DNA from: Mesorhizobium ventifaucium
GTDB lineage: Bacteria; Pseudomonadota; Alphaproteobacteria; Rhizobiales; Rhizobiaceae
Length of the DNA: 64,000 nucleotides
Assembly: GCF_935822925.1 (NCBI RefSeq)
Contig: NZ_CAKXZS010000023.1
Span: 62,001 to 126,000 of the forward strand
Direction of reading: 5' to 3'
Shown here: positions 1 through 64,000 of the stretch, piece by piece
Layout: every line of letters starts with the position of its first letter
Position numbering within the stretch: position 1 is the first letter of the stretch
Translations under genes and position numbers: made by a program
Notes under the pieces: generated by a model
What the model saw: only the letters and a program-made list of their open reading frames with translations
Database searches by the model: none
Told to the model about the DNA's origin: nothing

Positions 1-142
1 GCGGTGAAATCCGAAGCTTTTCCGGCAGCCGGTTTCCGTTTCGTCAATTATCTCGCGGTAGAGTCGAGCAGGGTTTGGTGCGTACCGGCGAGGGCGCATG
101 ACGGCAACCTTCGAGCGGAAGGCAGGCCGGGACGGGAATTTG

Positions 143-514
143 ATGCCTAAGAAGGTCATGATCGTCGAGGACAATGAGCTCAACATGAAGCTCTTTCGGG
201 ACCTCATCGAAGCGAGCGGTTACGAGACGGTACGCACGCGCAACGGTCTGGAAGCGCTGGATCTGGCGCGACTGCACAGGCCGGACCTCATTTTGATGGA
301 CATCCAACTGCCCGAAGTGTCGGGGTTGGAAGTGACCAAATGGCTGAAGGAGGACGACGACCTCCATGTCATCCCGGTCATTGCCGTCACCGCATTCGCG
401 ATGAAGGGCGATGAGGAGCGCATCCGCCAGGGTGGCTGCGAAGCCTATATTTCCAAGCCGATCTCGGTGCCGCGTTTCATCGAAACCATCAAATCCTACC
501 TGGGCGACGCCTGA
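143..514 (+). CDS. divK: Single-domain response regulator DivK
   Basis: This is a 123-residue stand-alone receiver domain. The phospho-acceptor Asp sits in LILMDIQLP, the switch Thr in AVTAFA and the conserved Lys in YISKPI. There is no output domain, as expected for DivK, which relays cell-cycle and polarity signals between PleC/DivJ-type kinases and DivL. The frame is open upstream to an ATG at 98, but the ATG at 143 gives the family's usual length and N-terminus ([12 protein letters not shown]). pleD follows after about 30 bp, the standard alphaproteobacterial divK-pleD pairing, and the two are probably cotranscribed. Confidence 0.95.
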
Positions 515-547
515 TGCGCCCTTCTAGCCGAGCCGGAGCTTTATGAG

Positions 548-1921
548 ATGACCGCACGGATCCTCGTCGTCGACGACATCCCTGCCAATGTCAGGCTGCT
601 CGAGGTCCGGCTGCTTGCCGAATATTTCGAGGTGCTGACCGCCACCAACGGGCCTGACGCGATCGAGACCTGCGAAAACGGCAAGGTCGATGTCGTGCTG
701 CTCGACGTGATGATGCCTGATATGGACGGGCTCGAGGTCTGCCGCCGGCTGAAGAGCGATCCGGCGACGTCGCACATCCCTGTCGTCATGATCACCGCGC
801 TCGACCAGGTTTCGGACCGGGTGCGCGGCCTTGAGGCCGGTGCGGACGATTTTCTGACCAAGCCAGTCAACGATCTGCAATTGATGACGCGCGTCAAAAG
901 CCTGGTCAGGCTGAAGACTTTGACTGATGAGCTGCGCCTGCGCGCCTCGACCACGCGCAATATCGGCATCGAGGAGCTGTTGAGCCGCAACTTCGCATCC
1001 GCGGACACGACGCCGAAGGTTCTGCTGATCGACGAGCGCAAATCCTCCTTTGAGCGCGTCCAGAAAATGCTGCGCGGCAGCGCCGACCTCGACATCGCCA
1101 CCGATCCGCATGCCGGCTTCTTCCAGGCCGCCGAGACGCCATATGAATGCGTGATGATCTCGACGGGTTTTGCCGATTTCGATCCGCTCAGGCTCTGCTC
1201 GCAACTGCGTTCGCTCGATCGCACCCGTTTCGTGCCGATCATCCTTCTGGCGGAGCAGGGTGAGGAGGGGCGCATCGTCCGCGGCCTCGAGCTCGGCATC
1301 AACGATTTCCTGATGCGGCCGATCGACCAGCAGGAGCTAACCGCTCGGCTGCGCACGCAGGTGCGTCGCAAGCGTTACAACGACCAGCTGCGCGCCAGCG
1401 TCACCCAGACCATCGAGATGGCGGTCACAGACGCGCTGACGGGACTACACAATCGCCGTTACCTCGACAGCCATCTGCAGACACTGTTCGACCGCGCCGT
1501 GGCGCGGCGGCGGCCGCTGTCGGTGATGATCACCGATCTCGACCGCTTCAAGACCATCAACGACGCGCATGGCCATGACGGCGGCGACGAGGTGCTGCGC
1601 GAATTTGCGCGACGGCTGCGCAAGAATGTGCGCGGCATCGATCTCGCCTGCCGCTTCGGTGGCGAGGAGTTCGTCGTGGTGATGCCGGACACGGACGGCA
1701 CGGTCGCCGAAAAGGTCGCGGAGCGTGTTCGCGCCGAGATCGCCCAGATGCCGTTTGCCGTCGGCGATGACGGCAAGACGATCGAGGTTACCGTCAGCGT
1801 CGGCGTGTCGTCGGTGCTGAAGGGTGTCGACTCGGTTGCCGGGCTGATGAAGCGGGCCGACCTCGCGCTCTACGAAGCCAAGAGCGGCGGCCGCAACCGG
1901 GTCGTCGCCAAGGCGGCGTAA
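548..1921 (+). CDS. pleD: Diguanylate cyclase response regulator PleD
   Basis: The 457-residue protein has PleD architecture: receiver 1 (about 1-120), a degenerate receiver 2 (about 155-275) and a C-terminal GGDEF domain (about 295-457). Receiver 1 keeps the Asp in VVLLDVMMPD and the Lys in FLTKPV. Receiver 2 lacks the acceptor Asp and probably serves dimerisation. The active-site loop is GGEEF. An RGID inhibitory site lies five residues before it, so the enzyme should make c-di-GMP and be product-inhibited. In Caulobacter PleD drives the polar swarmer-to-stalk transition. Here it most likely acts with the adjacent DivK. Confidence 0.97.
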   Translation: MTARILVVDDIPANVRLLEVRLLAEYFEVLTATNGPDAIETCENGKVDVVLLDVMMPDMDGLEVCRRLKSDPATSHIPVVMITALDQVSDRVRGLEAGADDFLTKPVNDLQLMTRVKSLVRLKTLTDELRLRASTTRNIGIEELLSRNFASADTTPKVLLIDERKSSFERVQKMLRGSADLDIATDPHAGFFQAAETPYECVMISTGFADFDPLRLCSQLRSLDRTRFVPIILLAEQGEEGRIVRGLELGINDFLMRPIDQQELTARLRTQVRRKRYNDQLRASVTQTIEMAVTDALTGLHNRRYLDSHLQTLFDRAVARRRPLSVMITDLDRFKTINDAHGHDGGDEVLREFARRLRKNVRGIDLACRFGGEEFVVVMPDTDGTVAEKVAERVRAEIAQMPFAVGDDGKTIEVTVSVGVSSVLKGVDSVAGLMKRADLALYEAKSGGRNRVVAKAA

Positions 1922-2249
1922 GGTCCGATTATCCAGTCAATGCGACAGGGTTACGAATTTACCTTAACGCAAGCGATTCGCCTGGCTTGGTTAAGAAATT
2001 GTTGATTTTCACAGGCCGTTGCGCAAATGTGCAGGCCAATGGCGGAACCGGCGCGAGGGTTGATCGCCGGGTCGATCCGAAGAATACCCCATGATTCAGG
2101 TCCGCCGCATCTCCTGGGTCCCTGGGGTCGGCCGGCCGGCGCTGGCACATAGTGGCCTCCTCGTACCGCTGCCAAACGCCGACCGGCCCCGATTCTCGAA
2201 ATGACATCAAGACTCTGCGCCAAGCGTTGGAAATTCTGGGCTTTCGAGC
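1922..2249. other. Intergenic stretch between pleD and the rpmG terminator
   Basis: I see no convincing gene here. Short open frames exist on the minus strand, but they lack family resemblance and a good ribosome-binding site. pleD and rpmG converge on this gap. The rpmG-side terminator lies at its right edge. I could not identify a clear pleD terminator. Confidence 0.5.
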
Positions 2250-2282
2250 TTGAAAACAAAAACGCCGCCCACAGGGCGGCGT
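2250..2282 (-). terminator. Rho-independent terminator of rpmG
   Basis: A perfect 9-bp stem, ACGCCGCCC/GGGCGGCGT, with a 3-nt loop lies at 2262-2282. Read on the minus strand it is followed by a T-rich run (TTTTTGTTTT) at 2252-2261. It sits about 30 bp beyond the rpmG stop codon. Confidence 0.85.
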
Positions 2283-2310
2283 TGTTGTCTGTCTAGGGCA
2301 GGAAAGCAGA

Positions 2311-2478
2311 TTACTTGATCTTGGTTTCCTTGAATTCGACGTGCTTCTTGGCGACTGGATCGTATTTGCGGAACGACAGCTTGTCGGTCTTGGTGCGGCT
2401 GTTCTTGCTGGTGACGTAGAAGAAACCGGTGTCGGCAGTCGACAGAAGCTTGATCTTGATGTTTGCGGCTTTGGCCAT
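2311..2478 (-). CDS. rpmG: 50S ribosomal protein L33
   Basis: This 55-residue protein starts [18 protein letters not shown] and ends in the Lys-rich [10 protein letters not shown] tail typical of L33. The conserved [10 protein letters not shown] and [10 protein letters not shown] segments are present. It lacks the CXXC zinc motifs, so it is the C-minus (zinc-independent) form. A strong terminator follows the stop. The position next to divK-pleD is the usual rhizobial arrangement. Confidence 0.95.
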
Positions 2479-2657
2479 TGTATCAGTCCATTATGTTCGT
2501 GGAGTCTTGGCCGCTGGAGCACGGGAAAACACCCGGACGCGGGAAACTTGGCGCGACACATAAAGAACGCGCCCGGAAAGTCAACCCTGTGAAGGTTCGT
2601 TGTCAGGGCAATCGCTTCAGACCCGCTGCCGATCGTGGTGCCGCCGGCGAAGCTGTC

Positions 2658-2681
2658 GATCTCCCCCTTGCGGGGGAGATC
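2658..2681. repeat. Hairpin from a RIME-like element
   Basis: This is a perfect 10-bp inverted repeat, GATCTCCCCC/GGGGGAGATC, around a TTGC loop. The same CTCCCCC-loop-GGGGGAG core occurs twice in the full element at 19828-19983, so this looks like a truncated or half copy. It lies between rpmG and the NIF3-like gene. Confidence 0.6.
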
Positions 2682-2732
2682 GGCCGTCATGGCGGCTTTC
2701 GCCAAGCACCAACGCCGAAAGGCAGGGCGATT

Positions 2733-3188
2733 CTATGCATCTTCCTTAATTGTCGCCGCCTTCTTCCAGTCGCCCGTGGTGTTCCACCAGCGGTTCGGGT
2801 TGGAGCGGTCGTCCAATCCCTTGGAGCGGCTGGCGAGGATCGGCTGAATGCGGATCACCGGCTCCTGATAGCTGTGGACCTGGAAGATCGCCTCGACGAT
2901 GCGGGCGGCCAACGCCTGGTCGTCGGGCAGCTCGAACGACACTTCCACCGTGCCCGGCCGTCGGCGCAATTCCGTCTCGGCGCCTGCAGCCGCACCATCG
3001 AGCGCCCGGTAGCGCTCGATGCCGTGCGCCGACTGGTAGGCATTGCTGTCGTATTTGCCCATGGTCAGCGGGGCGATCGCGACCACCGCTTCCATGATAC
3101 GGTCGACATCGGAAGCCGGCGCCTGGAAGGTCACAAGCAGCAGCAATTCCATTCGCACCGATTTCGTTTCAAACCCGGAGTCGATCAT
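2733..3188 (-). CDS. NIF3 C-terminal/YqfO-like domain protein
   Basis: The protein is about 151 residues long. The core resembles the roughly 100-residue insert or C-terminal domain of NIF3/YqfO proteins: a MGKYDSNAYQS segment, a GTVEVSFELPD strand and the HSYQEP motif (compare HPYEEP). It stands alone, without the NIF3 metal-binding lobes, and ends in an Arg/Trp-rich tail (SNPNRWWNTTGDW). I chose the ATG at 3188 because a GAGG lies just upstream; a start at 3152 (MELLLL) is also possible. Its function is unknown; similar stand-alone domains are usually annotated hypothetical. Confidence 0.65.
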   Translation of the reverse strand: MIDSGFETKSVRMELLLLVTFQAPASDVDRIMEAVVAIAPLTMGKYDSNAYQSAHGIERYRALDGAAAGAETELRRRPGTVEVSFELPDDQALAARIVEAIFQVHSYQEPVIRIQPILASRSKGLDDRSNPNRWWNTTGDWKKAATIKEDA

Positions 3189-3293
3189 CGCGGCATCCTC
3201 ACATTCGTGGCGTGTTGCTGACAATCTACCCAGGTGCTGCTGACACGGTTATGTCAGCAGCCTTGCGCCACATGAGGCATCGATCGGGTCTTT

Positions 3294-4469
3294 CTACAGG
3301 ATTTTTCGGACGAGCCTGGCGCCGACCAGCGCGATATAGAACGCGAAGAACATGCCGAGCGCCCAGCCAAAGCCGGAGGGGCCGAAAAGGTCCATGCCGA
3401 TGCCGATCGCCTGCGGGCCGAGCACCATGCCGACACCGTAGCAGAGCACGAAGGCAGCGTTGGCAGAGGCCAGGTCGTGGCCGGAAAGCTTCGAGCCGAG
3501 ATGGGCCAGGCCGATCGTGTACATGGCTGCGACAACGCCGCCCCAGACGAACAGAAGCGCCGCCATCAGATGCCAGTCCTGCGCGAAGTGCGGCATGAAG
3601 ATGGTGCCGGCAAGCCCGATGGTCGCACATGCCAGAAGCAGATAACGACGGTCGCTGACACGGTCGCTGATCATGCCGAGCGGGATCTGCAACAGCACGT
3701 TGCCGAGGCCGATCATGGTGAGCAGAAGGGCGGCATCGGCCTCGGAGTAGCCGATGCGGTTGCCATAGACGGGAAACAGCGCAAAGCCGCCGGTCTCGAC
3801 CGCGCCGAACACCAGCACCGCGGCGGTCGCCGTCGGCACCAACCAGATGTAGCGCAGGAAGTTGCTGGTTTCGCCGTTGGAGAGGATCGTCGGGCTCTCG
3901 TTGCGTGCCGCCAGAACTGGAATGGCGGCCAGCGTCACCAGCGCCATGATGACGCCGAAGGGCAGGAAGCCGGCGCTGCCGAGCTGGGCGAACAGCCACG
4001 GCCCGGCGGCAAAGCCGAGCGACAGCACGGTGGCGTAGATGCCCAGAACGAGACCGCGCCGGCGCGGCGGCGCTGATGTGCTGATCCAGAATTCCGAAAG
4101 GATGAAAAGCACCGTCAGCGCGATGTGCAGCAGGACGCGCAGCGGAAACCACATCCAGAAGTCCGGTGCGAAATGGAAGCCGACAAAGGCCAGCACTCCC
4201 GTGGCGATCATGGCGAGCATCGTCCTGGCGACGCCGAACCGCATCGCGAGCGGGGTGGCGAGCGGTGCGCCGGCGATCGAGGCGAGGCCGGCGACAGCGG
4301 TGTTGAAGCCGATCATCGACGCCGAATGGCCGCGCGTTTCGAGAATGACGCTGAGCAGCGGCATGCCGAGGCCGATGGCGATGCCGACGACGCTGATCGA
4401 CGAGATCGCCGCGATCATCGGCAGCCAATGGACGCGTTCCTCGATCTCTTGCTGGGTATCGACGGTCAT
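3294..4469 (-). CDS. MFS transporter
   Basis: This 391-residue protein has about 12 hydrophobic segments in two six-helix halves. The inter-helix basic loop MRFGVARTM and the second-half SDRVSDRRYLL are typical of the major facilitator superfamily. Overall it resembles the YcaD-like drug/sugar efflux group. The substrate cannot be deduced. It lies on the same strand as the Nudix gene (22 bp after that gene's stop), so cotranscription with the topA-rnr group is possible. Confidence 0.85.
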   Translation of the reverse strand: MTVDTQQEIEERVHWLPMIAAISSISVVGIAIGLGMPLLSVILETRGHSASMIGFNTAVAGLASIAGAPLATPLAMRFGVARTMLAMIATGVLAFVGFHFAPDFWMWFPLRVLLHIALTVLFILSEFWISTSAPPRRRGLVLGIYATVLSLGFAAGPWLFAQLGSAGFLPFGVIMALVTLAAIPVLAARNESPTILSNGETSNFLRYIWLVPTATAAVLVFGAVETGGFALFPVYGNRIGYSEADAALLLTMIGLGNVLLQIPLGMISDRVSDRRYLLLACATIGLAGTIFMPHFAQDWHLMAALLFVWGGVVAAMYTIGLAHLGSKLSGHDLASANAAFVLCYGVGMVLGPQAIGIGMDLFGPSGFGWALGMFFAFYIALVGARLVRKIL

Positions 4470-4490
4470 GGGATGTGAATGCTCTATGCT

Positions 4491-5225
4491 CTACAGAATT
4501 TCGCGAACGAGGCGATTGCGGACAAGCCGGTAGAACGGCACGGAACCACCGGGGCGCAGCAGCGGATCGTCGACGAGCCGCTTTTCCAGCTCCTCGAGGA
4601 TAGCCCTGGTGATGTCGGGAATATCAGCTTCTCTGGCTTTGGCGAGCGGCAGCCAGACCAGTTCCTCCAGTTCGTTGGTCGGACCGCCGTCCGGCAGCTC
4701 CACGGCAACGTCTTCGCGCCAGGCGCTGAAGAAGCGCGTGTCGAAGCGCCGCACCCGGTTTGGCGGCGTGATGGCGCGCGCGATGAAGCGCAGCGCTTCC
4801 AGCGAGGGTCTTACGCCGTGCTCGGCAAAACCCCGCCAATCGCGCCTGGTCGTGGCGAAGGCGCCCTTTTGGCCGATCAGCAGGCCGGCTTCTTCATAGG
4901 TCTCGCGAATCGCCGACAGGGCGATGGCGCGGGCGCGGGCCGGGCTGGTGCGGCCGACCCCGGCGGTCAGCCTCGCCTGTTCCTCAGGGTGCAACGCTGT
5001 GGCAATGGGAATTCGGCTGTCGGCCGGATCGGTACGGCCACCGGGAAAGACGAATTTCCCCGGCATGAAGGCGTGACGGGCGTGGCGCCTGCCCATCAGC
5101 ACCAGGAACTCGGCGCCCTTGCGGTCGAGCAGGATCAGCGTCGCGGCGTCGCGCGGGCGTATAGGCTTGGCGTCAAGCGCGATCGGCTCAACCTTGTCGA
5201 CTTCCGCCTTGGTCATAACGTCCAT
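4491..5225 (-). CDS. Nudix hydrolase family protein
   Basis: The protein is about 244 residues. A Nudix-type helix, AIRETYEEAGLLIG, lies near residue 100 and carries the REXXEE core that binds Mg2+. The upstream strand MPGKFVFPGGRTD supplies the G at the start of the box, with a longer spacing than the consensus, as in NUDT19/CoA-type Nudix proteins. The substrate is not predictable beyond a nucleoside diphosphate linked to another moiety. I chose the ATG at 5225; a GTG two codons upstream is also in frame. Confidence 0.85.
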   Translation of the reverse strand: MDVMTKAEVDKVEPIALDAKPIRPRDAATLILLDRKGAEFLVLMGRRHARHAFMPGKFVFPGGRTDPADSRIPIATALHPEEQARLTAGVGRTSPARARAIALSAIRETYEEAGLLIGQKGAFATTRRDWRGFAEHGVRPSLEALRFIARAITPPNRVRRFDTRFFSAWREDVAVELPDGGPTNELEELVWLPLAKAREADIPDITRAILEELEKRLVDDPLLRPGGSVPFYRLVRNRLVREIL

Positions 5226-5298
5226 GCGCACGACCTAGCGGAATCTTCTCCGATGCGAAAGTGGCGTCCAGCCATGCCGATTTGCGCCAGCCTCGGTT

Positions 5299-5751
5299 TC
5301 AAGCCTCGGGATGCGACTCGATCAGATCTTCTTCCCCGCCGAAGCCGTGCATATAGAACGCCCATTGCAGGCCGATGACGGCGCCCTTGACCGGCTGCAG
5401 CAAGACGATCGCCATGAGGATGGTCAGCGGCACCCAGATGGCGATGTGCTGCCAGGTGGACAGAGTGGAGGTCGCTTCGACGCCCATGAAGGCGCCGAGC
5501 ACGATGTGGCCGACGATGACCACCACCAGGTAGGCCGGCAGGTCGTCGGCGCGGTGGTGATGAAGCGCCTCGCCGCAATGATCGCATATATCGACGGTCT
5601 TGACGAAGGCACGAAACAGCTTTCCCTCGCCGCAATGCGGGCAGCGGCCAAGCGCGCCACGCTTCATCGCCGTCCACAGCGGGCGGGCGATCCGGCCCGA
5701 CTGATGTTCGCCGCCGAAAACTTGTTGGTTCATTTTCAAATCGCTTGGCAT
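5299..5751 (-). CDS. DUF983 membrane protein
   Basis: This 150-residue protein carries two CXXC pairs (CPHCGEG and CDHCGEA), which probably bind zinc. Two membrane segments follow (YLVVVIVGHIVLGAF and IAIWVPLTILMAIVLL). This matches DUF983, a family of unknown function commonly next to rnr in Rhizobiales. Its start codon overlaps the rnr stop (TAATG), implying translational coupling with RNase R. Confidence 0.88.
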   Translation of the reverse strand: MPSDLKMNQQVFGGEHQSGRIARPLWTAMKRGALGRCPHCGEGKLFRAFVKTVDICDHCGEALHHHRADDLPAYLVVVIVGHIVLGAFMGVEATSTLSTWQHIAIWVPLTILMAIVLLQPVKGAVIGLQWAFYMHGFGGEEDLIESHPEA

Positions 5752-8057
5752 TACCGTCTCCTGCCGCGCGAGCCTGGACGCGATTGCGACGCACGGGCAC
5801 GGCCCTTGGCCTTGTGAAACGACCGTTTGGAGCCGGGCAGCGGCTTTGGGTCGGTCAACATCTCGAAACGCATCGCGCCGGCCATAGGCGCCACCTCGAT
5901 CAGGCGAACCTCGACGCGGTCGGCAAGCTGATAGCCCTTGCCGGTGCGTTCTCCGAAAAGCGATCGGGCAGTTTCGTCGTATATATAGTAATCGCCCTCG
6001 AGACTTGACACCGGGATGAAACCATCTGCGCCATACTGCGGCAATTGGACAAATAGTCCCGATTTGGTGACGCCCGAAATGCGTGCATCGAAACGCTCGT
6101 CGACACGCTCTGCCAGATAGGCGGCGATCAGCCGGTCGACCGTGTCGCGCTCGGCGGCCATGGCGCGGCGCTCGGTGGCTGAGATCAGCGCAGAAACTTC
6201 TTCCAGCCGCTCCGCTTCATCCTGCGTCAGTCCGCCTGCACCGAAGCCGAGCGCGGCAATCAGCCCGCGATGCACGATCAGGTCGGCATATCTGCGGATC
6301 GGCGAGGTGAAGTGCGCATAGCGCTTCAGATTGAGGCCGAAATGGCCGATATTGCTGGGCGAATATTCGGCTTGCATCTGCGTGCGCAGCACGACCTCGT
6401 TGACTAGACCCTCATGGTCGGCGCCGCGGACGCGATCCAGAATGCCGTTGAACTGGTTCGGCCGCATCTGCGCGCCCCGCGCCAGCGAGAGGCCAAGCGT
6501 CTGCAGGAATTCACGCAGCGATTCCTGCTTGGCGAGCGAAGGTGCGTCATGGATGCGGTAGACCAGCGCCTGTCGTTTCGCCTCCAGCGTCTCGGCGGCC
6601 GCGACATTGGCCTGGATCATGAATTCTTCGATCAGCTTGTGCGCGTCGAGCCGCTCCGGCACGACGACCCGGTCGACGGTGCCGTCCTCCTTGAGCAGGA
6701 TTTTCCGCTCCGGCAGTTCGAGCTCGAGCGGTTGGCGCGTCTCACGACCGCGCTTCACGACGGCGTAGGCATCCCATAACGGCTTCAGCACCGTATGGAG
6801 GATCGGGCCGGTCTTGTCGTCCGGCGCGCCATCGATCGCGGCCTGCGCTTGGGGATAGGCTAGCTTTGCCGCCGATTTCATCATGATGCGGTGGAACGAA
6901 TGCCTGAGCTTGCGGCCATCGGCCGAGAAGGTCATGCGGACCGCCAGCGCCGGGCGATCCTGGCCTTCGCGCAACGAACAAAGGTCGTTGGAGATGCGCT
7001 CCGGCAGCATCGGCACGACGCGATCCGGGAAATAGACCGAATTACCCCGCTTCAGCGCCTCGCGGTCGAGCGCGGTGCCATAGCGCACATAGGCGGCGAC
7101 ATCGGCAATCGCCACGGTAACGACCACGCCGCCGGGGTTCTTCTCGTCCGGATCTGCTATCGCGAACACGGCGTCGTCATGGTCCTTGGCGTCGGCCGGA
7201 TCGATGGTGACCAGCGGCAGCTCGCGGCAATCCTCGCGGCCGGCCAGCGTCGCCGGTTTGACCGCTTCCGCCTCGGCGATGACGTCTGCCGGGAAAATAT
7301 GCGGAATGTCGTGCGCGTGGATAGCGATCATCGAGACCGCCTTTTCGCTGGTCAGCGAACCCAGCACCGCCAGCACCTTGGCCCTGGGCAGCCCGTAGCG
7401 GGAGGCCCGCGCCGGCTCGACCTCGACCAGATCGCCGTTCTTGGCGCCGTTCTGGAATTCCTTGTCGACGACCAGCTCCGGCTGGCGTCTTTCGACAGGC
7501 TCGATGCGGAAGGTACCGTCCCGCAGCACGCGAAAAACGCCGAGGAATGCATCGGTGCGCTTCTCGAATATCTTCATCACCCGCCCGGTATAGGCAGGGC
7601 CGGTCGGGTCATCGGTTGGAAAGGTCTTGGCCAGCACACGGTCGCCAATGCCCGGTGTCGGGCCGCCGCCGCCGCGCGACACGCGGATCGCTATGACAGG
7701 AGGCTCACCGTTGCCCACCGCTTCGGTGGGGTGCGCCAGCAGCACGCCGTCGGCGTCGCGGCCAAAGATGTCGAGCACGGCGACATGGGCGAGGGCGCCG
7801 ACGCGGGCGAGCCGCTTGCGCTCCTTGGTCAGCAGGCCCTCATCCTGCAAGTCGCGCAAAACGTCCTTCAGCCAGATACGGTCGTCGCCGCGCAGCGCAA
7901 ACGCCTTGGCGATGTCGCGTTTGCCCGAGCGATCCGGATTTTCGGCGATGTAGCGCAGGATCTCGTCGCGGGACGGCCGGTAATCATCCTTAACCTTGGC
8001 CCTGGTGTCGGCGGTGCGCAGATCGCCATGACTTCTTCCGGATACCCTGCGCGCCAC
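5751..8057 (-). CDS. rnr: Ribonuclease R
   Basis: The protein is about 768 residues with RNase R architecture: an N-terminal winged-helix region (about 20-85), cold-shock domains, the RNB catalytic domain and a C-terminal S1 domain (ISGVTKSGLFVQLPQYG). The catalytic acidic cluster is visible in IDPADAKDHDDAVF. RNase R is a 3'-5' exoribonuclease for structured RNA and rRNA/tRNA quality control. The frame is open to an ATG at 8219 inside topA. I prefer the GTG at 8057, 8 bp after the topA stop and preceded by GAGGG, which removes a low-complexity extension. It probably forms an operon with topA and DUF983. Confidence 0.95.
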   Translation of the reverse strand: MARRVSGRSHGDLRTADTRAKVKDDYRPSRDEILRYIAENPDRSGKRDIAKAFALRGDDRIWLKDVLRDLQDEGLLTKERKRLARVGALAHVAVLDIFGRDADGVLLAHPTEAVGNGEPPVIAIRVSRGGGGPTPGIGDRVLAKTFPTDDPTGPAYTGRVMKIFEKRTDAFLGVFRVLRDGTFRIEPVERRQPELVVDKEFQNGAKNGDLVEVEPARASRYGLPRAKVLAVLGSLTSEKAVSMIAIHAHDIPHIFPADVIAEAEAVKPATLAGREDCRELPLVTIDPADAKDHDDAVFAIADPDEKNPGGVVVTVAIADVAAYVRYGTALDREALKRGNSVYFPDRVVPMLPERISNDLCSLREGQDRPALAVRMTFSADGRKLRHSFHRIMMKSAAKLAYPQAQAAIDGAPDDKTGPILHTVLKPLWDAYAVVKRGRETRQPLELELPERKILLKEDGTVDRVVVPERLDAHKLIEEFMIQANVAAAETLEAKRQALVYRIHDAPSLAKQESLREFLQTLGLSLARGAQMRPNQFNGILDRVRGADHEGLVNEVVLRTQMQAEYSPSNIGHFGLNLKRYAHFTSPIRRYADLIVHRGLIAALGFGAGGLTQDEAERLEEVSALISATERRAMAAERDTVDRLIAAYLAERVDERFDARISGVTKSGLFVQLPQYGADGFIPVSSLEGDYYIYDETARSLFGERTGKGYQLADRVEVRLIEVAPMAGAMRFEMLTDPKPLPGSKRSFHKAKGRARASQSRPGSRGRRR

Positions 8058-8064
8058 GATGCAA

Positions 8065-10719
8065 CTATCCCTCTTTGTTGGCCACTTTCTTGGCCGCCAC
8101 TTTCTGGGCCGCCGGTTTTTTGGCCGCAGGCTTTTTGGCCGCAGGCTTTTTGGCAGGTGCGGCCGCTTTGCGGAAGGGCTTTCTGCCGCCATTGCCGCCC
8201 TTGGCTTCCTTCTCGGCAATCAGCGCCACCGCGTCCTCGATCGTCACCGACTGAGGGTCCTTGCCCTTCGGCAGCGTCGCATTGACCTTGCCGAAATTGA
8301 CATAGGGCCCGTATTTGCCGTCGCGCACGACGATCTTGCCGCCGCCCGCCGGATGCTCGCCAAGTTCCTTCAAGGCGGCGGGCGTGCCGCCATTGCGACC
8401 GCCGGGGCCTTTCAACTGCTTCTCGGCGATCACCGACACGGCGCGGTTGAGACCGATCGAGAAGACGTCCTCGATGTTGTCGAGATTGGCGTAGGTGCCG
8501 TCATGCAGCACGAACGGGCCGTAGCGCCCCAGCCCGGCCGAGATCATCTTGCCGGATTCCGGATGCTTGCCGACGTCGCGCGGCAGCGACAGGAGGGCGA
8601 GGGCTTTTTCGTGGTCGATCGAATCGACTGTCCAGCCCTTGGGCAGGCTGGAACGCTTGGCTTCCTTGCCGTCGCCGCGCTGGATATAGGGGCCGAAACG
8701 ACCGCTGCGCAGCGTGATTTCCTCCGCCGTGTAGGGGTCCTTGCCCAGCACCTTGGTGCCGTCCTCGCCATTGCCGTTTTCGGCATTGGGGTTGGCGGCG
8801 TCGCCGAGTTGGCGGGTGAAGGAGCATTCGGGATAGTTCGAGCAGCCGACAAAGGCGCCGAATTTGCCTAGCTTCAGCGACAGGTTGCCGGTGCCGCATT
8901 TCGGGCAGATCCTGGGGTTCGAACCGTCCTCGCGCGCGGGAAACACCAGCGGCGCCAGTTCCTCGTTGAGGGCGTCGAGCACGTCGGTGACGCGCAATTC
9001 CTTGATGTCGGCGACGGCACCGGAAAAATCCTTCCAGAAATCGCGCAGCACATCCTTCCAGGCGAGCTTGCCGTCGGAAATTTCGTCGAGCTTTTCCTCG
9101 AGCGAGGCGGTAAAATCGTATTCAACATAGCGCTCGAAGAAGCTTTCGAGGAAGGCCGACAACAGCCGGCCCTTGGCCTGCGGCAACAGCTTGCGCTTGT
9201 CCAGGGTGACGTAGTCGCGATCCTCGAGCGTCTTCAGGATCGCCGTGTAGGTCGACGGCCGGCCGATGCCGAGCTCTTCCAGCTTCTTGATCAGCGAGGC
9301 TTCCGAATAGCGCGGCGGCGGTTCGGTGGTGTGCTGGGTGGCGTTGATCGCCTCACGGTCGAGTTGTTCGCCGGCACGGATCTCGGGCAGACGGCGGTCT
9401 TCCTCGTCTTCCGCATCCTCGTCCTTCTGGTCGGTGTAGGCGGCAATGAAACCGTCAAAGCGAACGACCGAACCGACGGCGCGGAGTTCCGCCGTGCGGG
9501 CCCCGTTGATTGCCTCGATCTCGACCGTGGTGCGCTCGATCTCGGCCGGCTGCATCTGGCTGGCGATGGCGCGTTTCCACACTACCTCGTAAAGACGCGC
9601 CTGGTCGGCATCGAGATATTGCCGGACCGAGGCCGGCGTGCGCATGAAATCGGTCGGGCGGATCGCTTCGTGCGCTTCCTGGGCGTTTTTGGCCTTGGTG
9701 GTGTATTGGCGCGGTTTTTCTGGCAGGTATTTTGGGCCGAACTCCTTGGCGATCGCATCGCGCGCGGCCGATATCGCCTCGGGCGCCATCTGCACGCCGT
9801 CGGTTCGCATATAGGTGATCAGGCCGGTGGTCTCGCCGCCGATGTCCATGCCTTCATAGAGCCGCTGCGCCACCTGCATGGTGCGAGTGGCCGAAAAGCC
9901 GAGGCGCGAGGAGGCGGCCTGCTGCAGCGTCGAGGTGGTGAAGGGCGGGCCTGGATTGCGCCTGGTCGGCTTGGCTTCGACCGACAGCGCCTTGAAGGTC
10001 GCGCCGTCCAGCATCGCCTTGATGCCGTCGGCCTGCGCCTTGTTGGAAATGTCGAGTTTTTGCAGTTTCTTGCGGTCGAAGGCGGTCAGCCGCGCCTCGA
10101 AATTTTCCTTGCGCGGCGTGCCGAGAATTGCAACGATCTGCCAGTATTCCTCGCGGATGAAGCGCTCTATCTCCAATTCGCGGTCGCAGACAAGGCGCAG
10201 CGCCACCGACTGGACGCGGCCGGCGGAGCGGGCGCCCGGCAGCTTGCGCCACAGGACGGGCGACAGCGTGAAGCCGACGAGATAGTCGAGCGCGCGGCGG
10301 GCGAGATAGGCATCGACCAGCGGCGCATCGATCTGGCGCGGATTGGCCATCGCTTCCAGCACCGACGATTTGGTGATGGCGTTGAAGACGACGCGGCTGA
10401 CCGGCTTGTCCTTCAGCGCTCGCTTCTGCTTCAGCACTTCCAGGACATGCCAGGAAATGGCTTCGCCTTCGCGATCCGGATCGGTGGCGAGGATCAGGCC
10501 GTCGGCGTCCTTGACCGCCTTGGCGATGTCGGCAAGACGTTTGCTCGAGGCGGTGTCGACGGCCCAGGACATGGCAAAATCCTCGTCCGGACGCACCGAG
10601 CCATCCTTGGCCGGCAGATCACGGACGTGACCGAACGAGGCCAGGACCTTGTAGTTCTTTCCGAGGTACTTGTTGATTGTCTTCGCTTTGGCCGGCGATT
10701 CGACGACGACGACGTCCAT
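8065..10719 (-). CDS. topA: DNA topoisomerase I
   Basis: This 884-residue type IA topoisomerase starts with a Toprim domain (VVVESPAKAKTINKYLG; acidic ATDPDREGE). The active-site Tyr is in TGLITYMRTDG near residue 310. A zinc finger (CPKCGTGN then GCSNYPEC) and further glycine-rich topoisomerase C-terminal repeats follow. The tail has tandem KKPAA units encoded by 15-bp DNA repeats at about 8085-8160, a probable DNA-binding basic tail. It relaxes negative supercoils. It is the first gene of the run leading to rnr. The dprA gene often found upstream in relatives is not present here. Confidence 0.97.
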   Translation of the reverse strand: MDVVVVESPAKAKTINKYLGKNYKVLASFGHVRDLPAKDGSVRPDEDFAMSWAVDTASSKRLADIAKAVKDADGLILATDPDREGEAISWHVLEVLKQKRALKDKPVSRVVFNAITKSSVLEAMANPRQIDAPLVDAYLARRALDYLVGFTLSPVLWRKLPGARSAGRVQSVALRLVCDRELEIERFIREEYWQIVAILGTPRKENFEARLTAFDRKKLQKLDISNKAQADGIKAMLDGATFKALSVEAKPTRRNPGPPFTTSTLQQAASSRLGFSATRTMQVAQRLYEGMDIGGETTGLITYMRTDGVQMAPEAISAARDAIAKEFGPKYLPEKPRQYTTKAKNAQEAHEAIRPTDFMRTPASVRQYLDADQARLYEVVWKRAIASQMQPAEIERTTVEIEAINGARTAELRAVGSVVRFDGFIAAYTDQKDEDAEDEEDRRLPEIRAGEQLDREAINATQHTTEPPPRYSEASLIKKLEELGIGRPSTYTAILKTLEDRDYVTLDKRKLLPQAKGRLLSAFLESFFERYVEYDFTASLEEKLDEISDGKLAWKDVLRDFWKDFSGAVADIKELRVTDVLDALNEELAPLVFPAREDGSNPRICPKCGTGNLSLKLGKFGAFVGCSNYPECSFTRQLGDAANPNAENGNGEDGTKVLGKDPYTAEEITLRSGRFGPYIQRGDGKEAKRSSLPKGWTVDSIDHEKALALLSLPRDVGKHPESGKMISAGLGRYGPFVLHDGTYANLDNIEDVFSIGLNRAVSVIAEKQLKGPGGRNGGTPAALKELGEHPAGGGKIVVRDGKYGPYVNFGKVNATLPKGKDPQSVTIEDAVALIAEKEAKGGNGGRKPFRKAAAPAKKPAAKKPAAKKPAAQKVAAKKVANKEG

Positions 10720-11172
10720 GAGGTCTCATATCAGCTGTGGTGCGGCAGAAGAATTCCGCTGCGCGCGACGAAATCTCGTACAATTGTCGCTCACATGGCC
10801 GCGCTTTTGCGTCCGGTCAAGGGGAAGCGCCCAAAATGCAGTCCTGCATTGAGCGCACAACCCAAGGGCGCATCATGTGATATCCGCAATCCCAGATAAG
10901 GGGGGCGGCTGCCCTATCGTTGGACAAGCCGGCATGATTCCGGGAAAACGGGACAAAATCTTCTGCGGATATAAGAGAAACATCGATCACGCGCCAGCCC
11001 CAGCTGAGGGACGCCCGGCATGATGAGACGACGCTGGCGGGCGAGACTGGCGTGGCGAGTGGGGCTCGTGTGTCCAGCGGGACAGCACCAGAAGCTGGCC
11101 GCCGGGAGGCCTGCAGGGCTACGCGGCAGCCAAGGATTTCCCGCCGGTCAAGGCGGGGATGCAGGTTCGGGG
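10720..11172. other. Intergenic region upstream of topA
   Basis: About 450 bp between the divergently placed topA start and the end of the small secreted-protein gene. I see no supported gene, tRNA or repeat. It must contain the topA promoter, but I could not pick a convincing -35/-10 pair. Confidence 0.5.
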
Positions 11173-11550
11173 CTAGTCGGCCTTGGCTATGTGCCAGACG
11201 CCGCCAACGCCGTCGCCGGTCACATCGCCGGCCTTCTTGTCCTTGATGAATGTGTAGAGCGGCTTGCCTTCATAGGCCCACATCTTGGTGCCGTCGGTGC
11301 GGTCGACGATTGTCCATTCGCCCTCGGGCTTGGCGTCGGCCTCAGCCTTCAGCGGCGGCCAATTGGCGGCGCATTTGTCGTAGCAGTTCGACTTGCCCAT
11401 CTCGTCCTTGTCGTAGGTGTAAAGGGTCATGCCGTTGGCATCGGTGTATATCTTGGTGCCGCCGACATCGGCTTCTTTCCACGCTTCGGCGGCATAGGAG
11501 GTGGCGGTGCCGAGCAAAAGCACCGCCAGCCCAACTGTGATCGATTTCAT
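11173..11550 (-). CDS. Secreted COG4315-type repeat protein
   Basis: The 125-residue protein has a clear signal peptide (MKSITVGLAVLLLGTATSYA, cleavage before AE). The mature part contains the paired motifs of the secreted-repeat family with Yx(F/W/Y)xxD: MTLYTYDKDE and KPLYTFIKDK. CYDKCAANWPPL gives two cysteines that could form a disulfide. The family is periplasmic and of unknown function. It is divergent from ccdA, which handles periplasmic thiol chemistry, but any functional link is speculation. Confidence 0.85.
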   Translation of the reverse strand: MKSITVGLAVLLLGTATSYAAEAWKEADVGGTKIYTDANGMTLYTYDKDEMGKSNCYDKCAANWPPLKAEADAKPEGEWTIVDRTDGTKMWAYEGKPLYTFIKDKKAGDVTGDGVGGVWHIAKAD

Positions 11551-11724
11551 GACGCTCTCCCTGATATGATCGAGAAGCGCGCGGAAAGCCGCGGCCTCCT
11601 TGCATCAACGCGCTTGGCGTGTCGTTTCTTCCTCGATGCGAGGCGGCAACCTGCCACGCAATGGTGATTGGCGGACAAGCCCGCGCGCCGCTATATCGGC
11701 GCCGATACAGTTGGGGTTCGGGAA

Positions 11725-12471
11725 ATGGCATTGGATATCGGCTATGTCAGCGCGGTCGGGGCGGGGGCGATCTCGTTCCTGTCGCCTTGCGTGCTGCCGC
11801 TGGTGCCGCCCTATCTCTGCTACATGGCCGGCGTGTCGGTCGAGGATTTCCGCGGCAATGCCGGCGTCGCGGCCAAGGCCGACGCACGCAGCGCGCTGCT
11901 CTATGCCTCGATCGCCTTCGTTCTCGGCTTCTCGACCGTCTTCGTGGCGCTGGGCGCCGGCGCCTCGACCATCGGACGGCTGCTGCGCGTCTGGCAGGAG
12001 CCGCTGGCGATGGCGGCCGGCGTGCTCATCATCCTGATGGGCCTGAATTTCCTCGGCATATTGCGCATCCCGCTGCTGTCGCGCGAGGCGCGCTTCCAAT
12101 CGCAGGGCAAGCCGGCCAGCATCGTTGCCGCATACGTCATGGGACTGGCCTTCGCCTTCGGCTGGACACCCTGCATCGGACCGGTGCTGGGACCGATCCT
12201 GACGCTGGCCGGCGGCCGCGAGACGGTGGGCGAGGGCGCGGCTCTGCTCGCCGCCTATTCGCTCGGCCTCGGCATACCGTTCCTAATCGCGGCGCTGTTT
12301 TCCGGCGCCTTCATGCGCTTTCTCGCAAAATTCCGCGTCCATCTCGGCCGTGTCGAAAAGGCGATGGGCGCGCTGCTGGTCGTCGCCGGCGTGTTTTTCC
12401 TGACCGGTGGCGTGCAGGCCGCGTCCTACTGGCTGCTGGAGAATTTCCCGGTGCTAGGGCAGTTGGGGTAA
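11725..12471 (+). CDS. ccdA: Cytochrome c biogenesis protein CcdA
   Basis: The protein is about 248 residues with six transmembrane segments. It has the two CcdA/DsbD motifs with redox cysteines: FLSPCVLPLVPPY at the start and GWTPCIGPVLG in the middle. CcdA moves electrons from cytoplasmic thioredoxin to periplasmic apocytochrome c reductants. The open frame extends upstream, but the ATG at 11725 starts directly before the first membrane segment (MALDIGYVSAVGAG). Confidence 0.93.
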   Translation: MALDIGYVSAVGAGAISFLSPCVLPLVPPYLCYMAGVSVEDFRGNAGVAAKADARSALLYASIAFVLGFSTVFVALGAGASTIGRLLRVWQEPLAMAAGVLIILMGLNFLGILRIPLLSREARFQSQGKPASIVAAYVMGLAFAFGWTPCIGPVLGPILTLAGGRETVGEGAALLAAYSLGLGIPFLIAALFSGAFMRFLAKFRVHLGRVEKAMGALLVVAGVFFLTGGVQAASYWLLENFPVLGQLG

Positions 12472-12540
12472 GTTAGGTCAAGGCGATGGCTTGATACTGT
12501 CGCAAACTGATGTTGCGGCCTGCAATCGCCTCAGGTCCGC

Positions 12541-12663
12541 GCTGCCCCTCATCGCCCTGCCGGGCACTTCTCCCCGTATAGCGACGGGGAGAAGGACGCC
12601 TTCTCAAAGGATTTCGCCAATCTGCAACGGTGCAGAACCGGCAGGCAGATGAGAGGCAGCGCC
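12541..12663. repeat. RIME-like intergenic mosaic, short form (copy A)
   Basis: The element starts GCTGCCCCTCATCGCCCTGC and ends with the near inverse ATGAGAGGCAGCGCC. Inside is the hairpin CTTCTCCCCGT/ACGGGGAGAAG. It shares the ATTTCGCCAATCT and TGCAGAA segments with the longer copies at 23979 and 59916 but lacks their second hairpin arm. It lies between ccdA and glmU. Confidence 0.8.
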
Positions 12664-12819
12664 AGCTTAGATCATTGGCCGGATTAGAAATCGAATTCGA
12701 GATACAGAACAACCGTCTCACCGGAATTTAACCGCATTGGTGCAGCATGGCGCCAATGCTAGTGAGACTCCGGGCTAGACATGCCTTGATTCCCAACCCT
12801 TTTCATATGGTCGCATTCC

Positions 12820-14178
12820 ATGAGCCAGAGAACCTGCCTGTCCGTCATCCTCGCCGCCGGCGAGGGCACGCGCATGAAAAGCGCTGTGGCAAAAGTGCTG
12901 CACCCGATCGCCGGCCTGCCGATGGTCGCCCATGTCATCAAAGCTGCGGAAGCCGCAGGCAGCGGTGACCTGGCGCTGGTAATCGGCCATGGCGCGGACG
13001 AGATGCGCAAGGCTACGCAAAAGTTCGCGCTGAAGGCGGAGCTTTTCGTCCAGGACAAGCGGCTCGGCACGGCGCATGCCGTTCTGGCGGCTCGCGATGC
13101 GATCTCAAAGGGTTACGACGACATCCTGGTGATGTTCGGCGATACGCCGCTGATCGATCCGGAGGTGCTGGTTGCTGCGCGCCTGAAGCTGGCTGAAGGC
13201 GCTGCCGTCGTTGTGGTCGGCTTCCGCACCTCAAATCCGTCCGGCTATGGCCGGCTGATCGAAAAAGGCGGCAAGCTCATCGCCATCCGCGAGGAAAAGG
13301 ACTGCACCGACGAGGAGAAGAAAATCACTTTCTGCAATGGCGGGCTGATGGCGATTGCCGGCAAGCATGCGCTGCAGCTGCTCGATCAAGTCGGCAACAA
13401 CAACGCCAAGGGCGAATATTATCTCACCGACATCGTTGAGATCGCCGGCGGGCAGGGTCTTGATGTCGTTGCGGCAGAAGCCGGCTTCGAGAATGTGCTC
13501 GGCATCAACAACCGCGCCGAACTCGCCGAGGCGGAAGGCATCTGGCAGACGCGCCGGCGGCGCGAGGCCATGCTCTCCGGCGTCACATTGATCGCGCCCG
13601 AAACCGTGTTCTTTTCATACGATACCGAGATCGGCGCCGATACGATCGTCGAGCCCAATGTCTGGTTCGGGCCGGGCGTGACAATCGCCACCGGCGCCAA
13701 AATCCATGCCTTCAGCCATATTGAAGGCGCTACTATCGCCTCCAACTGTGATGTCGGCCCATACGCGCGGCTGCGGCCGGGTTCCGATCTCCGGCAAAAA
13801 GCCAAGGTTGGCAATTTCTGCGAGGTCAAGCAGGCTGTTATCGAGGAGGGGGCAAAGGTCAATCACCTGACCTATATCGGCGATGCCCGCGTCGGCGCCG
13901 GCGCCAATATCGGCGCTGGAACCATCACCTGCAACTATGACGGGTACTCGAAGTTCTTCACCGATATCGGCGAGGGCGCCTTCGTCGGCTCGAATTCCTC
14001 TCTCGTGGCGCCTGTCACAATCGGCAAGGGCGGCTACGTCGCTTCGGGCAGTGTGATCACCGAAAGCGTGCCCGACGATGGGTTGGCCTTCGGCCGCGCC
14101 CGCCAGAGGACGCTGCCCGGCAAGGGCAAGGAATTGCGCGAGCGTTTTGCTTCGGCCGCGGCCCGGAAAAAAGGCTAG
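12820..14178 (+). CDS. glmU: Bifunctional UDP-GlcNAc pyrophosphorylase / GlcN-1-P acetyltransferase
   Basis: This 452-residue enzyme starts with the nucleotidyltransferase signature [11 protein letters not shown], followed by [10 protein letters not shown]. The C-terminal half is a left-handed beta-helix with hexapeptide repeats ([28 protein letters not shown]). It makes UDP-GlcNAc from GlcN-1-P in two steps for peptidoglycan and lipid A. glmS, which makes the upstream intermediate, follows after about 157 bp. Length and motifs are complete. Confidence 0.97.
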
Positions 14179-14335
14179 CCTGATTGCGGTAACCGGATTG
14201 CAAGCGCGCTCGGTCATGGTGCATCTGTGCAGAACCGTTCCGGCTGATACGGAACGAAACGCAATGTGATTTTCGCGGCAGCCCGTCCAACCCTAAATGG
14301 CGCCGGGCTTCATGCCGGAATCGGGGGCAACGTCT

Positions 14336-16159
14336 ATGTGCGGTATCGTCGGAATTGTAAGTCACTCGCCGGTCGCGCCACTGATCGTCGATGCGCTGAA
14401 AAGGCTCGAATATCGCGGCTATGATTCGGCCGGCGTCGCCACCGTTGAGCACGGCCAGCTGGCGCGTCGCCGCGCCGAGGGCAAGCTGATCAATCTCGAA
14501 CGCCGGCTGAAGGACGAACCGCTCGACGGCATGATCGGCATCGGCCACACGCGCTGGGCGACGCACGGCGTGCCCAACGAGACCAATGCGCATCCGCATT
14601 TTTCCGACGGCGTCGCCATCGTGCACAACGGCATCATCGAGAATTTCGCCGAATTGCGCGACGAGCTGATGCGCGACGGCTACACATTTTCATCGCAGAC
14701 CGACACCGAGGTCGTCGCACACCTGGTGGGGCGCGAACTGGCCAGGGGCCTGCAGCCGGTCGAGGCCGCGCACCAGGCGCTGAAGCGGCTGGAAGGCGCC
14801 TTTGCGCTGGCCATCATGTTCAGGGGAGACGAGGATCTCATCGTCGGCGCGCGCAACGGCCCGCCGCTGGCCGTCGGCCATGGCGATGGCGAGATGTTCC
14901 TGGGCTCCGACGCCATCGCGCTTGCCCCCTTCACAAATTCGATCACCTATCTGGAGGATGGCGACTGGGCGGTGGTACGCCGCAACGACGTCGGCATCTT
15001 CGACATGGACGGCAACAAAGTCGACCGTAAGCGGCAGCAGTCGCTTAGCACCAGCTTCATGGTCGACAAGGGCAACCGGCGCCATTTCATGGAGAAGGAA
15101 ATCCATGAACAGCCCGAAGTGATCTCGCACACGCTGGCGCATTATGTGGATTTCGTTGGCGGCCTCTCGAAGCCGATCGACCTGCCGTTCGATTTCGCCA
15201 AAATCGACAGGCTGGCGATTTCAGCCTGCGGCACCGCCTATCTGGCCGGCCTGATCAGCAAATACTGGTTCGAGCGCTATGCGCGGCTGCCGGTCGACAT
15301 CGATGTCGCTTCGGAATTCCGCTACCGTGAAATGCCGCTGTCGAAGACAGACGCCGCATTCTTCATCTCGCAATCGGGCGAAACCGCCGACACGCTGGCC
15401 TCGCTGCGCTATTGCCGCAAGGCGGGCATGAAAATCGGCGCGGTCGTCAATGTCCGCGAATCGACGATGGCGCGCGAATCCGACGTCATCCTGCCGACGC
15501 TGGCCGGGCCGGAGATCGGTGTCGCCTCGACCAAGGCCTTCACCTGTCAATTGTCGGTGCTGGCCTCACTTGCCGTGCGGGCCGGGGTGGCGCGCGGAAC
15601 GATTTCGCCGGAACAGGAAACGACGCTGGTCCGCCAACTGTCGGAAGCGCCACGCTACGCCAACCAAGTCCTGAAACTCGACGGCCAGATCGAGAAGGTT
15701 GCGCGCGACCTCTCGCACTACAAGAACGTGCTCTATCTTGGCCGTGACACCAATTTCCCGCTGGCCATGGAAGGCGCGCTGAAGCTCAAGGAAATCTCCT
15801 ATATCCATGCCGAGGGCTATGCTGCCGGCGAGCTGAAGCACGGGCCGATCGCGCTGATCGACGAGAACATGCCGGTGATCGTCATTGCCCCGCATGACCG
15901 CATTTTTGAGAAAACCGTGTCGAATATGCAGGAAGTGGCGGCGCGCGGCGGCAAGATCATCCTGATCACCGACAGCAAGGGTGCCGCGCACGCCACGGTG
16001 AAGACGATGAAGACGATCGTGCTGCCGGACGTGCCGGAAATCATCTCGCCGATCATCTACGCGCTGCCGATCCAGATGCTGGCCTATTTCACCGCGGTGT
16101 TCATGGGCACCGACGTCGACCAGCCACGCAACCTGGCGAAATCTGTGACTGTGGAGTAA
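14336..16159 (+). CDS. glmS: Glutamine-fructose-6-phosphate aminotransferase
   Basis: The 607-residue enzyme begins MCGIVGIV, so Cys2 becomes the N-terminal nucleophile of the glutamine amidotransferase domain. Two SIS domains follow (ISACGTAYLAG, ISQSGETADTLA, and the C-terminal tail AKSVTVE). It converts fructose-6-P and Gln to glucosamine-6-P, the first step to UDP-GlcNAc. The open frame extends 13 codons upstream, but only the start at 14336 exposes the catalytic Cys. I saw no glmS ribozyme-like leader in the short upstream gap. Confidence 0.97.
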   Translation: MCGIVGIVSHSPVAPLIVDALKRLEYRGYDSAGVATVEHGQLARRRAEGKLINLERRLKDEPLDGMIGIGHTRWATHGVPNETNAHPHFSDGVAIVHNGIIENFAELRDELMRDGYTFSSQTDTEVVAHLVGRELARGLQPVEAAHQALKRLEGAFALAIMFRGDEDLIVGARNGPPLAVGHGDGEMFLGSDAIALAPFTNSITYLEDGDWAVVRRNDVGIFDMDGNKVDRKRQQSLSTSFMVDKGNRRHFMEKEIHEQPEVISHTLAHYVDFVGGLSKPIDLPFDFAKIDRLAISACGTAYLAGLISKYWFERYARLPVDIDVASEFRYREMPLSKTDAAFFISQSGETADTLASLRYCRKAGMKIGAVVNVRESTMARESDVILPTLAGPEIGVASTKAFTCQLSVLASLAVRAGVARGTISPEQETTLVRQLSEAPRYANQVLKLDGQIEKVARDLSHYKNVLYLGRDTNFPLAMEGALKLKEISYIHAEGYAAGELKHGPIALIDENMPVIVIAPHDRIFEKTVSNMQEVAARGGKIILITDSKGAAHATVKTMKTIVLPDVPEIISPIIYALPIQMLAYFTAVFMGTDVDQPRNLAKSVTVE

Positions 16160-16207
16160 GGACTGGCAAGTTTCGACCAGCTACCGATAGGTTCCCGGCG
16201 GCAGTTA

Positions 16208-16262
16208 GTATCAGTTATTGATACGTATTTCTTGCGCGCCCTCGTGTATCAATGTATGATAC
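16208..16262 (+). promoter_or_regulatory. higBA promoter with two identical operators
   Basis: Two identical inverted repeats, GTATCA-N5-TGATAC, lie at 16208-16224 and 16246-16262, exactly 38 bp apart. Between and within them a promoter fits: -35 TTGCGC at 16232, a 17-bp spacer, and -10 TATGAT at 16255, inside the second operator. The toxin ribosome site GAGGGG follows at 16268. HigA-type antitoxins repress their own promoter by binding such palindromes, so these are probable HigA/HigBA operators. The assignment to HigA is inference. Confidence 0.75.
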
Positions 16263-16279
16263 GTGACGAGGGGCAGAAA

Positions 16280-16561
16280 TTGATCGTTTCGTACAAAGGC
16301 AAGGCGGTGGAAGCGGTTGCCGAGGGGAAGGCGCCGAAAGGTTTTCCACCCGATTTGGTTACCCGTGACGAACGTCGTCTTCGTGCCATCGCCAATGCCG
16401 CCCAACTGAATGACCTTCGGTCGCCACCCGGAAACCACCTTGAAGCCCTGAAAGGGAGCAGAGCTGGGCAGTATTCTATCCGTATCAACGACCAATGGCG
16501 CATCTGCTTCAAATGGACTGATGCTGGCGCCGAGGATGTGGAGATCGTCGACTACCATTGA
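16280..16561 (+). CDS. higB: HigB/RelE-superfamily toxin
   Basis: This is a 93-residue RelE/HigB-fold toxin. The C-terminal half (LRSPPGNHLEALKG, YSIRINDQWRICF, DVEIVDYH) matches ribosome-dependent mRNA interferases of the HigB group. I chose the TTG at 16280 because GAGGGG lies 6 nt before it and it gives the family's usual N-terminus (IVSYKGKA). An upstream TTG at 16232 is part of the predicted -35 box. The toxin-first order followed by an Xre antitoxin is typical of higBA. Confidence 0.9.
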   Translation: MIVSYKGKAVEAVAEGKAPKGFPPDLVTRDERRLRAIANAAQLNDLRSPPGNHLEALKGSRAGQYSIRINDQWRICFKWTDAGAEDVEIVDYH

Positions 16562-16599
16562 GCGGGCATTTGCCCACAACTACAAAAGGTATCCGAACT

Positions 16600-16899
16600 A
16601 TGCTCAAGTTCGCACGTCCCATTCACCCCGGAGAATTCCTGCGCGAGGAATATCTCCTCCCGCTTGGCATGAGCGCTGGCGCGCTGGCGAAGAAGCTCAA
16701 TCTTCCGCGCACCCGTATCGAACGCATTGCCAAGCAAGAGATCGGCTTGACTCCCGATACCGCGCTTCGCCTCGCCAGGTTCTTCAACACCACGCCCGAA
16801 TTCTGGATGAATTTTCAGCAAGCCTATGAGCTCGAAACCGAGGCACGGAAACTCGCGCCGGAGCTCGAGAAGATCGAGCCGCTGGAAGTCGCGGCATAG
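16600..16899 (+). CDS. higA: HigA-type Xre antitoxin
   Basis: This 99-residue protein has an Xre helix-turn-helix (about 24-62) and the HigA hallmarks IHPGEFLREE at the N-terminus and FFNTTPEFWMNFQ after the HTH. It should neutralise HigB and repress the promoter. It begins 38 bp after higB. The pair interrupts the block of core genes between glmS and the DUF502/recG region, suggesting insertion. Confidence 0.93.
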   Translation: MLKFARPIHPGEFLREEYLLPLGMSAGALAKKLNLPRTRIERIAKQEIGLTPDTALRLARFFNTTPEFWMNFQQAYELETEARKLAPELEKIEPLEVAA

Positions 16900-16979
16900 T
16901 TGATCTTTTAAAAAATTCGCAGTTCCAAAGCCGAATGCGGTTCATTAATGTCGCGCCGCAACCAGCGCTGCGGTGAACC

Positions 16980-17738
16980 ATGTCCGATGCTTCCAAGACC
17001 TCAGGCATGACCCGGCTGCGGAATTACTTCCTGACAGGCTTTGTCGTCTGCGCGCCGCTGGCGATCACCGCCTACATCGCCTGGTCGTTCATCGGCTGGG
17101 TCGATTCCTGGGTAAAACCCTATATTCCGGCGCGCTACAACCCCGATAGCTATCTGCCGGCGCCGGTTCCGGGTTTCGGCCTGATTGTCGCTTTGATCCT
17201 GATCACTCTGATCGGTTTCCTGACCGCCAATATCGTCGGCCGCGCTATCGTCTTGTTCGGCGAACGGCTGCTCGGCCGCATGCCGCTGGTGCGCGGCATC
17301 TATGGGTCTCTGAAGCAGATCTTCGAGACCGTGCTGTCGAACAAGGGCGACATGTTCCGCCAGGTCGGGCTGGTCGAATACCCGCGCAAGGGCGTCTGGT
17401 CGCTGGTCTTCGTTGCCAGCGAGAAGGAAACCGAGATCAACCAGAAGCTCGACCAGGAGGGTGATCCGCTGATCGCGGTTTTCATGCCGTGCACGCCCAA
17501 CCCGACCACCGGCTTCCTGATGTATGTGCCGAAATCCGATATCGTGCCGCTCGACATGACGATCGAGGACGGTGCCAAGCTGATCGTTTCTGCCGGGCTG
17601 GTGGCGCCGGAGGTCAAGACGAAAATGGTAACGTTGAACGGCAAGCCGATCGGCGGCCAGATCGGCAATCCGCCGGTGGATGCCGGGCCTCAGCCGGCGC
17701 GCAAGAGCCGCACCGCCTCGTCGCGGCCGAACAAATAA
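16980..17738 (+). CDS. DUF502 family membrane protein
   Basis: The 252-residue protein has two membrane segments near residues 17-40 and 60-85. The family signatures PLVRGIYGSLKQ and FMPCTPNPTTGFL are present. DUF502 proteins are conserved and of unknown function. Its 3' end overlaps the convergent recG by 49 bp, and its basic, Ser-rich C-terminal tail lies in that overlap. Proximity to recG is a common alphaproteobacterial arrangement. Confidence 0.9.
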   Translation: MSDASKTSGMTRLRNYFLTGFVVCAPLAITAYIAWSFIGWVDSWVKPYIPARYNPDSYLPAPVPGFGLIVALILITLIGFLTANIVGRAIVLFGERLLGRMPLVRGIYGSLKQIFETVLSNKGDMFRQVGLVEYPRKGVWSLVFVASEKETEINQKLDQEGDPLIAVFMPCTPNPTTGFLMYVPKSDIVPLDMTIEDGAKLIVSAGLVAPEVKTKMVTLNGKPIGGQIGNPPVDAGPQPARKSRTASSRPNK

Positions 17739-19798
17739 AGCAGCATGCGAAGGGCGACCCCGCGTTCGGATTGCAATTCCGGATCGCGCGACAGGATTAA
17801 CCGCGCGTCGTCGCGAGCGGCTTCGAGCAGGTCGGCATGCGCCTCAATGCGCGCCACCTGGAAGCCAGGTGTGCCGGACTGGCGGGTGCCGAGCAACTCG
17901 CCTTCGCCACGCAGTTTCATATCTTCCTCGGCGATGTGAAAGCCGTCCTCGGTCTCGCGCATTACCGAGAGCCGGCGCGTTGCCGTCTCGCCGAGCGGAT
18001 TTTTGTAGAGCAGCACGCAGGAGGACGGTTTTTCGCCGCGACCGACCCGGCCGCGCAACTGGTGCAACTGAGCGAGGCCGAAACGCTCGGCATGCTCTAT
18101 GACCATGATCGTCGCATCCGGCACATCGACGCCGACCTCGATGACCGTGGTGGCGATCAGGATGCGTGTCTCGCCGGCCTTGAAGGCGCGCATCGCCTCG
18201 TCTTTTTCGGCGCCCTTCATGCGGCCGTGCACTAGGCCGATCCGGTCGCCGAACAGGGGCTTCAAGGAGGCAAAACGGTCCTCCGCCGACATCAGCTTGA
18301 TCTCTTCGGACTCCTCGACCAGCGGACAGATCCAATAGATCTTCTGGCCGTCGGCGACGGCGTCGCGCATGCGGCCGACCAGTTCGTCGAGCCGCTCGAG
18401 CGGCAGGGTGACGGTTCGGATCGGCTGGCGACCGGCCGGCTTTTCCGTCAGCTTTGACACATCCATGTCGCCGAAGGCGGTCAGCACCAGTGTGCGCGGG
18501 ATCGGCGTCGCCGTCATCACCAGCATGTCGGGTGCGTCGCCCTTGGCGGTGATGGCGAGCCGCTGGTGGACGCCAAACCGGTGCTGCTCGTCGATGACGG
18601 CGAGGACGAGGTCGTGGAACATCACCGTTTCCTGGAACAGGGCGTGGGTGCCGACGACGATGTCGATCTCGCCACTGGCCAGAGCGGCCAGCGTCTCGGT
18701 GCGCTCGCGGCGCTTTTCGCGGCCGGCGAGGATGGCGATGCGCAGGCCGGCTTGTTCCGCTAACGGTGCAATCGTCGCAAGATGCTGGCGCGCCAGGATT
18801 TCGGTCGGCGCCATCAATGCCGCCTGGCCGCCGGCCTCGACAGCGCGCGCCATGGCGAGCAGCGCGACAACCGTCTTGCCGGAGCCGACATCACCCTGCA
18901 GCAGGCGCAGCATGCGTTCGGCGTCACCGAGATCGGCATTGATTTCGGCAAGCGCCATTTCCTGCGAATTGGTCAGCGAATAGGGAAGAGCGGCGCGCAG
19001 CTTTTCGACGAAGCGGCCGTCGCCGACCAACGGTCGTCCGGACAGGCGGCGGACTCTTGCGCGCACCAGCGCCAGAGACACTTGGCCTGCCAGAAACTCG
19101 TCATAGGCCAGACGCCGCCAGGCTGCGCCGTCGACCGACACGTCGATCGGGTCGGCGGGATTGTGAATGCGGGCGAGCGCGTCGCCGAAGGCGGGAAAGG
19201 TGCGGCGGCGCAGAAACTCATCCTCCCGCCATTCCGGCAGCACCGGCAAGCGAGCGAGCGCCTGGCCGATTGCCCGGCGCAGCACTTTTCCCGACAGCCC
19301 GGCGGTGAGCGGATAGACCGGCTCGACCAGCGGCAGGTTTTCCGCTTCGCTGGCCAGCGCGATGTGGTCGGGATGAACCATTGTCGGGCGGCCGTTGAAC
19401 CATTCCATGCGCCCGGAGACCACGACGTGCTCGCCCACGGGCATCGCTTTTTCGAGATAGGCGACGTGGGCATGGAAAAAGGTCAGCGCGATCTCGCCGG
19501 TGTCGTCATGGGCGTAGACCCGGTACGGCACCGATCGGTTGCCGCGCGGCGGCGGCTGGTGGCGATCGATGCGCACTTCGAGGGTGACGATCGCGCCTTC
19601 GGCCGAACCGGCGATGCCCGGCCGGTTGCGGCGGTCGATCACCGAATGCGGCAGCACGAACAGAAGATCGCCGGCACGCGCCGCTCGGTCGCCGAGATCG
19701 GCCGGAACGACTTTCTCGATCAGTGCGCCGACCTTCGGCCCGACGCCGGCAAGCGAGGTGATCGGGACAAACAGCGGATCGAGGAGGGAAGGTCTCAT
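17690..19798 (-). CDS. recG: ATP-dependent DNA helicase RecG
   Basis: This 702-residue helicase has an N-terminal wedge/OB domain, then the helicase core: Walker A QGDVGSGKT, DEQH box VIDEQHRFG, motif III TATPIPRTL and motif VI QLRGRVGRG. RecG remodels stalled forks and Holliday junctions. Length and motifs are complete. It converges with and overlaps the DUF502 gene. Confidence 0.97.
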   Translation of the reverse strand: MRPSLLDPLFVPITSLAGVGPKVGALIEKVVPADLGDRAARAGDLLFVLPHSVIDRRNRPGIAGSAEGAIVTLEVRIDRHQPPPRGNRSVPYRVYAHDDTGEIALTFFHAHVAYLEKAMPVGEHVVVSGRMEWFNGRPTMVHPDHIALASEAENLPLVEPVYPLTAGLSGKVLRRAIGQALARLPVLPEWREDEFLRRRTFPAFGDALARIHNPADPIDVSVDGAAWRRLAYDEFLAGQVSLALVRARVRRLSGRPLVGDGRFVEKLRAALPYSLTNSQEMALAEINADLGDAERMLRLLQGDVGSGKTVVALLAMARAVEAGGQAALMAPTEILARQHLATIAPLAEQAGLRIAILAGREKRRERTETLAALASGEIDIVVGTHALFQETVMFHDLVLAVIDEQHRFGVHQRLAITAKGDAPDMLVMTATPIPRTLVLTAFGDMDVSKLTEKPAGRQPIRTVTLPLERLDELVGRMRDAVADGQKIYWICPLVEESEEIKLMSAEDRFASLKPLFGDRIGLVHGRMKGAEKDEAMRAFKAGETRILIATTVIEVGVDVPDATIMVIEHAERFGLAQLHQLRGRVGRGEKPSSCVLLYKNPLGETATRRLSVMRETEDGFHIAEEDMKLRGEGELLGTRQSGTPGFQVARIEAHADLLEAARDDARLILSRDPELQSERGVALRMLLYLFGRDEAVRLLRAG

Positions 19799-19827
19799 TG
19801 GTGAGAGATCACCGGATGTCGGCGCTT

Positions 19828-19983
19828 ACCCCCCTCTGGCCTGCCGGCCATCTCCCCCTCAAGGGGGGAGATTGGCAGCTTTGGCCTCATCGCCCATCTT
19901 GCAGCGGTGGAGATTGACGAAACCCGGCGCGACAGCAAATCTCCCCCCTTGAGGGGGAGATGTCCGGCAGGACAGAGGGGGGT
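19828..19983. repeat. RIME-like intergenic mosaic, second family (copy E)
   Basis: The element is about 156 bp and lies between the divergent recG and sdhE. Its ends are inverted repeats (ACCCCCCTCTGGCCTGCCGG against CCGGCAGGACAGAGGGGGGT). Each arm contains a CTCCCCC/GGGGGAG hairpin (near 19851-19871 and 19938-19962). The arms differ in sequence from copies A-D, but the arm-hairpin-spacer-hairpin-arm layout is the same. Confidence 0.8.
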
Positions 19984-20108
19984 GCCTGGGCTGATGTTGT
20001 CAGGAGTGTACGTCACACCGGGATGTTAGACACCCTCCGCACCGTTGCAAGGCTGACACCGCGCTCTATCCACGCTATATGCGCCGCTTCAGGCAAGGAT
20101 GCTGGACG

Positions 20109-20396
20109 ATGACGGGAACGAGACGATCAAGCGAGGGGCTCGATGCCCGCCGCCGCAAGCTTCTGTTTCGGTCCTGGCATCGCGGCATGCGCGAAATGGA
20201 CCTCATTCTCGGCAGTTTCGCAGATGCCGAGATCGGCGCCTTGACCGGCGACGAACTCGACCAATATGAGAGGCTCCTCGACATTGCCGACACCGAGTTC
20301 CTGCCCGTGATCACCGGCGAGCGGCCGATTGCGGCTGACATCGACTGTGCCGTCCTGCAAAAAATCCTGGCGTCGCGCCAGGCGATGACATTCTGA
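20109..20396 (+). CDS. sdhE: FAD assembly factor SdhE
   Basis: The protein is about 95 residues and carries the SdhE/DUF339 hallmark RGMREMDLILG, which docks the flavoprotein of succinate dehydrogenase and promotes covalent flavinylation. It is acidic and helical overall, as in the family. I chose the ATG at 20109; an upstream in-frame start at 20079 adds ten unconserved residues. It sits just before mfd, as in many Rhizobiales. Confidence 0.9.
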   Translation: MTGTRRSSEGLDARRRKLLFRSWHRGMREMDLILGSFADAEIGALTGDELDQYERLLDIADTEFLPVITGERPIAADIDCAVLQKILASRQAMTF

Positions 20397-20409
20397 AATA
20401 CGTGATTCC

Positions 20410-23907
<3,498 letters not shown>

Positions 23908-23978
23908 CCCGGTTCGGCCTGAGCCTTTGGCAAGAACCACTCCGACGTTTTGCCGTGCAGGGCAATCGCTTCCGGTTT

Positions 23979-24154
23979 GCGCTGCCCCTCATCGCCCTGC
24001 CGGGCACTTCTCCCGTACAGTGACGGGGAGAAGGACGCCGTTGCAAGGGTTTCGCCAATCACCAGCGTTGCAGAAGGATGCCAAGGTTGCGGCCAGCTTC
24101 CTTCTCCCCGTTAAAAGGGGGAGAAATGCCCGGCAGGGCAATGAGGGGCGGCGC
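23979..24154. repeat. RIME-like intergenic mosaic, long form (copy B)
   Basis: The element is about 176 bp. It starts GCGCTGCCCCTCATCGCCCT and ends with the inverse GGCAATGAGGGGCGGCGCC. Each arm has a CTTCTCC/GGAGAAG hairpin, and the centre holds TTTCGCCAATCACCAGCGTTGCAG, which recurs in copy C with small changes. It separates mfd from the DAHP synthase gene. The remaining 190 bp before the synthase start show nothing else I can name. Confidence 0.85.
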
Positions 24155-24348
24155 CAACGTTGACGATCGGCCGGTCGAGTGCCGGCTCTGGTCTGAATCG
24201 ATTGCCGTGAACGCGAGCTTGCGCCATTCGCCACCACTGAAATTCCGGTCTAGAATAGGAAATCGGCTTCGTGTATGGAGCCGCGATCCCCATATTGGGG
24301 CGAAATGGCGGGCGATAGCACCCGCTGGAAAGAATTTTGGGTACAACG

Positions 24349-25722
24349 ATGACGAAATGGTCGCCGAATTCGTGGAGAGCAAAGCCGATCCAGCAGGTTC
24401 CTGCCTATCCGGATCTTGCCGCGCTGGAGAATACGGAAGCCCAGCTCGCCACTTTTCCACCGCTGGTTTTTGCAGGTGAGGCACGCAAGCTGAAGAAGCA
24501 GCTTGCGACCGTCGCTGCCGGTGACGCATTCCTTCTGCAGGGCGGTGATTGCGCCGAGAGTTTTGCCGAGCATGGCGCGGACAACATCCGCGACTTCTTC
24601 CGCGTCTTTCTGCAGATGTCAGTGGTGCTGACCTTCGCCGGCGCGCAGCCGGTGGTGAAGGTCGGCCGCGTTGCCGGCCAGTTCGCCAAGCCGCGCTCGT
24701 CCGACAACGAGACCAAGGGCGGCGTGACGTTGCCCAGCTATCGCGGCGACATCATCAACGGCATTGAGTTCGACGCCAAGTCGCGCATTCCCGATCCCGC
24801 ACGCCAGGAGATGGCCTACCGCCAGTCGGCGGCGACGCTCAACCTGTTGCGCGCTTTTGCGCAGGGCGGCTACGCCAGCCTGGAGAACGTGCATCAATGG
24901 ATGCTGGGCTTCGTGTCCGACAGCCCGCAGGGCGAGAAATACGAGTCGCTCGCCAACCGCATCACTGAGACGATGGACTTCATGAAGGCTGTCGGCATCA
25001 CCTCGGAGACCAATTACGCGCTGCGCGAGACCGATTTCTACACCAGCCACGAGGCGCTGCTGCTCGGCTACGAGGAGGCGCTGACCCGCATTGATTCGAC
25101 CTCAGGCGACTGGTACGCAACCTCCGGCCACATGATCTGGATCGGCGATCGCACCCGCCAGCCCGACCATGCCCATGTCGAATACTGCCGTGGCATCAAG
25201 AACCCGCTGGGCCTGAAATGCGGCCCGTCGCTGACGCCGGATGGCTTGCTGCAACTCATCGACCTGCTCAATCCGGAAAACGAGCCCGGCCGGCTGACGC
25301 TGATCGCGCGTTTCGGTTCCGACAAGGTTGCCGACTATCTGCCGAAGCTGGTCCGCGCAGTGAAGAAGGAAGGCCGCAGCGTGGTGTGGTCGTCGGATCC
25401 GATGCATGGCAACACGATCGAGGCCGCCGGCTACAAGACGCGGCCGTTCGACCGCATCCTGAAGGAAGTGCAGAGCTTCTTCGAGGTGCATCGCGCCGAA
25501 GGCACGCATCCGGGCGGCATCCATATCGAGATGACCGGCAAGAACGTCACCGAATGCACCGGTGGCGCCCGCGCCATCACCGCCGAGGAATTGCAGGACC
25601 GCTACCACACCCATTGCGACCCGCGCCTCAACGCCGACCAGGCGATCGAACTGGCGTTCCTGGTCTCGGACCTGCTGAAGAAAAGCCACCCGGTCCAGCA
25701 CAAGCAGGCCGTCAACGGCTGA
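24349..25722 (+). CDS. Class II (plant-type) DAHP synthase
   Basis: The 457-residue enzyme is of the class II 3-deoxy-D-arabino-heptulosonate-7-phosphate synthase type. Visible signatures are [11 protein letters not shown] near residue 60, [25 protein letters not shown] and the C-terminal [12 protein letters not shown]. It condenses PEP and erythrose-4-P, the entry to the shikimate pathway. I chose the ATG at 24349; a TTG at 24337 adds four residues. A strong terminator follows, so it is probably monocistronic. Confidence 0.95.
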
Positions 25723-25749
25723 TTTCAGTCACCATCGGAATTTCACGAT

Positions 25750-25785
25750 AAAGAAGCACCGGAGAAATCCGGTGCTTCTTTATTA
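25750..25785 (+). terminator. Rho-independent terminator of DAHP synthase
   Basis: A perfect 14-bp stem, AAAGAAGCACCGGA/TCCGGTGCTTCTTT, closes a GAAA tetraloop and ends in TTTATT. It begins 27 bp after the stop codon. Because the stem is flanked by A and T runs, it could also work on the other strand. Confidence 0.92.
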
Positions 25786-25872
25786 CGCATTGCATTCCAC
25801 GCGCCTTGCGATAGACTGATTGCAATATGCAATCAGTTATGCGCTTTGGTGCGAGGAGAAACGGAGGCGCCG

Positions 25873-26428
25873 ATGGCCAGGATCGTCTATGCCATGCTGA
25901 TGTCCCTGGACGGCTACATCGCCTGGCCGGACGGAGACATTGCCCTTCCGGTACCCGAAGGGGAGCTGCACCGGCATTTTAATGACATGGTGAGGCAGAC
26001 CTCGATCGCGCTCTGTGGACGCCGGATGTACGAGGCGATGCGCTTCTGGGACAGTCCGGACCGAGAGACAGGCGCCGAAATCGAGCTGGATTTTGCCCGC
26101 GCCTGGCGCGGGACCCCGAAGATCGTGTTTTCGACGACGCTTCGAGAGGTCGGACCCAATGCCCGTCTGGCGAACGGCGATGTCGAGAACGTGGTGGGAT
26201 CTCTCAAGTCGGAAGCGGAGGGCCAGATCACGGTTGCCGGGCGCCGATCTTGCCGCGCATCTCGCACGTTCCGGTCTGATCGACGAGTACCGGCTCTACA
26301 TCCACCCGGTTGTGCTTGGCGGCGGCAAGCCGTACTTCCAGTCCGGCCTGTCGCTGACCTTGAAGCCGCTTGGTAAGGAAAGCCTTACCCAGGGCGTGAC
26401 GCTGCTGCGCTACGCACCCGCCGGTTGA
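25873..26428 (+). pseudogene. Dihydrofolate reductase/RibD C-terminal family protein, frameshifted
   Basis: The first frame encodes MARIVYAMLMSLDGYIA and the central ALCGRRMYEAM and PKIVFSTTL segments of the RibD-C/DHFR-like fold. The C-terminal part (GLIDEYRLYIHPVVLGGGKP) continues in the next frame up to 26428. The frames join at the G run 26239-26241, where one extra G breaks VAGADLAAHL. Without it the product would be about 184 residues, normal for this family. It is either a real one-base insertion or a sequencing error. Confidence 0.8.
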
Positions 26429-27204
26429 GGCGTGGCTCAACGTTGTTTTGACGAGAGCGGAAGTTCGTCAGCCAAGGACGAATCGCACAGATGACCCGAA
26501 GGCGACGCCCACACGTCAGATTCCGAATGGCAGCTCTGCGCCGCATCTCGGACGTTGACGTCAGCATTGTCACTTCCTGAAAGCGGACATTGCTAGAACG
26601 ATTCGAGTGGTCGCGGTTGCGCCAGGAGCCGACGATTAGCATTGAGGTCTTGAAGGTCTCGAAGGGGGCCGTGGCGGACTTGCGGCTTAGAGGCTCGGAA
26701 TGTCAGAAGCGGACCTTCAGGCGGGCTGCGTGCATCGACGTGAATTGGCGCGACTACGATGTCCAGGGTGATCGCCGGCAACGTCTGCTATCGGGCAACA
26801 GCAAAGATCACCTCAACGGCCGACATAAGGCGCAAAGCTGTTCAGCAGCCTAGGTGAAGATTTTCCAACGCGGGCCGATGTCGATCCTAGCCCACCCCTC
26901 GTGCCGCGGCACGCATCGAAAAACCTTCACCGAAGCAGACTTCTTTCGGGCGGGGTCGATGCATTGGAATACTTGAGCTAAAACTTGTCGAGGGTGAAAT
27001 CGACATCCAACGTCTTAGGTGTCGGACGATGGCACACCTTCATCGTCTGCGCGATGGCTGAGACGGCGCGCAAGGCCGTCCATAGTGCTCAGGACCTCGA
27101 ATCCGGACTTGAACAAAGAATTTACTGGATGATCCGCCGTTTTTGCGATTATTGTGGCAGTGCAGCATAAGCTTTTTGGGGGGCGGCTTTCGGCCGAAAT
27201 TCAC
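26429..27204. other. Gene-poor gap before iorA
   Basis: About 775 bp with only short open frames (62-87 codons) that overlap one another on both strands and resemble nothing I know. Two GCGGAC-type snippets occur (AAAGCGGACATTG near 26580 and GAAGCGGACCTTC near 26707) that recur in other gaps of this accessory region. It is probably decayed DNA plus the iorA promoter. Confidence 0.5.
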
Positions 27205-27660
27205 ATGTCTTATGATCTTTCAGTCAATGGTAAGAACCATGCCGTCGACGTCGATGGCGATATTCCGCTTCTATGGGTTCTGCGCGACACCATAGGCCTC
27301 ACTGGAACTAAGTTCGGCTGTGGCATAGCCATGTGCGGCGCCTGCACGGTGCATGTCGATGGAGTGCCCGTGAGGTCGTGTGTGATGCCGGTCGCCGACG
27401 CGGCGTCCAAGCCGATCACCACGATCGAGGCAATTGGCGAGACTGCGGAGGGCGCACGACTACAGAAAGCCTGGCTCGATATTGATGTCGTGCAGTGCGG
27501 TTACTGTCAGTCAGGGCAGATCATGTCCGCGGTCGCACTGCTGGTGGGCAATCCGTCGCCGACCGACGATGATATCGATGCCGTAATGGCCGGAAATATC
27601 TGTCGATGCGGTACGTATCCACGCATTCGCGCTGCCATTAAGCTGGCTGCCCAGGGGTGA
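27205..27660 (+). CDS. iorA: Isoquinoline 1-oxidoreductase-type [2Fe-2S] subunit
   Basis: This 151-residue small subunit of the xanthine-dehydrogenase superfamily has eight cysteines for two [2Fe-2S] clusters: plant-type C39, C44, C47 and C59, and the C-terminal pairs C98/C101 and C133/C135 (CGYC, CRCG). It passes electrons from the molybdenum subunit. The ATG at 27205 gives the standard N-terminus MSYDLSVNG; the frame is open about 17 codons further. iorB follows after 4 bp. Confidence 0.9.
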
Positions 27661-27664
27661 TGCG

Positions 27665-29817
27665 ATGTCCATTTTCGATAAAACCAACGTCGCCGTCTCG
27701 CGCCGGCAGTTTCTGATCGGAGCATCGCTGACTGGAGCTGGACTCGTCATTGGCCTACAGCCTTCGCCGTCATCCGCTGCCGCAGAGGCGTTCGAGCCAA
27801 GCGCCTTCATTCGCATCCCTGTCGAAGGCAAGATCGTGTTCGTCATGCCGTCCGTTGAGATGGGGCAGGGTATTTATACTGCGGTAGCCATGTTGCTCGC
27901 CGAAGAGTTGGAAGTCACGCTCGATCAAGTAACGCTGGAGCATGCGCCTGCTGATCCCGCGCGCTATGCAAACCCCTTGCTGGGCGACCAGATCACTGGC
28001 GGCTCCCTCGCCATTCGCGCTGTTTATGAGCAGATGCGCAAGGCAGGCGCCACCGCCCGCATGATACTGGTGAACGCTGCAGCGCGTGGCTGGGAGGTTG
28101 CGCCGGATACGTGCAAGGCCGAGGCCGGGCATGTCGTCCACGCCGCAAGCGGCCGCCGCGCCTCTTACGGCAGCCTGATACATGCTGCTGTATCAGAGAC
28201 AGTTCCGCAGGACGTGCCGCTGAAACCTGCGTCCAGCTTTAGCCTGATCGGTCAGCCCGTCCGGCGTCTCGATAGTCCTGAGAAGGTCAACGGTACGGCG
28301 AAATTCGGCATCGACGCCCGCCCGGACGGCGTGTCTTACGCGGCGATCGCTATCTGTCCTCACTTCGGCGGGAAACTGCGCTCGGTCGAGGATGGGCCAG
28401 CAATGGCGGTCAAGGGCGTCAAACAGGTCGTCCGGATCGAGGATGCGGTCGCAGTCGTGGCTGACAACACCGGTGCTGCGCGCAAGGGCCTTGCCGCGCT
28501 TTCCATCGAGTGGGATCCGGGTCCGAATGCGGCTCTTTCACAGGCCGATCTGGAAAAGCTCGCAGAAGATGCGATCAACGGCAGCGCGCTGCCGCATATC
28601 CAGGAAGGCGACGTCGCGAAAGCCGAAATCGAGCACGGGCCTGTCCATGAATTCGTCTATCGCCAGCCGATCCTCACCCATTCGGCGATGGAGCCGATGA
28701 ACTGCACGCTCCACGTCCGAAGTGACGGCTGTGACGTATGGGTGGGCACGCAGATCATGGGCCGCGCGAGACAAGCCGTCGCCGATGTGACCGGCCTGCC
28801 TCTGCTGAAGGTCGTCGTGCATAACCACCTGCTGGGCGGCGGGTTCGGCCGCAGACTCGATGTCGACGGCGTCATTCTGGCAGCGAAGATCGCAAAGCAA
28901 GTGGATGGCCCTGTCAAGGTTACCTGGAGCCGCGAGGAGGACATCCGTCATGACTGTTATCGCTATCTCAACTACAGCAAGGTGACGGCAACGCTAGGTG
29001 CCGACGGCATGCCCGTTTCCTGGCGGCATCGCGTCATCGGTCCGTCCGTCATGGCGCGCTGGCTGCCCGCTTTTACCGCGATGGCATAGACCTCGACATC
29101 ATGGCTGGCGCGGAAACGCCGTACGCGATTCCAAACAAATATACGGACTTCGTGCGCCATGAGGCTCCAGACGGCATGTTGACAGGCAACTGGCGCGGCG
29201 TCGGCGCCACGCGGAACATCCCGGTAATTGAAGGTGGCATTGACGAATTGGCGCATGCTGCGGGCGTCGATCCGCTCGACTACCGCAGGCGCCTGCTTCA
29301 GCACAAACCGCGTCTCCTCGGCGCACTCCATGTTGCGGCCGAGAAAGCCGGTTGGACAACCGCGCTTCCGCAAGGCCAGGGCAGAGGCATCGCCCTTACG
29401 GAGGATTTCGGCAGTTTTGCTGCAATGATCTCCGAAGTGACTGTCGTGATCAACGGTATGCTGAAGATTGACCGCATCATCTGCGCTGTCGACTGCGGCC
29501 AGGTCATCAATCCAGACACGGTGGAAGCCCAGATACAGAGCGGCATCATCTATGGTCTCAGTGCGGCTCTCTACGGTCGCATTACGGTTCACAACGGTGC
29601 CGTCGTAGAGAGCAACTTCGATGATTCTCCCGTCCTGAGAATGAACGAAACGCCAAGGATCGAGGTGCACATCGTGCCGAGTTCGGAGGCTCCGGGCGGC
29701 ATCGGAGAGCTCGGCACCCCTGGTGTCGCACCCTCGCTCTTCAACGCGATCTTCGTGGTGACCGGCAAGCGGCTGCGCTCGCTGCCGATCGACCACAACG
29801 AATTGCGAAGGGTGTGA
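27665..29817 (+). pseudogene. iorB: Isoquinoline 1-oxidoreductase-type Mo-cofactor subunit, frameshifted
   Basis: The gene encodes a Tat signal (SRRQFLIGASLTGAGL, about residues 10-28) and the molybdopterin-binding large subunit: MPSVEMGQGIYTA, GGGFGRRLDVDG, then GGIGELGTPGVAP near the end. The first frame stops at 29089 after 474 codons. Homology resumes in the -1 frame from 29074 (YRDGIDLDI) to 29817. One T missing from the run at 29071-29074 explains the break. Restored length is about 717 residues, normal for IorB. As read, the enzyme would be truncated and inactive. Confidence 0.85.
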
Positions 29818-29819
29818 CC

Positions 29820-30461
29820 ATGGCCAAGCGGCTTCTCGCTATCCCGCTCACCACCTTGCTGGCTGCGACCGCAATCGTTACCAGTATGGGGCTCTTGCGG
29901 GGCTATGCTGAAACATTGGATAGCGGTTCTCTCAAGGCCGCCTCTGACTTTGATGCGATTGCGGAAACCAGCGCGCGTTCAAAGGCCATCTTCGAGGAGG
30001 CCAGCCGTGTCCTGACGCATCCGCGTTGCATCAACTGCCATCCAGCGACGCGCAGCCCGACCCAGGGTGAGGACATGCATCCGCATGTGCCGTTGATAAT
30101 TGCTAGCCAAAGCTCGCTGGGTCCGGCGGGGCTTGTCTGCAGCACCTGCCACGGTGCCGAGAATCGTCCGATCGTCGGCAGCCGCATGAAATCCATTCCG
30201 GGCAACGCGCACTGGTCGTTGGCACCAGCCAGCATGGCTTGGCAGGGTTTGACCGTGGGTGAGATTTGCCAGCAGGTGAAAGACACGAGCCGTAACGGCA
30301 ATCGTTCCCATGCCGATCTTGTACGGCACATGGGCGAAGACCATCTGGTTGGCTGGGCCTGGCACCCGGGCGATGGGCGCAGTGCCCCTCCGGGATCGCA
30401 GGAGACCTTTGCCGCCCTGATCGCTGCTTGGGTCGGTACCGGTGCCGAATGTCCCGATTGA
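29820..30461 (+). CDS. Periplasmic diheme c-type cytochrome
   Basis: The 213-residue protein has an N-terminal signal segment (to about residue 31, GYA/ET) and two heme c sites: CINCH (70-74) and CSTCH (107-111). It starts directly after the iorB stop. A cytochrome c at this place is usual for Ior-like aldehyde/N-heterocycle oxidoreductases and would take electrons from the [2Fe-2S] subunit to the respiratory chain. With iorB broken, its partner may be lost. Confidence 0.85.
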   Translation: MAKRLLAIPLTTLLAATAIVTSMGLLRGYAETLDSGSLKAASDFDAIAETSARSKAIFEEASRVLTHPRCINCHPATRSPTQGEDMHPHVPLIIASQSSLGPAGLVCSTCHGAENRPIVGSRMKSIPGNAHWSLAPASMAWQGLTVGEICQQVKDTSRNGNRSHADLVRHMGEDHLVGWAWHPGDGRSAPPGSQETFAALIAAWVGTGAECPD

Positions 30462-30856
30462 TCGCCAGGGTGTTTCTCGCTCGGGCACACCAACGACCGC
30501 TTCTGATGTCCGCTTTTGGTGAATGTACAGGACCGCAGGAATGACCGCCATGCTGGCGTGAAGTGGCCATTCGCATCACCCGAGACATAGGTCGCCTTGG
30601 GTCAGTTGGAGACTTCAATCCAAACTGATCGGATGTCTGCTATCGATTTCTGGAGTCCAGAAGCTGCCGGACCGATCTCGGCCCAAAATAGAATGACCAT
30701 GAACAGCGAGGTTGGTGGAAAACGGAACGTCCGCTGTCGCGCACCCTCCAGCAAATTTCCACCACATCCCAGAACTAACGATCGCTTCATCGGGATAGGC
30801 TGATAGCTTCGGCACGTCTTGGCATGACATGACTGCGGGAGGATGCCCCCTTGAGA
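30462..30856. other. Intergenic gap after the cytochrome gene
   Basis: About 395 bp without a supported gene. It holds the snippets TTCTGATGTCCGCTTTTGGT (30501-30520) and GGAACGTCCGC (near 30724), related in reverse complement to the GCGGAC snippets near 26580 and 33330. No terminator or promoter is evident. Confidence 0.5.
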
Positions 30857-31945
30857 ATGAGATATCTGCTAGCAGCCTCACTCGTTGTGGCGATCGTCCT
30901 GACGCTCAGATGGGAATGGCGGGAGCCCCATCACTTCGAGGATGAGGTCATGCGAGCCGCGCTGGCAGAGGAAGTTCGCCGGGACGACACCCGTTGCCCG
31001 CTCAGCAGCAAAGCTGTGGAGCAGGCTCGGCCATGGGTTCTTGCAGCCTGCGCGGCAGGCGGGCTCGGCTGGCATGAGGCAGCGGCGAAATATGCCGACG
31101 ATGCAGCCAGAGTGTTCCTCGTCTATGGCGAGGATGCGGATTTCGTGGAGGTTTTCGACCGTCTCGGCCATCCGGTCGTGCCGGTGATTGCTTACTTCGT
31201 GAAGAATGGATCGTCGCAGTACTTGTTGCAGGAAACCGTCGGTCAGGGCCTCTCGAGCCTGTGGGACGGCCGGCAGATGGGATTCGGCCTCGCCGAGATT
31301 TCGCCGGAGCAATATGGGCTTATTGCCATTCACGAGCTCAAGGATCGCGGGCATGAGATGCTGTCGGAGTTCGAGATCGTTGACGGAACAGCAGTCCGCA
31401 GACAGTTCACCCGTACGTTGCTTGGTGCGAAGAACATAGTCCTGGGCGGCGTTTCCGATCTGGAAGGGGTGATCACCCGCGGCGAGCGGCTTCCGACCTG
31501 GGGCGAGATGGGTTGGGCGGCCTTCAATGCGGCAATCGTCGTCGGGGGCATGGGCGCCGCAGCCAAGGCATTGCGCGTTGCGAGGGCACCGGTGGCCGCA
31601 GCTGGTCGCGGAACTGTGCGGATAGCACATCTGAGGGCTGCAGGCAAAGGTGCGTTCCAATCGCTTTCCGCCGTCGGTACCGCAGCCGGTGTCGCCGCCG
31701 TCGTCGCACTTCCCTATGTGGCGATCACGCGACCTCACCTTCTGACAAACGCGGCCGGTTGGATAGCCGAACAAGCAGGTCTCCCGGCCTGGCTCGGCGC
31801 CTTTGCGGCCTACCTTATACTCTGTCTTGTCCTGGCTTTTCTGCTGAGGATGGTTCTGGCGCCGCTGGCCTGGACGCTGCGGACGTTGAGCAAGATCGTT
31901 GGACGACTCGCCGGTGCCGGCGGTGTCCGATCCGCGGCAGCCTAA
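30857..31945 (+). CDS. Unrecognised membrane protein
   Basis: The protein is about 362 residues and I do not recognise it. An N-terminal membrane segment (YLLAASLVVAIVLTL, about 3-18) is followed by a soluble region of about 200 residues, probably periplasmic. Three further hydrophobic segments follow: near 222-238 (FNAAIVVGGMGAAAKAL), 275-292 (AVGTAAGVAAVVALPYV) and 317-342 (LGAFAAYLILCLVLAFLL). The soluble part contains ISPEQYGLIAIHELKDRGHEM and has no obvious catalytic motif. A second membrane ORF follows after 18 bp. The start could also be the TTG at 30851. Confidence 0.7.
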   Translation: MRYLLAASLVVAIVLTLRWEWREPHHFEDEVMRAALAEEVRRDDTRCPLSSKAVEQARPWVLAACAAGGLGWHEAAAKYADDAARVFLVYGEDADFVEVFDRLGHPVVPVIAYFVKNGSSQYLLQETVGQGLSSLWDGRQMGFGLAEISPEQYGLIAIHELKDRGHEMLSEFEIVDGTAVRRQFTRTLLGAKNIVLGGVSDLEGVITRGERLPTWGEMGWAAFNAAIVVGGMGAAAKALRVARAPVAAAGRGTVRIAHLRAAGKGAFQSLSAVGTAAGVAAVVALPYVAITRPHLLTNAAGWIAEQAGLPAWLGAFAAYLILCLVLAFLLRMVLAPLAWTLRTLSKIVGRLAGAGGVRSAAA

Positions 31946-31963
31946 ATCCCGCGCACAGCGCCA

Positions 31964-32341
31964 ATGGCAGGTTATAAATGGTGGAATGCTAGCCCTTCAG
32001 TCATTAAGCCGATGATAAAAGCGGATACTCCGTTCGCCCTTATGCTGGAGATGCACGCCGTGGTCTTAGGCGTTCCAGCGCTTATTCTGCTGGCATCAGG
32101 CGCAATCGTTGCATTGATACGCCCTTGGCGCTTTTCTTCATCGGTCGGCTTGGCTTGCAAACTGGCTTCAGGAGTTGGCATCATGGCTGTGGCAGTTGTG
32201 CTCGCACAGGGAGCATTTCTTCTCGGCTTTGGCACGCTGTTAGAGGATCCACGCTATCGTTCTCACTTCGTCTGTGAACCCTGCTTTGAGTCCGCAAAGG
32301 GGCCGTCAACAGAACGGCCGCTTTGTTGCGCCGCTTCCTGA
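31964..32341 (+). CDS. Small hypothetical membrane protein
   Basis: This 125-codon frame has two hydrophobic segments (VVLGVPALILLASGAIVALI, about 33-52, and a second about 64-90) and a Cys-containing tail (FVCEPCFES, CCAAS). It begins 18 bp after the larger membrane-protein gene on the same strand, so the two may be an operon. I recognise no family. Coding status is plausible rather than certain. Confidence 0.45.
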   Translation: MAGYKWWNASPSVIKPMIKADTPFALMLEMHAVVLGVPALILLASGAIVALIRPWRFSSSVGLACKLASGVGIMAVAVVLAQGAFLLGFGTLLEDPRYRSHFVCEPCFESAKGPSTERPLCCAAS

Positions 32342-32713
32342 TAGCTGCCGGACTGCTTACGGCCCACTATGCTCTCGAGCAGCAATGCGCCGCTTATCGG
32401 ACATTGAGACCAGCGTCGCTGTGCGCTCAGAAACGGACCCTCTCGATCCAGAATCGGCAGCTGGATGGACCAGCAAGCGCGCCGAGCAGCAGACGCGCTC
32501 GGCCGAAGAGTCTAGCACCTGGTCGGTGATCAGTCGGGTCCCAAACCAATTTCCTCCTCCCGCGCTCCACTTTATTGCAAGACGGTCAAATTTGAGCTTT
32601 CGCATTCATGTTTTGTCGAGCGTATCTCTTAGAGTCGCTTAAACTTTCTGCGCCGTAAGTTTTAGCCGTGCTGAATCGCCGTCAGCGCCGATGACGACGA
32701 AATAGGAGAACGC
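32342..32713. other. Gap before the small coiled-coil gene
   Basis: About 370 bp. Open frames exist on both strands, but they have Ser/Arg-rich, non-protein-like composition and no ribosome-binding site that I would trust. Nothing else was recognised. Confidence 0.45.
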
Positions 32714-33001
32714 ATGACTCGCAATCACGTTGAACGTCTTGAAGAGTTCAGGGAAATCCTGGTCGCGACTCGACGCGAAAGAGTCCGTAACGTGCACCAT
32801 ACCCGCGACGCAATGCGGGCAAGCGGCTTTCAGATCGGGGACAGCGACGGCTCCAGCTACGGAGCCGAGCTAAAGGAGCTCCAAGAGGAAATCGAGGCAG
32901 TCGATCGCGCCATCGAAGACGAGAAGCGGCTGGCCTTGGTCCTTGAGAGTGCGGCTCAACCCCGCCGACCAATTAAGCCGAGAATCGTGAAGGGAACATA
33001 G
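32714..33001 (+). CDS. Small coiled-coil hypothetical protein
   Basis: This is a 95-residue, strongly charged, probably helical protein (HVERLEEFREIL; ELKELQEEIEAVDRAIEDEK). A good ribosome site, AGGAG, lies 5 nt before the ATG. No family is recognised and no neighbour clearly shares its operon. The heptad-like Leu/Ile spacing suggests a short coiled coil. Confidence 0.6.
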   Translation: MTRNHVERLEEFREILVATRRERVRNVHHTRDAMRASGFQIGDSDGSSYGAELKELQEEIEAVDRAIEDEKRLALVLESAAQPRRPIKPRIVKGT

Positions 33002-33533
33002 AGTGGGGGACGGCCCTTGGTGCCCGTCGCGTGGATTCGCCTGCGACATCGTGTCGGGCTCGTCGCCGCCGTGCTACAGAGCCCTGAACGTCATCCGTTG
33101 CCATCAAACGTGGGGCAGGGGCGGCCGAAGCCGCCCTGTGTCGATGTCGACTTCGCTGTGTCCATCGTTGTCGATGCCGTCGCTACCCTCGCCAACGGCG
33201 TTCTTCAGGTATCCGATCTGAAACGCGATATTTGGAGATGATATCACGGAGGCCAGCTTCTGGCGCAAAGCGGTCGGCACTACCCTGGATGAAAGGTCGG
33301 CTTTCTAGCCTCATCATCCCGAAAGCGGACGTTCCGCTTCCGGCCCCAACCAGGACGCTCATTGTTTGGCGCTGAGCGTCGGCAGTTTAGTGAAAAGCGA
33401 TCCGTCAAAACCTTACCTGACTCGCCGTTTCCCACAGTCAGGATCAAATCCGGACGAGAAAGGACCAAGTCGGCTTTGGGGCGGGAAAACAGCGCGAGCG
33501 TTATCGCTTGGTCGAGCCCGCGGGGAAACTGGC
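33002..33533. other. Gene-poor gap
   Basis: About 530 bp with no supported gene. It contains the inverted repeat GAAAGCGGACGTTCCGCTTC (33323-33342), the most symmetrical copy of the GCGGAC snippet seen in the neighbouring gaps. The composition looks like decayed accessory DNA. Confidence 0.5.
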
Positions 33534-34181
33534 CTATGGCTTTCTAAAGAAGCCGGACAGAATATTCGGACCCACTTCGCCGGGCCGCAGTCTAATCCCG
33601 TCCTCGAAGCAGTTCAGCGTCACGCACTGGAAGCCGCTGTGTGCGAGGAGTGCCACCAGCGAGTCACGGTCGAAATGGTGCAGGTGCTCGTTGGGGAGAC
33701 GCATACGCCACGTTCGGAACCACGCGTCGCCGGCGGTGCCGAGCTCGCGCCAGCGGCAATAAGGGACGGCGACGGCCAGGTAGCGGGCCTGAAGGCGGGC
33801 GAGGAAACCCAGGTCCGGGATGTGCTCAAGCACGTCGAACATGGCGACGAGATCCCACGAGCTGGCGAGAGCCTCGTCCCAACCGACAAAGCGGACGCCC
33901 TTGGGCAGCGGAAACCTGGCGACGTCGCAGCCGGCGCAGTCGGCGACCCCGGTTATTTTCGCGGCTTCGACGAATGTCCCCGTGCCATATCCAATCTCCA
34001 GCACGGAACGAGGAATTTGGCCGGTGATTCCCAGCACCCAGCCAAGTCGCTGATATCCGAGCTTGATGGTCCGGTCACTCAGGTCCTCGTAATAGGAAAT
34101 GTATTGCTTGTCGTACTTGATCGGTGTGAAGTCGATCTGGTGGATCACACCAAACCCGTCGACCTCGTAGTTGTCCAACAT
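33534..34181 (-). CDS. Class I SAM-dependent methyltransferase
   Basis: The 215-residue protein has the SAM-binding motif I LEIGYGTGTF (61-70) and the DVLEHI motif typical of methyltransferase-11/23-type enzymes. A HHFDRDSL segment and a C-terminal strand follow. Such proteins often modify sugars or small molecules in surface-polysaccharide clusters, but no such genes are adjacent, so the substrate is unknown. It is isolated, with non-coding DNA on both sides. Confidence 0.8.
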   Translation of the reverse strand: MLDNYEVDGFGVIHQIDFTPIKYDKQYISYYEDLSDRTIKLGYQRLGWVLGITGQIPRSVLEIGYGTGTFVEAAKITGVADCAGCDVARFPLPKGVRFVGWDEALASSWDLVAMFDVLEHIPDLGFLARLQARYLAVAVPYCRWRELGTAGDAWFRTWRMRLPNEHLHHFDRDSLVALLAHSGFQCVTLNCFEDGIRLRPGEVGPNILSGFFRKP

Positions 34182-34449
34182 TAGCGCGCGGCCTCCGGCT
34201 TCCGAATTCCTTACATGGCAGAGCTAAACGCGACGTAACCGGACAACTGAGCGGTTCCGGTATTCGGGCGGTAGCGGATCGGCCGCTTTAGCCATATGGC
34301 TCCCAATCACGGACGGTCAGGTTACGTCACCAATCACGACGTTTGGCACATTGGCGCCAAGCGTCCGCTCCTGGCGCATCTTTCCATTTGACTATAGGCG
34401 CATCGCACCCCAAGCGGTAGTTTAGCGTCGGATTTTCACTGGTATCTGG

Positions 34450-35238
34450 TCAGCGGCCGCGCTCCCAGCGCAGTGCGTTGAGCCGGGGATCGGCGGCAAA
34501 GGCCGTCCTGGAAAACTCGATCCGCTTTTCCGGGAACTCACAGATCGCCTGCACGCCGAAGGTGCCCAGCCTGATGCGCCAGGTATGGGGTTCCAGCGGT
34601 TTCGGCTTGGCAAAGCCGCTACATGCCAGCAGCGCCACATTGGCGCCTTTCGGGTCGCGCACGGAGCGATAGCGGATCGCCTCGAGCCCGGCTTCGCGCG
34701 CGACGTCGGCAATATTTTGGCAGGCAGCGTAGTCGGTCGGGTGCGTCCACGCCGCCGCGTCGCGGTCGAGCGGCGGACGCGTCAGGTCGATCATTTTTGT
34801 GCTGCGTATCGCGGCGGCGAAGGCGGTGTATTCGGCGGCGTCGCGCGGCCACGGCGTAGCCGGCGATTCCGCGAAGAACAGCAGGCGGTAGAAAGCCATT
34901 TCGGAAACTGCGGTCATCATGGTTTCCGCCGCGTAGTAGACGCCCTTGGTCCTGCCGGCGCGGCGGAAGCGCGAACCGTGCGGATAGATCGAGCCGTAGC
35001 GGAAGGGCGTTGCCAAGAGATAATGCAGATGCCGGCATTCCAAGGGGATTTGCGGCTTGGTTTCCTCGATCAGGTCTTCGAGGAGGGCCTGCTCGTCGAG
35101 CGTGTCAACGACTTTCAATGTCGAGACGCGGTGCTGCGCCTCGACCATGCGCCAGTATTTGCCGTCGAGCCGATATTTGCCATTAAGTTTGGCGGCCTCA
35201 GACGAGAGCGCGTCGGGAGTCCAAATAGGCGATGACAT
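34450..35238 (-). CDS. RES-domain toxin (NAD+ phosphorylase family)
   Basis: The 262-residue protein has the RES-fold residues: Arg in SRFRRAG (about 90-93), Glu in AVSE (113) and Ser in IRYRSVR (192), with the family segment DPKGANVALL. Characterised RES toxins deplete NAD+. Its start overlaps the 3' end of the Xre/MbcA-type antitoxin by 41 bp, implying coupled translation in an antitoxin-first operon. The conserved N-terminus (PIWTPDAL...VEAQHRVSTLK) supports this start. Confidence 0.9.
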   Translation of the reverse strand: MSSPIWTPDALSSEAAKLNGKYRLDGKYWRMVEAQHRVSTLKVVDTLDEQALLEDLIEETKPQIPLECRHLHYLLATPFRYGSIYPHGSRFRRAGRTKGVYYAAETMMTAVSEMAFYRLLFFAESPATPWPRDAAEYTAFAAAIRSTKMIDLTRPPLDRDAAAWTHPTDYAACQNIADVAREAGLEAIRYRSVRDPKGANVALLACSGFAKPKPLEPHTWRIRLGTFGVQAICEFPEKRIEFSRTAFAADPRLNALRWERGR

Positions 35239-35581
35239 CGACTAGTCCTGCTATCGTCACGATTTTTTCGAGCGGGGTGCCATCGAAGGCCGTGTTGGCG
35301 TTCTTCAGCCATGCCCGGGCGACGGTCTCGTCGCCGCCGACAATGGCGTCGAGCGAGCGAAACAGGCGGACGAACAGCACGGCAAGCTCGAACGGCTTGG
35401 TTCCACGCTCCAGCAGGAACTCTTGCCTGCGCATGCGAGAAACCGTGGCTTCCGAAACCCCGATGATGGAGGCCAGAATCCTGGCGGTAATGTCCAGCAG
35501 GTCGGCGGCGCGCAGCGTGGCCTTGGTCAGGACTGCATTTTCGGCCGCGTTGGCGGCGGGATGGGGTTGCATCGCCGGCAT
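35198..35581 (-). CDS. Xre/MbcA/ParS-type antitoxin
   Basis: This 127-residue protein has an N-terminal helix-turn-helix region (about 30-60: LASIIGVSEATVSRM) and the C-terminal toxin-binding DUF2384-type domain (AWLKNANTAFDGTPLEKI, then a final helix). It pairs with the RES toxin downstream. I chose the ATG at 35581 because AGGAG lies just before it; an upstream GTG-region start adds ten residues. It should also autoregulate the operon. Confidence 0.9.
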   Translation of the reverse strand: MPAMQPHPAANAAENAVLTKATLRAADLLDITARILASIIGVSEATVSRMRRQEFLLERGTKPFELAVLFVRLFRSLDAIVGGDETVARAWLKNANTAFDGTPLEKIVTIAGLVDVIAYLDSRRALV

Positions 35582-35810
35582 CTTCTCCTTTCTGATGAAA
35601 ATGTAGACCATAAAAATTCATATGGAAAGACGCTGGCCTTAAACAATTTGTGCACTGCCGAGAGGCTGCTCGCGCGGCTCCCATCGCGCGTTGTCCAAAC
35701 GTGCTATGCGGAACACGCCCGTCGAATGTCGCATTTGCTTGGGCGCAGCCGCTGCAAAACTGGAATCCTGGCAAAGGACGCCGAGGATGACGACTGCGTT
35801 TGGAGGCGAG

Positions 35811-36230
35811 ATGGACGACACGCATAGCGGATCATGCCTGTGCGGGACTGTGCGGTTCAAGACACGAGGGGTCTTGCGCGGCGTCGTCTACTGCCACTGC
35901 TCGCAGTGCCGGAAGCAGAGCGGGCATTTCTACGCTGCAACCAATGTTCCCAACGCAGACATCACAATAGCGGGCGCGGAAAGCATCACCTGGTACGAAG
36001 CATCTTCGTTTGCCAGGCGCGGTTTCTGTAAGACATGCGGCTCGCTGCTGTTCTGGAAGCCGCAGGATGATGAATATGTCTCGATTCTCGCCGGACTGTT
36101 CGACAAGCCCACCGGACTTCAGGGCCAATGCCACATCTTCGTCGGCGACAAGGGCGACTACTACACGATCGACGATGGGCTGCCGCAGTTCGAGAAGTCG
36201 ACGCCGTCATCAAGGTCGCCGGATGAGTGA
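35811..36230 (+). CDS. GFA-family zinc protein
   Basis: The protein is about 139 residues with the glutathione-dependent formaldehyde-activating (GFA/CENP-V) fold: cysteines C9/C11, C28/C30/C33 (CHCSQC) and C73/C76 (CKTC) provide two zinc sites. Members bind glutathione adducts or are of unknown function. I chose the ATG at 35811 after GGAGGCG; an ATG at 35787 is also possible. It marks the return to ordinary genes after the RES/Xre pair. Confidence 0.88.
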   Translation: MDDTHSGSCLCGTVRFKTRGVLRGVVYCHCSQCRKQSGHFYAATNVPNADITIAGAESITWYEASSFARRGFCKTCGSLLFWKPQDDEYVSILAGLFDKPTGLQGQCHIFVGDKGDYYTIDDGLPQFEKSTPSSRSPDE

Positions 36231-36326
36231 CAAGCTCGCCGGCGACTGATTTTTTGCAGCGATCGCCTTATTCCCTTGATCCGGCCATTGCGCTATCCCC
36301 TGCCGGTGATTCGGAAAAGGTTTGGC

Positions 36327-36686
36327 ATGCAGCGGCTGATCGATGCTTTCTACAATTCAGTGCGGGCATTTCGCAAATTGGCTTCCAGCGAAAAAGCCTT
36401 CCAGCAGGAACTGATGCTGCTCGTGCTGGCGCTGCCGCTCGGCTGGTTTGTTTCGGTGTCGTGGCGCGGCTATGCGCTGCTGATCGGCGCGGTGCTGCTG
36501 CTGATCCTGGTCGAAGTGCTGAACACCGGCATCGAGGCCGCATGCGATGCATTCAGCCGGGAATTCAACGTCGATATCCAGCTCGCCAAGGACTGCGGTT
36601 CCCTGGCGGTGCTGATTTCAGTGGTGATCGTTGCCGGCGTCTGGGGCATCGCCATCATCGAGCGAATCCTGGGGCTACCGATCTAG
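36327..36686 (+). CDS. dgkA: Diacylglycerol kinase DgkA
   Basis: This 119-residue, three-helix membrane kinase has the family's catalytic EVLNTGIEAACD segment and the second-helix motif ERILG at the end. It phosphorylates diacylglycerol, recycling lipid released during periplasmic glucan or LPS modification. I chose the ATG at 36327, after GGAAAAGG. The length matches the family. Confidence 0.93.
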   Translation: MQRLIDAFYNSVRAFRKLASSEKAFQQELMLLVLALPLGWFVSVSWRGYALLIGAVLLLILVEVLNTGIEAACDAFSREFNVDIQLAKDCGSLAVLISVVIVAGVWGIAIIERILGLPI

Positions 36687-36726
36687 CCATCGAATCCCTA
36701 CATGCCGGTCACCACGATCTGATCCT

Positions 36727-36767
36727 ATGATCTGTTCCGAAAACCGGTATCCACTTTCCGGGATCAT
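36727..36767. repeat. Rhizobial palindromic intergenic repeat
   Basis: Outer arms ATGATC (36727-36732) and GATCAT (36762-36767) enclose the imperfect inner pair CCGAAAAC/TTTCCGG. The phrase CCGAAAACCGGTATCCACTT is one I associate with short repeats scattered through rhizobial genomes. It lies between dgkA and the hemerythrin gene. Confidence 0.6.
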
Positions 36768-36784
36768 GGTCTGAGGAGACCGAC

Positions 36785-37363
36785 ATGACCGTCGATTCCC
36801 TGCTGCTCGAACGCGCGGGCCTGCCGGCCGATTTGCGCTGGCTGGCCGATAAATACCCGCGCGAGGTCTGGCAGGGCCACGCCAACATCCACGGCATCGC
36901 CACTATGTGGCTGCAGCGGCACGACATGTTTCGCGAGCTCGGCGGCATGCTGACCAACGGCATTGGCGACTATCGCGAGGGCAGGCTGACGGTGACGGAA
37001 TTCGCGCGCTGGTTCGCGCCGCGGCTCAACCATTTTCTTGGGCATCTCGACGGCCACCACAATGTCGAGGATATCCATTATTTTCCGGTCTTCGCCAAGG
37101 CCGAGACCCGGCTGAGGCGCGGCTTCGAGATTCTCGATGCCGATCATCATACGATCCATGAAGGGCTGGAGCGCAATGCCGAGGCCGCATACGCTTTCAT
37201 CCGCACGCTTCAGGAGAGCGAGGACAAGCAGCGCTTTGCCGCCGATGCCTATGCCGACGAGAACAGCCGGCTGATCGCCATGCTGACCCGGCACCTTGCC
37301 GACGAGGAAGACCTGATCATCCCGCTGATACTCGATCGTGGCCGCGCGCTCGGTGTCGGCTGA
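36785..37363 (+). CDS. Hemerythrin HHE domain protein
   Basis: The 192-residue, four-helix protein has His/Glu iron ligands in a hemerythrin pattern: GHANIHG, LDGHHNVEDIHYFP, DADHHTIHEG and LTRHLADEEDLIIP. Such domains bind a di-iron centre for O2, NO or redox sensing. A GAGGAG ribosome site precedes the ATG. No partner gene is evident. Confidence 0.88.
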   Translation: MTVDSLLLERAGLPADLRWLADKYPREVWQGHANIHGIATMWLQRHDMFRELGGMLTNGIGDYREGRLTVTEFARWFAPRLNHFLGHLDGHHNVEDIHYFPVFAKAETRLRRGFEILDADHHTIHEGLERNAEAAYAFIRTLQESEDKQRFAADAYADENSRLIAMLTRHLADEEDLIIPLILDRGRALGVG

Positions 37364-37366
37364 TCC

Positions 37367-37963
37367 TCACGTCTCCTTAGCGTCCTTGGCACGTTCTTTC
37401 TTAGCGACATGGTTGGCGACGAACCAGGCAAGGACGGCTACGCCCAGGCCAATCGCCAGGGCGATCAGCAATCGCTCGTGACGGACCAACGCCTCGCCGA
37501 CGATGCGCTCCGCGCCCAGCCCGAACACATAGCCGATGGTGGTGAACAGTCCGGCCCAGATCATCGATGAAATGGCGTTGAGAATGACAAAGCGCGTCAC
37601 GGCAATGCCGGACAATCCGGCCGCGATGCCGCCGACCAGGCGCAGGCCGTAAATGAAACGGTTCGACAGCACGAAAATGTCGGGATGGGTGGAGACAAGA
37701 CGATAGGCGTGGCTGAAACCCGGCCGGCCCTTCAGTTTGACCACGAACGGATGGTCGGCGAAGCTTCGTCCGAGGATAAAGAAAAAGCTGTCGCCGAGAA
37801 AGGCGCCGATGGCTGCCGCCAGAAACGCCTGCCACAGCACGAAAACATGCTGATGCGCGAAAAACCCGCCGAGGAGGGCGGCACTTTCGCCCTCGGCGAC
37901 ACAGCCCAGAAAGACGGCAATCAGCCCATATTGCTCGATGAGATTATGAATGGCATCCGTCAT
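37367..37963 (-). CDS. DedA family membrane protein
   Basis: The 198-residue protein has the DedA/VTT layout: a re-entrant E-rich start (CVAEGESAALLGGFF), a central NRFIYGLRLVGGIAAGLSG motif and C-terminal helices. DedA proteins flip or recycle lipid carriers such as undecaprenyl phosphate. Its start overlaps the stop of the DUF1003 gene by 4 bp, so the two are translationally coupled. Confidence 0.9.
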   Translation of the reverse strand: MTDAIHNLIEQYGLIAVFLGCVAEGESAALLGGFFAHQHVFVLWQAFLAAAIGAFLGDSFFFILGRSFADHPFVVKLKGRPGFSHAYRLVSTHPDIFVLSNRFIYGLRLVGGIAAGLSGIAVTRFVILNAISSMIWAGLFTTIGYVFGLGAERIVGEALVRHERLLIALAIGLGVAVLAWFVANHVAKKERAKDAKET

Positions 37964-38523
37964 GAAGGCGTCCGCTGCTTCGACAGAATCTCGTCGATCC
38001 GCTTCACCTGCTCGGCCAACTGCGCGATCTCGTCGCGCATGCCAACGACCTGGCTGTGGCGCAGTTCGTCCAGCTTCTCATGCAGCGCCATGATCTCGAT
38101 CTCGGCCTTGAGATTGACCTCGTAGTCGTGGGCGGCGTCGATGCGGTCGCGCTCGGCCTGGCGGTTCTGCGCCATCATGATCACCGGCGCCTGCAGCGCA
38201 GCGACCATCGAGAGGATAAGGTTGAGGAAGATGAAGGGATAGGGATCGAAGGCATCGCGCGACAACAGCCAGGCATTGCCTGACGTCCACAGGATCAGGA
38301 AGGCGAGGAAGCCAAGGATGAAGGACCACGAGCCGCCGATCCGGGCGATGGTGTCGGCGAGGCGGTCGCCAAACGTCTGGTGAAATGCGACGGCCTTGTT
38401 GGTGTCCTTCGCGATCGTGGTGCGTTCGAGCGTGCTTTGCAGCACCTGGTTCTCGACCTGGCTTAGGCCATCTGGCCTTCGCCTCAGCCAGCGCTTTGCC
38501 AAATCTTCGATCGTCTTGTTCAT
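37960..38523 (-). CDS. DUF1003 membrane protein
   Basis: This 187-residue protein has two membrane segments (SWSFILGFLAFLILWTSG and PFIFLNLILSMVAALQAPVI), typical of DUF1003, followed by a charged coiled-coil tail. The conserved DPYPFIFLNLILS and MMAQNRQAERDR phrases are visible. The function is unknown. It is upstream of and coupled to dedA. The reading frame stays open upstream, but the ATG at 38523 gives the family length. Confidence 0.9.
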   Translation of the reverse strand: MNKTIEDLAKRWLRRRPDGLSQVENQVLQSTLERTTIAKDTNKAVAFHQTFGDRLADTIARIGGSWSFILGFLAFLILWTSGNAWLLSRDAFDPYPFIFLNLILSMVAALQAPVIMMAQNRQAERDRIDAAHDYEVNLKAEIEIMALHEKLDELRHSQVVGMRDEIAQLAEQVKRIDEILSKQRTPS

Positions 38524-38607
38524 TGTCGCCTCCGTCGTCAGCGATAGACGTAGAGGCTGCCGGTTCGCACGGGAAGTGGTAGATTGCCGCGACAGGGTGA
38601 GGAAACA

Positions 38608-39321
38608 ATGATGAATTTTCAGAAAATCCGCGCCCGCGCGGCCAAACGCAAGGGCGGGGAAGCGGTGCTGGCGTCGCTGCTGGGGCCGATGCCCGACAAC
38701 GCCGCAGTGGCTGACATTACCGATGACCGCATCCTGTCGACCATGGCCGAGCGTGTTTTTGCCGCAGGCTTCGTCTGGCGGGTCATCGAGCAGAAATGGC
38801 CGGGTTTCGAACAAGCGTTTCTCGGCTTTGAGCCGAAACGGCTGTTGTTCCAGCCTGACGATTTCTGGCACGATTTGACGGCCGACGAGCGCATCGTGCG
38901 CAATCCGCAGAAGATCAAGTCGGTTCGCGAAAACGCGGCCTTCGTCGAGCTTGTGTCGAAGGAGCATGGCGGCTTTGGCAGGTTCCTCGCCGACTGGCCA
39001 GAAGACGACCAGGTTGGGCTGATGGCCTATCTCGCCAAGCATGGCAGCCGGCTTGGCGGCAATACCGGCCAGTATTTTTTGAGGTGGCTGGAGTGGGACG
39101 CCTTCATCGTCTCAGGCGACATGGCGGCCGCACTTCGCGACGCTGGCCTGGACATCGCCGAACACCCGACATCGAAGCGGGATCTCGACAAGATCCAGAA
39201 CCAGATCAATGCCTGGGCGGCGGATACCGGGCTGCCGCGCCGGAATATTTCACGCATCCTGGCGATGTCGATCGGCGAAAACCACTCGCCGGAGGCACTG
39301 CGCGAATATATGGGCGAATAG
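38608..39321 (+). CDS. DNA-3-methyladenine glycosylase I (Tag)-like protein
   Basis: The protein is about 237 residues and resembles the Tag superfamily, with the segment GFVWRVIEQKWPGFEQAFLGF and RIVRNPQKIKSVRENA. It lacks the N-terminal Cys and C-terminal His/Cys zinc ligands of E. coli Tag, so it may belong to a divergent branch whose glycosylase activity is not assured. The start follows GAGG by a few bases. It is divergent from DUF1003. Confidence 0.78.
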   Translation: MMNFQKIRARAAKRKGGEAVLASLLGPMPDNAAVADITDDRILSTMAERVFAAGFVWRVIEQKWPGFEQAFLGFEPKRLLFQPDDFWHDLTADERIVRNPQKIKSVRENAAFVELVSKEHGGFGRFLADWPEDDQVGLMAYLAKHGSRLGGNTGQYFLRWLEWDAFIVSGDMAAALRDAGLDIAEHPTSKRDLDKIQNQINAWAADTGLPRRNISRILAMSIGENHSPEALREYMGE

Positions 39322-39429
39322 GACGCGATGGTCCGATCGGTCAGACACGAATGACATAGGTCATTCGTTCTGGGATGGTCCAAGCAAACGCCATTGCCCG
39401 GCGAATTCTGTCGCGCTAAGTCAGCAGGC

Positions 39430-41145
39430 ATGACCGACAAGACCGCTTCCGACATATTGCGCATCGCCGTCGCCCAGCTCAATCCAACGGTTGGCGATGT
39501 CGCCGGCAATCTCGTCAAGGCGCGCGAGGCGAGGGCGGATGCCGCCCGACAAGGCGCCGACCTCGTGCTGTTCACCGAGCTTTTCCTCGCCGGTTATCCC
39601 CCCGAAGATCTGGTGCTGAAGCCGGCGTTCTTGAAGGCCTGCGAGCGGGCGGCGCAGGACTTCGCTGGCGACACTGCCGATGGCGGGCCGGGCGTCATCA
39701 TCGGCACGCCGCTGAAGCGCAAGAGCGGCACGCACAATTCGATCATCTTTGCCGATGGCGGCAAGATCCTTGCCGAGCGCTACAAGCTCGATTTGCCGAA
39801 CTACGGCGAATTCGACGAGAAGCGCGTCTTCCAGGCCGGCCCTGAAATCCAGGGGCCGGTCAATTTCCGCGGCGTACGCCTGGGAATTCCGATCTGCGAA
39901 GACATCTGGGGCGATGTCGGCGTCTGCGAGACGCTGGCCGAAAGCGGCGCTGAAATCCTGCTGGTGCCGAACGGCTCGCCCTATTATCGCGGCAAGGTCG
40001 ATATCCGCCAGCAGGTTGTCATTCGCCAGGTCATCGAATGTGGACTGCCGATCATCTACGCCAATCAGCTTGGCGGCCAGGACGAACTGATCTTCGACGG
40101 CGCGTCGTTCGCCATAGGTTCGGACAAGACGCTGGCCTTCCAGATGAGCCAGTTCGAGGAAGCGGTCAACGTCACCACCTGGAAGCGCAACCGCGCCGCC
40201 GCAGGCGCGCAAAATGGAAATAATTCCGAGGGCTGGGTCTGCTCCGAAGGACCAATGTCGAAAATCCCGGAAAAGGAGGAGGCCGATTACCGCGCCTGCA
40301 TGCTGGGCCTGCGCGACTACGTCAACAAGAATGGCTTCAGGAACGTTGTGCTCGGCCTCTCCGGCGGCATCGATTCGGCGATCTGCGCAGCGCTTGCCGT
40401 CGATGCACTCGGCGAGGAGCGGCTGCGCGCCGTGATGATGCCCTACCGCTACACCTCGAAGGACTCGCTTGCAGATGCCGAGGACTGCGCCCGCGCGCTC
40501 GGCTGCCGCTACGACATCGTGCCGATCTTCGAGCCGGTCGAGGGATTCCTGCATACGCTGACGCAGCTTTTCGAGGGCACCAAGGAAGGCATCACTGAAG
40601 AAAACCTGCAGAGCCGCGCGCGCGGCACCATTTTGATGGCAATCTCCAACAAGTTCGGCTCGATGGTGGTCACCACCGGCAACAAGAGCGAGATGTCGGT
40701 CGGCTACGCCACGCTCTACGGCGATATGAATGGCGGCTTCAACCCGATCAAGGACCTCTATAAGATGCAGGTTTATGCGCTGGCGCGCTGGCGCAACACC
40801 CATGTGCCGCCGGGTGCGCTGGGCCCTTCCGGCGAGGTGATCCCGAACAACATCATCGACAAGGCGCCGTCGGCGGAACTGCGCGAGAACCAGACGGATC
40901 AGGATTCGCTGCCGCCCTACCCGGTGCTGGACGACATATTGGAGTGTCTGGTCGAGAACGAGATGGGTGTCGACGAGATCGTTGCCCGCGGCCACGACCG
41001 GGCGACGGTGACGCGCGTCGAGCATCTGCTCTACATCGCCGAATACAAGCGTCGGCAGGCGGCGCCGGGCGTGAAGATCACCAAAAAGAATTTCGGCCGC
41101 GACCGCCGTTATCCCATCACCAACCGGTTCAGGGATGGCGGATAG
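39430..41145 (+). CDS. nadE: Glutamine-dependent NAD+ synthetase
   Basis: The 571-residue enzyme has an N-terminal nitrilase domain with the Glu/Lys/Cys triad ([37 protein letters not shown]) and a C-terminal synthetase domain with the PP-loop [10 protein letters not shown]. It amidates deamido-NAD using glutamine. I chose the ATG at 39430; the open frame extends 12 codons. It overlaps the ABC remnant downstream only through that fragment's spurious start. Confidence 0.97.
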
Positions 41146-41151
41146 ATCGCC

Positions 41152-41593
41152 GTTTCCCGGAAATGGCTGCCGCGAGGAAGTGCACAACCCGAGCGCGCAC
41201 GACTTCATCGTCGATCTGCCGAAAGGCTATGCCACGCTGGTCGGCGAGCGCGGCGTGAAACTATCGGGCGGCGAGCGCCAGCGGGTGGCGATCGCGCGGG
41301 CTTTCCTTGCCGATGCGCGGATCCTCATTCTGGACGAGGCAACATCGAGCCTGGATTCAGAATCGGAGGTGCTGATCCAGCTGGCGATGGAGCGGTTGAT
41401 GGTCGGCCGCACGACCCTGGTCATCGCGCACCGGCTTTCGACGGTACGGGCGCTGGACAGGCTTTTGGTGTTCGATCGCGGCCGCATCGTCGAGGAGGAC
41501 TCGCATGATCAGCTGATCCGGCTGCAAGGCGGCATCTACCGCCGGCTGTTCGAGCGCCAGGCGCTCGGATTGACCAAGGGGCTGGCGATCTGA
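41152..41593 (+). pseudogene. 3' remnant of an ABC exporter
   Basis: Only the C-terminal half of an MsbA/multidrug-type ATPase domain is present: signature [14 protein letters not shown], Walker [14 protein letters not shown]-loop IAHRLSTVR and the [14 protein letters not shown] tail. The membrane domain and Walker A are missing. Resemblance to the region before [11 protein letters not shown] also appears one frame over (FPEMAAARK), with the switch at about 41180 where one G seems lost. The fragment starts just after nadE and should not make a working transporter. Confidence 0.82.
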
Positions 41594-41620
41594 CGACTTA
41601 TAGAGCCGCGCGCATCTATT

Positions 41621-41721
41621 AGAGCAACGTGCGTCCACTTGGACGCACAAAGTACGCTCTAACGCTTTTGAATCTGCGCATCGTGCTTTCCGAAAATCGG
41701 TTCCGATTTTCGGGCCGATGC
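41621..41721. repeat. Rhizobial palindromic repeat upstream of gltX
   Basis: Two perfect hairpins lie here: GTGCGTCC-ACTT-GGACGCAC (41629-41648) and CCGAAAATCGG-TT-CCGATTTTCGG (41690-41713). The second is enclosed by GCATCG/CGATGC. The combination is a common rhizobial intergenic repeat in my knowledge. It fills most of the gap between the ABC remnant and gltX. Confidence 0.7.
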
Positions 41722-41833
41722 GCTAGGACGCGCGGCGCTGCCGCCTTTTCATCGCCGTCGTCATGTTCTATGTCTGCGGCCAAGCGCGGGGGCGTCTCTT
41801 GTCAACAGCAAAACCATCCGTTACGCCCCGTTC

Positions 41834-43207
41834 ATGACAGTTACCGTCCGTTTCGCCCCATCACCCACCGGCCGCATTCATATCGGCAATGCGCGCACTG
41901 CGCTGTTCAACTGGCTGTTCGCCATGAACAACAAAGGCCGCTTCATCCAGCGCTTCGACGACACCGACGTCGCGCGCTCGACGCAGGAATTCTCCGACGC
42001 CATCCTCTACGACCTGCATTGGCTGGGCATCTTTCCCGACGCCACGGAATACCAGTCGCGGCGCTTCGAGATCTACGATGCGGCGGTGGAGAAATTGAAG
42101 GCGGCGGGCCTTCTCTATGCTTGCTACGAAACACCGGAAGAACTCGATCTCAGGCGCAAGGTGCGCCGCACGCGCGGCCTGCCGCCGGTCTACGGCCGGG
42201 AGGCATTGACGCTGACGGCTGAGCAGATCGCCGAATACCAGTCAGATGGCCGCCGGCCGCACTGGCGCTTTCTCCTGCCCAATTTCACCAGCGACCCGTT
42301 GCAGCTGGAGCGCACCGAAATCCACTGGAACGATCTGGTGCGCGGCGAGGAAACCGTCGATCTTGCCTCGCTTTCCGACCCGGTTCTCATGCGCGAGGAC
42401 GGCACTTATCTTTACACGCTGCCTTCGGTGGTCGACGACATCGAAATGGGGATCAGCCATGTCATCCGCGGCGACGACCACGTCACCAACACCGGCGTGC
42501 AGCTAGCCTTGTTCCAGGCGCTGGGTGCCGAGCCGCCGGTGTTCGGTCACCACAATCTGTTGACCACCGCATCGGGCGAGGGCCTGTCGAAGCGGAGCGG
42601 CGCGCTGTCCATCGAGAGCTTGCGCGAGAACGGCATCGAACCGATGGCCGTCGCCTCGCTGGCGGTGCTTGTCGGCACCTCGGAAAACGTCGTCGCGGTG
42701 CAGACGATGACTGAGCTTGCCGAGCGCTTCGATCCGGCGGCGACATCGAAATCCGCCGCCAAATTCGATCCGGACGAGCTCTTCGTGCTCAATCGCACGC
42801 TGCTGCACCATATGCCGTTTTCCGAGGCGCGCGACCGGCTGATCGTGCTCGGCATTTCCGGCGAACAGGCTGAGCCCTTCTGGCTGGCGGTGCGCGGCAA
42901 TCTCGACAGGCTGGCCGACGCCGCAATCTGGTGGCGCACGCTTCGCCACGGCCCGCAGGAGCAGCCGGACTTTTCCGACGTCGACCGCGATTTCCTTCAC
43001 CAGGCGTTCGATCTTTTGCCGGAAGACCCCTGGGACGGGTCGGTCTGGAAGGAGTGGACCGGCAGGATCAGGGAAGCGACCGGCCGCAAGGGCAAGGCGC
43101 TGTTCACGCCGCTCAGGCTGGCGCTTACGGGCCAGCCCTCGGGGCCGGAGCTTGCAGATCTGTTGCCGCTGCTGGGTCGGGAAGGAACGTTGGCCCGACG
43201 ACCCTGA
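41834..43207 (+). CDS. gltX: Glutamate-tRNA ligase
   Basis: This 457-residue class I synthetase has the HIGH-type motif [11 protein letters not shown] at residues 11-21 and the KMSKS-type GLSKRSG near 255. The intermediate [11 protein letters not shown] segment is typical of GluRS. Many alphaproteobacteria carry two gltX genes, one acting in the transamidation route for Gln-tRNA; which one this is cannot be told here. Its 3' end overlaps the convergent DUF2865 gene by 83 bp. Confidence 0.95.
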
Positions 43208-44258
43208 CCTTGCGCTGTTCCGGCGGCGGCAAGGTCGTCGGCGAGGGTTTTACGCCGAGGCGCTCGATGGCTTCGCGATCGAGCCGGCCTTCGACATTGG
43301 CCAAACTCTCGGGGTCGGCGGGGTCAGCCTGTTTCGGGCCTGGCGGGTTGCCGGCAATGATTTCGAAATTCTGTGCAGCGTTGCAGCCGCAGGCCGGCGG
43401 GCGCGCGGGCTGCTTGTAGAGATAGGCGGTCGGCAGTTCGCTGTAGGGCCGGCCGGTTACCGAAGACGTCATGCCGCCCGAGTCCTCGCCAAAGCCGCGC
43501 GTATAAAACACCTGCATCTCGGTGCCGGGGCAACTCGAATCGCAGTTCTTCTGGTCGCGTTCGAAATCGCCCAGCGAGGCAGCATTCGACATCGGGAAGA
43601 AATAGCCGTCGCAGGTGCGCACGCACATTGTGCGGAATTCGCCGTGCGGCTGGCCCATGTCGTCGGCATTGTCGAGCATGGTACGGATGTCGCGCGGGCC
43701 CACAGCTTGATTGGGCTCTTCAGGTCGGTCGGGCGCGCCGGGTCCAATTGCGTCGCTGCCCAAAAGCTGGTCGAGCAAGTTTCGGTCGCCGGTTCCAAGG
43801 CTGGCGTCGCGGCCCGGTGCCGGCTTTGGCGGCGCCGCATCATCGCGGCAGCCATTGGCGTCGAGCGAAGCCAATATGCGTGCGCGATTGCGGCGCGAGC
43901 CGCCCCCGGCGAGTTCAGCGCGCTTGGCTTGCAAGCCGTCGAGATTGACTGCCATGCGATCGATGGTGGCGTCGAGTGTGGCGCATGCGTTGGCGTTGCG
44001 GCGCGACAGCGAAAAGCCGCAGCCGGCGCGGCTGGATTGGCTGACGGCCTTTGAAATCTGCTGGCGCTGCCGCACGATTGCAGCATCATATTTCCTGAGC
44101 AGGGCCGGCTTGGTGCCGCCGCCGCGCGAAGCGGCCGCGAGATCGGCTTCCAGTTGCCGGCAAACACCGGAGGCGGCCTGCGGCTGGGTGATGGCAAAGC
44201 CTGACAATGCCAGGGCACCGAGCAGTGCTGCGGCACGCGTCAGCTTCAGCGGCTTCAA
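43125..44258 (-). CDS. DUF2865 family secreted protein
   Basis: The protein is about 377 residues. An N-terminal signal-like segment ([14 protein letters not shown]) is followed by Cys-rich conserved parts, including [14 protein letters not shown] and [14 protein letters not shown], which characterise DUF2865. The function is unknown. No good ATG lies near the signal peptide; a TTG at 44258 fits. The frame continues upstream through the RIME-like element at 44271, so the true start is uncertain. Its 3' end runs into gltX. Confidence 0.75.
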
Positions 44259-44270
44259 GCCCCGGGCGTT

Positions 44271-44453
44271 GGCGCTGCCCCTCACCTGCCTGCCGGCATC
44301 CTCTCCCCCTATAGGGACGGGGAGAGGGGCGCTGTCATCGACGGTTTCGCCAATCACCAGCGTCGCAGGCAGGGCGCCGAGGCTGCGGCCTGCCCCCTTC
44401 TCCCCGTCACTATACGGGGAGAAGTGCCCGGCAGGGCGATGAGGGGCAGCGCC
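44271..44453. repeat. RIME-like intergenic mosaic, long form (copy C)
   Basis: The element is about 183 bp, from GGCGCTGCCCCTCACCTGCC to the inverse GGCGATGAGGGGCAGCGCC. It has a hairpin in each arm (CTCTCCCC.../GGGGAGAG and CTTCTCCCCGT/ACGGGGAGAAG) and the shared centre TTTCGCCAATCACCAGCGTC. It lies about 12 bp upstream of the likely DUF2865 start, so it probably contributes the leader of that gene. Confidence 0.85.
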
Positions 44454-44569
44454 AACCTCGACAGTTGATGCGGCGGCATGCGTCAGCTTCCACCTCCCGC
44501 CCATCCGGAACTCCGCTCGCCTCGTCCGTTGCGAAGGTTACCGCGTCTGCGGCTAACTGTTCATTTAGC

Positions 44570-46912
44570 TTATCGCGAAAGGCCGGTTTCGCCCAGAGTT
44601 ACAACCGCCTGCGCCTTGTGGGCCGCTTCGACCACGGCGAGCGCCGTCATGTTGACGACGCCGCGCGATGTCACCGACGGCGTCAATATATGCGCCGGTC
44701 TGTCGGTGCCGAGCAGGATCGGGCCGACATGGAGCGCGTCCATCATCGCGCGCAGCGCGGTGAGCGTGATGTTCGCCGAATCGAGATTGGGAAAGACCAG
44801 CAGATTGGCTTCGCCTTTTAGCCGCGAATGCGGATAGACCCGCTGGCGCAGCGGCTCCGACAGAGCCGAGTCGGCATGCATCTCGCCGTCGCATTGCAGG
44901 TCTGGCGCGATGCGCGCCAGGATCGCCGCTGCCTGCCGCATCTTGAGCGCGCTTGGCGAGTCGCGTGAGCCGAAATCCGAATGCGACAGCAGGGCGGCCT
45001 TGGGCTCGATGCCGAAGCGCTGGATTTCTTCGGCTGCCAGCACCGTCATCTCGGCGATTTCCTCGGCGGTCGGATCGACGGTGACATGGGTGTCGGTGAG
45101 GAAAATGATGCCGCGCTGCGAGATCAGCATCGAAAGCGTCGACAGGTCGTGATCCTTGATGCCGGCGCGCGGGCCGATGATCAGGGTGACATTGCGCAAA
45201 TGCCGCTCGAAACGTCCTTCCAGGCCGCAAACCATGGCGTCGGCGTCGCCACGCTTGAGGGCAAGTGCGGCGATTACCGTGTTGTCGGTGCGCACCATGG
45301 TGCGCGCGGCCTCCGTCGTGACGCCACGCCGGCCGGCGAGTTCGATCAAAAGGTCGACATAATGGCGATAACGCGGATCGTCCTCGGGATTGATCAGGCC
45401 GAAATCGACGCCCGGCTTGATGCGCAGCCCATAGCGCTTCAGCCGGACTTCGATGACATGCGGGCGGCCGATCAGGATCGGCTCGGCGATGCCTTCCTCC
45501 AGCACCACTTGGGCGGCGCGCAGCACGCGCTCGTCCTCGCCGTCGGCATAGATGACGCGCTTGGCGCTCGACGTCTTGGCCATCGTGAACACCGGCTTCA
45601 TGACCAGGCCGGAGCGGAAGACGAAGCGGTTGAGCGTGTCGATATAAGCGGCAAAGTCGGTGATCGGCCGTGTCGCGACGCCGGTGTCGCAGGCGGCCTT
45701 GGCCACCGCCGGCGCGATGCGCAGGATCAGCCGCGGGTCGAAGGGCGACGGGATCAGGAAGTCGGGCCCGAAGATCGGCGTTTCGCCGGAATAGGCGCGG
45801 GCGGCGACATCCGACGGTTCCTCGCGGGCCAGGGCTGCGATCGCCCGCACCGCAGCCATTTTCATCTCTTCGTTGATGGCGCTGGCGCCGCAGTCTAGCG
45901 CACCACGGAAAATGTAAGGAAAACAAAGTACGTTGTTGACCTGGTTGGGAAAATCGGAGCGGCCGGTGCAGATCATCGCGTCGGGTCGCGCCGCCCGCGC
46001 CGCTTCCGGCATGATCTCGGGGTTGGGGTTGGCCAGCGCCAGGATCAGCGGTTTTGGCGCCATGTGCTGGAGCAATTCCGGCTTCAGCACGCCGGCGGCC
46101 GAAAGCCCCAGGAACACGTCGGCGCCCGGCAGCACATCGGCCAGCGTGCGCGCCTCGGTGTCCTTCACATAGGGGTCCTTCCAGCGGTCCATCTCGTCGA
46201 CGCGGCCCTTGTAGGCGACGCCGAAACGGTCTGTGACCCAGATGTTTTCGATGCGCGCGCCAAGCAAAACCAGCAAGTTGAGGCAGGCGAGGGCAGCTGC
46301 CCCGGCGCCGGAGGTGACGATCTTGATGTCGGAGATCGTCTTGCCGGAGAATTCCAGCCCGTTGAGCACGGCGGCGGCGACGATGATCGCGGTGCCGTGC
46401 TGGTCGTCGTGGAAGACCGGTATCGCCATGCGGGCCTTCAGCCGTTCCTCGACCTCAAAACATTCGGGCGCCTTGATGTCCTCGAGGTTGATACCGCCGA
46501 AGGTCGGCTCCAGCGCCGAGATCGTCTCGACCATCCGCTCGATGTCAGGCGCGTCGATCTCGATGTCGAAGACGTCGATGCCGGCGAATTTCTTGAACAG
46601 CACGGCCTTGCCTTCCATCACCGGCTTGGAGGCCAGCGGGCCGATATTGCCCAAGCCGAGCACCGCCGTACCGTTGGAGACGACCCCAACCAGATTGGCG
46701 CGCGCCGTGTAGTCGGCGGCGGCGGCCGGATTGTCGCGGATTTCCAGACAGGGCGCCGCGACGCCGGGCGAATAGGCAAGCGCCAGGTCGCGCTGGTTGC
46801 CGAGCGGCTTTGTCGCTTGGATTTCAAGCTTTCCAGGCCGTGGATGCTTGTGGAAATAGAGGGCGGCTTCATCGAGGTCCGACCGGGCTGCTTTTTTGTT
46901 TTCGCCTTGCAT
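44570..46912 (-). CDS. maeB: NADP-dependent malic enzyme with phosphotransacetylase-like domain
   Basis: This 780-residue protein joins an N-terminal malic enzyme ([36 protein letters not shown]) to a C-terminal phosphotransacetylase-like domain (from about residue 450), the MaeB/TME architecture. It decarboxylates malate to pyruvate, giving NADPH. In rhizobia the DME and TME isozymes share this fusion; the phosphotransacetylase part is usually regulatory. It is full length and monocistronic by position. Confidence 0.95.
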
Positions 46913-47124
46913 ACGGGCCTCCCTGCGATCCTGCCTTGAAGCCCTTTTAGCATGCAGCGTTGGTTTTTCACGATGCCAAATGACGCAACCGCCAAATAGG
47001 GGGAAGGATCGTGGAAAACCATACCATGTCAGATCGTTGCGCTGAAATCCTCACCTGCCTTGTCGCGGCCGGTGCGGATGTCATCGAGCGCGTCGCGCGG
47101 CCGGGCGTGTCCAGTCGCGGGCGG

Positions 47125-48009
47125 TCAACTCACGTCTGGACGAGCCTCAAGCAGTTTCCAGACGCTATCGACAATCGCCGGCCGTGGCCGCCGTTTGGCG
47201 ATCACGGCAAGTGGCCAGGCGGGCAGCGATACGTCGGCGATCGCTGCATAGCGGACGCCCTGAAACACAAGGTGCTGCGTCGATCGTGGCAGCAGCGCCG
47301 CGCCCAAGCCGGCGGCTACGAGCGAGAGCATGGTCAGTGCCCGCGTTGCCTCCTGGACGATCCGCACCTCGAGACCAGCCCTGGTGAACGTGTCCATGAT
47401 GCGGGCATGGAGCGACGGGCCTTGTGCAGCCGGAAACATGATGAGCCCGTGGCGGGCGATGTCCGTCAGCGTCACCCCATGCGTCCGCCGGTCTTCAGGC
47501 AGAACTGCAATAAGATCTTCAGCAGGATAGTCATGGACGTCGAGACGTTGGTCAGTCCCGAGCGGTGTATGCACGAAACCGATGTCGATCTCACTCCTCG
47601 ACAGCGCCGCAATCTGCTCATTGGTGGACATCTCGATGAGCTTTGGATGGATGTCCGGATATTTCTCGCGAAGCCGGGACAGGAGATGCGGGAGATGTTC
47701 GTAGAGAGCCGCCGACACGAAGCCGATCCTGATCTCGCCAGCTTCGCCGTCATGCGCTGCGCGGGCGACGTGAAGCGCCGCATCGGCGTGCAGTACCGAT
47801 GCCCGCGCCTCCTCCACGAACCCCGCGCCGGCGCGCGTCAAGGTCAGGCGGCGGTTGGCCCGCTCGAACAGCTTGACGCCGAGTTCTTTCTCCAGTCGAG
47901 CGATCGATTGACTGAGCGGAGGCTGCGCCATGGCCAGCCGCAGAGCGGCACGCCCCATATGCAATTCCTCCGCAACGGCGAGGAAATGTCGCAAGTGCCG
48001 AAGTTCCAT
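47125..48009 (-). CDS. LysR-family transcriptional regulator
   Basis: The 294-residue protein has an N-terminal LysR helix-turn-helix (MELRHLRHFLAVAEELHMGRAA start; KELGVKLFERANRRLTLT) and a co-inducer-binding domain. It is divergent from the alpha/beta-hydrolase gene, the usual layout for a LysR regulator and its target. A palindrome overlaps its start codon. The inducer is unknown. Confidence 0.92.
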   Translation of the reverse strand: MELRHLRHFLAVAEELHMGRAALRLAMAQPPLSQSIARLEKELGVKLFERANRRLTLTRAGAGFVEEARASVLHADAALHVARAAHDGEAGEIRIGFVSAALYEHLPHLLSRLREKYPDIHPKLIEMSTNEQIAALSRSEIDIGFVHTPLGTDQRLDVHDYPAEDLIAVLPEDRRTHGVTLTDIARHGLIMFPAAQGPSLHARIMDTFTRAGLEVRIVQEATRALTMLSLVAAGLGAALLPRSTQHLVFQGVRYAAIADVSLPAWPLAVIAKRRPRPAIVDSVWKLLEARPDVS

Positions 48010-48022
48010 ATCTTGACGATAT
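48008..48022. promoter_or_regulatory. Candidate LysR operator
   Basis: The palindrome ATATC-TTGAC-GATAT overlaps the LysR start codon, and a further GATATC lies at 48051. LysR proteins bind dyad sites of this size in divergent promoters. The match is suggestive only. Confidence 0.45.
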
Positions 48023-48105
48023 CAAACGCGCTCAAATACGTCATCGAAAAGATATCGAATAGCTGACAGTCTGTGCGAAACGCGATTGCGATCGGAGATA
48101 TCATC

Positions 48106-49179
48106 ATGTCCCATTTCACCGCCTTTCCCCTTGTGCTTGCAGCAGCCATGATGGCCGCGGCTCCAGTTCCGGCAGGAGAGCCGGATCTTGTCCGGGCCGA
48201 CAGGTTCGTCGAACTACCGACGGGCGAGCGCCTCTTCGTCCGGCAGGTGCGCCGTCCTGGCGCAGCGTCCGAAGCCAAGTCCTCCGTCCTCCTTATCCAT
48301 GGCGCACGCGTGCCCGGCGTTGCGTCCTTCGATCTGCCTATTGCGGGCGGATCGCTTGCCGCCGACCTCGCGGCGGACGGGCACCTTGTCTATGTCCTGG
48401 ATCTTCGCGGCTACGGCGCATCGAGCCGCCCTGCGGCCATGGACAGGCCGCCGGACAAGTCCGCTCCCCTGATGCGCACCGAAGACGTCGTGGCGGATAT
48501 TTCCGCAGCGGTCGACGCCATCGCGAAATGGAGCGACGTCTCAAGGGTCAACCTCGTCGGCTGGGCCACCGGCGGGCATTGGGCCGGCGCCTATGCCAGC
48601 CGGTTTCCGCAGACGGTTGATCGGCTCATCCTCTACAACACTCTATATGGAGGCTCAGACCAGCACCCCACCCTTGGCACCGGCTCGCCGCTTGAAAATC
48701 CTGACCGGCCCGAGACGTTCAATGTCCATGCGTTCGGCGGTTATCGGCTGAATACACGTCCGAGCCTGTTCACCGCCTGGGACGATAGCATCCCGGTCGC
48801 GGACAAGGCTCAGTGGCGCGATCCCGCGGTGGCCGCGGCCTATGGTGATGCGGCACTCGCCTCCGACGAGACGGCGTCGACGCGCCAGCCGCCGAGTTTC
48901 CGGTCACCGAGCGGCGCCATGGCCGACAGTTTCGAACTCGCCTTCGATCGCCGGCAATGGTCGGCGGCGGCGCTCACCATGCCGGTGCTCGTCATCCGCT
49001 CCGGACGGGATTTCTGGAGCCGACCGGAGGATGCGAAGACAATCGTGGACGAAGCACCAAAAGCGGAACGCCTGGACATCCCGGACGCTACGCACTTCGT
49101 GCATCTCGACCGCGAGGCCGCAGGGCGCGGTGTGTTCCTTGACTCCGTGAAGCGGTTTCTCGATCGGCAGGAGGAATGA
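48106..49179 (+). CDS. Secreted alpha/beta-hydrolase fold protein without Ser nucleophile
   Basis: The 357-residue protein has a signal peptide (to about residue 23) and an alpha/beta-hydrolase fold: oxyanion region LLIHGARVPG, LDLRGYGASS, the acid RSGRDFW and the His in DATHFVHLD. The nucleophile elbow reads G152-W-A154-T-G156, so the usual Ser/Asp/Cys is Ala. As read it is unlikely to be a normal hydrolase. It is divergent from LysR. The substrate is unknown. Confidence 0.82.
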   Translation: MSHFTAFPLVLAAAMMAAAPVPAGEPDLVRADRFVELPTGERLFVRQVRRPGAASEAKSSVLLIHGARVPGVASFDLPIAGGSLAADLAADGHLVYVLDLRGYGASSRPAAMDRPPDKSAPLMRTEDVVADISAAVDAIAKWSDVSRVNLVGWATGGHWAGAYASRFPQTVDRLILYNTLYGGSDQHPTLGTGSPLENPDRPETFNVHAFGGYRLNTRPSLFTAWDDSIPVADKAQWRDPAVAAAYGDAALASDETASTRQPPSFRSPSGAMADSFELAFDRRQWSAAALTMPVLVIRSGRDFWSRPEDAKTIVDEAPKAERLDIPDATHFVHLDREAAGRGVFLDSVKRFLDRQEE

Positions 49180-49303
49180 CCATGAAGGGTAGTTCATGTG
49201 TCCTGCGGGAGCAGCAGCCGCAACGGTGTCAGGTCGACCGCCTCCCGGCTTTGCGGCTACCGTCCACCCGACAGCCACTCACCGCGCGGTTGCGGGGCTA
49301 CGC

Positions 49304-50320
49304 CTATCTCCGCCGCGCCACATCTCGACTCTCCCGTCTCCGCCATTTCCCTGGCGTACAAACGTCAGACTTCACTAGGCCGGCGCCGTTTCGTTGGATG
49401 TACATGCTTTTTTTGTCATCGATGAGCGCCCCCATCGCGGCGAGGTGCTCGGTGAAGCCGTCAACGAACCGCCTGACCTTCAATGGTATGAAGCGGTTCG
49501 ACGGATAGACCGCATGCACGTGGTGCGGTGCGTAGTGCCAGTCCGGCAGTACATATTCGAGCCGCTCTTGGGCGACGAGCGGGTCGAGTATCACTTTGTG
49601 CCCGAGACCGATGCCGATGCCAGACAGCAGTGCCTGCTGGTTAAGGAGCGAATTGTTGGAGCACATGGTCGGCCGGATCCGCACCTCGGCCTTTTCGCCG
49701 CCTGGGCCGGTGAGCGGCACGATATCGCGCGTCGTGATGTGGGCGTAAAGCAGGTAGTCATGCTTGGCAAGATCCTCGGGCCGCCGCGGCCGTCCCATCC
49801 GGTCGAGATAGTCCGGCGTTGCCGCAAGGCGTCGCTCCATCATCCCGAGCTTGCGCACGATCAGCCGATCGTCGTTGATGGTCCCCATGCGGATCACGAC
49901 GTCGAGCCTTTCTGCGATCACGTCGACGAAGCTGTCGGTCAGCGCCACGTCGAGTATCAGGTCCGGGTAGGTGCGCTTGAACTCGATTAGATAATTGCCG
50001 AGCACACCGGCACCGAAGCTGGCCGGCGCGCCGACGGCAAGACGTCCGCACATCTTCGATTCGAGGCAGCCGACGCTGCGGTCCGCCTCCTCGATGCGCT
50101 CAATGATGTCGCGGGCGCGCTCCAGATAACGCCGGCCGGCTTCCGTCGGCGAAACATGGCGGGTCGTACGGTCAAAAAGCCGAACGCCGAGGCGCTTTTC
50201 CAGTGCACGGATCTGCTGGCTGACGGCCGGCTGGCTCAAGCCCAGTTCACGCGCTGCCGCCGAGAAGCTGCCGGTCTCGGAGGCGCGTATGAAGCTGGTC
50301 AGCTCGGTCAGGCGATCCAT
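49304..50320 (-). CDS. LysR-family transcriptional regulator (CrgA-like)
   Basis: This 338-residue regulator has an N-terminal HTH (FIRASETGSFSAAARELGLSQPAVS, in part) and a substrate-binding domain with the TDSFVDVIAERLDVVIRMG region of the CrgA group. It is divergent from the metallo-hydrolase gene, which it may control. The C-terminus (SMYIQRNGAGLV onward) runs about 35 residues past the family norm and is basic, possibly through loss of the original stop. Confidence 0.9.
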   Translation of the reverse strand: MDRLTELTSFIRASETGSFSAAARELGLSQPAVSQQIRALEKRLGVRLFDRTTRHVSPTEAGRRYLERARDIIERIEEADRSVGCLESKMCGRLAVGAPASFGAGVLGNYLIEFKRTYPDLILDVALTDSFVDVIAERLDVVIRMGTINDDRLIVRKLGMMERRLAATPDYLDRMGRPRRPEDLAKHDYLLYAHITTRDIVPLTGPGGEKAEVRIRPTMCSNNSLLNQQALLSGIGIGLGHKVILDPLVAQERLEYVLPDWHYAPHHVHAVYPSNRFIPLKVRRFVDGFTEHLAAMGALIDDKKSMYIQRNGAGLVKSDVCTPGKWRRRESRDVARRR

Positions 50321-50360
50321 GATAGCAACTCCCCGTCGTGATTAATAAGCAAGGGTAATA

Positions 50361-50379
50361 GCCTATATAAGATACAGGC
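50361..50379. promoter_or_regulatory. Candidate LysR operator
   Basis: The near-palindrome GCCTATAT-AAG-ATACAGGC (7 of 8 pairs) lies in the 142-bp gap between the divergent LysR and MBL genes. Size and place fit a LysR binding dyad. Confidence 0.5.
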
Positions 50380-50462
50380 AAGTGCAAAAAGCTGAACCTA
50401 TGAAGTAGACCCGTCTTGCTCTGACCCGGAGCCTCCACGATCCCCCAACCGGAGATGATGCC

Positions 50463-51430
50463 ATGACGCTTTCCCGCCGTCATTTTCTCGCCAGTGCCGG
50501 TCTAGCCGGCGGCGCCCTTCTAGCCGGCACCTCCGTTCCGGCCTTGGCCCGTGCGCCGCTGGCTCACGCCCCGACCCTTGGCGCGCTGCGCCGCAAGGTG
50601 GGTTCGATCGAGGTCACGGCGCTGCTGGACGGCTATATCGACATTGGTTCCGAGTGGTCATCGGGCTCGCTGAGGCCGATGCGGAGCGGCTGGCTGAGGC
50701 CAGCTTCCAGAAGCCCGGACCGCGCCGCGCACCGGTCAATGCCTATCTCATCAATCTGGGCGACCGTCTGGTGCTCGTCGACGCCGGTACGTCGAACAGC
50801 ATGGGCCCGTCACTCGGCCGACTTCCGGCCGCTATCGAGGCGGCCGGCGTCTCTCCGGACCAGATCGACACATTGCTGATTACCCACATGCATCCCGACC
50901 ATATCAACGGCGTGCTGACTCCCGCCGGCCAGGCGCTGTTTCCCAATGCCGAGTTCATCGTCACCGCCGCCGATTACGCCTTCTGGCATGACGACGCGAA
51001 CATGAACCAAGCGCCGGACGAGGCAAAGCCGTTCTTTATCGGGGCACGCCGGGCTGCCGCCGCTTATGCGGACCGCCTGCGGCAAGTGGACGGCGAGCGC
51101 GAGGCGGTCGGCTCGATCCGCACCGTGCCATTGCCCGGCCACACGCCGGGCCATGCCGGCTTCATCGCGGAATCGGACGGCGACGCGCTGTTCATCTGGG
51201 GCGATGTCGTGCACATGGCGACCTACCAGTTCGCGCGCCCGGACTGGAGCATCGCCTTCGATGTCGATTCCAAGCTGGCTGCCGAAACTCGCAAGCGGAC
51301 GCTCGACCGGGTCGCTGCTGACCGGATGCTGATCGCCGGCATGCATTTGCCGTTCCCCGGCATCGGCCATGTGGCGCGCGATGGCGACGCCTATCGCTTC
51401 GTGCCGGACGAATGGCCCTATTCACTGTAG
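50463..51430 (+). pseudogene. Tat-exported MBL-fold hydrolase, frameshifted
   Basis: The first frame encodes a Tat signal (SRRHFLASAGLAGGALLAG) and the start of an MBL domain (VTALLDGYIDIGSEW). From 50658 the rest continues in the -1 frame: IGLAEADAERLAEASF, the zinc motif THMHPDHING, PLPGHTPGHAGF and the final FPGIGH. A single G missing at about 50657 (TGG-GTC read as TGG-TC) separates them. Repaired length would be about 322 residues, as for AHL-lactonase-like or PNGM hydrolases. As read, the export signal is cut off from the enzyme. Confidence 0.85.
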
Positions 51431-51549
51431 CGGCGGCCAGCGCGGGAAGGGGCCATCATAGCCCTGCTTTCAGGGCCGTCGCTTCCTGACCAAGAACGGC
51501 CGAGATGGATCGTCTCCCGGCGTTCCCAGCGGGTACCAAGCGTTAGGGA

Positions 51550-52329
51550 CTAGAACGCGCTGACATAGGCGCCGCCGTCGACCGGTATGTTCTGCCCGGT
51601 CAGGTAGCCGGCATGAACCGAGCACAGGAAAGCGCAGATCTGGCCGAATTCCTCCGGCGTGCCGAGCCGCTTGGCCGGAACGTTGGCTGCTGCCTGGGTC
51701 TTGCGTGCGGCGGCGGCAGCCGGAGCTTCGGGGGTGCCAGCTTCATGCGGGGGACGCAGCCGGTCGGTGTCGAGCTTGCCCGGCAGCATGTTGTTGATCG
51801 TCACATTGCGGTCGATCACCGTCCGTGCGACGCCGGCAAGGAACGAGGTCAGGCCGGCGCGCGCGCCGGACGACAGATCGAGGCCGGGAATGGGAACATA
51901 GACCGACAGCGAGGTGATGTTGACGATGCGGCCGAAGCCGCGCTCGGCCATGCCGTCGATCACAGCCTGAACCAGTTCGACCGGGGTCACCATGTTCTGG
52001 GTGACACCTTCGAGGATTTTTTCGCGGTCGAGTTCGCGAAAATCGCGAAGCGGCGGGCCGCCATTGTTGTTGACGAGGATATCTGGATCGGGACAGGCGG
52101 CAAGCAGCGCCTTCTGCACCTCGGGCTTCGACACGTCGCCGACGATCTCGGTCACCTTGACGCCGAATCTTTCGCGCAGTTCGGCGGCGGTCTTGGCCAG
52201 TTGGTCGGCGTTGCGCCCGTTGACGACCAGGTCACAGCCGGCTTCGGCCAGCGCCATGGCGCAACCGCGCCCAAGCCCCTTGCTCGAAGCACAAACTATG
52301 GCCTTTTTTCCGCGAATACCGAGATCCAT
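51550..52329 (-). CDS. Atypical short-chain dehydrogenase/reductase
   Basis: The 259-residue protein has a Rossmann start (KAIVCASSKGLGRGCA instead of TGXXXGIG) and NNNGGPP in place of NNAG. The catalytic Ser is kept (NITSLS), but the YxxxK pair is replaced: the Tyr position reads Ser and the Lys reads Arg (LSSGARAGL). A subgroup of SDRs has these changes, so its activity is uncertain. The C-terminus LTGQNIPVDGG is standard. The gene stands alone on its strand. Confidence 0.85.
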   Translation of the reverse strand: MDLGIRGKKAIVCASSKGLGRGCAMALAEAGCDLVVNGRNADQLAKTAAELRERFGVKVTEIVGDVSKPEVQKALLAACPDPDILVNNNGGPPLRDFRELDREKILEGVTQNMVTPVELVQAVIDGMAERGFGRIVNITSLSVYVPIPGLDLSSGARAGLTSFLAGVARTVIDRNVTINNMLPGKLDTDRLRPPHEAGTPEAPAAAAARKTQAAANVPAKRLGTPEEFGQICAFLCSVHAGYLTGQNIPVDGGAYVSAF

Positions 52330-52448
52330 GGCGATTTTTCCTCTGATTAGGGTCGCAACCTACTCTTGGGGCTGGACCAATCGCAACCGTCATACGGTTG
52401 TTGCATGAATCAAGGCATAGCCTGTTCGGAAGCAACGGTGAGAATCCA

Positions 52449-53279
52449 ATGCCTGGCGCAGAGCCCCGCACATTCCGCAGCATGTTCATCTCCGACGTCC
52501 ATCTCGGATCGAAGGCGGCGAAGGCCGAGTTCCTGATCGATTTCCTGCGCCATCACGACGCCGATATCATCTATCTCGTCGGCGACATCGTCGACGGCTG
52601 GCGGCTGAGACGGAACTGGCACTGGCCGCAAAGCCACAATGACGTCGTCCAGAAATTGCTGCGCAAGGCGCGCAAGGGCGCCAGCATCACCTACATCGCC
52701 GGCAATCACGACGAATTCGCGCGCCAGTTCCAGGGTGTGCATTTCGGCGGCATCGTCGTCGCCGATCGCGTTATCCACGAGACCGCCGACGGCAAACGCT
52801 TTCTTGTCATCCATGGCGACCAGTTCGACACCGTCGTCCACAATGCGCGCTGGCTGGCCTATCTCGGCGACTACGCCTATGACGCGGCGATGCTGGTCAA
52901 CCGCGTGGTGACGCGGCTGCGCCAGGTGCTTGGCCTGCCATACTGGTCGTTTTCGTCCTGGGCCAAGGTCAACGTCAAGAAGGCGGTGAATTTCATCGGC
53001 TCGTTCCAGACCATGCTGACCGAGGAAGCGCGCCGCTCGCATGTCGACGGCGTGATCTGCGGTCACATCCACCATGCCGCGATCGAGAGCTACGAGGACG
53101 TGCAGTACATCAACACCGGCGACTGGGTCGAGAGCTGCACCGCAGTGGTCGAGCATTTCGACGGCCAGATGGAGATTCTGCACTGGTCGCATGTCCTGCC
53201 GGAGGCTCCGGTCGGCAGCGAAGTGCTGGTGCCGATCGAGATCGTCGACATCAAGGGCAGGGCAGTCCAGGCTGCCTGA
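52449..53279 (+). CDS. LpxH-like metallophosphoesterase
   Basis: The 276-residue protein has all metal-binding motifs of calcineurin-like esterases: DVHLG (near 16), GDIVDGW, GNHDE, HGDQFD and GHIHHA. The layout resembles UDP-2,3-diacylglucosamine hydrolases of lipid A synthesis and their rhizobial homologues. The start at 52449 follows GAGAATCC. Whether it acts on lipid A here is not shown. Confidence 0.85.
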   Translation: MPGAEPRTFRSMFISDVHLGSKAAKAEFLIDFLRHHDADIIYLVGDIVDGWRLRRNWHWPQSHNDVVQKLLRKARKGASITYIAGNHDEFARQFQGVHFGGIVVADRVIHETADGKRFLVIHGDQFDTVVHNARWLAYLGDYAYDAAMLVNRVVTRLRQVLGLPYWSFSSWAKVNVKKAVNFIGSFQTMLTEEARRSHVDGVICGHIHHAAIESYEDVQYINTGDWVESCTAVVEHFDGQMEILHWSHVLPEAPVGSEVLVPIEIVDIKGRAVQAA

Positions 53280-53294
53280 CGCGATAATGTGTTA

Positions 53295-53343
53295 ATGCAT
53301 GTCGCGCAAAAGTGTGCAGCGGTTTTGCGGTAACGACATGCAT
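53295..53343. repeat. Rhizobial palindromic intergenic repeat
   Basis: Arms ATGCATGTCG and CGACATGCAT (10 bp, perfect) enclose CGCAAAAGTGTGCAGCGGTT. This is a phrase I know as a common rhizobial intergenic repeat. A second perfect hairpin follows at 53356. Confidence 0.7.
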
Positions 53344-53355
53344 AAACAAGAACCT

Positions 53356-53395
53356 AAAGCGCGTCGCATGAGGCCGGTCAAACGCGACGCGCTTT
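53356..53395. repeat. GC-rich hairpin, possible terminator
   Basis: A perfect 12-bp stem, AAAGCGCGTCGC/GCGACGCGCTTT, with a 16-nt loop lies between the phosphoesterase and MFS genes. There is no real U-run, so it is a repeat or weak terminator rather than a classical one. Confidence 0.55.
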
Positions 53396-53491
53396 AGTCC
53401 AGGCGGTTTCATCGCTTTTTTCGGCATGTTATGGGATCGGCGTGCGTTGGTTGGCCGGCCGGTCGAATGCTGCGCGACGGATTGCCTGTTG

Positions 53492-54709
53492 ATGTCCTCC
53501 CTGCCGCCGCTTTCACCCGAACAGCTCGTCAAGCCGCGTCATTTCGAACTGCGCATGGGCCTGATCTTCTTCACGCTTTTCGTGCCGCTCGGGATACATT
53601 TGCCATACTTTCCGCTGTGGCTGCAGGCAAACGGTTTTGATGCCGAGCAGATAGCGGTGGTTCTCGCGGCACCGATGTTCCTGCGCGTGGTGACGACGCC
53701 ATTGCTTACGGCACTGGCCGACAGGGCGAGCGACCGCGCCCATGTTTATGTCGCGCTGATGGCCGCATCACTGGCGCTGTCCGCCGGTTATTTCCTGACG
53801 CCGACCTATGCCATGGTGCTGGCCGTTTCGCTGGCGCTCACCGTCGCCTGGACGCCGCACTCGCCAATTGCCGATTCGCTGGCGCTGTCGGGGGTGCGTC
53901 GCTTCGGCTCGAACTATGCAAACATGCGCAAATGGGGATCGATCTCCTATCTGTGCGCAAATCTTGCGGGCGGTTTCATCCTGTCGGCGACCGGCGCCCA
54001 GGCTGTTCCGGTGATCATCTTCGTGGCCTTCGGCGCCGCACTTGTCGTCGCACTGATCGCACCGCGGCTCGGCCGTCCCCGCCGTGCCTCGCCGCTTTCG
54101 GCTGCCGACATCCAGCACTCGGCGCCAAAACTCCTCAACGGCTATTTCCTGTATTTCTCCGTCGGCGTCGGCGTCATCACCGCCAGCCACGCGTTTCTCT
54201 ACGGCTTCGTCTCGATCTACTGGAAATCGATCGGCATCGGCGATTCTGTGGTCGGGCTGCTTTGGGGTTGGGGTGTCCTGGCCGAGATCGGCATGTTCAT
54301 GATCTTTACCCGGGTTTTCGGTTCCGTCTCGGTCGTGTCGATCATGGTGATGGCGGGAATAGGGGCGATCGTGCGCTGGATTGCCTTTCCCTTGATCTGG
54401 CCGCTTGGCCTTGGCGTTGGGGGGTTTTTCGCAGTCCAGACGCTGCACGCGGTTTCGGTGGCGCTGGTGCTGATCGGCCTGCAGAAAATGATCGGTGAGA
54501 CGGTCGCGGAGGAACGCACCGGGGCCGCGCAAGGCATCGCCTATTTCTCCAACGGCTTTTTCACCGCCGTGGTGACGCTGCTGTCCGGCCCGCTTTACGA
54601 CCGCTTCGGCGTGGACGGCTTTTTTGCCATGATCCCGATCGCCCTGGTCGGCCTTGTGCTGATCGGGCTTGCGGCGCGTTCAGCCCCACAGCGCCGGATC
54701 GGGCGGTGA
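53492..54709 (+). CDS. MFS transporter, HcaT/phenylpropionate-permease-like
   Basis: The protein is about 405 residues with 12 predicted membrane segments. The N-terminal LGIHLPYFPLWLQANGF and the loop LADRASDRAHVY resemble the HcaT-type branch of the major facilitator superfamily. The substrate is uncertain. I chose the ATG at 53492; an in-frame ATG at 53426 would add a non-conserved leader. Its 3' end overlaps the convergent epimerase gene by 30 bp. Confidence 0.85.
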   Translation: MSSLPPLSPEQLVKPRHFELRMGLIFFTLFVPLGIHLPYFPLWLQANGFDAEQIAVVLAAPMFLRVVTTPLLTALADRASDRAHVYVALMAASLALSAGYFLTPTYAMVLAVSLALTVAWTPHSPIADSLALSGVRRFGSNYANMRKWGSISYLCANLAGGFILSATGAQAVPVIIFVAFGAALVVALIAPRLGRPRRASPLSAADIQHSAPKLLNGYFLYFSVGVGVITASHAFLYGFVSIYWKSIGIGDSVVGLLWGWGVLAEIGMFMIFTRVFGSVSVVSIMVMAGIGAIVRWIAFPLIWPLGLGVGGFFAVQTLHAVSVALVLIGLQKMIGETVAEERTGAAQGIAYFSNGFFTAVVTLLSGPLYDRFGVDGFFAMIPIALVGLVLIGLAARSAPQRRIGR

Positions 54710-55663
54710 CACCAGCGAACCCTGGTAGACAAGGCCAGGCGCACGGTCGCGGGCCAGCAGCAGCGGGCCGTCGAGATCGACAAAATCGGCATCCTGGGCC
54801 AACAGCACGGCCGGCGCCATGGCCAATGACGTGCCGACCATGCAGCCGACCATGACGCCAAAACCCAGTTCGCGGGCGCGATCGCGAAGGACGAGGGCAG
54901 CGGTCAAGCCGCCCGACTTGTCGAGCTTGATGTTGACCGCATCGTAAAGGCCGACAAGCGAGGCAAGGCCCTGTGCCTCATGCACGCTTTCATCGGCGCA
55001 GATCGGCACCGGATGCGCGATTTGGCGAAGGATGCCGTCACGGCCCGCCGGCAGCGGCTGTTCGATCAGCGCGATGCCGTGCTCGGCGGCAAAGGCCAGG
55101 TTTGCAACGATGTTGTCGTCGCTCCAGCCCTCATTGGCGTCCAGGATGATGCGGCTCGCCGGTGCCGCCTCCCTGACCGCGCGGATGCGGGCCATATCGT
55201 TGTCGCCGCCGATCTTGACCTTGAGCAGCGGGCGCAGGGCGTTGGCGCGGGCCTGGGCTGCCATTGCCTCGGGCTCAGCGAGCGACAGCGTGTAGGCCGT
55301 CTCAAGCGCCCTCGGCGGCGCCATACAGATGCTGGAAGCGACCGGCTTGCCTGCGATCTTCGCCTCCAGGTCCCATAGCGCGCAGTCGGCGGCGTTGCGC
55401 GCCGCGCCCGCCGGAATGGTGTCGAGCAGCGCGGCCCGGCTGATGCCGCCCGCAATCTGCTCCCGCATCGCCTCGATCGCGTCGCGCACACTCTCGATGG
55501 TTTCGCCATAGCGTTTGTAGGGGACGCATTCGCCGCGCCCGCTCTGGCCGTCCTCGCGGATCGTCACTGTGACGACCTCGGCTTCGGTTTTCGAACCGCG
55601 CGAGATGGTGAAGGACCCGGCGATGGGAAAGCGCTCGGACTCGACCGAAATGACACGCGCCAT
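54680..55663 (-). CDS. L-Ala-D/L-Glu epimerase (enolase superfamily)
   Basis: The 327-residue protein has the dipeptide-epimerase set: the KxK pair (LLKVKIGG), metal ligands in ILDANEGW, LIEQPLPAG and CADES, the second Lys in NIKLDKSGG, and the C-terminal DLDGPLLL. It would epimerise the L-Ala-D-Glu of recycled murein peptides. It is divergent from mlaE. The frame stays open upstream antisense to mlaE, but the family N-terminus starts at 55663. Confidence 0.9.
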   Translation of the reverse strand: MARVISVESERFPIAGSFTISRGSKTEAEVVTVTIREDGQSGRGECVPYKRYGETIESVRDAIEAMREQIAGGISRAALLDTIPAGAARNAADCALWDLEAKIAGKPVASSICMAPPRALETAYTLSLAEPEAMAAQARANALRPLLKVKIGGDNDMARIRAVREAAPASRIILDANEGWSDDNIVANLAFAAEHGIALIEQPLPAGRDGILRQIAHPVPICADESVHEAQGLASLVGLYDAVNIKLDKSGGLTAALVLRDRARELGFGVMVGCMVGTSLAMAPAVLLAQDADFVDLDGPLLLARDRAPGLVYQGSLVSPPDPALWG

Positions 55664-55762
55664 ATCTTTCTGCTCCGGCTGTGCGACAACAAACTTGTCG
55701 GCAAATCGACAGGTGGGTTCTGTCGGGGTAAACAGATGGCCCGTCAGACTAAACAGGACGCC

Positions 55763-56950
55763 ATGTTGACGATCCGCAAACGCGACGCAAGCGGCACGAC
55801 CGCCAAGGAGGCCGACCACCAGCCGCGCGTTGTGGTCGGCGAGGACGGCGGCGTTCTCGGCTGCGCTTTTTCCGGGACCTGGACGACACGCACCGTGGCG
55901 CTCGTCGATGCCGAGATGCGCAAGATCGAGCAACGCAGCGGTTTTCAGACGCTGGCGCTCGACCTCTCGCATATCGAGAAGATGGATACCGCCGGGGCCT
56001 GGGTGATCGACCGTCTGGTCAGCGCCTTCGAAAAGCAGGGTGTGAAAATCACGATGCAGGGGCAAAGCGAGGTTGCCTCGATCCTGCTCGGCGCCGTCGG
56101 TGACGCCGTTCGACGCGAACCTGATTCGGGCATCGTTGGGCCGCCGAATATCATCATTCGAGGGCTCGAGGCGGTTGGCCGGCGCGTCTATGAGATGCGT
56201 GACGATTTCCTGGCCGCGATGAACATACTGGGCGCCACGATACGCGGCGCGCAGATGAAGCTTGGCCGCGGCCATGCGGTCAATCCGGCGGCGATCTTCA
56301 ACCAGATGGACCGCATGGGCGTCGGCGCCATCCCGGTGGTCGTGCTGATGTCGGCCATCGTCGGGGCGATCGTCGCTCAGCAAGGCGCCTATCAGCTCAG
56401 CTATTTCGGTGCCGATATCTTCGTCGTCGACCTAGTCGGCGTGCTGATCCTGCGCGAGCTCGGCGTGCTGATGACTGCGATCATGATCGCCGGCCGTTCG
56501 GGCAGCGCCATCACGGCTGAAATCGGCTCGATGAAAATGCGCGAGGAGGTCGACGCGCTGAAGGTCATCGGGCTTAATCCGATCGGCGTTCTGGTGTTTC
56601 CGCGGCTGGTCGCGCTGGTGATCGCACTGCCTTGCCTGACGATCATCGCCAATTTCGCCGCACTTGGCGGCGGCATCGCGGCGGCATGGCTCTATTCCGA
56701 CATCGCACCGGCCGCCTTCATCGACCGGCTGCGCGTTGCCATCGATCTCAGCACCATCTTTGCCGGGCTGATCAAGGCGCCGTTCATGGCCATGATCATC
56801 GGCACGATCGCCTCCGTCGAAGGCATGAAGGTCGGCGGCAGCGCCGAATCGCTCGGGCAGCACGTGACTGCTTCGGTGGTGAAGTCGATCTTCGTGGTGA
56901 TCATTCTCGACGGGCTTTTCGCCATGTTCTACGCAGCGATCGAGTTCTGA
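55763..56950 (+). CDS. mlaE: STAS-MlaE fusion, lipid ABC-transporter permease
   Basis: The protein is about 395 residues. An N-terminal STAS/MlaB-like domain (about 25-120, with DLSHIEKMDTAGAWVIDRL) is fused to an MlaE permease (AIVGAIVAQQGAYQL, RELGVLMTAIMIAGRSG, EEVDALKVIGLNPI). In E. coli these are separate MlaB and MlaE proteins of the retrograde phospholipid system. I chose the ATG at 55763 after AGGA; an ATG at 55736 is also in frame. mlaF starts 1 bp after the stop. Confidence 0.93.
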   Translation: MLTIRKRDASGTTAKEADHQPRVVVGEDGGVLGCAFSGTWTTRTVALVDAEMRKIEQRSGFQTLALDLSHIEKMDTAGAWVIDRLVSAFEKQGVKITMQGQSEVASILLGAVGDAVRREPDSGIVGPPNIIIRGLEAVGRRVYEMRDDFLAAMNILGATIRGAQMKLGRGHAVNPAAIFNQMDRMGVGAIPVVVLMSAIVGAIVAQQGAYQLSYFGADIFVVDLVGVLILRELGVLMTAIMIAGRSGSAITAEIGSMKMREEVDALKVIGLNPIGVLVFPRLVALVIALPCLTIIANFAALGGGIAAAWLYSDIAPAAFIDRLRVAIDLSTIFAGLIKAPFMAMIIGTIASVEGMKVGGSAESLGQHVTASVVKSIFVVIILDGLFAMFYAAIEF

Positions 56951-56951
56951 C

Positions 56952-57770
56952 ATGGCGCTGCTTGGCACAAAGCCGACCAGGACTACGCAAACGGCCGACG
57001 AGGACGAGATCGTGCTTTCCGCGCACGACATCACCGTCTCCTTCGCCGACAAGGTCATTCTCGACAAATTGTCGCTCCATATCCGGCGTGGCGAAATTCT
57101 CGGCTTCGTCGGCGCCTCGGGCGCCGGCAAGTCGGTTCTCCTGCGCACTATCCTCGGCCTGGTGCACAAGCAGTCGGGAACGATCAAGCTGTTCGGCGTC
57201 GATGTCGAAAAGGCGAGCGAGAGGGAGCGTCTTCGCATCGACATGCGCCTTGGCGTCCTGTTTCAGCACGGCGCGCTGTTTTCGGCGCTCACGGTGCTCG
57301 AAAACGTGCAGGTGCCGATGCGCGAATATCTCGACTTGCCGAAAAAGCTGATGGACGAACTGGCGATGCTCAAGGTCGAACTGGTCGGGTTGCCGCCGGA
57401 TGCGGCGCAGAAATTCCCGTCCGAGCTTTCCGGCGGCATGATCAAGCGTGCGGCGCTGGCGCGCGCACTGGCGCTCGACCCCGACATCGTGTTCCTCGAC
57501 GAGCCGACATCCGGCCTCGATCCGATCAGCGCGGCTGAGTTCGACGAACTGGTCGTCAAGCTGCGCGATACCATGGATCTGACCGTGTACATGGTCACGC
57601 ATGACCTCGACACGCTGTTCACCGCGTGTGATCGGGTGGCCGTGCTCGGCAACAAGAAGGTGCTGGTCGAAGGCACGATCGACGACATGCTCAAAAGCGA
57701 GGAACCCTGGGTGAAATCCTATTTTCGCGGAAAACGTGCGCGGCAACTTGATCTTGCAGCCCGCGCATAG
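56952..57770 (+). CDS. mlaF: MlaF lipid ABC-transporter ATPase
   Basis: The 272-residue ATPase has Walker A GASGAGKSVLLR, Q-loop LFQHGALFS, signature LSGGMIKRAALARA, Walker B DIVFLDEPTSGLD and H-loop MVTHDLDT. LSGGM in place of LSGGQ is typical of the MlaF/Mkl group. It powers MlaE. It follows mlaE with a 1-bp gap and precedes mlaD by 14 bp, so these are one operon. Confidence 0.95.
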   Translation: MALLGTKPTRTTQTADEDEIVLSAHDITVSFADKVILDKLSLHIRRGEILGFVGASGAGKSVLLRTILGLVHKQSGTIKLFGVDVEKASERERLRIDMRLGVLFQHGALFSALTVLENVQVPMREYLDLPKKLMDELAMLKVELVGLPPDAAQKFPSELSGGMIKRAALARALALDPDIVFLDEPTSGLDPISAAEFDELVVKLRDTMDLTVYMVTHDLDTLFTACDRVAVLGNKKVLVEGTIDDMLKSEEPWVKSYFRGKRARQLDLAARA

Positions 57771-57784
57771 CCATAAGTGGGTAA

Positions 57785-59158
57785 ATGGAAACCAGAGCCA
57801 ACTACGTCATTGTCGGCATTTTCACGCTAGCCGCGATCCTGGCAGCATTCGCGTTCGTCTATTGGACGGCCGCGATTGGCGACAGGGGTGAGACGGCGAT
57901 GCTGAAGGTGCGCATTCCGGGATCGGCTTCCGGCCTCGGCCGCGGCAGTTTCGTGCTGTTCAACGGGGTCAGGGTCGGGGATGTCAGGCGCGTCTATATC
58001 GACCCCGCCAATCCGAACAACGCAATAGCCGAAGCCGAAATAGGCAGGAACACCCCGATCACCAAATCGACGCAGGCCGATATCGGCCTTGCTACCCTCA
58101 CCGGTCAGGCCAATATCGAACTCAGGGGCGCCGACCTCAAGGAGGTCAACCTTCTCGACCAGGCGGAGGCGGAGGGCGGCGTCGCCGAGATCGTCGCCAA
58201 CCCGTCGGCGGTCACCAACCTGTTGCAGACGGCGCAGAACATCTTCACCCGCGCCGATACGGTTCTCACCCAGCTCGAAGGCTTCACCAGGGACGTTCGC
58301 GGGCCGCTGACGCAGACCGTCAACAATGTGCAGACCTTCTCCGACGCGCTGGCCAAGAATTCCGACGGCATCGACAAATTCCTCGCCAGCGTCAGTTCGC
58401 TGTCGGAGGAGTTGAGGGGCGTCTCCGGCAAGCTCGACGGCACGCTGAAGGCGGCGGAAGGGCTGCTCAACGCCGTCGACAAGGATCAGATCAAGAGCAT
58501 CGTCGCCAATGTCGATACCGTGACCACGAACCTGAAGGAAACCAGCAAGCAGTTCGACACGGTCGTCAGGAATGTCGACACCGCGGTGGGGTCGATCAAC
58601 GATTTCGCCCAAAGGACGCAAGGCACGCTGGCCAAGGTCGACGGCGTTCTCGACGGCATCGATCCGGCACAGGTTCGCACCGCGCTGGCCAACATCCAGA
58701 GGGCCAGCGAAAACGCCAACGAGGCTGCCGCCGACATCGCCAAGGTGACCAGCAAATTCGCCAACCGGGCCGACGATATCGACCAGACGATCAAGGACGC
58801 GCAGCAACTCGCGGCGCACCTCAACGACGCTTCGGTGCGCGTCGACGGCATCCTCGCCAAGGTCGATACATTGCTCGGCTCAGGCCAGGCCGACGGCATG
58901 ATAGCCGATGCCAGGAACACTCTGAAATCGTTCAAGCAGGTTGCCGACACGCTGAACGCCCGCCTCGGCACCATCACCGACAATCTGGCGCGATTCTCCG
59001 GCCAGGGCCTGCAGGACGTCGAGGCGCTAGTCCAGGACAGCCGCCGTTCGATCAACCGCATCGAAGAGGCGGTGACGGATCTCAGCCGCAATCCGCAGCG
59101 AATCCTGTCAGGCGGCGAAGGCGAGGTTCGGCAATTCGATGGCAGGGCGCGGCGTTGA
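57785..59158 (+). CDS. mlaD: MlaD-type MCE-domain protein
   Basis: The 457-residue protein has an N-terminal membrane anchor (about 7-29), an MCE domain (about 40-120: FVLFNGVRVGDVRRVYID, GLATLTGQANIEL) and a long C-terminal helical/coiled-coil part rich in Ala, Asp and Val. MCE rings form the periplasmic lipid channel of Mla/Mce systems. It is longer than E. coli MlaD (about 180 residues) but normal for the alphaproteobacterial type. Confidence 0.93.
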   Translation: METRANYVIVGIFTLAAILAAFAFVYWTAAIGDRGETAMLKVRIPGSASGLGRGSFVLFNGVRVGDVRRVYIDPANPNNAIAEAEIGRNTPITKSTQADIGLATLTGQANIELRGADLKEVNLLDQAEAEGGVAEIVANPSAVTNLLQTAQNIFTRADTVLTQLEGFTRDVRGPLTQTVNNVQTFSDALAKNSDGIDKFLASVSSLSEELRGVSGKLDGTLKAAEGLLNAVDKDQIKSIVANVDTVTTNLKETSKQFDTVVRNVDTAVGSINDFAQRTQGTLAKVDGVLDGIDPAQVRTALANIQRASENANEAAADIAKVTSKFANRADDIDQTIKDAQQLAAHLNDASVRVDGILAKVDTLLGSGQADGMIADARNTLKSFKQVADTLNARLGTITDNLARFSGQGLQDVEALVQDSRRSINRIEEAVTDLSRNPQRILSGGEGEVRQFDGRARR

Positions 59159-59246
59159 CTTCGGCTTTCGCCGGCCCCAAGAACGGCAGGCAAGTACGCT
59201 GCGGATGCGATTTGCTCATTCGATTCGGGGACAACGGGGATCGCGT

Positions 59247-59873
59247 GTGAAGTCGGTCGTGCTTAAATTGGGCGGGGTCAAATCGGGCGGGCTCAAAGCG
59301 GGTGTGGCATTGCTTGCGCTTTCACTAGCCGGCTGCGCGTTTTTGCCGGGCGGCGGGCCGGCGCCGCTAGACACATTCGAACTGTCGGCGCCGTCGCTCG
59401 ATGCGCGCGGCCGCGGCCGCCAGCAAATCCTCATCGCCCAGCCTTCCGCGCTCAAGGCGCTGGACAGCCAGAACATCGTCATCAAGCCGTCGGTGCGCTC
59501 GATCCAGTACCTCAAGGGAGCGCAATGGGCCGACCGGCTGCCGCTGATCGTGCAGGCGCGGTTGGCCGAGACGTTCCAGCGCTCGGGCAGTTTCGCCGGC
59601 GTCGGCAAGCCGGGCGAGGGCCTGGCGATCGACTATCAGGTGATCGTCGAGGTGCGTTCCTTCGAAGTCCGCGTCGACGGCGGCGAACATGCCGAGGTCG
59701 AGCTGTTCGTGCGGATATTGAACGACCGCAATGGCGAGGTGCGCGCCTCCAAGAGCTTCAACGCGACCGCGCCCGTCTCGGGCGGCGGCAACCAGGCCTA
59801 TGTCGACGCGCTCGACAGGGCGTTCGGCGTTGCCGCCAAGGACATCGTCCGCTGGACCGATTCGGTGATCTGA
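59247..59873 (+). CDS. ABC-type transport auxiliary lipoprotein (Mla-associated)
   Basis: The protein is about 208 residues. The signal peptide ends in the lipobox LSLAGC, so the Cys is lipidated. The rest matches the ABC-transport auxiliary lipoprotein domain found with MCE systems (PqiC-like; IVIKPSVRSIQYL, QAYVDALDRAFG). I prefer the GTG at 59247, after GGGGA; an ATG at 59205 is also in frame. As last gene of the operon it probably links the MlaD ring to the outer membrane. Confidence 0.85.
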   Translation: MKSVVLKLGGVKSGGLKAGVALLALSLAGCAFLPGGGPAPLDTFELSAPSLDARGRGRQQILIAQPSALKALDSQNIVIKPSVRSIQYLKGAQWADRLPLIVQARLAETFQRSGSFAGVGKPGEGLAIDYQVIVEVRSFEVRVDGGEHAEVELFVRILNDRNGEVRASKSFNATAPVSGGGNQAYVDALDRAFGVAAKDIVRWTDSVI

Positions 59874-59915
59874 CCAAGCCGGAACTGCCGGGCACGGCAC
59901 TCAATTGTCGAAGCC

Positions 59916-60093
59916 GGCGCCGACCCTCATCGCCCTGCCGGGCACTCTGCCCGAATAGTGACGGAGAGAAGGACGCCGTCACCGAGGATTTCGCCAATCT
60001 TCAGCGTTGCAGAATGGGTGCCGAGGTTGCCGTCATCGAGCTTCTCCCCGTTTACGGGGAGAAGGTGCCGGCAGGCGGGTGAGGGGCAGCGCC
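59916..60093. repeat. RIME-like intergenic mosaic, long form (copy D)
   Basis: The element is about 178 bp, from GGCGCCGACCCTCATCGCCC to the inverse GGGTGAGGGGCAGCGCC. It has two imperfect hairpins and the shared ATTTCGCCAATCTTCAGCGT centre. It sits between convergent genes, 9 bp past the stop of the giant coiled-coil gene. Confidence 0.85.
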
Positions 60094-60101
60094 AACGCTG
60101 A

Positions 60102-63100
60102 TCAATGCAGGCGGCCACTGGCGTGGGCAAGCATCGTATAGACCTTGCCGGTGTCCGACGTCAGGTAGGTCTGCGCCATCATGTTGTCGCGGTCGTTGCG
60201 CGACACGTCCTTGAGCAGCTTTTCGAAGTCGTCGCAGTAACGGTCGACGGCGGCGCGGAATTCCGCCTCCATTTGATATTTGCGGCGGATCTCGTCGAAC
60301 GTCTGCTGGCCCTTCAGCGTGTAGAGACGCCGGGTGAACACGTCACGCTCGCCGCTCCGGTAGCGGTTCCACAGCTCGATCGAGGCGTCGTGATCGATGG
60401 CGCGGGCGATGTCGACGGAAAGCGAGTTGAGCGACTCCACGACATGAAGCGGCGAGCGCTGGGCAGGGGCCGCCGAGCGTGGCGCTTCCGAAGGTGCCGC
60501 GGGCTTGGCGGCCTCCTCGCGCGACGCCCCGGTCAAGAGATCGCGCACCCAGCCGCCCTGCGGCGTGCGGCCGTTAGGGTCGCGCTGGCGCGGCGCCGTC
60601 TCCGACGGACGTTCCAGGTCGCCGCGCAGTGCGGTGTCACCCGACGGCGCCTGCGGGGCAAGGGGTTCCGGTGCCGGAGGACGGCGCAGCGGCTCAGTGG
60701 CGCGCGGGGCAGGCGTCTGCTGTGCCGGACGCAGGTTGCGCGGCTCGGAGGAGTCGGTGCTGCGGCCAGATTTCGCAACGATTTCCGAGAGTTCCTTCAG
60801 CGCGTTGATCTGCTCGGAAACGGCACGACGGATGGCCGTTGTCGATTCCTTTGCCTCTTCCGGCATCTCGATGACGCCCTTCTTGAGCTCAGCGCGGGTA
60901 AGGTCGAGCTCGCTCTTGATCGAGCTGGCGGTGCGTCGCATCTCCTCGGTCGCGTCGGCAAAGCGCTTGGTTGCCGAATCGACGACGTCGGCAATGGAGG
61001 TACGGATCTTGTCCGCCGACTCCAGCGTCTTGCCTTCGGCGTTCTGCAACGTCTGGCCGACCAGATCCTCGAACGAGCGCATGACTTTTTCGAGATCCTC
61101 CGACTTCTTGACCAGGCCGACGGCGAGGTCCTCCAGCGACGACTGCCTTTCCAGCGTGTGTTCGAGGTTGCTCTGGGCCGAGCTCAACAGGTCCGAAGCA
61201 CTGGACAGCAACCGGCTGTGCTCATCGAACTTGGTGGCGATCGAGGCAACCTCGCGCAAGGTCGAGGATGACAGCTCGGTAAGCCGTGTCGTGTTCGAAT
61301 CGACCAGACGCGCCGAACTGGCGAAGGTCTGCGCGGCTTTTTCCGTTGTCGCCGCAAAGCTTTGCGTGCTGCCGGTCAGGCGTTCGTCGACCTGGCCGAG
61401 ATTGGCCGCCGCCTGTTCGATCAGCTGGCCGAGCTGTGCGCTCGAGGTGCTCATGCGGCCGATGAGGTCGGCGACGCTGTCGGCGAGCGTCGAGCGCGCC
61501 CCTTCGACAGCCGACAATGTTTCGGCCGTGCGGCTGGCGAGCGCGTCGACCAAGGCGGCGTTTTCGCTGCGCAGCTTCTCGGTGGCGCGTTCGGTCACCT
61601 CTTCCATGCTCTTTTGCAGTTGCGAGCCGCCCAGGGCGAAGCGCTCGACCAGAGGCCGTGCCGTTTCGTCGAGGATTTTCGAGATCTCGGCCGAACGTGC
61701 CGCAAGCATGGTGTTGAGCTCGCGGGTGTTGGTGCCGATGGTCTTCGCCGCGTCGTTGGTGCTCTGGCCGATATGCTGGCCGACCGCAGTGAAGGTTTCG
61801 GCGATCGAGTTGGCGCGCGAAATGAGTTGCGCCTCGGCAGTCGAAACCTGCTCGTTGAGCTTCTGGCCTATCGTTTCGGTGGTGTAGACCAGACGGTTTT
61901 CGACGCCGGCAACCTGTTCCTCGACGCGAGCCGCCGCAGCCGCCGCGCTGGAGGCCAGGCGCTCGTCGGCGCCGGCGAGCGCCTGCTCGATCTCACGGGC
62001 GTGGACGGCCAATTCCTGACCGGTCTGCCTTGCACGTTCGGCAACCCGCTGCTCGGTGCTGGCAAACGCCCCGACGATGTTGTCGGCATGTTCTCCGATC
62101 GTCGACGTGCTGTCGGCAATGCGGGACACCAGGCGGTGATCCGCCTCCTCGAAAATACGGCCGATCTCGGACGCGCGGGCCGAGAGCGCTTCCGAACCTT
62201 CGGCGATGCGCGAGATCAGCTGTTGGTCGGCGGCATCGAAAATGCGGCCAAGGTCCGATGCCCGCGCTGCGAGCGCTTCGGCCGATTCGCCGATGCGCAC
62301 GCTGAGCCGTTCGTCGGCGCCTTCGAAATTGCGCAGGATGTCGCCGGCGCGTGCCGCCAGCGACTGCGCCGTTTCGACCGCGCGGGCAACCAGCTTCTGG
62401 TCCGCCGCATCGAATGTACCGGCGATCTCGCTGGCACGGGCAGCCAGTTGGTTGGCCGTTTCCTGGGCGCGCGCCAGCAACGAGTTCGAGGTGTCGTCGA
62501 CGCGGGCCATGATTGCGCTCGATGTATCCTCGGCCCGGGCAACGAGCGCGCTCGACGTGTCTTCGGCACGTGCAGCGAGGCGGCGATCCGCTTCCTCGAA
62601 GGTGCGTGCGATATCCTCCGCCCTGGCGAGCAGGGCAGTAGAGGTCTGCTCGGCGCGTTCGGCGATCTGGCGATCGGCGTCGCTGAACACAGCACCCGCC
62701 TGCTCATGCAGCGCACTGGTGACTTCCATGACCTTTTCGCGCAACGCTCCGGCAACGAAGACTGCGCTCTTTTCGAGCACGTTGCGGACGTTGTCGACAC
62801 CGGTCGACAGCGCGCGCTCCATGGTCCCGGCGCGCTCCTCGATGATACCGGTCTGGCGGCTGAACGCCTGCTCGATCTTTTCGACGTCGGCGGCAATGGC
62901 GTCCGAGATGTCGGTGCTTCTGGCGGCGATCTGGTCGATATGGCCGGACAGGGACCGGTCGACTTCCTTGCGCGTATCGGCGAGCCTGGAGAGATCGTCC
63001 TCCAGCGCACGGGTCAGCGCGTCGCGGCCTTCGGCCAGCTTGCCGACGTGCCCGGCGATGATGTCGTCTATGTCGCTGCGGCTCGCCGCAATTTTCTGCA

Positions 63101-64000
63101 GGTCTGCTTCCAGCGCACGTCTGAGGATGTCGCGGCCCTCGGCCAGCTTCTCGACCTGGCCGGCAACCAGCCCGTCGATGCTCGACCGGCTTTCCGCCAG
63201 CTTGGCGAGATCGTCTTCAAGCGCCTTGGACAGAATCGAGCGGTCTTGGATAAGCTTCTCGGCGTGGCTGTTTACAAGACCGTTGACGCTGCCGAGATCG
63301 GCCTCCAGCGCCCGCGCAAACTCTGCGCGATTGTCGGTCAGCTGCTGAGACTGGTCGGCGACGACACCCTTGATGGTATTGAGGTCTGCTTCCAGCGCGC
63401 GTCTGAGGATGTCGCGGCCTTCGGCCAGCTTCTCGACCTGGCCGGCAACCAGCCCGTCGATGCTCGACCGGCTTTCCGCCAGCTTGGCGAGATCGTCTTC
63501 AAGCGCCTTGGACAGGATCGAGCGGTCCTGGATGAGCTTCTCGGCGTGGCTGTTTACAAGACCATTGACGCTGCCGAGATCGGCCTCCAGCGCCCGCGCA
63601 AACTCTGCGCGATTGTCGGTCAGCTGCTGAGACTGGTCGGCGACCGCACCCTTGATGGTATTGAGGTCTGCTTCCAGCGCGCGTCTGAGCAGGTCGCGGC
63701 CTTCGGCCAGCTTCTCGACCTGGCCGGCAACCAGCCCGTCGATGCTCGACCGGCTTTCCGCCAATTTGGCGAGATCGTCTTCGAGCGCCTTCGACAGCGT
63801 CGAGCGGTCTGCGGCGAGCCTGTTCATGTGATCGGAGATCAGGCCGTTCACATTCTGCAGGTCGGTCTCCAACGCTTGCGACAGTTGACCACGATCTTCC
63901 GCCAGCTTTTCGGACTGGCCTGATATGACGTCCTTGATCGTGTTGAGATCGGATTCGAGCGCACGCTTGAGAATGTCGCGGCCCTCGGCCAGCTTCTCGA
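60102..64000 (-). CDS. GPR/RgsE-like giant coiled-coil growth-pole protein (5' end outside window)
   Basis: About 1298 C-terminal residues of a larger protein are visible; the frame remains open past 64000. From the N side it has 29-residue helical repeats (RALEADLNTIKG type) in 94-residue blocks, then 11-residue amphipathic repeats (ALVARAEDTSS type) like apolipoproteins, a long coiled coil, a Pro-rich linker, and a conserved C-terminal domain of about 110 residues (VESLNSLSVDIARAIDHDAS). This composition matches the growth pole ring protein of Agrobacterium/Sinorhizobium, needed for unipolar growth. Identity is inferred from composition and memory of the family, not alignment. Confidence 0.75.
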   Translation of the reverse strand, partial: EKLAEGRDILKRALESDLNTIKDVISGQSEKLAEDRGQLSQALETDLQNVNGLISDHMNRLAADRSTLSKALEDDLAKLAESRSSIDGLVAGQVEKLAEGRDLLRRALEADLNTIKGAVADQSQQLTDNRAEFARALEADLGSVNGLVNSHAEKLIQDRSILSKALEDDLAKLAESRSSIDGLVAGQVEKLAEGRDILRRALEADLNTIKGVVADQSQQLTDNRAEFARALEADLGSVNGLVNSHAEKLIQDRSILSKALEDDLAKLAESRSSIDGLVAGQVEKLAEGRDILRRALEADLQKIAASRSDIDDIIAGHVGKLAEGRDALTRALEDDLSRLADTRKEVDRSLSGHIDQIAARSTDISDAIAADVEKIEQAFSRQTGIIEERAGTMERALSTGVDNVRNVLEKSAVFVAGALREKVMEVTSALHEQAGAVFSDADRQIAERAEQTSTALLARAEDIARTFEEADRRLAARAEDTSSALVARAEDTSSAIMARVDDTSNSLLARAQETANQLAARASEIAGTFDAADQKLVARAVETAQSLAARAGDILRNFEGADERLSVRIGESAEALAARASDLGRIFDAADQQLISRIAEGSEALSARASEIGRIFEEADHRLVSRIADSTSTIGEHADNIVGAFASTEQRVAERARQTGQELAVHAREIEQALAGADERLASSAAAAAARVEEQVAGVENRLVYTTETIGQKLNEQVSTAEAQLISRANSIAETFTAVGQHIGQSTNDAAKTIGTNTRELNTMLAARSAEISKILDETARPLVERFALGGSQLQKSMEEVTERATEKLRSENAALVDALASRTAETLSAVEGARSTLADSVADLIGRMSTSSAQLGQLIEQAAANLGQVDERLTGSTQSFAATTEKAAQTFASSARLVDSNTTRLTELSSSTLREVASIATKFDEHSRLLSSASDLLSSAQSNLEHTLERQSSLEDLAVGLVKKSEDLEKVMRSFEDLVGQTLQNAEGKTLESADKIRTSIADVVDSATKRFADATEEMRRTASSIKSELDLTRAELKKGVIEMPEEAKESTTAIRRAVSEQINALKELSEIVAKSGRSTDSSEPRNLRPAQQTPAPRATEPLRRPPAPEPLAPQAPSGDTALRGDLERPSETAPRQRDPNGRTPQGGWVRDLLTGASREEAAKPAAPSEAPRSAAPAQRSPLHVVESLNSLSVDIARAIDHDASIELWNRYRSGERDVFTRRLYTLKGQQTFDEIRRKYQMEAEFRAAVDRYCDDFEKLLKDVSRNDRDNMMAQTYLTSDTGKVYTMLAHASGRLH
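63118..64000. repeat. 282-bp tandem repeats inside the GPR-like gene
   Basis: The same phrase (CGTCTGAG or close variants) occurs at 63118, 63400, 63682 and 63964, each 282 bp apart. The copies starting at 63118, 63400 and 63682 are nearly identical along their length, and the fourth is cut by the window end. 282 bp is 94 codons, made of two 29-residue units and one of 36 (29 plus one heptad). The near-identity at DNA level suggests recent duplication. Confidence 0.9.

Follow-up and report, generated by a model that had tools for sequence, protein, structure and literature searches.

The window analysed here, a stretch of 64,000 nucleotides from Mesorhizobium ventifaucium, ends inside a long gene on its minus strand. 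When the contig sequence is extended past the window edge, a coiled-coil array within this gene continues to 65537 and the gene itself to 67247 (window coordinates), and the whole gene product is 2381 aa long, counted from a start at MAKK. The features of the gene, all on the minus strand, are as follows.

60102..64000, minus strand: 3' part of the putative GPR/RgsE ortholog (named by orthology), an open frame; the full gene was seen on a longer stretch of the contig
60102-60104, minus strand: stop codon of the gene
60105..60500, minus strand: conserved C-terminal domain of about 110 residues (20-sequence alignment, mean column identity 83%)
60477..60773 (borders approximate), minus strand: linker rich in proline and in G+C, ahead of the C-terminal domain (from sequence, GC 0.72-0.80)
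60906..62894 (left border approximate), minus strand: C-side coil, which follows the array (TRF, Pfam)
62149-62333 and 62515-62579, minus strand: 29-residue and 11-residue sub-repeats, respectively, in the C-side coil (TRF)
62895..64000, minus strand: in-window part of the 27-unit coiled-coil array, with units 16-26 complete and unit 15 truncated at the window edge
63111..63392, minus strand: 94-codon block, copy b (units 22-24)
63393..63674, minus strand: 94-codon block, copy a (units 19-21, 29+29+36 residues)
63675..63956, minus strand: older 94-codon block (units 16-18), differing from copies a and b at 71 and 70 of 282 nt, respectively
equivalent of 67245-67247, minus strand: start codon (MAKK...), in the 5' part of the gene beyond the window

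The C-terminal 132 residues of the protein are 82.3% identical over 113 residues (query residues 19-131) to the product of a gene in Sinorhizobium meliloti Ak57 that is annotated as "kinesin" and is 2089 codons long. The published length of S. meliloti RgsE is likewise 2089 aa, and RgsE is termed a homolog of GPR in the accessible text of PMC7327166. Because of the C-terminal match and this equality of length, we read the 2381-aa protein, from its sequence, as the counterpart (ortholog) in Mesorhizobium of S. meliloti RgsE and a homolog of Agrobacterium GPR, which bears out the earlier note's description of it as growth-pole-ring-like. RgsE and A. tumefaciens GPR (Atu1348, 2115 aa) are placed in the same family as the M. 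ventifaucium protein, and resemble it in a long proline-free coil, in folP and DUF922-type neighbours and, as far as the M. ventifaucium translation shows when inspected by eye, in two apolar stretches near the N-terminus. A full-length BLASTP comparison with the S. meliloti protein gave 26% identity and an E value of 4.7e-156, a value inflated by coiled-coil bias, as composition correction and filter were off. The C-terminal domain was present in 145 of 146 genomes of the genus (the one without a match being G080) and in 197 of 199 sampled genomes of the family, and the open frames of the gene across the genus are mostly about 1900-2600 aa long.

In the one named S. meliloti genome compared, the annotated upstream neighbours are folP and a DUF922 protease, and similar folP/DUF922-type ORFs, recognised by eye, lie upstream in M. 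ventifaucium; the downstream side differs between the two. On that side in M. ventifaucium, four plus-strand ORFs at 55736-59873 converge on the gene, and by eye they resemble a permease, an ATPase, an MCE protein and a lipoprotein, presumably of a lipid-transport (Mla/MCE-type) ABC operon, where in S. meliloti an IS110 transposase adjoins the gene. The S. meliloti record, CP090106.1, is labelled plasmid pSymB, is 3.7 Mb long, carries both rgsE and folP, and may be a mislabelled chromosome.

According to the accessible parts of PMC8262873, GPR in A. tumefaciens localises as a ring to the growth pole and is required for polar growth. It is predicted to lie mostly in the cytoplasm, anchored through two membrane segments near its N-terminus, and cell shape is disturbed when its apolipoprotein-like regions or its C-terminus carry deletions; the word "repeat" is absent from that text. 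Its conclusions give the extended 1,700-residue helical domain of GPR as 600 nm, and 1,700 residues at 0.15 nm per residue would come to about 255 nm of straight helix, which is nearer the reported 200-nm ring than 600 nm. The likeness to human apolipoproteins A1, A4 and E (Pfam PF01442), which consist of amphipathic helical repeats, may extend to the M. ventifaucium protein: the whole protein matches the family in four stretches with an E value of 1.7e-21 at 77.3 bits, under the curated cut-off of 90, and the C-side coil does so with an E value of 1.5e-13 at 51.3 bits, again under that cut-off. Any such likeness to apolipoproteins would be one of sequence.

The C-terminal domain was modelled by AlphaFold with a pLDDT of 74 and a pTM of 0.66. 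A fold search with this domain against the PDB returned 95 matches at E<=10 and none at E<=0.001, and in a sequence search of the domain against solved structures the best E value was only 0.34. Several drafts (L166, L168, L188, L236 and L238) end a contig in the G+C-rich proline linker rather than in the array. The C-side coil varies in length between species.

The array itself covers protein residues 571-1454, and its 884 residues include no proline. It splits into 27 units of 29 or 36 residues, mostly ordered in blocks of 29-29-36 residues (94 codons), and read by eye the 29-residue unit is a 36-residue unit minus seven residues. In a unit search that permitted steps of 29 and 36 only, the border-motif score was 3.24, and ten other step sets scored from -1.14 to 0.86. 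A 29+36 block occurs once, and its unit 14 is mixed in type: of its last 29 nt, 28 agree with type B2 and 18 with B1, and of the 58 nt preceding these, 49 agree with B1 and 31 with B2. Unit 14 would therefore be the start of one 29-type joined to the end of the other, a hybrid of its neighbours' types that fits an out-of-register, unequal crossover.

Within the window, TRF reported a period of 282 bp (94 codons) at 63100-63809, with 2.5 copies, 96% matches and a score of 1308, in an open minus-strand frame. The earlier note had described an exact tandem duplication in four nearly identical copies. The duplication is real and in frame, but it is not exact, and the copies are less alike than claimed: those at 63100-63381 and 63382-63663 are 97% alike, the one at 63664-63945 is 76% alike, and 63946-64000 holds no more than the first 55 nt of another copy, 87% alike and cut by the window edge. 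In unit register, copies a and b differ at 8 of 282 nt, in six synonymous codons and one non-synonymous codon (dS 0.107, dN 0.005). The note's view that the copies are more alike as DNA than the protein would need holds in kind, but dS between them is about that of M. ventifaucium to its nearest sampled relatives (0.091-0.107), so the pair is not very recent. Within the rod of this Mesorhizobium GPR/RgsE protein, no block duplication that can be seen is more recent.

We compared the array across Mesorhizobium, between species, with one genome per sampled species. In the two genome collections searched for second strains, the named loci closest to a sampled genome proved to be that genome's own genes. 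Of 146 genomes, 145 had the gene; four of these (G048, G052, G054 and G055) were left out as contig-end fragments, and of the 141 loci analysed, the C-terminus of G057 was unreadable and a further 18 were not measurable (seven for gaps, one for scattered N, and the others for contig ends or frame breaks), giving 122 measured genes. These hold 13-33 units, or 454-1072 residues, in 42 arrangements, and the M. ventifaucium array is the sixth longest among them. Copy number thus varies between species, and the 42 arrangements exclude that every relative has the same copy number and diverged repeats; the earlier note had supposed that the number could vary between strains. The stretch from the membrane-side motif to the start of the array, on the other hand, is 344 residues long in 122 of 122 genes. 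The array tail is 3 residues long in 113 genes, 21 in six and 39 in three, the last two groups making up nine genes with a further piece of 18 or 36 residues, the border motif of which gave no score. Four genes are frame-broken (G017, G029, G077 and G023, three on contigs >7 Mb and one in a draft), where inactivation and sequencing error look alike.

Changes of arrangement are frequent. A tree of the 122 genes built on the aligned flanks requires at least 66 changes, against a mean of 100.6 and a lowest value of 94 with shuffled labels, and arrangements differ in 18 of 37 sister pairs and in 8 of the 13 pairs whose N-flank identity is at least 98%. For instance, G037 (on a 7.3-Mb contig) and G141, which is identical to M. 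temperatum, match at 98.6% beside the array, whose length differs between them by 94 residues. The nearest sampled relative of M. ventifaucium (G000), G040, lacks exactly one 29-29-36 block relative to it; G034 has the block pair and G087 lacks it, and the four species all differ from one another. The block pairs of G034 and G000 have within-genome distances of 8 and 8 and cross distances of 9-15, so that the copies cannot be ordered and may be of shared or of separate origin. Adjacent block pairs at least 97% alike occur in 3 of 122 arrays and pairs at least 90% alike in 13 of 122, and the ten best all come from the M. ventifaucium lineage and its close relatives. In G032, a 477-bp tandem copy differs by a single nucleotide. 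A second Mesorhizobium lineage (G059, G043, G028, G093 and G142) holds the longest arrays, with up to 33 units and 1072 residues, and there G043 and G059 differ from G028 and G093 by one 94-residue block, apparently in an expansion separate from that of M. ventifaucium.

The apolar residues of the M. ventifaucium array recur with a period of 3.615 residues at a power of 730, where the maximum in 200 shuffles was 134, and over the 122 genes the period is 3.610-3.615. Across nine 94-residue blocks the direction of the apolar stripe stays within -9 to +32 degrees. Length differences between arrays, taken from the mode, lie near whole helical turns, so the stripe keeps its direction: their mean deviation from whole turns is 0.049 turn, against a random expectation of 0.25. 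This fit was matched by none of 20,000 random sets, a figure to be read with the period of 3.612 having been derived from the same arrays and the lengths being related by descent. In addition, steps of unit size follow from whole-unit duplication by itself, and whole turns are then no proof of selection. Length differences in the C-side coil, which is tiled unlike the array, deviate from whole turns by a mean of 0.082 turn, likewise unmatched in the 20,000 random sets. There was a weak negative relation between array and C-side coil length (r = -0.24 over 122 genes), the relation sought being a tape-like compensation of one by the other. An AlphaFold model of an array fragment gave two long helices with a break at residues 170-173, and is weak (pLDDT 64, pTM 0.25, four sequences).

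Synonymous codon identity among the 36-residue units of M. ventifaucium reaches 0.83, more than in any other of the 120 Mesorhizobium genes scored (mean 0.68), and codon usage would predict 0.50. The N-side, being of constant length, served as the clock, and pairs of genes were counted as distant when synonymous identity in this flank was under 0.7. Among such distant pairs, synonymous identity within genes exceeds that between genes in 3750 of 3907, and among close pairs it does so in 1 of 44; under the stricter demand that both genes exceed the between-gene value, 2597 of the 3907 distant pairs remain. Because the C-side coil varies in length, ungapped flanks shift, and for this reason the tree rests on aligned flanks and the homogenisation test on the N-side. 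The pattern is that of concerted evolution and indicates, at the level of codons, units partly homogenised within genes. The idea that the most homogenised arrays would be the longest was not borne out, as unit number and homogenisation are uncorrelated (rho 0.10, P 0.28, n=120).

We put at roughly 0.78 the probability that the rod has been lengthened and shortened by unequal recombination between its units, in a putatively membrane-anchored scaffold of the growing pole. Near-identical DNA units would pair out of register and recombine, and whole in-frame units would be gained or lost. Less surely, selection would keep only those changes that preserve a continuous amphipathic rod, which could then span, with an adjustable length, from the predicted membrane anchor to the conserved C-terminal domain. 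Speaking against this reading are the missing correlation between unit number and homogenisation, the smaller share of distant pairs that passes the stricter demand, the rarity of block pairs at least 97% alike (3 of 122 arrays) and the helix break in the weak AlphaFold model.

As to what the length changes mean for the cell, there is an even chance that they mean nothing, i.e., that the rod tolerates any whole number of units and its length drifts neutrally. The wide range of array lengths among 122 species of one genus and the frequent change between sister species would be expected under drift, and no link of length to any trait emerged in this analysis. Nevertheless, the constancy of the 344 residues before the array indicates that any such tolerance is local, and the near-whole-turn steps in the differently tiled C-side coil argue against drift as well. 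An effect of rod length on polar growth or on the reach of the ring, as the earlier note imagined, is plausible, with drift as likely. A helix rises 0.15 nm per residue, so that a 94-residue block corresponds to about 14 nm of straight helix. It is tempting, though we consider it unlikely, to see GPR/RgsE as an evolvable molecular ruler, in which the number of units would set how far the C-terminal domain sits from the anchor within the ring of the growth pole, recombination would retune this distance by about 14 nm per 94-residue block, the whole-turn rule would keep the register, and species, perhaps strains, would differ in pole geometry. Arrays of 454 to 1072 residues within one genus offer a natural length series for a polar-growth scaffold, and with a fixed start, whole-turn steps and sister species one 94-residue block apart, whether rod length sets pole geometry is directly testable.

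Both the GPR/RgsE family and repeat rods of variable length are already known, the latter from the Periscope proteins of the cell surface. As described in the accessible text of PMC8201768, Periscope proteins have long, highly similar DNA repeats that code for a rod of variable repeat number, with intragenic recombination proposed as the cause, and form stalks at the surface, built of folded domains, at whose end an N-terminal ligand-binding domain is held out. The trait of long, similar tandem DNA repeats in variable number is found here too, between species, with near-identical blocks only in some lineages; GPR/RgsE, in contrast, is a coiled coil predicted to face the cytoplasm, its variation as seen here is between species, and we do not class it as a member. 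By analogy with what has been proposed for Periscope proteins, the array might be a contingency locus whose unit number shifts within populations and gives cells of different rod length. That close species differ already (the 8 of 13 pairs above) is in its favour, but the window pair, with its dS of 0.107, is not very recent, and three Sinorhizobium isolates had identical genes, though those genes are without near-identical units and hence uninformative on variation. All in all, we hold a contingency locus to be distinctly unlikely.

Still less probable is an assembly artefact, in which the duplicated block or its copy number would be wrong in the M. ventifaucium draft. This draft consists of 96 contigs, and the earlier note had warned that short-read assemblies often collapse at such a repeat. 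Trouble of this kind does occur elsewhere, as seven of the 141 loci have N-runs inside the array (G014, G088, G090, G097, G098, G133 and G143) and one contig (G066) begins inside it, so that draft genomes can misreport the GPR/RgsE gene. The M. ventifaucium gene shows none of it, being an open frame free of N on a 547-kb contig; 8 sites tell the close copies apart, no exact repeat anywhere in the gene exceeds 97 bp, and G034 carries the same block pair. Variation also persists on large contigs, with 23 arrangements among the 35 measured genes on contigs of at least 5.1 Mb. Some collapse of perfectly identical blocks may nevertheless have affected the M. ventifaucium array. Finally, it is hardly credible that selection on protein and codon choice alone produced the DNA identity with no recombination between units, for although the units share one gene, one codon bias and one helical pattern, their synonymous identity exceeds both the value expected from codon usage and, for most distant pairs, that between genes, differing unit numbers need duplication and loss, and unit 14 is a hybrid.

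Returning to unequal recombination in a GPR/RgsE rod, a literature search that missed most subscription papers, including the original GPR report, found nothing on variation of unit number in this family. The long coiled coils Scy and FilP of Streptomyces offer another comparison, drawn from their description. In the accessible text of PMC9858780 they are hendecad coiled coils of great length and are implicated in organising the pole or in cell division, and length differs greatly within the FilP/Scy group; they differ from the Mesorhizobium protein in being actinobacterial, in having a DivIVA-like N-terminal motif, and in their hendecads, where Mesorhizobium has units of 29 and 36 residues and a period of 3.61. 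Closer to home, the S. meliloti coil has repeats mainly of 22, 106, 29, 44 and 11 residues with an apolar period of 3.655, whereas the M. ventifaucium coil has repeats of 94, 29, 65 and 36 residues, a period of 3.61 and near-identical DNA blocks. Among 20 outgroup loci from the family, 14 were readable by pattern and 6 were not, and in 12 of the 14 readable ones the strongest self-match fell at a lag of 29, 36 or 144 (4 x 36), in the other two at 11 and 44. In other genera of the family (L101, L102, L105 and L115), the coils vary widely in length (the open frames measure 2551-3006 aa) and their units have 18, 29 or 36 residues, or 44 in one case.
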